Shown: one piece after another, positions 1-33,098 of the stretch
How positions within the stretch are numbered: position 1 is the stretch's first letter
Layout of the letters: every line of letters starts with the position of its first letter
Assembly: GCF_900499075.1 (NCBI RefSeq)
Contig: NZ_UIHC01000038.1
Coordinates: 1-33,098 of the forward strand
Source of the DNA: Roseinatronobacter ekhonensis
GTDB taxonomy: Bacteria > Pseudomonadota > Alphaproteobacteria > Rhodobacterales > Rhodobacteraceae
DNA length: 33,098 nt
Reading direction: 5' to 3'
The notes under the pieces: model-generated
Told to the model about the DNA's origin: nothing
The model's input: only the letters and a program-made list of their open reading frames with translations
The model's database searches: none
Translations under genes and position numbers: made by a program

Positions 1-177
1 AGGGTTCACTCGACATTTGAACGGGGCGTTTAACGCTGCCTGAAAGGCCGACTGTCACGCTGGTGTCTGCAACGGACCTGCTGCAAGTATCCCTGTCAAA
101 CTGTGCAACATTCCCTGTCGCGCCACATTCGTAACAAAACTCTTGAACCCCGCGCTGCAATCCCCAAGTATGTAAAT

Positions 178-192
178 GTGAATAACATTCAC
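178..192. promoter_or_regulatory. Palindrome upstream of the DUF2852 gene, possible operator
   Basis: GTGAAT and ATTCAC arms are separated by AAC, giving a perfect 15-base inverted repeat between a possible TTGAAC -35 box (143-148) and the ribosome-binding site. Its position suits a transcription-factor site or a 5' UTR element. No known regulator motif was recognised, so the regulatory role is inference. Confidence 0.35.
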
Positions 193-229
193 GATGGGAC
201 ACAGTACAACCTTGAAAGGGGAACAACAC

Positions 230-631
230 ATGACAACGCTTGCAGCACCGTCAAACTGGTTTCGCCGCGCGGAGCTTTGGCTTGACGGATACGGAAAACC
301 GGCCTGGATCGCCGCGATGGTCCTTGGCTTCATCCTGTTCTGGCCGATCGGCCTCGCTCTTCTTGCTTATATGATCTGGGGGAAATCCATGTTCAAATCA
401 TCCTGCCGTAAATCCCGCGCCACCGGCTTTGCCAACACCTCTTCGGGCAACAGCGCGTTCGACGCCTACAAAGCCGACACGCTGCGCCGTCTGGAAGACG
501 AACAAGCCGCGTTCGATGCGTTTCTGACCCGTCTGCGCGATGCCAAGGATAAGGCTGAATTCGACCAGTTCATGGCCGACAACCGCAAACGCCGCGACAC
601 AGAGGTGGCAGAGACCTCGCCAATGGGTTAA
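230..631 (+). CDS. DUF2852 family small membrane protein
   Basis: A 133-residue protein of the DUF2852 family, which is common in alphaproteobacteria and has no established function. Residues about 25-50 form one hydrophobic membrane segment rich in Gly, Trp and Leu. The C-terminal half (about 72-118) is a charged helix rich in Lys, Asp, Glu and Ala that probably lies in the cytoplasm. I chose the ATG at 230 over the in-frame ATG at 194 because a purine-rich AAAGGGGA Shine-Dalgarno lies just upstream of 230 and the first 12 codons of the longer form look non-coding. The gene stands alone: a palindrome lies 5' of it and a strong terminator follows. The family call is by recognition; function is unknown. 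Confidence 0.85.
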   Translation: MTTLAAPSNWFRRAELWLDGYGKPAWIAAMVLGFILFWPIGLALLAYMIWGKSMFKSSCRKSRATGFANTSSGNSAFDAYKADTLRRLEDEQAAFDAFLTRLRDAKDKAEFDQFMADNRKRRDTEVAETSPMG

Positions 632-661
632 CCCGTGCCAGTGTCGGTAGAGCGACCCAGG

Positions 662-686
662 AACCGCCCCATCAAGGGGCGGTTTT
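662..686 (+). terminator. Rho-independent terminator after the DUF2852 gene
   Basis: The arms AACCGCCCC (662-670) and GGGGCGGTT (676-684) flank a five-base loop and are followed by TT, so the plus strand ends in a T run. It lies 31 bases after the stop codon at 631 and separates this gene from the channel gene at 808. Confidence 0.8.
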
Positions 687-807
687 CGCGTTGTGGTCAC
701 TTGGCCGCATGACACAATATTTTGCGCGCTTTGCTGCGAATGGTGGTTGGCAGGCGCAGGCTGCCCCCTTACTGTGAAAGCGCGCGCATGGATCAAGGCA
801 AACCAGC

Positions 808-1998
808 ATGGCCAGATCCCAATTTGGGGTAAAGACACAGTTTTCGCGGCCCGTGCGCCAGATCGTGATGATGTTGCTTGTCATCGGTCTGGTCGCTGTC
901 GGGTCCTATGTGGCTTACCCGCGCGTCTCTGGCATATTTCTGGCCAATGTCTGGCTGAACGGCCTGATTTTCTGCGTGTTCGTGGTCGGGGTACTGGCCA
1001 CGTTCTGGCAGGTCATCCAGCTTAACCGTTCTATCGTCTGGATCGAGGGTTTCGCGGCAGAGCGCGCGGGGCATGAAGCAACTGTCCCGCCGGGCTTGCT
1101 GATGCCACTTGCGGCGCTGCTGCGCGGGCGGGGCAGGGGGGCGCAGATCGGTTCGGCCTCGGCACAATCTATCCTCGATTCGGTCGCGACGCGGCTGGAC
1201 GAATTGCGCGACATTACGCGCTACATCATCAACCTTCTGATTTTCCTTGGCCTTTTGGGCACGTTCTACGGGCTTGCGACAACCGTGCCAGCGGTGGTGG
1301 AGACCATTCGCTCGCTTGCGCCGGACGAAAACCAGACCGGCATCGACGTGTTCTCTAACCTCATGTCCGGGCTGGAAGCGCAACTGGGCGGCATGGGGAC
1401 GGCGTTTTCCTCATCGCTTCTGGGGCTTGCAGGATCACTCGTCGTCGGGCTGCTGGAATTGTTCGCGGGCCACGGTCAAAACCGGTTCTACCGGCAGTTG
1501 GAAGAATGGCTGTCCTCTATCACGCGGTTGGGCTTTGCCGGTGGCGATGTCGATCAGGGTCAGGAACTGGGCGCGATCGTGCAGGTTCTTGATTCGATGG
1601 CCGAACAGATGGAGGGGATGCGCCGCCAGCAGCTTCAGGCCGACACCGAACGCGCACAGCTCGATCAGGCCCTGGGCTTGCTGGTAGAGGCGATTGACCG
1701 GCTGGCCGGCGGCAGCATGGGCGGGAACGACCCGGCGCTGGAACGGATCGCGGCGGGGCAAGAACAGATCCTGGCCTATTACCAGCGCGATGACGGTCAG
1801 GGTGGCCCGCATTCGGATGCCGAAATCCGGCTGCGCCTGCGCAATATCGACGGTCAGCTTTTGCGAATAGCCGAAGAGCTTTCGGCAGGACGGCTGGAAA
1901 CGACGGCGGACCTGCGCTCTGACCTCTCGACCCTTACACTGGCTGTGCGGCAATTGTCGCGGTCAGGCTTTGGAACGGCGCGCAAGGACGGGGCGTAG
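808..1998 (+). CDS. MotA/TolQ/ExbB proton channel family protein
   Basis: A 396-residue inner-membrane protein with four predicted membrane helices at about 16-37, 48-70, 139-160 and 196-220. The third helix carries an LGTFYGL motif and the fourth has the small-residue stretch GMGTAFSSSLLGLAGS; both are typical of the MotA/TolQ/ExbB channel domain. The cytoplasmic tail (about 230-396) is predicted helical and rich in Gln, Glu and Leu. Such proteins form ion-driven pentameric channels around a dimeric B subunit. The next gene starts two bases after this stop codon and encodes a MotB/OmpA-like protein, so the two almost certainly form one complex. It is neither clearly flagellar MotA nor TolQ, and what the motor drives is unknown. 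The start at 808 has only a weak ribosome-binding site. Confidence 0.85.
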   Translation: MARSQFGVKTQFSRPVRQIVMMLLVIGLVAVGSYVAYPRVSGIFLANVWLNGLIFCVFVVGVLATFWQVIQLNRSIVWIEGFAAERAGHEATVPPGLLMPLAALLRGRGRGAQIGSASAQSILDSVATRLDELRDITRYIINLLIFLGLLGTFYGLATTVPAVVETIRSLAPDENQTGIDVFSNLMSGLEAQLGGMGTAFSSSLLGLAGSLVVGLLELFAGHGQNRFYRQLEEWLSSITRLGFAGGDVDQGQELGAIVQVLDSMAEQMEGMRRQQLQADTERAQLDQALGLLVEAIDRLAGGSMGGNDPALERIAAGQEQILAYYQRDDGQGGPHSDAEIRLRLRNIDGQLLRIAEELSAGRLETTADLRSDLSTLTLAVRQLSRSGFGTARKDGA

Positions 1999-2000
1999 CC

Positions 2001-4109
2001 ATGGCGTTGTCGCGCAGGGGGTCCCAACGCGATGTCAGCGGTGCGATCTGGCCGGGTTTTGTCGATGCGATGACAGCTCTTTTGCTGGTGCTGATGTTCG
2101 TGCTGTCGATTTTCATGATCGTTCAATTCGTGCTGCGCGACACGATCAGCGCGCAAGACACGCAATTGCAGGGGCTGAGCGCAGAGGTCGCGCAATTGGC
2201 CAATGCTTTGGGGCTGTCGCGCGCGCGGGTCGATGCGTTGGAAGGGCAAGTCTCTGGCCTGCAAGACGAACTTGGCGGCGCAGAGGCACAGATTGCCTCC
2301 CAACTTGCGACAATTTCGGGCCTGACCCGCGATCTGGCCACGCGAGACGACGCGCTCGCGGAGGCCAGCGCCCGCATTACCGATTTCGAAGCGCAGGTTG
2401 CCGCCCTGATCGGGGCGCGCGACACGGCCTTGGCCGAGGGCGAGGCGCTGACGGCTGAACTGGCCGAAATGGATGCCGCACAGCGCCGGTTGATCAACGA
2501 GCAAGAGGCCTTGCAACTGGCCTTGTCCAACCTGCGCGACGAGTTGGACGTAGAGACAGAGGCCGCGCGTCTGGCAGCAGCGCGCGCTGATGCGATAGCG
2601 GCGGCGCTGGCCGACGCACAGGCAGAGGCGGCGGCGAAAGATGTCTCGCTTGCGCAACTGGCCGCGCAGCTGCAAACCGCAGAGGAGGCCAGTGCGGCCT
2701 TGGCGGGCGAACGCGCGCGCTTGCAGGATTTGCTGGCCCAAACGGCCGATTCAGAGGCCGAGTTGCAGGCGCGGTTGACCGCAACGCTTGATAGCCTGAA
2801 CGCAACAGAAACTGCGTCTGACACCTTGCGCGCGGATCTGGAGGCGGCGCAATCCGAACTGACCTTGGAAGAGGCCGCGCGTATCACGGCACTGGCGCGG
2901 GCAGAGCAACTTGCGCAAGAACTTGCAGCGATCGAAAATCGCCTTACCGAAGAAGCAGCACTGCGCGTTGCGGCGCAGGCGCGGGCCGAGGAATTGGCTG
3001 CGGCGCAAGAGGACGGCGCACAGGCACAAGCCAATTTGCGAACACAGATCCAGACACTGGAAGCTGACCTCTCCGACGCGGAACGCGCACGGCTGGCCGA
3101 AGCGGCAGCAGCGGAAGCATTGCGCGAAAGGCTGGCCCAGACCGAAGGCGCGTTGAACGAAGAGGAGCGCGCGCGCCTCGCAGATGTTGCCGCCGCCGAA
3201 GCCTTGCGGGCCCGCTTGGAGGAGGCCGATGCAGAATTGACAGCCTTGACGCTTGCGCTGGAAGAAGAGCGCGCGCGGGCCGAAGAAACCCTGACCCTGC
3301 TGGCTGCAGCAAGAAGCGCGCAAGATGATCTGGAGGCCGAACTGGACCGCGAGATCAGCGACCGCGAGCGCGTTGCGGCGCTTTTGTCATTGGCGCGCAG
3401 CACGCTTGCCGAGCAAGACGCCGCAAGCACCGAGGATGCACGACAGCTTGAAGTGCTGAACCAGCAGGTCTCTGCGCTGCGCGGGCAGGTTGGCGGGCTT
3501 CAAGACCTTCTGGGAGAAGCCCGCGCGCGGGCGGAGGCGGCTGACACACAGATTAAATCGCTCGGCTCGGAATTGAACCTTGCGCTGGCGGAATTGGCAG
3601 CAGAACAAAAAGCGCGCGCCGATCTGGAAGCGGCCGAACGGCGCAGGCTGGAGCGGTTCCAGTCAGAGTTTTTCGGACGCCTGCGCGACGTGCTCGAAGG
3701 CCGCGATGAGATACAGGTTGTGGGCGACCGCTTCGTGTTTTCGTCAGAGGTGCTGTTTGAATTGGGATCTGCGGAACTGTCGGATGCCGGACGCGCGCAA
3801 ATCGCCAATGTGGTGCGCATCCTGCGCGAGGTCTCTGACCGCATTCCGCCCGATATTGACTGGATATTGCGGGTTGATGGCCATACCGACAACCTTGCCT
3901 TGGCCCCCGGCGCAGAATTTGCCGACAACTGGGAGTTGAGCCAAGAGCGCGCCTTGTCCGTGGTGCGGTTCATGACCGACAGTCTTGGCTTTCCGCCCGA
4001 GCGGTTGGCGGCAACCGGTTTTGGCGAATACCGTCCCGTCAACACCGCCAACACGCCCGAGGCCCGTGCCCAGAACCGTCGGATTGAGCTGAAGCTGACA
4101 GAGCGGTAA
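2001..4109 (+). CDS. MotB/OmpA-like protein with a very long coiled coil
   Basis: A 702-residue protein. Residues about 17-44 form a membrane helix with Asp22 in the sequence GFVDAMTALLLVL, matching the proton-carrying Asp of MotB-type stators. Residues about 50-545 are almost all Ala, Glu, Leu, Arg, Gln and Asp in heptad-like order, indicating a periplasmic coiled coil. Residues about 557-702 form an OmpA/MotB peptidoglycan-binding domain: GHTD at 627-630, an LSQER motif with Arg650, and a terminal NRRIEL. Asp630 and Arg650 match the diaminopimelate-contacting pair of OmpA. The predicted role is an ion-driven complex with the channel protein encoded just upstream, tethered to the cell wall by a long rod. 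The rod is far longer than in MotB (about 300 residues in total). The downstream fliG-like gene converges on this one. Confidence 0.85.
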   Translation: MALSRRGSQRDVSGAIWPGFVDAMTALLLVLMFVLSIFMIVQFVLRDTISAQDTQLQGLSAEVAQLANALGLSRARVDALEGQVSGLQDELGGAEAQIASQLATISGLTRDLATRDDALAEASARITDFEAQVAALIGARDTALAEGEALTAELAEMDAAQRRLINEQEALQLALSNLRDELDVETEAARLAAARADAIAAALADAQAEAAAKDVSLAQLAAQLQTAEEASAALAGERARLQDLLAQTADSEAELQARLTATLDSLNATETASDTLRADLEAAQSELTLEEAARITALARAEQLAQELAAIENRLTEEAALRVAAQARAEELAAAQEDGAQAQANLRTQIQTLEADLSDAERARLAEAAAAEALRERLAQTEGALNEEERARLADVAAAEALRARLEEADAELTALTLALEEERARAEETLTLLAAARSAQDDLEAELDREISDRERVAALLSLARSTLAEQDAASTEDARQLEVLNQQVSALRGQVGGLQDLLGEARARAEAADTQIKSLGSELNLALAELAAEQKARADLEAAERRRLERFQSEFFGRLRDVLEGRDEIQVVGDRFVFSSEVLFELGSAELSDAGRAQIANVVRILREVSDRIPPDIDWILRVDGHTDNLALAPGAEFADNWELSQERALSVVRFMTDSLGFPPERLAATGFGEYRPVNTANTPEARAQNRRIELKLTER

Positions 4110-4116
4110 GTGCCGG

Positions 4117-5208
4117 TTATTCGTCCTCGTTCTGAACCACAAATTGCAGATTGCCTGCATCGGCCATGGCGCGGATTGCCCCCGAGATGCGGGACTGTGC
4201 GGCGTCAAGCTCTTTGGCAGTGGGACGGGGCAGGGTGGCTGCATCCTCGCGCATGCCTTCGGCCAATCGTTTGCTGATATTGTCGAGCAGGAAATCCATG
4301 GTTGCGCGGCAGGTGCTGTCATTGGCGGCCAGAATCAGGCGCAGGTCATCTTCCGACAGGTTGCGCATGACCAAAGCGACATCGCGCGCGGCGACACGCG
4401 TGGAAATGTCCTGAAATGTGAAGATGGATTTGCGCACCCCGCGGGCAAAGCCCTGATCCGACTGCTCCAGCCCAGACAAAAGCTGATCGCGCAACGCCGA
4501 CGGAGAAGAATTGAGGATTTCCCCGATCCGCCTGCTCGACGGACTGTCAAAGGCCCGGAGCGGCTTGTCGCAGAGTTGGTCTGCCAGCGCGCGCCCGATC
4601 CGGGCCACCGCATCGGGCGCGATTGCTTCTGTCCGAGAGATTGCAAGCGCCAGCGTTTGTGCCAGATCGCCGGGCAGGGCGCCAAGAAGGGCCGCGGCCT
4701 TGTCGGTGCTGAGTTTTGACAGAACCACTGCGCCGACCAGCGTGCTTTCCTGTTTCAATATGGCCGTCAGATCAGCCACCTCGGTCAGTTCGATATCCGT
4801 CCAAGGATCATCAACGTCGCCACCCCGCGACAGTGCGCGCAACTGCCGGGTTGCCTGCGCATCCAGTTTGCCATCCAACAAAGAGAGCGCGTCTTCTATA
4901 TTTTCGGGAAAGGACATGCCGACCTGATCCAGCATTTCCACGAATTCATCTATCACCGCGCACATTGTGGGCCGATCAATCAGCCGCAAAGACGCGAGCG
5001 CGCGCGTCATGTCCGTCTGGTCCTGCGCCGGGATGCTGGAAAACGGGAAGTTCACACCCTCTGCCAGCAGAACACGGACGATGACCGCCGCTTTTTGGGC
5101 CCCTGTCAGGTGATCGGTGCGGGCGCGGGGGGCGAAGGACGCCCCGGCAGCCGACGGAGACGGTGCCCCAGCGCGCGGATTGGCGACCGCGTTTTTCGAA
5201 TTCGACAT
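4117..5208 (-). CDS. Divergent orphan FliG-like motor switch protein
   Basis: A 363-residue protein resembling FliG along its length. The N-terminal part has LTGAQKAAVIVRVL (34-47). The middle domain is present (about 148-210), but the EHPQ motif expected near 154-157 reads ESTL. The C-terminal torque domain includes FTFQDI (263-268), and Arg314, Arg320, Glu321 and Asp322 sit where FliG carries the charged residues that contact MotA. The first 30 residues are Ala/Pro-rich and probably disordered. FliG normally links the MS-ring protein FliF to FliM in the flagellar switch. No other flagellar gene is nearby, but a MotA/MotB-like pair converges on this gene from 7 bases away. It could be the real flagellar FliG relocated, or a switch-like partner of the adjacent complex. 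The start codon has a poor Shine-Dalgarno. Confidence 0.75.
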   Translation of the reverse strand: MSNSKNAVANPRAGAPSPSAAGASFAPRARTDHLTGAQKAAVIVRVLLAEGVNFPFSSIPAQDQTDMTRALASLRLIDRPTMCAVIDEFVEMLDQVGMSFPENIEDALSLLDGKLDAQATRQLRALSRGGDVDDPWTDIELTEVADLTAILKQESTLVGAVVLSKLSTDKAAALLGALPGDLAQTLALAISRTEAIAPDAVARIGRALADQLCDKPLRAFDSPSSRRIGEILNSSPSALRDQLLSGLEQSDQGFARGVRKSIFTFQDISTRVAARDVALVMRNLSEDDLRLILAANDSTCRATMDFLLDNISKRLAEGMREDAATLPRPTAKELDAAQSRISGAIRAMADAGNLQFVVQNEDE

Positions 5209-5286
5209 GGCAAGGTGGGTCCATCACAAACAGCACCCGCACAGTCTAGCCGCGATCCCGTCAACAAACGGTATACGTACATTAAA

Positions 5287-5311
5287 AAACGCCCCTTCAA
5301 GAGGGGCGTTT
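5287..5311 (-). terminator. Rho-independent terminator of the small secreted peptide gene
   Basis: The arms AAACGCCCC (5287-5295) and GGGGCGTTT (5303-5311) are perfect. Read on the minus strand, the hairpin is followed by TTTTTTAAT. It starts 4 bases after the stop codon of the peptide gene at 5315 and insulates the fliG-like gene downstream. Confidence 0.85.
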
Positions 5312-5314
5312 GGG

Positions 5315-5479
5315 TTAGCTGGTGGCCGGGGTGATACAGCTTTCGCTTGCGGTATCGTATATTTGCCCTTCGGCGCAGGCATTTGCCGTTTGTTCCTGAT
5401 GCCAACTGCACCCGGCGGCTGCGGCCATCCCCGGAAGAAAGCCGAGAACGAGTGCTGCGAGAGTCGTCTTCAGTTTCAT
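5315..5479 (-). CDS. Small secreted Cys-containing peptide
   Basis: A 54-residue ORF below the usual gene-finding length. It starts with MKLKTTLAALVLGFLPGMAA, a clear Sec signal peptide (Lys-rich start, hydrophobic core, Ala-Ala-Ala end at about residue 22). The mature part of about 32 residues has Cys24, Cys35 and Cys48, with CAEGQIYD in the middle and a CITP ending. A good AGAGGTG Shine-Dalgarno lies 5-6 bases before the ATG, and a strong terminator follows the stop codon directly, so the unit looks complete and transcribed alone. Similar short periplasmic peptides with a CAEG-type core occur in Rhodobacterales as far as I recall. Function is unknown. With Cys24 next to the cleavage site, a lipoprotein is possible, but the residues before it do not form a good lipobox. 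Confidence 0.75.
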   Translation of the reverse strand: MKLKTTLAALVLGFLPGMAAAAGCSWHQEQTANACAEGQIYDTASESCITPATS

Positions 5480-5548
5480 GCGTCACCTCTTTTCTTGAAT
5501 GCTTGAGAGCTTAGCACGAATCTTGCGTTTTCAATACATGTTTTGAAA

Positions 5549-6853
5549 TTACGCGCCAAACACCCGAGCAAAGATCGTTTCGACATGCTTGGTATGGTAT
5601 TCAAGGTCGAATTTTGAGCGGATCGCCTCTTCGCTCAGCGCGGCGCGGACATCGGCATCGGCCAGCAATTCGTCAAGGAAATCGGCACCGTGCTCCCAAA
5701 CCTTCATCGCATTGCGCTGCACCAATGTATAGGCGGTCTCGCGGCTGACACCGGCCTGGGTCAGCGCCAGAAGCACGCGCTGGGAATGGATCAGGCCACG
5801 AAACTTGTTCATGTTGGTCATCATGTGGTCGGGATAGACCACCAGCTTGTCGATCACGCCGGTCAGGCGGGCGAGGGCGAAATCGAGCGTGACCGTCGCA
5901 TCCGGCCCGATCATACGCTCGACGGAGCTGTGCGAGATGTCGCGCTCGTGCCACAGCGCCACGTTCTCCATGGCGGGGACCACCGCCATGCGCACCAGCC
6001 GGGCCAGACCCGTCAGGTTCTCGGTCAGCACCGGGTTGCGCTTGTGCGGCATCGCCGACGAGCCTTTCTGGCCCTTGCTGAAAAACTCTTCGGCCTCCAG
6101 CACTTCGGTGCGTTGCATGTGGCGGATTTCGATGGCGATGTTCTCAACACTGCTGGCGATCACGCCAAGCGTGGCAAAGAACATTGCATGGCGGTCGCGT
6201 GGGATGACCTGCGTGCTGATCGGTTCAGGTTGCAGCCCCATCTGCGCGCAGACATGTTCCTCGACCTCAGGGTCGATATTGGCGAATGTGCCGACAGCCC
6301 CTGAAATCGCGCCCGTAGCGACCTCTGCGCGTGCGGCCACCAGCCGGTCGCGGTTGCGCGCCATTTCGGCGTAGAACCGCGCCAGCGTCAGGCCCATCGT
6401 GGTCGGTTCGGCATGAATGCCGTGGCTGCGGCCCATGCGAATGGTGAATTTATGCTCCATCGCGCGGCGTTTCAGCGCATCCAACAGCGCGTCCATATCG
6501 GCCAGCAGCAGGTCGGCGGCGCGGACAAGCTGCACGTTGAATGTGGTGTCCAGCACGTCGGAACTGGTCATGCCCTGATGCACAAAGCGCGCTTCGTCGT
6601 TGCCGATGATCTCTGCCAGATGGGTCAGGAAGGCGATGACGTCGTGCTTGGTGACAGCCTCGATCTCGTCAATCCGCGCCACGTCGAACTCTACATCTTT
6701 GGCTTTCCACACCGCCGCCGCGCTTTCTGACGGGATAACGCCCAGTTTTGCTTGCGCATCGCAGGCATGCGCCTCAATCTCGTACCAGATACGAAACTTG
6801 GTTTCCGGCGACCAGATGGCGACCATGTCGGGGCGGGAATAACGCGGGATCAT
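5549..6853 (-). CDS. purB: Adenylosuccinate lyase
   Basis: A 434-residue enzyme of purine synthesis. It splits fumarate from SAICAR and from adenylosuccinate in the cytoplasm. The fumarase/aspartase-superfamily signature GSSAMPHKRNP is at 264-274, containing the mobile-loop serines. TSSDVLDT is at 96-103 and GRSHGIHAEP, which includes the active-site His region, is at 141-150. The length is normal for the short bacterial PurB type. The open frame extends 87 codons further upstream, but the family start MIPRYSRPDM and an AAAGGT ribosome-binding site place the start at 6853. A good promoter overlapped by a palindrome lies about 95-125 bases upstream. The gene faces the GT2 gene divergently. Confidence 0.97.
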   Translation of the reverse strand: MIPRYSRPDMVAIWSPETKFRIWYEIEAHACDAQAKLGVIPSESAAAVWKAKDVEFDVARIDEIEAVTKHDVIAFLTHLAEIIGNDEARFVHQGMTSSDVLDTTFNVQLVRAADLLLADMDALLDALKRRAMEHKFTIRMGRSHGIHAEPTTMGLTLARFYAEMARNRDRLVAARAEVATGAISGAVGTFANIDPEVEEHVCAQMGLQPEPISTQVIPRDRHAMFFATLGVIASSVENIAIEIRHMQRTEVLEAEEFFSKGQKGSSAMPHKRNPVLTENLTGLARLVRMAVVPAMENVALWHERDISHSSVERMIGPDATVTLDFALARLTGVIDKLVVYPDHMMTNMNKFRGLIHSQRVLLALTQAGVSRETAYTLVQRNAMKVWEHGADFLDELLADADVRAALSEEAIRSKFDLEYHTKHVETIFARVFGA

Positions 6854-6946
6854 GCGGGCGGACCTTTTATCATAAACGGTTGCGCGCCTGATAGCCGCTT
6901 GCGCAGGGTGCCGCAAGGCGGGCCGCTGATGTGGTCGTGTATTTAA

Positions 6947-6962
6947 CATAATACTGATTATG
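6947..6962. promoter_or_regulatory. Perfect palindrome overlapping the purB promoter, possible operator
   Basis: CATAAT and ATTATG are separated by ACTG. The palindrome covers the -10 box and part of the spacer of the putative purB promoter, the usual place for a repressor site. It also sits in the shared region with the divergent glycosyltransferase gene. The cognate regulator was not identified. Confidence 0.45.
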
Positions 6963-6976
6963 GGCATATTTGTCAT
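6948..6976 (-). promoter_or_regulatory. Candidate sigma-70-type promoter of purB
   Basis: On the minus strand ATGACA (6976-6971) is followed by a 17-base spacer and TATTAT (6953-6948). Each box matches the sigma-70 consensus at five of six positions. The -10 box lies inside the 16-base palindrome at 6947-6962. Transcription would start near 6941 and run into purB. Confidence 0.55.
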
Positions 6977-7040
6977 GTCGCAATGGGTTGCGTGTTTTGC
7001 TAGCCTGATATCGGTTTGAACTTTAGGAGATTTCGGCAGC

Positions 7041-7973
7041 ATGCTGTCCGCCACCAAACAGACTTGGCATGACGAATTGCCTGCCTGTGTGGATGTTTGC
7101 ATCCCGTTCTTCAAGGATGACCCGGTGGCGCTGATCGATGAACTGACCCAACAGGACGGCGCCGAAAACTACCGGCTGTCGCTGTGCGACGACGGCTCCG
7201 GCGTGCCCGATCTGTCCGCGCGCGTTGCTCAGGCCCTGGCCCGTCACCCCGGCCCTGCGGTATTGCATACGCTTCCGCGGAATTGCGGACGCGCCCATGC
7301 CCGCAATGTCATGCTGCAAGATGTCCGTTCGGATTGGGTGTTGATGCTGGATGCCGACATGTCGCTGGACCGCCCCGATTTTGTGACAGGGTATCGCGAC
7401 GCCGCCGAGGCGCATGCAGAGCCCTGCTGCATCGTCGGCGGATTTCGGGTCGATGCAGCGGATGTGACCCCTGAAACCGTCCTGCATGCGGCGCAATCCA
7501 TGAAGTCGGAATGCAAGCCGGCCCGGCTGCGCGCGCGCGACCCCGGACGCCACGTCTACAGCTCTTCGGTATTCGTGCATCGCTCCATCGTGACACGGCA
7601 TTTGTTCGACCCGCAATTTCAGGCATGGGGCTGGGAAGATGTCGAATGGGGCTGGCGCATTGTGAAAGAAAGCCCGGTTTACCATATCGACAATCCGGCG
7701 CGCCATCGGGGGCTGGAACCTGATAACATCCTGATCCAGAAATATGCCGAGTCGGTCGATAATTTTCGCAGGATCAAACGGTTATACCCGGAAAATGTCG
7801 CGCGTATGCCGATTGCACGGGTATCTTATGCGCTGTCCTACCTTCCGTTTCAGGGAGTTTTGGGACGCATGTTCAAAGCGACCTCGCTCTCTGTGTGGCT
7901 TCCGGTGGTGTTGCGGTTATATGCGTTGAAACTGTATCGCGCTTCGCAATATGCATGGGTGTATCATGAATGA
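7041..7973 (+). CDS. Family 2 glycosyltransferase
   Basis: A 310-residue GT-A fold glycosyltransferase. The N-terminal nucleotide-sugar region has VDVCIPFFKDD (17-27), an Asp-Asp pair in SLCDDGS (47-53) and the metal-binding Asp-x-Asp as DAD (104-106). WGWEDVEWGW (196-205) matches the acceptor-side motif of the galactosyltransferase C-terminal (GT7C-like) domain. The last 50 residues include a hydrophobic stretch that may contact the membrane. An AGGAG Shine-Dalgarno precedes the ATG. Its stop codon overlaps the start of the polysaccharide deacetylase gene, so the two probably act on the same surface glycan or glycolipid. Donor and acceptor cannot be told from the sequence. Confidence 0.85.
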   Translation: MLSATKQTWHDELPACVDVCIPFFKDDPVALIDELTQQDGAENYRLSLCDDGSGVPDLSARVAQALARHPGPAVLHTLPRNCGRAHARNVMLQDVRSDWVLMLDADMSLDRPDFVTGYRDAAEAHAEPCCIVGGFRVDAADVTPETVLHAAQSMKSECKPARLRARDPGRHVYSSSVFVHRSIVTRHLFDPQFQAWGWEDVEWGWRIVKESPVYHIDNPARHRGLEPDNILIQKYAESVDNFRRIKRLYPENVARMPIARVSYALSYLPFQGVLGRMFKATSLSVWLPVVLRLYALKLYRASQYAWVYHE

Positions 7974-8742
7974 TCCGGACCACGATGCGCGGCGGACCCT
8001 GTCGCGCCGCGTTGCGCGGCGCCTGACCGGCATGGTCCGGGTCGCGCCCATTCTGCGTTCCGATGCGCGGTTCCATGTCTCCATTGCCTTTGACGATTGT
8101 CCCGAAACAGCCGCCACGCGCGGCGTGGAACTGGTCGCGAAGTTTTCAGCGCAGGCTACCTTTTTCATCGCCACGGGGCTGCTGGGTCAAGATGGTGTCT
8201 CTGGCCCCATCACCACCGCGCCGCGCCTGCGCGCGCTTGCGGATCAGGGCCACGAGATCGCGCTGCATACTCATTCGCACCGCGATCTGACACATCTTTC
8301 GATTGCCGAGGCGATTGAGGATATCGATACCAATATCAACGTTTTGCAGGACATTCTTGGCGCTCAGCCCAGTCCGCATTTTGCCTACCCGTTTGGCGAA
8401 ACCACCCTGCCCCTGAAACGCGCGCTTCTGCCCCATGTCACGACGGCGCGCGGGGTCCGTGGCGGGGTGAACCGTGCGTTTGCAGACCGTATGCAGCTTT
8501 TCGCCTGCGACCTTGGCAGTCACCGGCCAGACTATGTGGCCGCAGCCCACAGGTTGATAGAACATGCCGCAAATTCAGGGGGATGGCTGATCTTGTTCAC
8601 CCACGATGTGACCGAGAACCCCAGCCCCTATGGCGTGACACCCGCAATTCTGGAACGCTTGCTGCAAGACGCAGTCTCGCGCGGTGCAGAGTTGCGCCCC
8701 GTGGCAGAGGTCTGGTCGCAGCTCTCCGAGCCTCATCTATAA
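7966..8742 (+). CDS. Polysaccharide deacetylase (NodB homology domain)
   Basis: A 258-residue carbohydrate esterase 4 family protein. The core has AFDDC (41-45) for the catalytic Asp and metal Asp, HTHSH (101-105) with the two metal-binding His, a FAYPFGE motif where the RPPY loop normally lies, and LFTHDV near the C-terminus with the late catalytic His. These enzymes remove acetyl groups from N-acetylated sugars. No signal peptide is seen, so a cytoplasmic or membrane-associated step on a lipid-linked sugar is possible. The ATG at 7966 overlaps the glycosyltransferase stop codon by 8 bases, indicating translational coupling. An alternative ATG at 7951 would add five residues. Confidence 0.85.
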   Translation: MNDPDHDARRTLSRRVARRLTGMVRVAPILRSDARFHVSIAFDDCPETAATRGVELVAKFSAQATFFIATGLLGQDGVSGPITTAPRLRALADQGHEIALHTHSHRDLTHLSIAEAIEDIDTNINVLQDILGAQPSPHFAYPFGETTLPLKRALLPHVTTARGVRGGVNRAFADRMQLFACDLGSHRPDYVAAAHRLIEHAANSGGWLILFTHDVTENPSPYGVTPAILERLLQDAVSRGAELRPVAEVWSQLSEPHL

Positions 8743-8847
8743 TATTCAAAACTTGCAATATGTAGTGGAGCGAATATATAGGGGCTAACCCAGACACCCC
8801 CGACCCGGTTTTCCGGTGTGCGGTGGAACCAGATACAGGTTTGCCCA

Positions 8848-10608
8848 ATGCTCAAGCGCTATCTTCCGATACTGACATGGTTGCCCGGCTATACGCGCAA
8901 CGATTTGACCAATGATGCGATTGCCGCCGCTGTCGTGACTATCATGCTGATTCCACAGGGCATGGCCTATGCAATGCTGGCGGGTCTGCCGCCGCAAGCG
9001 GGCCTGTATGCCGCGATCCTGCCGCTGCTGTTGTATGCCGTGTTCGGCACCTCGCGCCCGCTTGCCGTGGGGCCGGTGGCGGTTGTGGCGCTGATGACGG
9101 CGGCTTCCGCAGGGGCTGTGGCGCAGGCGGGCAGCGCAGAGTTTCACTATGCAGCACTTTGGCTGGCGCTGATCTCAGGCGGGTTGATGCTGGCAATGGG
9201 GCTGTTCCGGCTGGGCTTTATCGCCAATTTCCTGTCGCATCCGGTTATATCTGGGTTCATCACCGCTGCCGGAATATTGATCGCGGCCAGCCAGTTACGC
9301 CATCTTTTGGGCGCACCGATCGGGGGTAAAACGCTGCCCGATCTGGTGCCCTCTCTGGTCGCGAACATCACCAGCATTACCCCGGCCACGGTGCTGCTTT
9401 CGGCGGCATTGCTGGCCTTTCTTTTCTGGTCGCGCAAAGGCGCTGCGCCGCTGTTGCAACGGTTCGGGATTTCAGCGCCGGTCGCGAAACTTTTGGCAAA
9501 GACCGCACTTCTGGTCGCGGTTGTCATCTCTACGTTGCTGGCCTGGGGTTTGGGGCTGGAACGGTTCGGCGTTGCGATCCTTGGGGAGATCCCGCGCGGC
9601 CTGCCCGAATTCGGGCTGCCGCCGGTCGATACCGGGCTGATCCAGATGCTGTTCGTTCCCGCCATCATGATCGCGATTGTCGGCTATGTCGAAAGTATTT
9701 CAATCGCCCAGACGCTTGCCGCCAAAAAGCGTCAATCGGTCAACCCTGATAACGAGTTGATCGCGCTGGGATTGGCAAATCTGGGCGCGGGCCTGTCGAA
9801 CGCCATGCCGGTCACAGGCGGCTTGTCGCGCACGATCGTCAACTATGACGCGGGCGTCAGCACGCCGGCTGCGGGCGCGATGACGGCGCTGTCCATCGGG
9901 GCTGCGATCATGGTGCTGACACCGCTGATGTATTTCCTGCCACGCGCAACGCTGGCGGCAATCATCATCGTCGCGGTCCTGAGCCTGCTGGATTTCCGCG
10001 CCCTGCCCCGCACATGGGCCTATTCGCGCGCGGATGGCGCGGCGATGGCGGCAACCATGCTGTTCACATTGATGATGGGCGTGGAAATGGGCCTGCTCGC
10101 AGGCGTCGGCCTGTCGCTCGGGCTGTTCCTGTTCCGCACCTCGCGCCCGCATATGGCGGTCGTCGGGCAAGTGGCCGGGACAGAGCATTTCCGCAATGTC
10201 GAGCGCCACGAGGTTACGACCGACCCTGCGGTATTTGCCATCCGTGTGGACGAATCGCTCTATTTCCCGAATGCCCGCGCGCTGGAGGACCGGATCGTGC
10301 AGGCGCTGTCAGAGCACCCTGACCTGCGCCACGTCGTGCTGCAATGCACTGCGGTCAATTATATCGACGCGTCTGCGCTCGAAAGCCTGGAAGCGATCAA
10401 CACGCGGCTGAAGGATGGTGGTGTCACCTTCCACTTGTCAGAGGTGAAAGGCCCGGTCATGGACCAGCTTTCACGAGCGCATCTGCTGCAAGACCTGACG
10501 GGCGAAGTCTTTCTGACGCAGTTCGACGCGATGGCGAAACTATCGCCCGACCTGACACGCGACTGCCTTGGACAAGACCGCTGCGACACGCTTTTGCGCT
10601 CTGCCTAA
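8848..10608 (+). CDS. SulP family inorganic anion transporter with STAS domain
   Basis: A 586-residue SLC26/SulP secondary transporter. The N-terminal sequence contains LIPQGMAYAMLAGLPPQAGL, the SulP signature region, followed by 10-12 or more predicted membrane helices to about residue 440. A cytoplasmic STAS domain covers about 463-565, with the YIDASALESL motif in place of the usual D-S-S-G loop. SulP proteins carry sulfate, bicarbonate or other anions; this sequence does not tell which. I chose the ATG at 8848 because MLKRYLPILTWLPGY is the usual SulP start; an in-frame GTG at 8818 would add ten residues. There is no carbonic anhydrase or sulfate-assimilation neighbour. Confidence 0.9.
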   Translation: MLKRYLPILTWLPGYTRNDLTNDAIAAAVVTIMLIPQGMAYAMLAGLPPQAGLYAAILPLLLYAVFGTSRPLAVGPVAVVALMTAASAGAVAQAGSAEFHYAALWLALISGGLMLAMGLFRLGFIANFLSHPVISGFITAAGILIAASQLRHLLGAPIGGKTLPDLVPSLVANITSITPATVLLSAALLAFLFWSRKGAAPLLQRFGISAPVAKLLAKTALLVAVVISTLLAWGLGLERFGVAILGEIPRGLPEFGLPPVDTGLIQMLFVPAIMIAIVGYVESISIAQTLAAKKRQSVNPDNELIALGLANLGAGLSNAMPVTGGLSRTIVNYDAGVSTPAAGAMTALSIGAAIMVLTPLMYFLPRATLAAIIIVAVLSLLDFRALPRTWAYSRADGAAMAATMLFTLMMGVEMGLLAGVGLSLGLFLFRTSRPHMAVVGQVAGTEHFRNVERHEVTTDPAVFAIRVDESLYFPNARALEDRIVQALSEHPDLRHVVLQCTAVNYIDASALESLEAINTRLKDGGVTFHLSEVKGPVMDQLSRAHLLQDLTGEVFLTQFDAMAKLSPDLTRDCLGQDRCDTLLRSA

Positions 10609-10684
10609 GGACGCGACGGAAACCGGGCCTTGCTGCGTTTGCAAGGAACACGCGCGCGAAACCTGCGAATAAAGGACGACAAAT

Positions 10685-11218
10685 ATGTCGCTGAAAAGCA
10701 CACAAGCCCGCTATGGCACCATTGCCATGGCGTTTCACTGGTTGACCGCGATTGCTATTCTGGGTCTGATGGTCACAGGGCAGCTTATGGACGGGCTGCA
10801 AGATGCGGCGCGCCAGATCACCATTCTGCAATGGCATGTGCCGCTTGGCTTGGCGGTTCTGGCTCTGACGTTGGCACGGATCGGTTGGTGGATATTCGCC
10901 GACAGCTACCCGGCACACCTGAGCACTGGCTGGCAGGCAGTTGCGGCGAAAGCCGGTCACGCCGCCCTCTATGCGCTGCTATTGGTCATGACGCTCTCGG
11001 GTGTGGCGATGATGGCCCTGTCCGGCGCCGGAGAAACCGTCTTTTTCGGCAGCGCAACCCCGCTGCCCGATTTCGGTGACTATCTGCCGCGTATCCCGCA
11101 CGGGCTTGGGTCCAAACTGATGCTGGCCTTGGTCGTGCTGCATATCGCTGCCGCAATCTGGCACCAACGGTTCAAGCGCGACGGAGCAATGACCCGTATT
11201 TTGCCCGCTCGCGAATAA
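10685..11218 (+). CDS. Cytochrome b561 family protein
   Basis: A 177-residue di-heme membrane cytochrome related to E. coli CybB/YodB. It has four membrane helices with conserved-looking heme-ligand candidates: His18 in helix 1 (MAFHWL), His51 (QWHVPLG), His92 (AGHAALY), and His139, His153 and His160 near helix 4 (VLHIAAAIWH). These proteins pass electrons from ubiquinol to periplasmic acceptors; some act as superoxide:quinone oxidoreductases. An AAAGGA ribosome-binding site precedes the ATG. It lies 76 bases after the SulP gene on the same strand, so co-transcription is possible, though no functional link is obvious. Confidence 0.88.
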   Translation: MSLKSTQARYGTIAMAFHWLTAIAILGLMVTGQLMDGLQDAARQITILQWHVPLGLAVLALTLARIGWWIFADSYPAHLSTGWQAVAAKAGHAALYALLLVMTLSGVAMMALSGAGETVFFGSATPLPDFGDYLPRIPHGLGSKLMLALVVLHIAAAIWHQRFKRDGAMTRILPARE

Positions 11219-11251
11219 TCCTGGTATCCATAGGTTGACCGCACAAAGAAA

Positions 11252-11279
11252 AACGCCACTCCTGATCGGGAGTGGCGTT
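11252..11279 (-). terminator. Terminator of acpP, probably bidirectional
   Basis: The 11-base arms AACGCCACTCC (11252-11262) and GGAGTGGCGTT (11269-11279) pair perfectly around a six-base loop. On the minus strand the hairpin runs into TTTCTTTG, terminating acpP. On the plus strand it is followed by CTGTTTC, so it may also stop transcription from the cytochrome b561 gene. Confidence 0.8.
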
Positions 11280-11319
11280 CTGTTTCAATGGCTTGTGCCA
11301 GAAACTTAAACCAAATCGC

Positions 11320-11553
11320 TTAGGCGGCTTCGGTGATGAACTTGACCGCATCGCCAAAGGTCTGGATGTTCTCGGCGGCGTCATCGGGGATCTCGATCCC
11401 GAATTCTTCCTCGAACGCCATGACCAGTTCAACCGTGTCCAGGCTGTCGGCGCCCAGATCGTCGATGAAGGACGCGCCTTCCGTGATCTTGGCTTCGTCG
11501 ACGCCCAAATGCTCGACAACGATCTTCTTTACCCGATCCGAGATATCGCTCAT
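11320..11553 (-). CDS. acpP: Acyl carrier protein
   Basis: A 77-residue acidic protein that carries growing acyl chains in type II fatty acid synthesis. The phosphopantetheine attachment site is Ser37 in GADSLDT, and the flanking LGVDE and [11 protein letters not shown] segments are typical. The ATG at 11553 has a GAGGA Shine-Dalgarno, and the longer open frame upstream is non-coding. It lies downstream of fabG on the same strand with its own promoter in the 124-base gap and a strong terminator after it. This suits the high expression acpP needs. Confidence 0.97.
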
Positions 11554-11630
11554 GTCAGTCCTCGTGTTGTTGTGGCCAGCCTTGGCCCAGAAATGTCCCT
11601 CGCCCACCCTAGCGGGCCTGCGTTGCGCGC

Positions 11631-11659
11631 CCAATAGGGTGATTGCGCGGCTGCGTCAA
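11631..11659 (-). promoter_or_regulatory. Candidate acpP promoter
   Basis: On the minus strand TTGACG (11659-11654) is followed by exactly 17 bases and TATTGG (11636-11631). The -35 box matches the consensus at five of six positions. It lies between the fabG stop codon and acpP, with a start site predicted near 11624. This would give acpP transcription independent of fabG. Confidence 0.5.
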
Positions 11660-11677
11660 GCCCCGCGTGCGCGCGTC

Positions 11678-12415
11678 CTAGACCATTGCCATGCCGCCGT
11701 TCACATGCAGCACCGCGCCGGTCATGTACCCGGCCTCTGTGCTGGCCAGATACAGGACCGCGCTGGCCACCTCTTCGGGGGTGCCCATGCGCCCTGCCGG
11801 AATGCGGCTGTTGATGGCGGTTTTCTGATCTTCGGTCAGCGCGTCGGTCATCGGCGTGGCGATGAAACCGGGGGCCACGCAATTCACCGTTATCCCGCGC
11901 GAGGCCACTTCCTGCGCCAGCGCCTTGGATGCACCGACAAGCCCTGCCTTGGCCGCGGCATAATTCATCTGCCCCGGATTGCCGGTTGCCCCCACCACAG
12001 ACGTGATGTTGACCACCCTGCCCCAGCGCGCCTTCATCATGCCGCGCATGGCCGCGCGCATCAGCTTGGCAGAGGCGCTCAGGTTCACGTCGATCACATC
12101 CTGCCATTCGGCATCGGACATGCGCATGGCAAGGTTATCGCGGGTTATACCAGCGTTGTTCACTAGAATATCCACCCCGCCCATCGCCTCGGTCGCGGTC
12201 TTTATCAGCCCGGCCACGGCCTCTGGGTCCGACAGGTTGCAGGGCACGACATGGGCGCGCTCGCCCAGTTCGGATGCCAGCGCGGCCAGCGGCGCTTCGC
12301 GCGTGCCCGACAGCGCGACCGACGCCCCTGCCGCGTACAGCGTGCGCGCAATCTCCGCGCCGATCCCGCCAGACGCTCCGGTAACGAGTGCGCGTTTTCC
12401 TGTCAGTTCGAACAT
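11678..12415 (-). CDS. fabG: 3-oxoacyl-ACP reductase
   Basis: A 245-residue short-chain dehydrogenase/reductase that reduces 3-oxoacyl-ACP with NADPH in fatty acid elongation. The cofactor loop TGASGGIG is at 12-19, NNAGI at 86-90, and the catalytic tetrad is Asn111, Ser139, Tyr152 and Lys156 (NYAAAKAG). The C-terminal end VLHVNGGMAMV is typical of FabG. Adjacent acpP supports FabG over the many look-alike SDRs. The start at 12415 follows a purine-rich AAAGGG. It is divergent from the glycerate kinase gene across 76 bases. Confidence 0.95.
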   Translation of the reverse strand: MFELTGKRALVTGASGGIGAEIARTLYAAGASVALSGTREAPLAALASELGERAHVVPCNLSDPEAVAGLIKTATEAMGGVDILVNNAGITRDNLAMRMSDAEWQDVIDVNLSASAKLMRAAMRGMMKARWGRVVNITSVVGATGNPGQMNYAAAKAGLVGASKALAQEVASRGITVNCVAPGFIATPMTDALTEDQKTAINSRIPAGRMGTPEEVASAVLYLASTEAGYMTGAVLHVNGGMAMV

Positions 12416-12434
12416 GGCCGCCCTTTCCAATGAT

Positions 12435-12457
12435 GGATATACTTTGTCTTGATATCC
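12435..12457. promoter_or_regulatory. Interrupted inverted repeat between fabG and the glycerate kinase gene
   Basis: GGATAT (12435-12440) and ATATCC (12452-12457) are separated by 11 bases in the short divergent region. The spacing suits a dimeric regulator or may be chance in an AT-richer promoter region. A possible -10 box, TATAAC, for the kinase lies just to the right at 12463-12468. Confidence 0.25.
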
Positions 12458-12491
12458 GCCCCTATAACAAGCAGTTGAGGGGCAGGCCAAG

Positions 12492-13736
12492 ATGAAAGCA
12501 CAAAAGATGACCGACAATCCTTCTGTGTCCCAAAAGCAGATGCACAGCGCTTTCATGGCGGGTGTCGCGGCAGCCGATCCGCATGCAGCGGTGCTGCGCG
12601 CGCTGTCTGACGGCGCTTTCATGGTCCCAGAGGGGCGCATTTTCGTGCTGGCCATCGGCAAGGCGGCAAGCGCGATGATGCAGGCCGCGCTCGGGGTGCT
12701 GCCCAAGCCCCATGCCGCGCTGGTGGTCACGAATTACGAGAATGCGGGCCAGGTCACGGGCGCGCGCGTGCTGGCTGCGGGCCACCCCGTGCCCGATGAA
12801 AACGGGCTACAAGCCGGGCTTGCGGTGCAGAAAATGCTGGCGCGCACAACGCGGGAGGATGCGGTTCTGGTGCTGGTCTCTGGCGGCGGGTCCGCGCTGG
12901 TTCCCGCGCCGGTGCCGGGCGTGACGCTGGAGCAAAAGGCAGAGGTCAACCGCCTGCTGCTGGGCGCAGGGCTGGACATCACGCAGATGAACCTTGTGCG
13001 CCAACATCTGTCGCGACTGAAAGGCGGCGGGCTGCTGCGCACCGCTGCGCCCGCCCCCGTGACCGCGTTGATCCTGTCCGACGTGGTGGGCGACGATTTA
13101 CGCGTCATCGCATCCGGCCCGACCGTTGCCCCGATCGGCACACGCGCGCAGGCCATGCGGCTGCTGGAAGATGCCGGGCTATGGGGGCAGGTGCCCGATA
13201 CCGTGCGCACGGTGCTGCGTGCCGAGACCGAAGCGCGCGCGCTGCCAGAGGCCGCGAACCATCTGGTCGGGTCAAACGCGCAATCGGTGGCGGCAGTGAC
13301 CCGCGCCCTGCCCGATGCTCAGTCTGACCCCACGCCTCTGGTGGGCGACGTGGCCGAAGCCGCCGCGCGGATCGTGGCTATGGCCAACCGTCCCGGCGTG
13401 ACCGTGCTGGGCGGCGAGACGACTGTTGCACTGCGCGGCACCGGACTTGGCGGACGCAATCAGGAACTTGCGTTGCGCGTGGCATTGACGTTGCAGGGGC
13501 AGGCAGGCTGGCGCTTTTTGTCTGGCGGCACCGACGGGCGCGACGGGCCGACAGACGCCGCTGGGGCCGTGGTTGATGGCGGCACGGTCGCGCGCATTCA
13601 GGCTGCGGGCGGCGATGCTCAGGCATTGCTGGCCAACAACGACAGCTACGCGGCCTTGCAGCTTGCGGGCGATCTGCTGGTGACGGGTGGAACCGGCACC
13701 AATGTCGCGGATTTGCAGATACTGGCGGTTGACTAA
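12492..13736 (+). CDS. Glycerate 2-kinase, MOFRL family
   Basis: A 414-residue protein of the DUF4147/MOFRL glycerate kinase family (GckA/TtuD type), which phosphorylates D-glycerate to 2-phosphoglycerate with ATP. GKAASAM (56-62), GHPVPDE (97-103) and SGGGSAL (130-136) are family motifs in the N-terminal domain. The C-terminal MOFRL domain holds GGRNQELAL and SGGTDGRDGPTDAAGA. A GAGGGG Shine-Dalgarno precedes the ATG. Older annotation called this family hydroxypyruvate reductase (ttuD), but the sequence fits the kinase. It would channel glycerate from the serine/glyoxylate or tartrate routes; no such genes are adjacent. Confidence 0.88.
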   Translation: MKAQKMTDNPSVSQKQMHSAFMAGVAAADPHAAVLRALSDGAFMVPEGRIFVLAIGKAASAMMQAALGVLPKPHAALVVTNYENAGQVTGARVLAAGHPVPDENGLQAGLAVQKMLARTTREDAVLVLVSGGGSALVPAPVPGVTLEQKAEVNRLLLGAGLDITQMNLVRQHLSRLKGGGLLRTAAPAPVTALILSDVVGDDLRVIASGPTVAPIGTRAQAMRLLEDAGLWGQVPDTVRTVLRAETEARALPEAANHLVGSNAQSVAAVTRALPDAQSDPTPLVGDVAEAAARIVAMANRPGVTVLGGETTVALRGTGLGGRNQELALRVALTLQGQAGWRFLSGGTDGRDGPTDAAGAVVDGGTVARIQAAGGDAQALLANNDSYAALQLAGDLLVTGGTGTNVADLQILAVD

Positions 13737-13823
13737 CACTTGGTGCACGGCAGACGGCGCCAGAGCGACGCCTTGCCCCTACCCTCTTGCCGACCTGCGG
13801 CCTTTGCCCTATGCGCTTTGCCC

Positions 13824-15383
13824 ATGACACAGCATGATTTCTGCCTCATCATCGACTTCGGCTCGCAGGTTACGCAACTGATTGCGCGGCGCCTGCGCGA
13901 GTGGAATGTCTATTGCGAAATCCACCCGTTCAACGCCGTGGATGATGCGTTTCTGACCGCGCGCGCGCCCAAGGCGATCATCCTGTCGGGCGGCCCCGGT
14001 TCGGTGCCAGAACCCGGCAGCCCCCGCGCGCCGCAGATGGTGTTTGACATGGGCGTGCCCGTGTTCGGTATCTGCTACGGTCAGCAGATTATGATGCAGC
14101 AGCTTGGGGGCCAGGTTGAATCGGGCCACCACGCGGAATTTGGCCGCGCCTATATAGAGCCGACGGGCAGCCATGCCGATGACCGTATTTTCAACGGCCT
14201 GTTCGATGCAGGCCGCGAACAGGTCTGGATGAGCCATGGCGACCGCGTGACAGCACTTGCACCGGGGTTCGAGGTGATCGCCACATCCCCCAACGCGCCC
14301 TTTGCCATCGTCGGCGACGCTGCGCGGCATTTTTACGCGGTTCAGTTCCACCCCGAAGTCCACCATACCCCCAAAGGCGCGCAGATGTTGGGCAATTTCC
14401 TGACGCTTGCGGGGTTTACCGGCGACTGGACCATGGGCGCCTACCGCGCAGAAGCGATTGCCAAAATCCGCGAACAGGTCGGCGACAAGCAGGTGATCTG
14501 TGGGCTGTCGGGCGGCGTGGACTCGTCCGTCGCCGCCGTGCTGATCCATGAGGCGATCGGCGACCAACTGACCTGCGTTTTCGTCGATCATGGGCTTTTG
14601 CGGCTGAATGAGGCGGAAGAGGTCGTGACCATGTTCCGCGACAATTACAACATACCGCTTGTTCATGCCGACGAATCCGAGCTGTTTCTTGGCGAGCTTG
14701 AGGGTGTCAGCGACCCCGAAACCAAGCGCAAGATCATCGGGCGGCTGTTCATCGACGTGTTCCAGAAATACGCGAAAGACATCGAGGGCGCAGAATTCCT
14801 CGCCCAAGGCACGCTCTATCCCGATGTGATCGAATCGGTGTCGTTCAGCGGTGGGCCGTCCGTCACCATCAAATCGCACCATAATGTCGGCGGCTTGCCC
14901 GAAAAGATGGGGCTGAAGCTGGTCGAACCGCTGCGCGAGCTCTTCAAGGATGAAGTGCGGGCCTTGGGCCGCGAATTGGGCCTTCCCGCCAGCTTCATAG
15001 GGCGCCACCCCTTCCCCGGCCCCGGTCTGGCCATCCGCTGCCCCGGAGAGATCACGCGCGACAAGCTGGAGATACTGCGCCGCGCCGATGCGGTCTATAT
15101 CGACCAGATCCGCAAACACGGCCTGTATGACGAGATATGGCAGGCCTTTGCCGCGATCCTGCCCATGCGCACCGTGGGGGTGATGGGCGACGGGCGGACC
15201 TATGATTATGCGCTGGCCCTGCGCGCGGTCACATCGGTCGATGGCATGACGGCGGATTACTATCCGTTCACGCACGAGTTTCTGGGCGAAACCGCGACCC
15301 GCATCATCAACGAGGTGCGCGGCATCAACCGCGTGTTCTACGACACGACCAGCAAACCACCCGGCACGATCGAGCTGGAATGA
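13824..15383 (+). CDS. guaA: GMP synthase, glutamine-hydrolysing
   Basis: A 519-residue enzyme that converts XMP to GMP using ATP and glutamine-derived ammonia. The class I amidotransferase triad is Cys84 (GICYGQ), His176 and Glu178 (FHPEV). The ATP pyrophosphatase P-loop SGGVDSS is at 229-235. The C-terminal dimerisation/XMP domain carries [15 protein letters not shown] and ends KPPGTIELE as in other GuaA proteins. The open frame extends 28 codons upstream, but the family start [15 protein letters not shown] sets position 13824. No strong Shine-Dalgarno is visible. The last four bases overlap the start of the next gene (ATGA). Confidence 0.97.
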
Positions 15384-15667
15384 GTGGGGTTACGCTTACC
15401 GGCACCCTGACCTGCGCCACAACGGGCGAGGCAGCACTTGTGCGTCGCTTGCTACCTGCGCATATCGCCGCCAGTCGTGCTGAACCGGGATGCCTGCGCT
15501 TTGACGTGACGCCCCGCGCCTGTGGACGCGTGTGGGACGTGTCCGAAGAATTCACCTGCGCCGACGCATTTGACGCCCATCAAAGGCGCACTCAGGCAAG
15601 CCTATGGGGCAGTGCCACAGCCCATATCACGCGTGCGTTTACCCGTAGCGAGGGCCCAGCGGGCTGA
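15380..15667 (+). CDS. Putative quinol monooxygenase (ABM domain)
   Basis: A 95-residue single-domain protein of the antibiotic biosynthesis monooxygenase (dimeric ferredoxin-like barrel) family. [16 protein letters not shown] and [13 protein letters not shown] match the conserved helix and strand of the YgiN-like group. Such proteins oxidise quinols without a cofactor or act in small-molecule detoxification. The ATG overlaps the guaA stop codon by four bases, so it is translated from the guaA message, although no biochemical link to GMP synthesis is known to me. It converges with the CAP10 gene, leaving five bases between them. Family call fairly sure, substrate unknown. Confidence 0.75.
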
Positions 15668-15672
15668 AACTG

Positions 15673-16830
15673 TTAGCCGTCGAGTGCTGCACGGTAGCGG
15701 TCCAAAACCGCACGTCTTAGCGAGTCCTCGAACGCGTGGTCAGCCAGATTATCAGCAACGCTGTTCGCCTTCGCGATGATTGCTTCGCACGCGTCCGGAT
15801 TGGCGCGCGCCCAAGCCAGCTTTTCCGGCAGGTCAGAGAAATCCTCGGCGATGGGAACATAATGCTCCCAAGGCTCAAGCGCCGCGCTGTAGCAAACCTG
15901 CCAAGCCATATCCTGACGCAGGATAAGGCAGTTCGTTCCAAGCAGCCAAGGCAGGTTCGACCCGCAATCATGGCCTTGTATCACCAGTTGGTATCGCGCA
16001 TTCAGCATCTTCTTGCGCGGCATAGGCGGTGTAACGCGATACCCAAACTCGCCCGGCGAGGGCAGCGAAGCTTTTTCCGCGAATGCCAGATCGTAGCCCG
16101 GTTGTGTCTGGAAACTATCCAGCAGAGCAAACCGCGGCACCTGTTTCAAACGGGCCGCACAGCTCACGCGGTCAAGTTTGCCCGCAGCATACGCGCGCAG
16201 ACTGAAGATCGCGCGCGTGCCGTTGCGGTCATGCCCCGTGGGCGCCCCGCGCCAGAAAACGATATCGCGTTTTTGCGCGAAAGGCAGCGGGTCATGCAGC
16301 CCCGACCCGAAATAGGTACCCGATCCGATCCTCTGGTAGTGGGTGCTCAGTGGCCAGATAACGCCGCCGCGATTTTGCGGCAACCGGTTATACTGGAACA
16401 CTGGCACAAACCGCCCGTCATCGGCCACCAGCCCCGAGCGTGCGCGGTGGTCGCGCATATCGGCCAGAAATGGCAGCTCGAGCCCTGACAGATCGTTGAG
16501 CACTTGCGCCGCGCGCAGGAACTCCTCTCCCTCGGTATTGGGGTGCCAGCCTTGCGCGGTGCGCACAAGGCCACGGGCGATGTCGTCGTTGAGAAAGACC
16601 TTTTCCGTCGCTGGATCATAGCCGAACATGTTGTGGTGATCGGTCGTTTGCAGTTGCGCAGCCAGCGCCCCGTTGTCCCAGAACATCATGTCGGCCCAAT
16701 GCGCCGGAAAACGGTGTTGCAGCATCGCGGCAAAAAGTTTCTCGCGATTGGCCATCTTGTCCCCGCTGGCTTGGATATGTCGCGTTCGCATAGCCGGTTT
16801 CAAAAGCTCTTTCACGGGTTTTCGCGCCAT
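15673..16830 (-). CDS. Family 90 (CAP10) glycosyltransferase
   Basis: A 385-residue protein with the CAP10/GT90 domain. Visible motifs are a central DIVFWRGAPTG, a repeated basic segment, a QLVIQGHDCGSNLPWLL stretch and EPWEHYVPIAEDFSDLPEKL near the C-terminus; this last block is diagnostic for the family. GT90 enzymes transfer xylose or glucose in eukaryotes, and bacterial members are often annotated as lipopolysaccharide-modifying. The start is uncertain: 16830 gives MARKPVKELL, a further Met lies 13 codons in, and the open frame extends upstream to 16983 into the region facing the ABC-transporter gene. No signal peptide is seen. It is solitary on this strand. Confidence 0.8.
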   Translation of the reverse strand: MARKPVKELLKPAMRTRHIQASGDKMANREKLFAAMLQHRFPAHWADMMFWDNGALAAQLQTTDHHNMFGYDPATEKVFLNDDIARGLVRTAQGWHPNTEGEEFLRAAQVLNDLSGLELPFLADMRDHRARSGLVADDGRFVPVFQYNRLPQNRGGVIWPLSTHYQRIGSGTYFGSGLHDPLPFAQKRDIVFWRGAPTGHDRNGTRAIFSLRAYAAGKLDRVSCAARLKQVPRFALLDSFQTQPGYDLAFAEKASLPSPGEFGYRVTPPMPRKKMLNARYQLVIQGHDCGSNLPWLLGTNCLILRQDMAWQVCYSAALEPWEHYVPIAEDFSDLPEKLAWARANPDACEAIIAKANSVADNLADHAFEDSLRRAVLDRYRAALDG

Positions 16831-16927
16831 GCTACAGATTTGAATAGGGCAGGAAAAGCTGCCGCAGTAACATGTCCGGCCGGCGGGAGGTATCGCGCCG
16901 TAACCGGGCACATTCAGGGAGAACGAC

Positions 16928-18109
16928 ATGAAAAAGCTGCTTCTTGCCAGCACCGCGCTGGCACTTTCCGCAGGGATCGCCACGGCCCAAGAGGTAAAGA
17001 TGGGCGTTCTGCTGGGCTATACCGGCCCGATCGAAGACATCACCCCCTACATGGCTGACAGCGCCGAACTGGCGATGAGCGAAATCAGCGACAGCGGGAT
17101 GTTCCTTGGCGGCGCGACCATCACCCCGGTGCGCGCCGATTCGACCTGTGTGGACAGCTCCGCCGCGCAAGCCGCTGCCGAGCGTCTGATCTCGTCCGAC
17201 GGGATTGTCGCAATGGTCGGCGCGGATTGTTCCGGCGTGACCATGGCCGTGCTGCAAAACGTGGCCATGTCGGCAGGTGTGCCGATGATTTCGCCGTCTG
17301 CGACCTCGCCCGCGTTCACCACGACCGAATCGAACGGCATGTTCTTCCGCACCGCGCCGTCGGATGCGCGCCAAGGCGTGATCCTGGCCGATATCGTGAT
17401 GGAGCGTGGCTTCGACACCGTTGCGCTGACCCATACCAACAACGACTACGGCTCTGGCTTTGCAACGGCCTTTGCCGAAGCCTACACGGCGGCAGGCGGC
17501 ACCATCACCACCACCGTTCCGCATGAAGAAGCCAAGGGCGACTACTCCGCCGAAGTTGGCACGCTGGCTGCGGCCGGTGGCGATGCCCTTATCATTCTGG
17601 GTTACACCGATGGCGGCGGCTCCGTGCTGCGCACCGCCTATGAGCTGGGCGCGTTCGATCAGTTCTTCATGGGCGACGGCATGTATGGCGATGCGCTTAT
17701 CGCCAATACCGGAGAGGCGCTGGAAGGCACCGTGGGCACCATTCCATGGGCGCAAGGCGATGGCGCGGACGCGTTCACCGCCGTTGCCGAAGCCGCCGGT
17801 GTGCGCGCCGATAGCAGCTATACCCGCGAAAGCTATGACGCTGCCGCCATTCTGGCACTGGCCGCCCAGGCCGCAGGCGAAGCAACACCCGCCGGTATTG
17901 CCGCCAACGTGCTGAACGTGGCCAACGCGCCGGGCGAGCCGATCCTGCCGGGCGAGCTGGCCAAGGGTCTGGAAATCTTGGCAAATGGTGGCGAGATCGA
18001 CTATGTCGGCGCAACCAATGTCGAACTGGTCGGCCCCGGCGAAGCGGCAGGCAGCTTCCGTGAATACATCGTCGACGGCGGCGAATACACCACGGTCAAG
18101 TTCCACTAA
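16928..18109 (+). CDS. Branched-chain-amino-acid-type ABC transporter substrate-binding protein
   Basis: A 393-residue periplasmic binding protein of the Leu/Ile/Val (Peripla_BP_6) family. Residues 1-20 are a Sec signal peptide ending ATA, with cleavage before Gln21. The mature N-terminus EVKMGVLLGYTGPI is the typical first strand and ligand loop; SPSATSPAFT and NDYGSGFA are the expected ligand-contact regions. A GGGAGA Shine-Dalgarno precedes the ATG. It heads a five-gene operon (binding protein, two ATPases, two permeases). A strong hairpin directly follows, which would fit higher expression of this component. The ligand may be a branched-chain amino acid, an amide or an aromatic compound; sequence alone does not decide. 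Confidence 0.92.
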   Translation: MKKLLLASTALALSAGIATAQEVKMGVLLGYTGPIEDITPYMADSAELAMSEISDSGMFLGGATITPVRADSTCVDSSAAQAAAERLISSDGIVAMVGADCSGVTMAVLQNVAMSAGVPMISPSATSPAFTTTESNGMFFRTAPSDARQGVILADIVMERGFDTVALTHTNNDYGSGFATAFAEAYTAAGGTITTTVPHEEAKGDYSAEVGTLAAAGGDALIILGYTDGGGSVLRTAYELGAFDQFFMGDGMYGDALIANTGEALEGTVGTIPWAQGDGADAFTAVAEAAGVRADSSYTRESYDAAAILALAAQAAGEATPAGIAANVLNVANAPGEPILPGELAKGLEILANGGEIDYVGATNVELVGPGEAAGSFREYIVDGGEYTTVKFH

Positions 18110-18130
18110 TCCACTTGGTTGAAACTGGTT

Positions 18131-18162
18131 TTGCGGCCCATGGGGAAACCCTTGGGCCGCAA
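18131..18162 (+). terminator. Intercistronic hairpin after the binding-protein gene
   Basis: TTGCGGCCCA (18131-18140) pairs perfectly with TGGGCCGCAA (18153-18162), and GGG/CCC inside extend the stem. There is no T run after it, so it looks like a partial terminator or an mRNA-stabilising stem that favours the binding-protein message over the downstream ATPase and permease genes, a common pattern in ABC operons. Confidence 0.6.
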
Positions 18163-18186
18163 GCCATACGCGGGACCGTATTGCAT

Positions 18187-18978
18187 ATGTCCATGATCCG
18201 GGTGGAAAACCTGCACAAGCATTTCGGCGGCTTTCACGCCGTTGATGGCGCAAGCTTGGAAATCGCCGAGCGCTCTATTACCGGGCTGATCGGCCCGAAT
18301 GGCGCGGGCAAGACGACGCTGTTCAACGTGATCGCGGGCGTGCTGCCGCCGACATCCGGCAAGGTCATCATGCAGGGCGAGGATATCACCGGCCTGCCCC
18401 CCCACGCACTGTTCCACAAGGGGCTGCTGCGCACCTTCCAGATCGCGCATGAATTTCATTCGATGACGGTGCGCGAAAACCTGATGATGGTGCCGCCGCG
18501 CCAGTCGGGCGAAAACCTGTGGGACGCATGGTTCCATGGCGCGCGCGTGCGCGAGGAAGAACGCCGCATCCGCACCCGCGCCGACGAGGTGCTGGAATTC
18601 CTGACCATCGACCATATTGCCGATGAAAAAGCGGGCCAGATTTCCGGCGGGCAGAAAAAGCTGCTGGAATTGGGCCGCACCATGATGACCGACGCCAAGA
18701 TCGTCTTTCTGGACGAGGTTGGCGCGGGCGTGAACCGCACGCTTCTGAATACGATTGCCGATGCGATTGTGCGGCTGAACCGCGAACAGGGCTATACATT
18801 TGTCGTGATCGAGCATGACATGGATTTCATCGGCCGGATTTGCGACCCCGTGATCTGCATGGCAGAAGGCCGCGTGCTGGCCGAGGGTAGTCTGGACGAG
18901 ATCAAGGCCAACGAGCAGGTGATCGAGGCGTATCTGGGCACTGGCTTGAAGAACAAGGTCAAGGACGGCGCGGCATGA
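18187..18978 (+). CDS. ABC transporter ATP-binding protein, LivG type
   Basis: A 263-residue ATPase of the branched-chain amino acid uptake family. Walker A is GPNGAGKTT, the signature is ISGGQKK, Walker B is IVFLDE and the switch His is in VIEHDMDF. The C-terminal VIEAYLGTG tail is characteristic of LivG. One oddity is DEVGAGVN after Walker B where DEPAAGLN is usual, so the Pro of the D-loop region is lost; the catalytic Glu is intact. The start MSMIRVENL at 18187 lies 24 bases after the intercistronic hairpin. It pairs with the LivF-type ATPase encoded downstream. Confidence 0.9.
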   Translation: MSMIRVENLHKHFGGFHAVDGASLEIAERSITGLIGPNGAGKTTLFNVIAGVLPPTSGKVIMQGEDITGLPPHALFHKGLLRTFQIAHEFHSMTVRENLMMVPPRQSGENLWDAWFHGARVREEERRIRTRADEVLEFLTIDHIADEKAGQISGGQKKLLELGRTMMTDAKIVFLDEVGAGVNRTLLNTIADAIVRLNREQGYTFVVIEHDMDFIGRICDPVICMAEGRVLAEGSLDEIKANEQVIEAYLGTGLKNKVKDGAA

Positions 18979-19007
18979 GGCCGGTCGCGTGTCGCCGCGC
19001 GGCGGAT

Positions 19008-19040
19008 GCCTCCGGCGGGAGTATTTTTAGCAAGATGAAA
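19008..19040 (+). repeat. Short dispersed intergenic element, copy 1
   Basis: The 22 bases 19019-19040 match 28512-28533 at 21 positions (shared core GAGTATTTTT, then GCAAGATGAAA). Here they are preceded by GCCTCCGGCGG (19008-19018). The element lies between the two ATPase genes, 16 bases before the next start codon. From memory, very similar strings are frequent between genes in Rhodobacteraceae. Confidence 0.6.
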
Positions 19041-19056
19041 TGGGCGGGGTGTGAGC

Positions 19057-19767
19057 ATGGCTGAGCCTTTCTTGATTGGCGACGCCATGACCGGCGGCTA
19101 TGGCGGCGCAGATATTCTGCATGATTGCACGATTGCCGTGGAAAAAGGCCAGATCGCGGTGATTGTCGGACCCAACGGCGCGGGCAAATCGACCGCGATG
19201 AAGGCCGTGTTCGGAATGCTGAAGCTGCGCCTGGGTGCGGTGCGGTTGGAGGGCGAGGATATATCCGCGCTCACCCCCCAAGCCCGCGTCGCCAAGGGCA
19301 TGGGCTTCGTGCCGCAGACCAGCAATATCTTTCCGTCGATGACGGTCGAGGAAAACCTGGAGATGGGCGCGTTCATTCGCCGCGACGATATCGCCGCGAC
19401 GATGGAGCAGGTCTACACGCTGTTCCCCATCCTGCGCGACAAGCGCGGACAGGCGGCGGGTGAGCTATCGGGCGGGCAGCGCCAGCAGGTCGCCGTTGGC
19501 CGCGCGCTGATGACCCAGCCGAAGGTTCTGATGCTGGACGAACCGACAGCGGGCGTCAGCCCCATCGTGATGGATGAATTGTTCGACCGCATCATCGAGA
19601 TCGCGCGCACCGGCATCAGCATTCTGATGGTGGAACAAAACGCCCGCCAAGCGCTGGAGATTGCCGACAAGGGCTATGTTCTGGTGCAGGGCGCAAACCG
19701 ATACACCGACACGGGTGCCGCCCTTCTGGCCGACCCGGATGTGCGCAAATCGTTTTTGGGGGGCTGA
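19057..19767 (+). CDS. ABC transporter ATP-binding protein, LivF type
   Basis: A 236-residue ATPase, the second nucleotide-binding subunit of the branched-chain-type importer. Walker A GPNGAGKST, signature LSGGQRQQVAVGRAL, Walker B VLMLDEPTAGVSP and the H-loop replaced by MVEQN are all as expected for LivF, where Gln takes the switch-His place. MGFVPQTSNIFPSMTVEENL is the typical Q-loop region. I prefer the ATG at 19057 over the GTG at 19051. The gap of 78 bases to the previous gene holds the dispersed element; the permease gene follows three bases after the stop codon. Confidence 0.9.
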   Translation: MAEPFLIGDAMTGGYGGADILHDCTIAVEKGQIAVIVGPNGAGKSTAMKAVFGMLKLRLGAVRLEGEDISALTPQARVAKGMGFVPQTSNIFPSMTVEENLEMGAFIRRDDIAATMEQVYTLFPILRDKRGQAAGELSGGQRQQVAVGRALMTQPKVLMLDEPTAGVSPIVMDELFDRIIEIARTGISILMVEQNARQALEIADKGYVLVQGANRYTDTGAALLADPDVRKSFLGG

Positions 19768-19770
19768 GGC

Positions 19771-20781
19771 ATGGAATTTCTGAACGCACTCGTCACCCTG
19801 TCGAATTTCATGCTGGTCCCGGCGCTCGCCTATGGCAGCCAGTTGGCGCTGGGCGCGCTGGGGATAACGCTGATCTATTCCATCCTGCGGTTCGCCCATT
19901 TCGCCCATGGCGACACCATGGCGCTGGGCACCGCCGCCGTGATCGGGGGCACGTTTTTCCTGCAAGGCCAAGGCATTGGCATAGCCCCCCTGCCCACTGC
20001 GCTGCTGGCCGTGCCGTTTGGCGTGCTGGTCATGGTGGGCTATCTGTTGGCCGCGGACCGGCTGGTCTATCGCTACTACCGGCGGGTGCGTGCCAAGCCG
20101 ATGATTTTTGTCATGGCCAGCCTGGGCGTGATGTTCGTGACCAACGGCATCACCCGCCTGTTCATGGGTGTGGGCGAAACCCGGTTCGAAGATGGCGAGC
20201 GTTTCGTGTTCAGCGTGCGCGAATTCCGCGCGTTTACGGGTCTTGCCGAAGGCTTGGCGCTGCGCAATGCGCAGGCCATCACCATCGTGACCGCGCTGAT
20301 CGTGATGATTGTCCTTTTCTGGTTCCTGACCCGCACGCGTGCCGGAAAATCCATGCGCGCCTATTCCGACAACGAGGATCTGGCGCTGTTGTCGGGTATC
20401 AACCCCGAACGGGTGGTGACGATCACATGGGTGATCACGGCCATCCTGCTGGTGCTGGCGGGCACGCTCTACGGGTTGGACAAGGGCTTTCGGGCCTTCA
20501 ACTATTTCCAGCTTCTGCTGCCAATGTTCGCGGCGGCCATTCTGGGCGGCTTGGGCAGCCCCATCGGGGCGATTGTCGGGGCCTATGTGGTGGCCTTTGC
20601 CGAAATGGGCGTGACCTTTGCGTGGCGGCGCGTCGCGGGCTATCTGCTGCCCGAGGGGTTTGAGCCATCGGGCATGGTCCAGCTTTTGCCGGTCGATTAC
20701 AAATTCGCCGTCACCTTCATGATCCTTGTCATTGTGCTGCTGTTCCGGCCGACGGGCATTTTCAAAGGGAGAGTGCTATGA
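19771..20781 (+). CDS. Branched-chain-type ABC transporter permease, LivH type
   Basis: A 336-residue integral membrane permease of the LivH family, with eight or so predicted hydrophobic helices. Hallmarks are YGSQLALGALGITLIYSILRFAHFAHGD near the N-terminus and the coupling-helix region THE R-A-Y-S-D-N-E-D-L-A-L-L-S-G-I-N-P segment that docks on the ATPases. AAAILGGLGSPIGAIVGAYVV follows, as in other LivH proteins. It begins three bases after livF and overlaps the next permease gene by four bases (ATGA). It forms the heterodimeric channel with the LivM-type protein. Confidence 0.9.
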   Translation: MEFLNALVTLSNFMLVPALAYGSQLALGALGITLIYSILRFAHFAHGDTMALGTAAVIGGTFFLQGQGIGIAPLPTALLAVPFGVLVMVGYLLAADRLVYRYYRRVRAKPMIFVMASLGVMFVTNGITRLFMGVGETRFEDGERFVFSVREFRAFTGLAEGLALRNAQAITIVTALIVMIVLFWFLTRTRAGKSMRAYSDNEDLALLSGINPERVVTITWVITAILLVLAGTLYGLDKGFRAFNYFQLLLPMFAAAILGGLGSPIGAIVGAYVVAFAEMGVTFAWRRVAGYLLPEGFEPSGMVQLLPVDYKFAVTFMILVIVLLFRPTGIFKGRVL

Positions 20782-22076
20782 CCGCGCGCGGCTTTGGCCT
20801 GTTCGCCCTGATGGGGCTGGTGTTGCTGGGCGTTGGCGCTCTGCAAAGCTGGCAGCTTGCGATCACCATCCTGAACATGAGCCTGATCTCGGCCATCATG
20901 GCGCTCGGCGTGAACATGCAGTGGGGCTATGCGGGCCTGTTCAACGTGGGCGTGATGGGCTTTACCGCCATTGGCGGGCTGGCGGTGGTGCTGGTCGCGC
21001 AGCCGCCGGTGCCAGAGGCATGGGCCGCAGGCGGAATGGGCGCGCTGCTGGGGCTGCTATTGGGCGTGGCGAGCATACTGGCCGCCGTGGTGGTCTATAA
21101 ACGCCTGCCCAAAGGGCGCCTGCGGGCCTTGGCCATGGTGGCGGTGCTGGTGGCGGGGTATTTCATCACCTCCGCCGTGTTCGGCCCGGCCACGCAGGCC
21201 ATTGAAGCGGTGAACCCCGCGTCCGAGGGTTATCTGGGCGGGCTCGGCCTGCCCGTTGTGCTGGCATGGCCCGTGGGCGCGCTATTTGCGGGCGGTGTGG
21301 CGTGGATGGTGGGCAAGGTAAGCCTTGGCCTGCGCTCGGACTATCTGGCCATTGCGACGCTGGGCATATCCGAAATCGTCATCGCGGTGCTGAAATTCGA
21401 GGGCTGGATGTCGCGCGGCGTTAACAACGTAACCGGCATTGACCGCCCCGTGGTGCGCCCCGTCGACCTGCAAACCGAAAGCTGGTTGCAAGCGCTGGCC
21501 GAAACCCTTGGCTGGGAGGTACAGCAAACCGCCTCTGTCGTCTCTGGCCTTGGGTATGCGGCGCTTTTCACGCTGGTCCTGGGTCTGCTGATCTGGCTGT
21601 CAGAGCGGGCCTGGACCTCGCCCTGGGGGCGGATGATGCGCGCGATCCGTGACAACGAGGTATCGGCCCGCGCCATGGGCAAGGATGTTACGCAACGCCA
21701 TCTGGCGGTGTTCATTCTCGGCTCTGCGGTCTGCGGTCTGGCGGGCGCGATGATGGTGTCAATGGACGGCCAGCTTACCCCCGGCAGTTACGAGCCGCTG
21801 CGCTACACATTCCTGATCTGGGTGATGGTTATTGTCGGCGGATCCGGCAACAACTGGGGCGCCGTGCTGGGCGGGTTCGTTGTCTGGTTCCTGTGGGTGC
21901 AGGTCGAACCGGCCGGGCGCTGGTTCATGGAACTGGCGACAGCGGGTATGGCGGACGGGTCGGACCTGAAAGACCACCTTTTGGGGTCGGCCAGCTACAT
22001 GCGGCTGCTGACAATGGGCGTGGCGCTTCTGCTGATGCTGCGCTTTGCCCCGCGCGGTCTGATCCCCGAAAGATGA
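20778..22076 (+). CDS. Branched-chain-type ABC transporter permease, LivM type
   Basis: A 432-residue permease of the LivM family. Motifs include the N-terminal LNMSLISAIMALGVNMQWGYAGLFNVG, SLGLRSDYLAIATLGISEIV in the middle, and the coupling loop MRAIRDNEVSARAMGKDV. VGGSGNNWGAVLGGFVVW comes near the end, and the tail LRFAPRGLIPER is typical. The length is at the upper end for the family because of an extra hydrophobic region around residues 75-150 between the first helices. Start and stop both overlap neighbours by four bases, so the operon is translationally coupled through to the MocA-like gene. Confidence 0.9.
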   Translation: MTARGFGLFALMGLVLLGVGALQSWQLAITILNMSLISAIMALGVNMQWGYAGLFNVGVMGFTAIGGLAVVLVAQPPVPEAWAAGGMGALLGLLLGVASILAAVVVYKRLPKGRLRALAMVAVLVAGYFITSAVFGPATQAIEAVNPASEGYLGGLGLPVVLAWPVGALFAGGVAWMVGKVSLGLRSDYLAIATLGISEIVIAVLKFEGWMSRGVNNVTGIDRPVVRPVDLQTESWLQALAETLGWEVQQTASVVSGLGYAALFTLVLGLLIWLSERAWTSPWGRMMRAIRDNEVSARAMGKDVTQRHLAVFILGSAVCGLAGAMMVSMDGQLTPGSYEPLRYTFLIWVMVIVGGSGNNWGAVLGGFVVWFLWVQVEPAGRWFMELATAGMADGSDLKDHLLGSASYMRLLTMGVALLLMLRFAPRGLIPER

Positions 22077-22654
22077 CACGCGCGGTCCTGCTGCCCGCGG
22101 CGGGCGCGTCCTCGCGGATGCGCGGCGGCGACAAGCTGTTGGAGCAGGTTGACGGCGTCGCACTTTTGCGACGCAGCGCAATCCGCGCTCGCGGGGCCGC
22201 AGATGCGGTCTTGGTGACACTGCCGGTCGCCAGTCCGCGCCGTGACTCGCTCTTGGGCCTTGACGTGACGATCTTGGAAATAGACGCGACCGAAGGCATG
22301 GCCGCAAGCTTACGCGCGGGCGCGGATTGGGCCAAAGGGCTCGGGCTGGATGCGCTGATGGTCGCCCTGCCCGATATGCCCGATATCACCACAGATGACC
22401 TATGCGCATTGTTTGACGCGCAGGCACAGCAATCGGCAACACCCTTGCGCGCGACAACCGCAGATGGCCAAGCGGGCCATCCCGTTATTCTGCCGCGCGC
22501 GGTATTTGCGGCGATGCACGAACTGTCGGGCGACCAAGGCGCGCGGGCGATCCTGCGCGATCACCCGCCACGTTTGCACCCTTTGCCCGGCCAACGCGCC
22601 CTGACCGATCTGGACACGCCAGAGGCTTGGGCCGCGTGGCGGGCACAGCGTTAG
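22073..22654 (+). CDS. MocA-like molybdenum cofactor cytidylyltransferase
   Basis: A 193-residue nucleotidyltransferase of the MobA/MocA family. The nucleotide-binding loop is LLPAAGASSRMRGGDK (6-21), the metal-binding Asp is Asp101 in LPDMPD, and GHPVILPRAVF followed by LSGDQGARAIL is the pattern I associate with MocA. MocA transfers CMP from CTP to molybdopterin to give the cytosine dinucleotide cofactor used by xanthine-oxidase-family enzymes. The start overlaps the livM-type stop codon (ATGA). A coxSLM-type enzyme that would need this cofactor is encoded about 1.5 kb downstream on the other strand. A nucleotidyltransferase for another substrate cannot be excluded. Confidence 0.75.
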   Translation: MTRAVLLPAAGASSRMRGGDKLLEQVDGVALLRRSAIRARGAADAVLVTLPVASPRRDSLLGLDVTILEIDATEGMAASLRAGADWAKGLGLDALMVALPDMPDITTDDLCALFDAQAQQSATPLRATTADGQAGHPVILPRAVFAAMHELSGDQGARAILRDHPPRLHPLPGQRALTDLDTPEAWAAWRAQR

Positions 22655-23352
22655 TCGCGCTTGCCGAACAGCACTTTCTGCGCGTCCTTGTCGGTTGTCA
22701 CATCGCTGCGCTGGTCGGCTGCCAGCGCGCGGCCGGTTTGCACCGCAGGGCGCGCGCCAACCTCGTCCAGCCAGCGTTTCAGGTGCGGCTTGTCGTCGAG
22801 CGTTTGCTCCTGCCCTTCCCAAAGCGTGGCCCAAGGCCAGATCGCCATATCGGCAATCGAGTAGAAGTCCCCCGCGACGTAGCGGTTTTCGGCAAGCTGC
22901 TTGTTCAAAACGCCCAAAAGCCGCGCGGTTTCATTGCGGTAGCGGTCCTTGGCGTAGGGCAGGTCATTGGGCGGGTCCATCGCCGGCGCGTATTTCAGGA
23001 AGTGATGCGCCTGCCCCGCCATCGGGCCAAGCCCGCCCATCTGCCACATCAACCACTGATCCACGGCAGTGCGGTCGCGTTCGGTTGGCCCGCCGAATTG
23101 CCCGGTCTTGCGGGCCAGATATTGCAGGATCGCGCCGGACTCGAAAATCGAGATCGGCGCGCCATCCGGCCCGTCCGGGTCCACAATGGCCGGCATCCGA
23201 TTATTGGGCGCGATCTTCAGAAACTCTGGCTTGAACTGGTCGCCCGCACCAATATTGACGAAATGCACGTCATAGGGCAGGCCCATTTCTTCCAGCGCGA
23301 TAGAGATTTTCCAGCCGTTCGGCGTGGGTCAGTAATGCAGGTCTATGGTCAT
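22651..23352 (-). pseudogene. Glutathione S-transferase gene with in-frame TGA at codon 8
   Basis: Read from the ATG at 23352, which has an AAAGGA Shine-Dalgarno, the frame gives MTIDLHY, then TGA (23331-23329), then PTPNGWKISIALEEMGLPYDV and a complete GST (thioredoxin-like N-domain with ESGAILQYLA, helical C-domain with SIADMAIWPWATLW). The usual sequence here in this GST group is YWPTPNG, so a TGG Trp codon has become TGA by one base change. Without readthrough the first usable Met is at 23286, which would lose the first strand and helix of the glutathione-binding fold. It is either a young pseudogene, a sequencing error or a read-through gene. The 3' end overlaps the MocA-like gene by four bases. 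Confidence 0.75.
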
Positions 23353-23396
23353 GGCATGTCCTTTGCTTATCTATTGGCTCTCAAGCTAAGCGTTCG

Positions 23397-23459
23397 GGAC
23401 ATGCTGTCCAAGTGCTACACCAATTTTGTTTGTGCGCGACGCCTGTGCAAGCCTGCACA
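23397..23459. promoter_or_regulatory. Two palindromes upstream of the GST gene
   Basis: GGACA-TGC-TGTCC lies at 23397-23409 and TGTGCA-AGCC-TGCACA at 23444-23459, both perfect. They are 45-107 bases upstream of the GST start on the minus strand, in the gap before the DUF2726 gene. Operator sites are plausible; no regulator gene is adjacent. Confidence 0.3.
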
Positions 23460-23493
23460 GTCAGGCGGACCGCAAAGCCTGATCACTTGATAA

Positions 23494-24075
23494 TTAGTGA
23501 GTGACCTGCTGTTGAATGCGATCGGTCGTCCAGTCCGGGTGCACTTCCAGCAACGGAATTCCCGCGCGGCGCAGCGCCTCGCGCTTCACAGCATCGCGCA
23601 TGAATGTGTTCTTTGCACCATAATGGCCTTTGCCCTGCACTTCGATTGCCAGCGCTACAAAGCCGGACCGATCAATGACCGCGATATCCAAACGCTTGGA
23701 GTTGATCGACGCATGTGCCCTACGATCCGCAACACGGTCGCCGCTTTTGGATGCCCCCAACACCTCACCCAGGCTGGTCTGGGCCATCAGGCGGTAGCTA
23801 TTTGGCAAGACAGAGTCTATCGCGCGAAAAACAGCAAATTCGGTCTGGTTCATGATGCGACGGCGTTCAAACCCGGCATTGGTTATTGCGCGCATTTGTT
23901 CTGATGGGTCATACAACCCCTTTGCGTCGGGGCTTGACGGGCGTTTGCCTGACCAGCGCCTGCGTCGTCCGAACAGCGGCTTTGCGATCAGCGCGAAAAC
24001 GAGCACCACAGCAATAAACCAATACTCTGCCCAGAGCGGCGCAAGAAGGTCCGCATCAAAGTGCAAATAATCCAT
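23494..24075 (-). CDS. DUF2726 domain membrane-anchored protein
   Basis: A 193-residue protein with an N-terminal membrane helix (about 17-36), a basic linker (RRRRWSGKR) and a DUF2726 domain from about residue 70: RRRIMNQTEFAVFRAIDSVLP and then a nuclease-like core. Asp130 (KRLDIAVID), Glu145-x-Gln147 (AIEVQGKGHY) and Lys164 in a DAVKREALRRAGIP helix resemble the restriction-endonuclease-like fold seen in this family. Whether it cuts nucleic acid is unknown. It sits alone between the GST gene and the cox operon on the same strand, separated from coxM by a hairpin. DUF2726 domains also occur in mobile and defence contexts, but nothing else here suggests an island. Confidence 0.75.
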   Translation of the reverse strand: MDYLHFDADLLAPLWAEYWFIAVVLVFALIAKPLFGRRRRWSGKRPSSPDAKGLYDPSEQMRAITNAGFERRRIMNQTEFAVFRAIDSVLPNSYRLMAQTSLGEVLGASKSGDRVADRRAHASINSKRLDIAVIDRSGFVALAIEVQGKGHYGAKNTFMRDAVKREALRRAGIPLLEVHPDWTTDRIQQQVTH

Positions 24076-24140
24076 ACCTCACCTACAGAGCTCTGCAATA
24101 CACCCAGTGATTGCAAAAAAATGCGGCGAAATCATGGAGT

Positions 24141-24165
24141 GGTCCTGCGACAGCACCGCAGGACC
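24141..24165 (-). terminator. Hairpin after the coxSLM operon
   Basis: GGTCCTGCG (24141-24149) and CGCAGGACC (24157-24165) form a perfect nine-pair stem with a seven-base loop, eight bases past the coxM stop codon. The minus strand after the stem lacks a clear T run, so it may be a weak or Rho-assisted terminator. Confidence 0.5.
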
Positions 24166-24172
24166 AAAGATT

Positions 24173-24964
24173 TTACGATCCCGCAGCTGCCACCGCACGG
24201 CGAGTCATAACCCCCACCAGATGCGCGCGGTAGGCTGCCGTGCCATGCAGGTCCGCGATCATCTCATGGGCGGAATGCGCCAGACCGTCGAGCGCATTCG
24301 CGCTGAAATCGGAGGACAGCGCGGCTTCGGCCTCTGCCCAGCGGAACACGCCGTTTTCCGACGCGCCGGTGATCGCCACGCGCACGCCACTGGCGTAGCG
24401 CGCCACAAAGGCGGCGGTCAGCGCGAAACGTGACGCCGGTTGCACGAATTTGGCGTAGGCCGAGGCTTGCGGGATGGGCAGGCGGACCGAGGTGATGATC
24501 TCACCCTCTTCCAGTGCGGTGGTGAACATACCCTGAAAGTAGTCATCCGCCGCGATCTCGCGCCGGTCGGTAACAATGGTTGCCCCCGTGCCAAGTGCCG
24601 CAGCCGGATAGCAAGCGGACGGGTCATTGTTGGCCAAACTGCCGCCGATGGTGCCCTTGTTGCGCACCGCCGGATCGCCGATCTGGCCGGCCAAAGCCGC
24701 CAGACCCGGAAAGTCGCCCGCCGCATCGCGTGCAACCTGCGCATGTGTCGTGGCCGCACCGATGACAAGCGTGTCCCCTTCGCGGCACACACCAACCAGT
24801 TCCGGAATACCCGTCAGGCTGACCAAACTGCCCGGCGCGTTCAGCCGCGCTTTCATGGATGGGATCAGGGTTTGCCCGCCCGAAAGCGGCTGCGCCTCTT
24901 CCCCCGCCAAGGCCGCAACGGCATCGGCCACGGAGCCGGGTTTTACGAAGTCGAAATTATACAT
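24173..24964 (-). CDS. CoxM-like FAD-binding subunit of a molybdenum hydroxylase
   Basis: A 263-residue flavoprotein subunit of the xanthine dehydrogenase/CO dehydrogenase family. The two FAD-pyrophosphate motifs are visible: SGGQT (28-32), corresponding to AGGHS of CoxM, and TIGGSLANNDPS (105-116). The start MYNFDFVKPGS is typical. It passes electrons from the iron-sulfur subunit to a quinone or other acceptor. A strong GGGAGGAG Shine-Dalgarno precedes the ATG, and the gene lies 13 bases after coxL. It is the last gene of the S-L-M operon. Confidence 0.92.
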   Translation of the reverse strand: MYNFDFVKPGSVADAVAALAGEEAQPLSGGQTLIPSMKARLNAPGSLVSLTGIPELVGVCREGDTLVIGAATTHAQVARDAAGDFPGLAALAGQIGDPAVRNKGTIGGSLANNDPSACYPAAALGTGATIVTDRREIAADDYFQGMFTTALEEGEIITSVRLPIPQASAYAKFVQPASRFALTAAFVARYASGVRVAITGASENGVFRWAEAEAALSSDFSANALDGLAHSAHEMIADLHGTAAYRAHLVGVMTRRAVAAAGS

Positions 24965-24977
24965 GGGTTCTCCTCCC

Positions 24978-27350
24978 TTAACCGTTCATCGCGGCCCAGA
25001 CGCGCGACGGCGTCAGCGGCATGTCGATATGCGTGATATGCGTGTGGCCCGCGCGGTGCAGCGCGTCGATCGCGGCGTTGACCACAGCGGGTGGTGAGCC
25101 GATCGCCCCCGCCTCGCCACAGCCTTTTACCCCCAGCGGGTTATGCGTGCAGGGTGTGACGCAGCTATGATCGACCGTAAAGCCGCGCATGTCATCGGCG
25201 CGTGGCATAGTGTAATCCATGTAGCTGCCCGACAAAAGCTGGCCCTGATCGTCATAGACGCAGTTTTCCAGCAATGCCTGCCCGATCCCTTGGGCCAGAC
25301 CGCCATGCACCTGCCCCTCAACAATCATCGGGTTCACGATATTGCCGAAATCATCGGCAGCGATGAAACGCAGGATGTCGATCTTGCCGGTTTCGGGGTC
25401 CAGCTCAACCTCGCACCCATAGGCGCCCGACGGGTAGGTGAAGTTCGACGGGTCGTAGAATGCCGTCTCCTCCAGCCCCGGTTCCAGCTCTTCCAGCGGG
25501 TAGTTATGCGGCACATAGGCCGCAAGCGTCACACCCGACCAATCGACCGATTTGTCGGTGCCCGCGACACTGAATTTACCGTCCTTCAGCTCGATATCTT
25601 CGGGCGCGGCTTCCAGCAGGTGGGCGGCGATCTTCTTGGCCTTGTCGATGATCTTGTTGGTGGCCTTCACAATGGCCGATCCGCCGACCGCCAAGGACCG
25701 AGAGCCGTAGGTGCCCATGCCCATCGGGGTGTTGGACGTATCGCCATGGTGGATCTCGATGCTGTTGGCATCGACCCCGATCATCTCCGCAACCACTTGG
25801 GCGAATGTGGTTTCGTGCCCCTGCCCGTGGCTGTGGCTGCCGGTATAGACGCTGATCGACCCGGTGGCGTTCACCCGCACCGAAGCCGACTCGTAAAGCC
25901 CCGCCCGTGCGCCAAGCTGGCCCACAAGGTTCGACGGCGCGATGCCGCAAGCCTCGATGTAATGCGCAATGCCGAAGCCGCGCAGCTTGCCGCGTGCCGC
26001 ACTTTCCGCGCGGCGCGCTTCAAAGCCCGCGTAGTCGGACAGTTCCAGCATTTTATCCATCGTGGCGTGGTAATTGCCAGTATCGTAAACCACCGCGACA
26101 GGGGTTTGATACGGGAATTCCTCGGGCTTGATGAAGTTCTGACGGCGCAATTCAATCGGGTCCACGCCCAATTCGCGCGCAGCCTTGTCGACCAGCCGTT
26201 CAATCTGGAACGTGGCCTCTGGCCGCCCTGCCCCGCGATAGGCATCGACCGGCACGGTATTGGTAAACACCGCCTTCACATTCACATAAATCAGCGGGGT
26301 CTTGTAATTCCCGGCCATCAGCGTGCCGTGCAGCCAAGTCGGGATGGAGGGCGCGAAGGTCGACAGATACGCGCCCATATTGGCGTAGGTTTCCGTGCGC
26401 AAAGCGGTGAAGTTATGGTCCGCATCCAACGCCAGTTCGATCTTGGTTTTATGATCGCGGCCATGCGCGTCAGAGATGAACGCCTCGGACCGCGACGAGG
26501 TCCATTTCACAGGGCGTTTCAAGACCTTGGCGGCGTAGGTGCAGAACGCTTCTTCCGCGTAATGGTAGATCTTGGACCCGAACCCACCGCCCACATCGGG
26601 CGCGACCACGCGCAGCTTGTGTTCGGGAATGTTCAGCACGAACGCGCCCATCAGCAGGCGGATGACATGCGGGTTCTGGCTGGTGGTATAAAGCGTGTGG
26701 CTGTCGCCCCAAGGGTCGTAATCGCCCACGGCGACGCGCGGTTCCATCGGGTTGGCGACAAGGCGGTTGTTGGTCAGTTCCAGACTGACCACATGCGCGG
26801 CGTTGTTGAACGCCTCATTCACCGCGTCCTTGTTTTCTTCGACAAAGCCCCAGTCGTAGCACAGGTTCGACGACAGATCGTCATGCACCTTGGTCGCGCC
26901 GTCTTTCAGCGCGGCCTTCATGTCGACAACCGGCTCAAGTTCTTCGATATCAACCTCGATCGCCTCTGCGGCGTCGCGAGCCTGCGCGTAGGTTTCTGCC
27001 ACCACCGCGCAAATCGGGTCGCCCACATGGCGCACCTTGCCCTCGGCCAGAATGGGGTGCTTGGGCTCCTGCATGGGTTGGCCATGCTTGTCCGTCACCT
27101 GCCACCCGCAGGGAATGCCGCCCGCGCTGTCGAAATCGGCAGCGGTGAACACCCGCAGTACACCGTCCATCGCTTCGGCAGCAGAGCTGTCGATCCCCTT
27201 GATCCGCCCATGCGCCACGTCCGAGCGCAGGAAATGCACATAGGTCTGGCCGCGCAGGTTAATGTCGTCGGTGTATTTACCGTTCCCGGTCAGGAACCGC
27301 GTATCCTCGCGCCGCTTTGTGCTGGCGCCGATGCCGTCATCTTTTGGCAT
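24978..27350 (-). CDS. Form II CoxL-like molybdopterin-binding catalytic subunit
   Basis: A 790-residue large subunit of a molybdenum hydroxylase. GGGFGSK (254-260) contacts the cofactor, and Glu746 in GCGEAGAIG is the active-site base. The active-site loop reads AYRGAGR (370-376). Genuine form I CO dehydrogenases have AYRCSFR, with the Cys that binds copper; AYRGAGR marks form II enzymes, whose CO oxidation is doubtful and whose true substrate is generally unknown. The GGGAGAG Shine-Dalgarno and the 26-base gap after coxS indicate one operon. A MocA-like gene nearby could supply the cytosine dinucleotide cofactor. No coxD/E/F/G maturation gene is in the window. Confidence 0.93.
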
Positions 27351-27376
27351 GTCTCTCTCCCTGAAAATCCCGTGTG

Positions 27377-27862
27377 TTATTCAGCCGCCAAAGCGCCCAC
27401 ATCCTGACCGGACGCTGCCATGACCGCACGCACGATGTTCTGATACCCGGTGCACCGGCAGATGTTGCCTTCCAGATAATGGCGCACCTCTTCCTCGGTC
27501 GGCTTGGGGTTGTCGGCCAGAAGGGCTGCCGTGCTCATCACCATGCCCGGCGTGCAATAGCCGCATTGCAACCCGTGGTAATCCTGAAACGCCTGCTGGA
27601 TGTTGCCCAAGCTGCCATCGGGATTGGCCATGCCCTCGACGGTTGTGACCTCTGCCCCCTCCAGATCGGCGGCAAAGGCGGTGCAGGATTTGACCGCCTG
27701 CCCGTTCACCAGCACCACGCAAGCGCCGCATTGGCTGGTGTCGCAGCCGACATGGGTGCCGGTCAGTTCCAACCCCTCGCGCAGGAAGCCCGACAGCAGC
27801 GTGCGCCCTTCTACCTCTGCGGCCATCTTGCGACCGTTTACCGTCATCGTCACCTTGCTCAT
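27377..27862 (-). CDS. CoxS-like 2Fe-2S subunit of a molybdenum hydroxylase
   Basis: A 161-residue iron-sulfur subunit with the full set of eight cluster Cys. Cys40, 45, 48 and 60 form the plant-ferredoxin-type cluster ([10 protein letters not shown] and KSC). Cys100, 103, 135 and 137 form the second cluster near the molybdenum (QCGYC and ICRC). It relays electrons from the molybdenum site to the FAD subunit. A GGGAGGAG Shine-Dalgarno precedes the ATG. It is first in the S-L-M order that is typical of form II enzymes, whereas form I operons are M-S-L. It is divergent from the universal stress protein gene across 146 bases. Confidence 0.94.
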
Positions 27863-27950
27863 GTGGCTCCTCCCATCATTGGCTTTGGCCGAAGTAAATC
27901 ACGGAACACCGCCACCGCCTATGCGACCTTGGGTGTAGCTGCACGGATGC

Positions 27951-27979
27951 TTTACAGTGTCGCGCTGCTCCGCCAATAT
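27951..27979 (+). promoter_or_regulatory. Weak candidate promoter of the universal stress protein gene
   Basis: TTTACA (27951-27956) and CAATAT (27974-27979) are 17 bases apart, 30 bases before the start codon. The -35 box is good, the -10 box poor. TGCACA occurs twice directly after (27979-27984 and 27988-27993). Confidence 0.3.
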
Positions 27980-28008
27980 GCACAAGCTGCACAGAGGCCG
28001 GAGGGATC

Positions 28009-28470
28009 ATGCGCAAATTCCTTGTCATTTTGGATGACAGCCGCGAATGCCTGAACGCCATGCGCTTTGCCGCGATGCGCGCCGCCCATACGCAAGGTCA
28101 GGTCCAGATCCTGTCGATCATTTCGCCAGAGGAGTTTCACGGCTTCATGGGCGTCGCAGATGTGATGCGCGCAGAGGCCCGCGAGCGGATCGAAGCGCAT
28201 TACGAGGTTTTCGCCAAATGGATGCGCGACCGCCAGAAGGTGAACCCCGAACTGGTGATCCGCGAGGGTGAAGCCGTGGCCGAGATCCTGGCGCAGATCA
28301 ATGAGGATTCAGAGATCGGCATTCTGGTGCTGGGTGCCGGAACCGAAAGCAACAACCCCGGACCCTTGGTGACGCAACTGACCCGTTCATCGGGCACGCT
28401 GCCGGTGCCGATAACCATTGTTCCGGGAGAATTGTCGCGCGAGCGGCTGGAAGCGATTTCCAAGGGGTAG
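28009..28470 (+). CDS. Universal stress protein (UspA family)
   Basis: A 153-residue cytoplasmic protein with the UspA fold. The first strand is KFLVILDDS (3-11), and the late nucleotide-loop region LVLGAGTESNNPGPLVTQL (107-125) approximates the ATP-binding G-2x-G-9x-G-S/T motif but is degenerate. VPITIVPG is the last strand. A GGAGGGAT Shine-Dalgarno precedes the ATG. It is divergent from the coxSLM operon and followed, 76 bases on, by the FAH-family gene with a dispersed element between. Role in stress tolerance is inferred from the family only. Confidence 0.85.
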   Translation: MRKFLVILDDSRECLNAMRFAAMRAAHTQGQVQILSIISPEEFHGFMGVADVMRAEARERIEAHYEVFAKWMRDRQKVNPELVIREGEAVAEILAQINEDSEIGILVLGAGTESNNPGPLVTQLTRSSGTLPVPITIVPGELSRERLEAISKG

Positions 28471-28511
28471 CCCTGCCCGCGCGTGGCACGAAGCAACGGG
28501 CGCGGCGACAT

Positions 28512-28533
28512 GAGTATTTTTGGCAAGATGAAA
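28512..28533 (+). repeat. Short dispersed intergenic element, copy 2
   Basis: These 22 bases differ at one position from 19019-19040. The copy lies between the universal stress protein gene and the FAH gene, ending 13 bases before the start codon and running straight into the AAAAGGAGAG ribosome-binding site. The GC-rich CCTCCGGCGG lead seen in copy 1 is absent here. Confidence 0.6.
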
Positions 28534-28546
28534 AGGAGAGGCGCGC

Positions 28547-29389
28547 ATGAGACTGGTGCGGTTCGGCCCGAAAGGCGAAGAAAAACCCGGACTGCTTGAC
28601 CGGGACGGGCGATTGCGCGACCTGTCGGCGCTGACAGAGGATTTTGCCGGCGCGGCAGTGTCACGCGCAGCGCTGGCCGCTTTGGCGGAGCGCGGAGCAA
28701 ACGAGGCCCCCGTGGTCGAAGGGCTGGTGCGGCTTGGCGCACCCTTGGCATCGGTGCCGAATTTCTACTGTATCGGGCTGAATTACGCCGCCCATGCCGC
28801 GGAAACCGGTGCGGCCAAACCGACAGAACCCTTGCTGTTTTCCAAGGCCACGTCATCTCTGGCAGGGCCGGAGGATGACATCATCATCCCCCAAGGCGCA
28901 ACCCGCGTGGACTGGGAAGTGGAACTCGGCGTGGTGATCGGCACGCCTGCGCTGAATATTTCCGAGGCAGAGGCCCTGGACCACGTTGCAGGCTATGTCG
29001 CGATTAACGATGTTTCAGAGCGGACCTTCCAGAAAGATCGCGGCGGGCAATGGATAAAGGGCAAATCCGCCCCCTCTTTCGGCAAGATCGGACCATGGTT
29101 CGTAACCCGCGACGACGTAGCGGACCCGCAAGCGTTGGACCTGTCCTTGGCGGTGAACGGCGCAGCGCGGCAAGCGTCAAACACATCTGATATGATTTTT
29201 TCTGTTGCAGAAATAATTGCTTACATGTCGAACTTCATGCAACTTCTGCCCGGCGACGTGATCGCCACCGGCACCCCGTCTGGCGTGGGGCTGGGCATGA
29301 CACCGCCGCAATTTCTGGCCGAAGGTGACAGCGTTGTGCTGGAGGTGGCAGGGCTTGGGCGGCAGGTCTCGAAAGTGGTGGCGGCCTGA
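28547..29389 (+). CDS. Fumarylacetoacetate hydrolase family protein
   Basis: A 280-residue FAH-fold enzyme. The C-terminal catalytic domain starts near residue 72 with FYCIGLNYAAHAAE (His83). Metal ligands are Glu124 and Glu126 (DWEVELGVVIG) and Asp155 (NDVSER). FQKDRGGQWIKGKSAPSFGKIGPWF and GDVIATGTPSGVGLGM are typical of the group annotated as 2-hydroxyhepta-2,4-diene-1,7-dioate isomerase, acylpyruvase or ureidoglycolate lyase. The substrate is a 2-oxo or 1,3-dicarbonyl acid in an aromatic or sugar-acid pathway, not decided by sequence. An AAGGAG Shine-Dalgarno sits at the end of the dispersed element. Confidence 0.88.
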   Translation: MRLVRFGPKGEEKPGLLDRDGRLRDLSALTEDFAGAAVSRAALAALAERGANEAPVVEGLVRLGAPLASVPNFYCIGLNYAAHAAETGAAKPTEPLLFSKATSSLAGPEDDIIIPQGATRVDWEVELGVVIGTPALNISEAEALDHVAGYVAINDVSERTFQKDRGGQWIKGKSAPSFGKIGPWFVTRDDVADPQALDLSLAVNGAARQASNTSDMIFSVAEIIAYMSNFMQLLPGDVIATGTPSGVGLGMTPPQFLAEGDSVVLEVAGLGRQVSKVVAA

Positions 29390-29407
29390 GCGGGCCGCCA
29401 CGGGCCG

Positions 29408-29647
29408 TTACGCGGCGTTCAGGATATGCGCGATTTCATCCTTCAGCGCCATACGCTCGCGGCGCATCTGGGCTTCCTGCGCTTCTGCCACAGGCTCTAT
29501 ATTCGTTTCTGCCCGATGGATCGCGCGGTTCACTTCGTGATAGCTGTCAAACAGCTTGGCGAAATGCGCGTCTTCTTGCTTTAGACGGTGCATCGCATCG
29601 GCGGCATGGGGGAATTCTTCGGCCAGTTCGTGCGGGGTGTGGGACAT
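29408..29647 (-). CDS. DUF465 (YdcH-like) small protein
   Basis: A 79-residue, mostly helical protein of the YdcH/DUF465 family. FAKLFDSYHEVNRAIHRAETNIEP in the middle and RRERMALKDEIAHIL at the end are the family pattern, and the whole protein is probably an antiparallel coiled coil. Function is unknown. An AGGAGAG Shine-Dalgarno supports the ATG at 29647; the open frame further upstream is non-coding. It lies 73 bases downstream of the GlsB-like gene on the same strand and converges with the FAH gene. Confidence 0.88.
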   Translation of the reverse strand: MSHTPHELAEEFPHAADAMHRLKQEDAHFAKLFDSYHEVNRAIHRAETNIEPVAEAQEAQMRRERMALKDEIAHILNAA

Positions 29648-29720
29648 GCTCGCTCTCCTGTTCGTGGTTACAGGCAGAGTGTAGCCGCCCCTGCCCGTCC
29701 CGCTTTGATCTGGCGCAAAC

Positions 29721-29960
29721 TCAACGCTTTCCCTGCCAAAGCTGGTAGAGCCATAGCAGCGCGAGCGAACCCAGAAGCGCCAGCACAAACCCGCCGACCC
29801 AACCTGCAGACGCCATCATGAACCGAAACCCCAAGCCGCCCACAACGGCCCCCAACACGCCGACAACCATGGCGGTCGGCAGGTCGGTGTTCATCCGCAT
29901 CAGCCGCGTGGCGATAACACCGGCAAGCGCGCCAACAACGATGAGCAGGACAACCGGCAT
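29721..29960 (-). CDS. GlsB/YeaQ/YmgE-like small membrane protein
   Basis: A 79-residue protein with three hydrophobic helices (about 2-20, 28-47 and 52-75) and Gly-rich turns (GALAGVIATRLM, VVGVLGAVVGGLGFRFM). This is the pattern of the transglycosylase-associated/YeaQ family, which is linked to stress in some bacteria but has no defined activity. The ATG begins immediately after the rlmN stop codon with no spacer, and no good Shine-Dalgarno is visible, so it is probably translated by coupling to rlmN. Confidence 0.75.
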   Translation of the reverse strand: MPVVLLIVVGALAGVIATRLMRMNTDLPTAMVVGVLGAVVGGLGFRFMMASAGWVGGFVLALLGSLALLWLYQLWQGKR

Positions 29961-31139
29961 CTAGGCGCCCGTCTGCGCCGCGATCTCGGCGCGGGTCTGT
30001 CGGCCGCGTTCGGTCGCGGATTTGAGCTGGCCACAGGCTGCCATGATATCCTCGCCGCGGGGCGTGCGGATGGGGCTGGCATAACCGGCTTTATGGACGA
30101 TATCGGCGAAACTTTCTATCCGCGCCCAGTCGGACCGCTGATAGGGCGCGCCTGGCCATTCGTTGAAGGGGATAAGGTTGATCTTGGCGGGGATACCCGC
30201 GATCAGTTTGACCAGCCGCCGCGCGTCGGCATCCGAATCGTTCACATCTTTCAACATGACATATTCAAAGGTGATCCGCTCTGAATTCGAGATACGCGGA
30301 TAGTCGCGCAGCACATCCAGCAAGGTCTGGATGTTCCAGCGTTTGTTTATGGGCACCAGACGGTCGCGCACCTCGTCCGTGGTGGCGTGAAAACTGATCG
30401 CCAACAAGCAACCGATTTCTTCCGCCGTGCGGGCAATTTCCGGCACGACCCCGGATGTCGACAGCGTGATCCGGCGGCGCGAGATCGTCAGCCCTTCGCC
30501 ATCCATCACGACCTTCATCGCGTCGCGCACATTGTCGAAGTTGTACAGCGGTTCGCCCATGCCCATCAGCACCACATTGCTGACAAGGCGGGTTTCGTTC
30601 TTGGGCGCGCCCTTCTCTGGCCATTCGTTCAGATCGTCGCGGGCGACCAGCACCTGCCCGACGATTTCGCACGCGGTCAGGTTGCGCACCAGTTTCTGCG
30701 TGCCGGTATGGCAGAAAGAACAGGTGAGCGTACAGCCAACCTGGCTGGAAATACAAAGGGTTCCACGGCTTTCTTCGGGTATGTAGACCGCTTCCACCTC
30801 GTGCCCGCCCGCGATGCGCAACAGGTATTTGCGGGTGCCATCCTCTGATACCTGCCGCGACACGATTTCGGGGCGCGTGATCTCGAACGCCTCTGCCAAT
30901 TGCGCGCGGTAGCCTTTGGCAAGGTTGGTCATCGCCTCGAAATCCTGCACGCCCCAGTGGTAGATCCACTGCCAGATCTGACCCACGCGCATTTTGACCT
31001 GCCGCTCTGGTGTGCCCATGTCGGCCAGCGCCTGCCCCAACTGGTCGCGGGTCAGGCCCACCAGATTGCGTTTGCCGCCCTCTGTCAGCTTGCGCGGCAG
31101 GGTCAGCACGTCTTGGGTGATAGGAGCATTGGAGGTCAT
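29961..31139 (-). CDS. rlmN: 23S rRNA A2503 / tRNA A37 C2-methyltransferase RlmN
   Basis: A 392-residue radical-SAM enzyme that methylates C2 of A2503 in 23S rRNA and of A37 in some tRNAs. The 4Fe-4S cluster Cys are 136, 140 and 143 (GCTLTCSFC). Cys129 and Cys369 (MAACGQL) match the catalytic Cys118/Cys355 pair of the E. coli enzyme. [13 protein letters not shown] and SISFHAT-like segments are typical, with an N-terminal accessory domain ([11 protein letters not shown]). The start at 31139 has an AAAGGC site. It is preceded by the terminator of the IalB-family gene and followed directly by the GlsB-like gene. Confidence 0.96.
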
Positions 31140-31177
31140 GGCATTGCCTTTGGCGGGGTTACAGGCATCAATATAGC

Positions 31178-31207
31178 AAAACCGCCCGGAAAGGACAGTC
31201 CGGGCGG
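31178..31207 (-). terminator. Rho-independent terminator of the IalB-family gene
   Basis: CCGCCCGGA (31182-31190) and TCCGGGCGG (31199-31207) pair perfectly around an eight-base loop. The minus strand then reads TTTTGCTATAT. It is 27 bases past the stop codon of the IalB gene and 39 bases before the rlmN start. Confidence 0.8.
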
Positions 31208-31233
31208 CGCTTCGTGGTGGCAGACGCGACGGG

Positions 31234-31773
31234 TCAGCTAGCGCATTGGCGCTGTGCTTCTTCCGTTGCGGCGGTGAACCCGAACAGCGAGAAGGTGTCG
31301 CGCGTATCTGTCCCGCGTGACGACCGCGCGGTCAATACGGCCTCGGCGCCAGCGCGCAAGGTTGCCAGAATACGCGCATCTTCTTCGGGAGAGGCGGACC
31401 ACGCCCATTCGCCGTTCACGAATAACTGGTATTCTGTATCTCCGACGGTCAGCCCCACGGTCGAGTCCGGTGCGAACGGGTAGCCGCCCGTGAATGATAT
31501 TTCCGGCGTTGAACTGTCGGGCCGATAGGTCGCGAATAGCAAGATGTCGCCGCGCCGCACCTGCACGGGGTTGCCGCCACGGGTGTTCACGGTTTCGCGC
31601 GGGGCAGAAACGGCCCAGCATTCTTTGGGATCATCCTCGACAAACACGCTCCACGCCGTGTCGGCGGCGACACGGTTGGTCGATTCCTGCGCCATAGCCG
31701 CGCTGCCTGCGATAGAAAGGGCGAACGCCGCGCCTGCGACCATAACGGCCCAGTTTCGTGCCTGAAACACCAT
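31234..31773 (-). CDS. Invasion-associated locus B (IalB) family periplasmic protein
   Basis: A 179-residue protein with a Sec signal peptide (residues 1-28, ending AMA before Gln29). The mature protein has the IalB-family features: [18 protein letters not shown] with Cys52, a [14 protein letters not shown] strand, [16 protein letters not shown] and a terminal QRQCAS with Cys177. Cys52 and Cys177 may form a disulfide. The family was named for a Bartonella invasion protein but is widespread in free-living alphaproteobacteria, where its role is unknown. It has its own terminator and is divergent from the asparaginase gene. Confidence 0.88.
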
Positions 31774-31925
31774 CTGCTAGCTTGCCTCCGAGCTGTTCGA
31801 TCCGTTAGATCGTGCCTGACTATAGCGTCACAATATGATGACACCGTTCCTTTTCCCGTGTTTTCTAACCCTTACCCGCCCAAAGTTCAAAGCCCTCATG
31901 ATAAAAAATCGCGCAAGCGTGAATC

Positions 31926-32948
31926 ATGGGGACCAATCGCGTCAGGATGAGCAAGAACATGCCGAAGCTGGAGAGTATTACGCAAGGTGCCGTGCCCATG
32001 GTCGAGATGTGGCGCGGGGATCGTCTGGAATCGGTGCACCAGGGCCATGCCGTGGTCATGCGGGCCAATGGCGAGGTGGTCGAAAGCTGGGGGCGACCCG
32101 AAGTCGTGATCTACCCGCGTTCAAGCTGCAAGATGGTGCAGGCTCTGCCATTGCTGGAGTCCGGCGCGGGCGCGGGGTTGAGCGCGAAGCAGCTAGCGCT
32201 GGCCTGTGCGTCGCATCAGGCCTCGGCGCTGCATGTTGGCATGGTGACGCGCTGGCTGGCCGATCTTGGGTTGTCGGATGATGACCTGCGCTGTGGCGCG
32301 GCCCCTCCGGGCGATATTGCCGAACGCGACCGGCTGATCTGCGCCCATGCAAAGCCCTGCCAAAGCCATCATGAATGCTCCGGCAAACATTCGGGCTTCC
32401 TGACGGTGAATGCGCACCTGCGCGGCGGGCCGGACTATGTGGACCCCGACCACCCCGTGCAACGCGCGGTGCGCGACGCGTTCGAGGGGGCGACCGGCCA
32501 GACCTCTGCAGGATACGGAATAGACGGGTGCTCTGCGCCAAATTTCGCCACTGAATTGCAAGGGTTGGGGCTTGCCATGGCGCGCTTTGCCAGCGCCCGT
32601 GAGGGCGTGGGCGACGGGCGGGCACAGGCAATGGCCCGGCTGCGAGATGCGATGATGGCGCACCCCGATATGGTCGCCGGTGAAACCAAGGCTTGCACCA
32701 ACCTGATGCGCGCAGCCGAGGGTCGGGCGGCGGTCAAGACCGGGGCGGAAGCTGTCTTTGTGGCTATCCTGCCTGAAAAGAAACTGGGCATTGCGTTGAA
32801 AATCATCGACGGCGGCATCCGCGCGTCAGAGGCTGCGATGACAGGACTGTTGCGGCGCTACGGCGTGATCGCCCCCGACCATCCTGTTATACTTCTTCTA
32901 CTCCAAAACCCGAAAGTTCTCGTGTGTTATGACGCGGAAGTTATCTGA
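31926..32948 (+). pseudogene. L-asparaginase (AnsA/ReAV type), 3' end cut by an IS element
   Basis: Encodes the thermolabile Rhizobium-type asparaginase family, which hydrolyses asparagine to aspartate and ammonia. Numbering from 31926, Ser66-x-x-Lys69 (RSSCK) matches the catalytic Ser-Lys pair, and Cys151, Lys154 (CSGKH) and Cys202 (DGCSAPN) match the zinc site of the R. etli enzyme. Homology runs to about Val321 (APDHPV). The last 19 residues are encoded by the end of an IS630-type element, so the natural C-terminal end is lost. All catalytic residues remain, so some activity is possible. Start uncertain: ATGs at 31926, 31947 and 31959 are in frame, and GGATGAG precedes the last. Confidence 0.8.
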
Positions 32949-33098
32949 CACCTTGTCGCGGAATTTCTTCCATTCCTGCGGGATGGTCTCACGCATGAAT
33001 GCAAGGATGGCGTCGGCGAATTGCTTCTGACTTCGGTAGTAGCGATTGTGGGTGACATAATGGTGCAAGACCGCCCAAAGACGTTCAATTGGATTGAG
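32888..33098 (-). mobile_element. IS630-family insertion sequence, partial (window edge)
   Basis: Homology to asparaginase stops at 32887, at the sequence TATA (32888-32891). From there the minus strand encodes an IS630 transposase end. IS630 elements insert at TA and duplicate it, and the doubled TA at the junction fits. The far end and the inverted repeat partner lie outside the window, so the exact border is approximate. Confidence 0.75.
32898..33098 (-). CDS. IS630-family transposase, C-terminal part
   Basis: The 66 C-terminal residues of a DDE transposase whose start lies beyond the window. It begins LNPIERLW, which holds the last catalytic Glu of the IS630/Tc1 DDE triad, and continues HHYVTHNRYYRSQKQFADAI and WKKFRDKVSDNFRVI, both typical of the IS630 group. 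The stop codon at 32898 lies only about ten bases from the insertion point, as usual for these compact elements. Confidence 0.88.
   Translation of the reverse strand, partial: LNPIERLWAVLHHYVTHNRYYRSQKQFADAILAFMRETIPQEWKKFRDKVSDNFRVITHENFRVLE

Follow-up and report, generated by a model that had tools for sequence, protein, structure and literature searches.

In Phaeobacter inhibens, the gene for the fla1-type FliG (PGA1_c18800) lies far from the flagellar cluster of the same genome, and three transposon mutants in fliG are immotile, as given in the sections of PMC11974857 that deal with this gene. The passages of PMC7277832 on Rhodobacter (Cereibacter) sphaeroides state that the flagellar system inherited vertically has both its fliM and its fliG elsewhere on chromosome I. 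Among non-motile species, 11% have rotor proteins but no filament proteins according to PMC12199754, the relevant parts of which raise the possibility of an alternative function. In the non-flagellated Lysobacter enzymogenes, flagellar genes have been kept with other functions, as may be the case in some of the genomes described below (PMC9927559, relevant sections).

The locus investigated here is on contig C151 of a draft assembly of Roseinatronobacter ekhonensis (3.9 Mb, 196 contigs); this contig is the window, the whole stretch of 33,098 nucleotides that we analysed. As in P. inhibens, the genome has a flagellar cluster from which fliG is separated, but here fliG stands beside a channel pair, an arrangement seen only in the genus of the window. 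We infer that the window fliG is probably orthologous to those of Phaeobacter and R. sphaeroides.

A gene for a channel protein resembling ExbB, TolQ and ZorA (808..1998, forward strand, open reading frame of 396 aa) is followed by the gene for a MotB/OmpA-like peptidoglycan-binding partner (2001..4109, forward strand, 702 aa; hereafter the OmpA-like protein), on which fliG (4117..5208, reverse strand, 363 aa) converges. The coordinates, strands and convergence agree with the preliminary description of the locus, as do the two bases between the stop of the channel gene and the start of the OmpA-like gene. Next to fliG lies purB (adenylosuccinate lyase; 5549..7114, reverse strand), which flanks fliG in most of the loci we read. 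It was missed when 34 open reading frames were called in the window and was recognised in a Pfam scan; its true start is probably inside the frame given. The scan covered 14 of the 34 frames, the three of the locus and 11 others, and also purB. No further flagellar gene had been seen within the 33 kb, and searches of the contig with FliG_C, FlhA, FliF, FliM, SpoA and MotA_N bore this out, matching nothing besides the window fliG.

The fliG product matches the Pfam families FliG_N (60.1 bits), FliG_M (54 bits) and FliG_C (73.1 bits), in this order and all above the gathering score. Against NCBIfam TIGR00207 it scores 103 bits, under the equivalog cut-off of 226.7, as a divergent member of FliG would. 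Its predicted structure (mean pLDDT 84.4, pTM 0.53) has 13 fold matches in the PDB at E≤0.001, every one of them to FliG or the C-ring; TM-scores over the whole structure are low (0.25-0.51 by query), and single domains match better (TMt 0.80-0.88, ranks 14, 15 and 19). The motif EHPQ is usual for the FliG middle domain but does not define it. In the window FliG its place is taken by ESTL (154-157), as had been reported, and ten relatives carry ES.E at this position. The charged residues noted earlier in the torque helix region (R314, R320, E321 and D322) are likewise as stated, and presumably have counterparts in E. coli FliG. Arg314 and Arg320 are invariant across 32 aligned FliG sequences; position 322 is Glu in at least 90% of the aligned sequences and Asp in the window FliG.

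To place this gene among the flagellar genes of its own genome, we searched for selected families, whose members are spread over several contigs of the draft assembly. The window gene is the sole FliG_C match, which answers the question of a second fliG raised in the preliminary description. A profile search found FlhA on contig C114, and contig C137 carries MotA, FliF and FliN. MotA and FliF are about 2 kb apart there; FliN has FliP as a neighbour, and next to FliF is a weak match to FliL. Contig C119 encodes a divergent FliM-like protein of 357 aa. The suggestion that the locus belongs to a scattered motor set therefore holds for fliG, with the FliM-like gene on C119, but not for the channel, since the flagellar MotA lies on C137 near FliF.

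We consider it highly probable (roughly 0.88) that the window fliG is an ordinary flagellar rotor gene, the only one in its genome and located off-cluster, and that the channel/OmpA pair is a separate unit brought adjacent by rearrangement. Gene content, uniqueness, synteny, domains and fold were all observed directly, while the flagellar work of FliG in this organism would follow from the reports on Phaeobacter and R. sphaeroides. Under this reading, the fliG product would be the torque-receiving C-ring rotor protein of the host's own flagellum. Its likely partners are MotA, FliF and FliN, encoded on C137, and the divergent FliM-like protein encoded on C119. In Rhodobacteraceae, fliG is encoded outside the flagellar cluster, usually near purB, and a rearrangement in the window genus would have placed the channel/OmpA pair beside it.

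The neighbourhood of fliG was read in 58 loci, the window and 57 from relatives, with G217 left out of the neighbourhood count as it does not have a whole fliG. By automatic gene calls, purB lies at most four genes from fliG in 41/57 loci, or 42 if its presence in the window is added, and acnA is near fliG in 24/57. The channel cluster adjoins fliG in only two of the 57 loci, both from the window genus. Among the 75 genomes with coordinates for both genes, a few of whose FliG positions belong to a high-scoring and probably acquired type, fliG and the channel are within 20 kb of each other in two; in 17 others they share a contig at distances between 61 kb and 2.8 Mb. Conservation of the three-gene neighbourhood had been named as a check of the preliminary description, and it is restricted to the window genus. 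A conserved three-gene island was rejected on these same counts.

We also surveyed 295 genomes of the family. FliG_C was matched in 252 and FlhA in 227 (226 above the cut-off; the weak match of G155, under the cut-off, was counted as positive). Ten genomes have FlhA only, which speaks against the flagellar reading of fliG, as do the missing EHPQ and the low TIGR00207 score of the window FliG. Both proteins were found in 217 genomes, FliG only in 35 and neither in 33, the genomes with no FliG_C or FlhA match being in part identified by elimination from the matched ones. As 35 of the 68 FlhA-less genomes retain FliG, flagellar rotation is not obviously its sole role.

The channel protein has four hydrophobic stretches with a long tail behind the last (by hydropathy), but matches no Pfam family at E≤0.1, and only two chance-level matches were found when its sequence was compared with PDB chains. 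When PADLOC was run on the three proteins of the locus, the top match of the channel was ZorA1 (2.8e-13), and that of the OmpA-like protein was ZorB3 (9.3e-24). The name MotA/TolQ/ExbB given to the channel earlier reflects remote similarity. Its OmpA-like partner has a long middle part and an OmpA domain at 585-693, and with 683.7 bits it is well above the cut-off (388) of NCBIfam NF006542 ('peptidoglycan-binding protein'), which places it with the PRK09039/NF006542 proteins. The proton-type Asp22 pointed out before is present at the membrane stretch, either immediately ahead of the hydrophobic residues or where they begin (best hydropathy window from residue 27). Such an Asp in the B subunit is a feature that flagellar MotA/MotB stators share with the wider ExbD/TolR/MotB group.

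The channel gene is present in 289/295 genomes of the family, including 259 of the 260 good ones, and the N-terminal part of the OmpA-like partner is encoded directly downstream in 30/30 of the channel loci that we read. The channel was found in all 68 FlhA-less genomes, both the 35 that bear FliG and the 33 that do not. Because it is core and persists in these 33 genomes, the channel/OmpA pair requires neither a flagellum nor FliG. Two candidate roles were rejected. A flagellar stator does not fit, since the channel has neither a MotA_N domain nor any other Pfam match, and the sole MotA_N match of the genome is the flagellar MotA on C137. Zorya defence does not fit either, since the channel, unlike a sporadic defence island, has a core distribution and resembles Zorya at the superfamily level. 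In Zorya, zorC and zorD, or zorE, are found beside zorAB; a Pfam scan of twelve further window proteins showed nothing of this kind. The pair is probably a separate core proton-type envelope motor (5:2), which may act on the peptidoglycan of the cell wall or on the outer membrane. A literature search for the function of such a pair found no paper.

The preliminary description proposed that the stator-like pair works on the window FliG outside the flagellum. In favour of this, the genes are adjacent within the window genus, the charges of the torque helix are retained, and the channel accompanies FliG in all 35 FlhA-less genomes that have it. However, this adjacency occurs in just 2/75 genomes, the channel is likewise in all 33 genomes without FlhA and FliG, and the host already has a flagellar MotA. 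Both outcomes that the preliminary description had named as refuting came about: the window fliG is the sole match in a genome with flagellar genes, and its neighbourhood is confined to the genus. A channel-FliG complex is thus unsupported; we regard a stator-FliG complex as very unlikely, and hardly credit the pair as a stator for this protein. The broader idea of a FliG acting without a flagellum fared better: it gained unexpected support from other genomes, although with FliM, not the channel, as the companion.

This support comes from the genomes that keep FliG where the flagellum appears to be lost. Among the 68 FlhA-less genomes, only G224 and G258 have FliF; dropping these two from the 35 FliG-bearing ones left 33 FliG-only genomes, of which 22 are at least 99% complete. 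Flagellar MotA was matched in 0/74 FlhA-less genomes, compared with 6/6 flagellated ones. The Pfam family PF02154 misses FliM in 12/12 flagellated controls, so that the partner FliM is divergent too; as this family was unusable as a test for FliM, we used the SpoA profile. With it, each of the 12 controls gives two matches, one to a short FliN and the other to a longer protein resembling FliM.

Exactly one SpoA protein, encoded by an open frame of 267-556 codons, is present in 32 of the 33 FliG-only genomes; its match is above the family cut-off in 31 of them and just under it in G078. The exception, G196, is 64% complete and has no SpoA protein. The single protein is an unlinked FliM-like protein in all 32 except G074, whose FliM is recognised by PF02154. 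FlhA, FliF, FliN and flagellar MotA were not matched in these 32 genomes. Three of them (G055, G141 and G269) are single contigs, with the same four proteins unmatched and with fliG and fliM whole. The 33 genomes with neither FlhA nor FliG mostly have no SpoA protein at all (29/33); the other four comprise two with a FliM-like protein only (G156, under the cut-off, and G158) and two with canonical FliM and FliN (G033 and G172). Among the 66 FlhA-less, FliF-less genomes, the association between FliG and SpoA has a Fisher p of 5e-13, in a test that ignores kinship. For these counts, G074, which has another type of FliG (26% identical), and G277 were kept among the 33, with G074 left out of the FliG tree. 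The fliM gene was fetched for 29/33 genomes, as well as for G244 as a named twin, and G074 and G078 were judged by the SpoA open frame alone. In G267, fliG and fliM are neighbours.

A scan of the collection with ten FliG sequences extended this to named organisms. We took the best 80 of 477 loci, on 79 contigs, and FlhA was absent in 10 of the 50 named contigs tested; the FlhA-less organisms include Aliiroseovarius subalbicans N1Y82, Maritimibacter dapengensis, M. harenae, Celeribacter sp. PS-C1, Pacificibacter marinus D2R04 and Psychromarinibacter sediminicola. Each of the ten genomes encodes exactly one SpoA protein, whose open frame of 332-416 codons is of FliM length. Three of the ten are also in the 295-genome sample (G241, G214 and G244), and a search of six of the remaining seven gave no flagellar MotA.

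The FliM-like gene has a conserved neighbour of its own. A histidine kinase is encoded directly upstream on the same strand in 56/58 loci, with or without a flagellum, and the gap between the two genes is 10-110 bases in 51 of these 56. The member we examined has about ten hydrophobic stretches, and Pfam gives only HisKA and HATPase_c. The genome of the window is one of the two loci without this kinase.

Since FliG and FliM both persist in many flagellum-less relatives, they may have a second job. Tentatively, we propose that FliG acts together with the divergent, unlinked FliM-like protein as a module. Its non-flagellar job would add to their flagellar role, and the two would be kept for it past the loss of the flagellum. 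For example, they could build a ring or scaffold in the cytoplasm that is coupled to the membrane histidine kinase whose gene precedes fliM. Alternatively, and with close to an even chance, the two are short-lived leftovers: the flagellar cluster is deleted at once, and the two off-cluster genes decay later. A second job would explain why the SpoA protein follows FliG so closely (32/33 FliG-keeping against 4/33 FliG-less genomes, all lacking FlhA and FliF), why all ten named FlhA-less genomes have one SpoA protein of FliM length while flagellar MotA is gone from the FlhA-less genomes (0/74 against 6/6), and why the kinase stays upstream of fliM in 56/58 loci. Leftovers would fit better with the scattered distribution of the losses, which have flagellated close relatives, and with the channel tree, where G158 (FliM only) and G160 (neither gene) stand next to the rotor-keeping G269; remnants of lost motors are also discussed in the relevant parts of PMC12199754. 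Against leftovers, hardly any genome has one gene without the other. As expected of decay, a rotor gene is damaged in three of the 33 genomes: G217 and G277 have a broken or truncated fliG, and G144 has a broken fliM. In 29/33, however, both frames are apparently whole (the fliG match of G129 crosses one stop close to an end), whereas neutral decay would leave the opposite proportions. In a neutral simulation of fliG with point substitutions only, the frame stayed open in 14% of cases at 0.1 substitutions per site, in 4% at 0.2 and in 0/400 at 0.5.

In L205 and L206, two FlhA-less MAGs that are sisters in both the FliG and the purB trees, dN/dS is 0.12 for FliG (dN 0.127, dS 1.04; 0.14, 0.08 and 0.11 by domain) and 0.19 for FliM, compared with a median of 0.21 for FliG in 30 flagellated pairs; such low values argue for a retained job and against leftovers. 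L191 and L201 had been considered as another flagellum-less sister pair by FliG distance, but were rejected, as the unresolved fork that holds them in the FliG tree also contains the flagellated L202, which is the partner of L201 in the purB tree. G140 and G256 are rotor-only genomes from different genera; their grouping in the FliG and channel trees favours a module, but the purB+acnA tree does not group them. The latter conflicts with the FliG tree and was hence not used as a species tree. Relative to PurB+AcnA, FliG distances are somewhat larger in flagellum-less genomes (median ratio 2.26 vs 1.88), which counts against a maintained module. So does a box upstream of fliG that resembles a CtrA site: with at most two mismatches it is found in 24/32 flagellum-less loci, compared with 25/25 loci with flagellar genes and 165/1160 random windows. 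A phylogenetic pair test on the starred branches of the channel tree (30 genomes: 18/33 rotor-keeping and 12/33 rotor-less) gave only three independent pairs. FliM followed FliG in 2.3 of these on average, and the opposite practically never occurred, but three pairs are too few for the test to reach significance. On balance, we consider a second job and leftovers about equally probable. A non-flagellar role of FliG and FliM that is not tied to the channel is plausible, if unproven. It is possible, though we would not put it at even odds, that in Rhodobacterales FliG and the divergent FliM, unlinked, outlive the flagellum under purifying selection, perhaps tied to the kinase upstream of fliM.

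The finding in the window itself is ordinary: an off-cluster flagellar fliG, as reported for its order, beside an unrelated core pair. The new part is the joint persistence of FliG and its FliM in genomes that have lost the flagellum. In the literature that we found on flagellar rotor genes, as far as the relevant parts go, such joint keeping in flagellum-less Rhodobacterales is not described, and it does not feature in the parts of PMC12199754 that concern rotor proteins. L. enzymogenes, in the sections relevant here, presents the reverse case, having retained export genes but not FliG (PMC9927559). The question of retention is now concrete: it comes down to two named genes and about 30 candidate genera, with three of the genomes (G055, G141 and G269) in single contigs. 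If FliG and FliM do have a second job, Rhodobacterales would carry half a motor with work of its own.

A histidine kinase gene lies immediately upstream of the divergent FliM-like gene in 56 of the 58 loci compared (fliM loci, from L258-L277 and L315-L354). One kinase examined has about ten hydrophobic stretches, and a Pfam scan of one member returned no family match for its sensor part. In the FlhA-less genome G267, fliG adjoins the fliM-like gene (contig C10, 11376-13306; loci L117 and L261); in other genomes, the listed positions of the two genes are on separate contigs or widely spaced.

Several genomes of the family sample carry unusual sets of rotor genes. Two small genomes, G033 and G172, have a canonical FliM adjoining FliN (G033, C37:1527-2718; G172, C1:215786-216923; loci L165, L166, L168 and L169), and searches of both for FliG_C, FliF, FlhA and MotA_N gave no match. 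In genome G074 (C1:487792-551052; L138 and L167), the FliG is of a different type, 26% identical to the FliG of the window. Pfam family PF02154, which misses the divergent FliM-like protein of flagellated controls, does match the FliM of this genome, and no match was found there for FlhA, FliF, a separate FliN or MotA. FlhA is present without a FliG_C match in G028, G054, G058, G076, G166, G207, G216, G223, G225 and G273; for three of these ten (G054, G058 and G076) completeness is 99% or higher.

Some loci point to oddities of assembly or labelling. The Maritimibacter MAG chromosome CP051232.1, a record of 4.68 Mb, shows one and the same fliG locus close to each end (L213 and L214), and these ends are probably redundant parts of a circular assembly. 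The channel proteins of G196 (L042) and G256 (L043) are identical although the two genomes belong to different genera, and G196 also holds a second channel match; this genome is likely contaminated. A Rhodobacterales-type fliG (L244) occurs on JACXUS010000077.1, a record titled Sphingomonadales, which is perhaps mislabelled or misbinned.

Elsewhere in the window, positions 24173-27862 hold molybdopterin hydroxylase genes: the large subunit (MoCoBD) and the 2Fe-2S subunit, both identified by Pfam, adjoin a third ORF. The run of ORFs at 16928-22076 begins with a substrate-binding protein (Peripla_BP_6 by Pfam), followed by ABC-type ATPase and permease ORFs assigned by eye, and is predicted to encode an amino-acid-type transporter.
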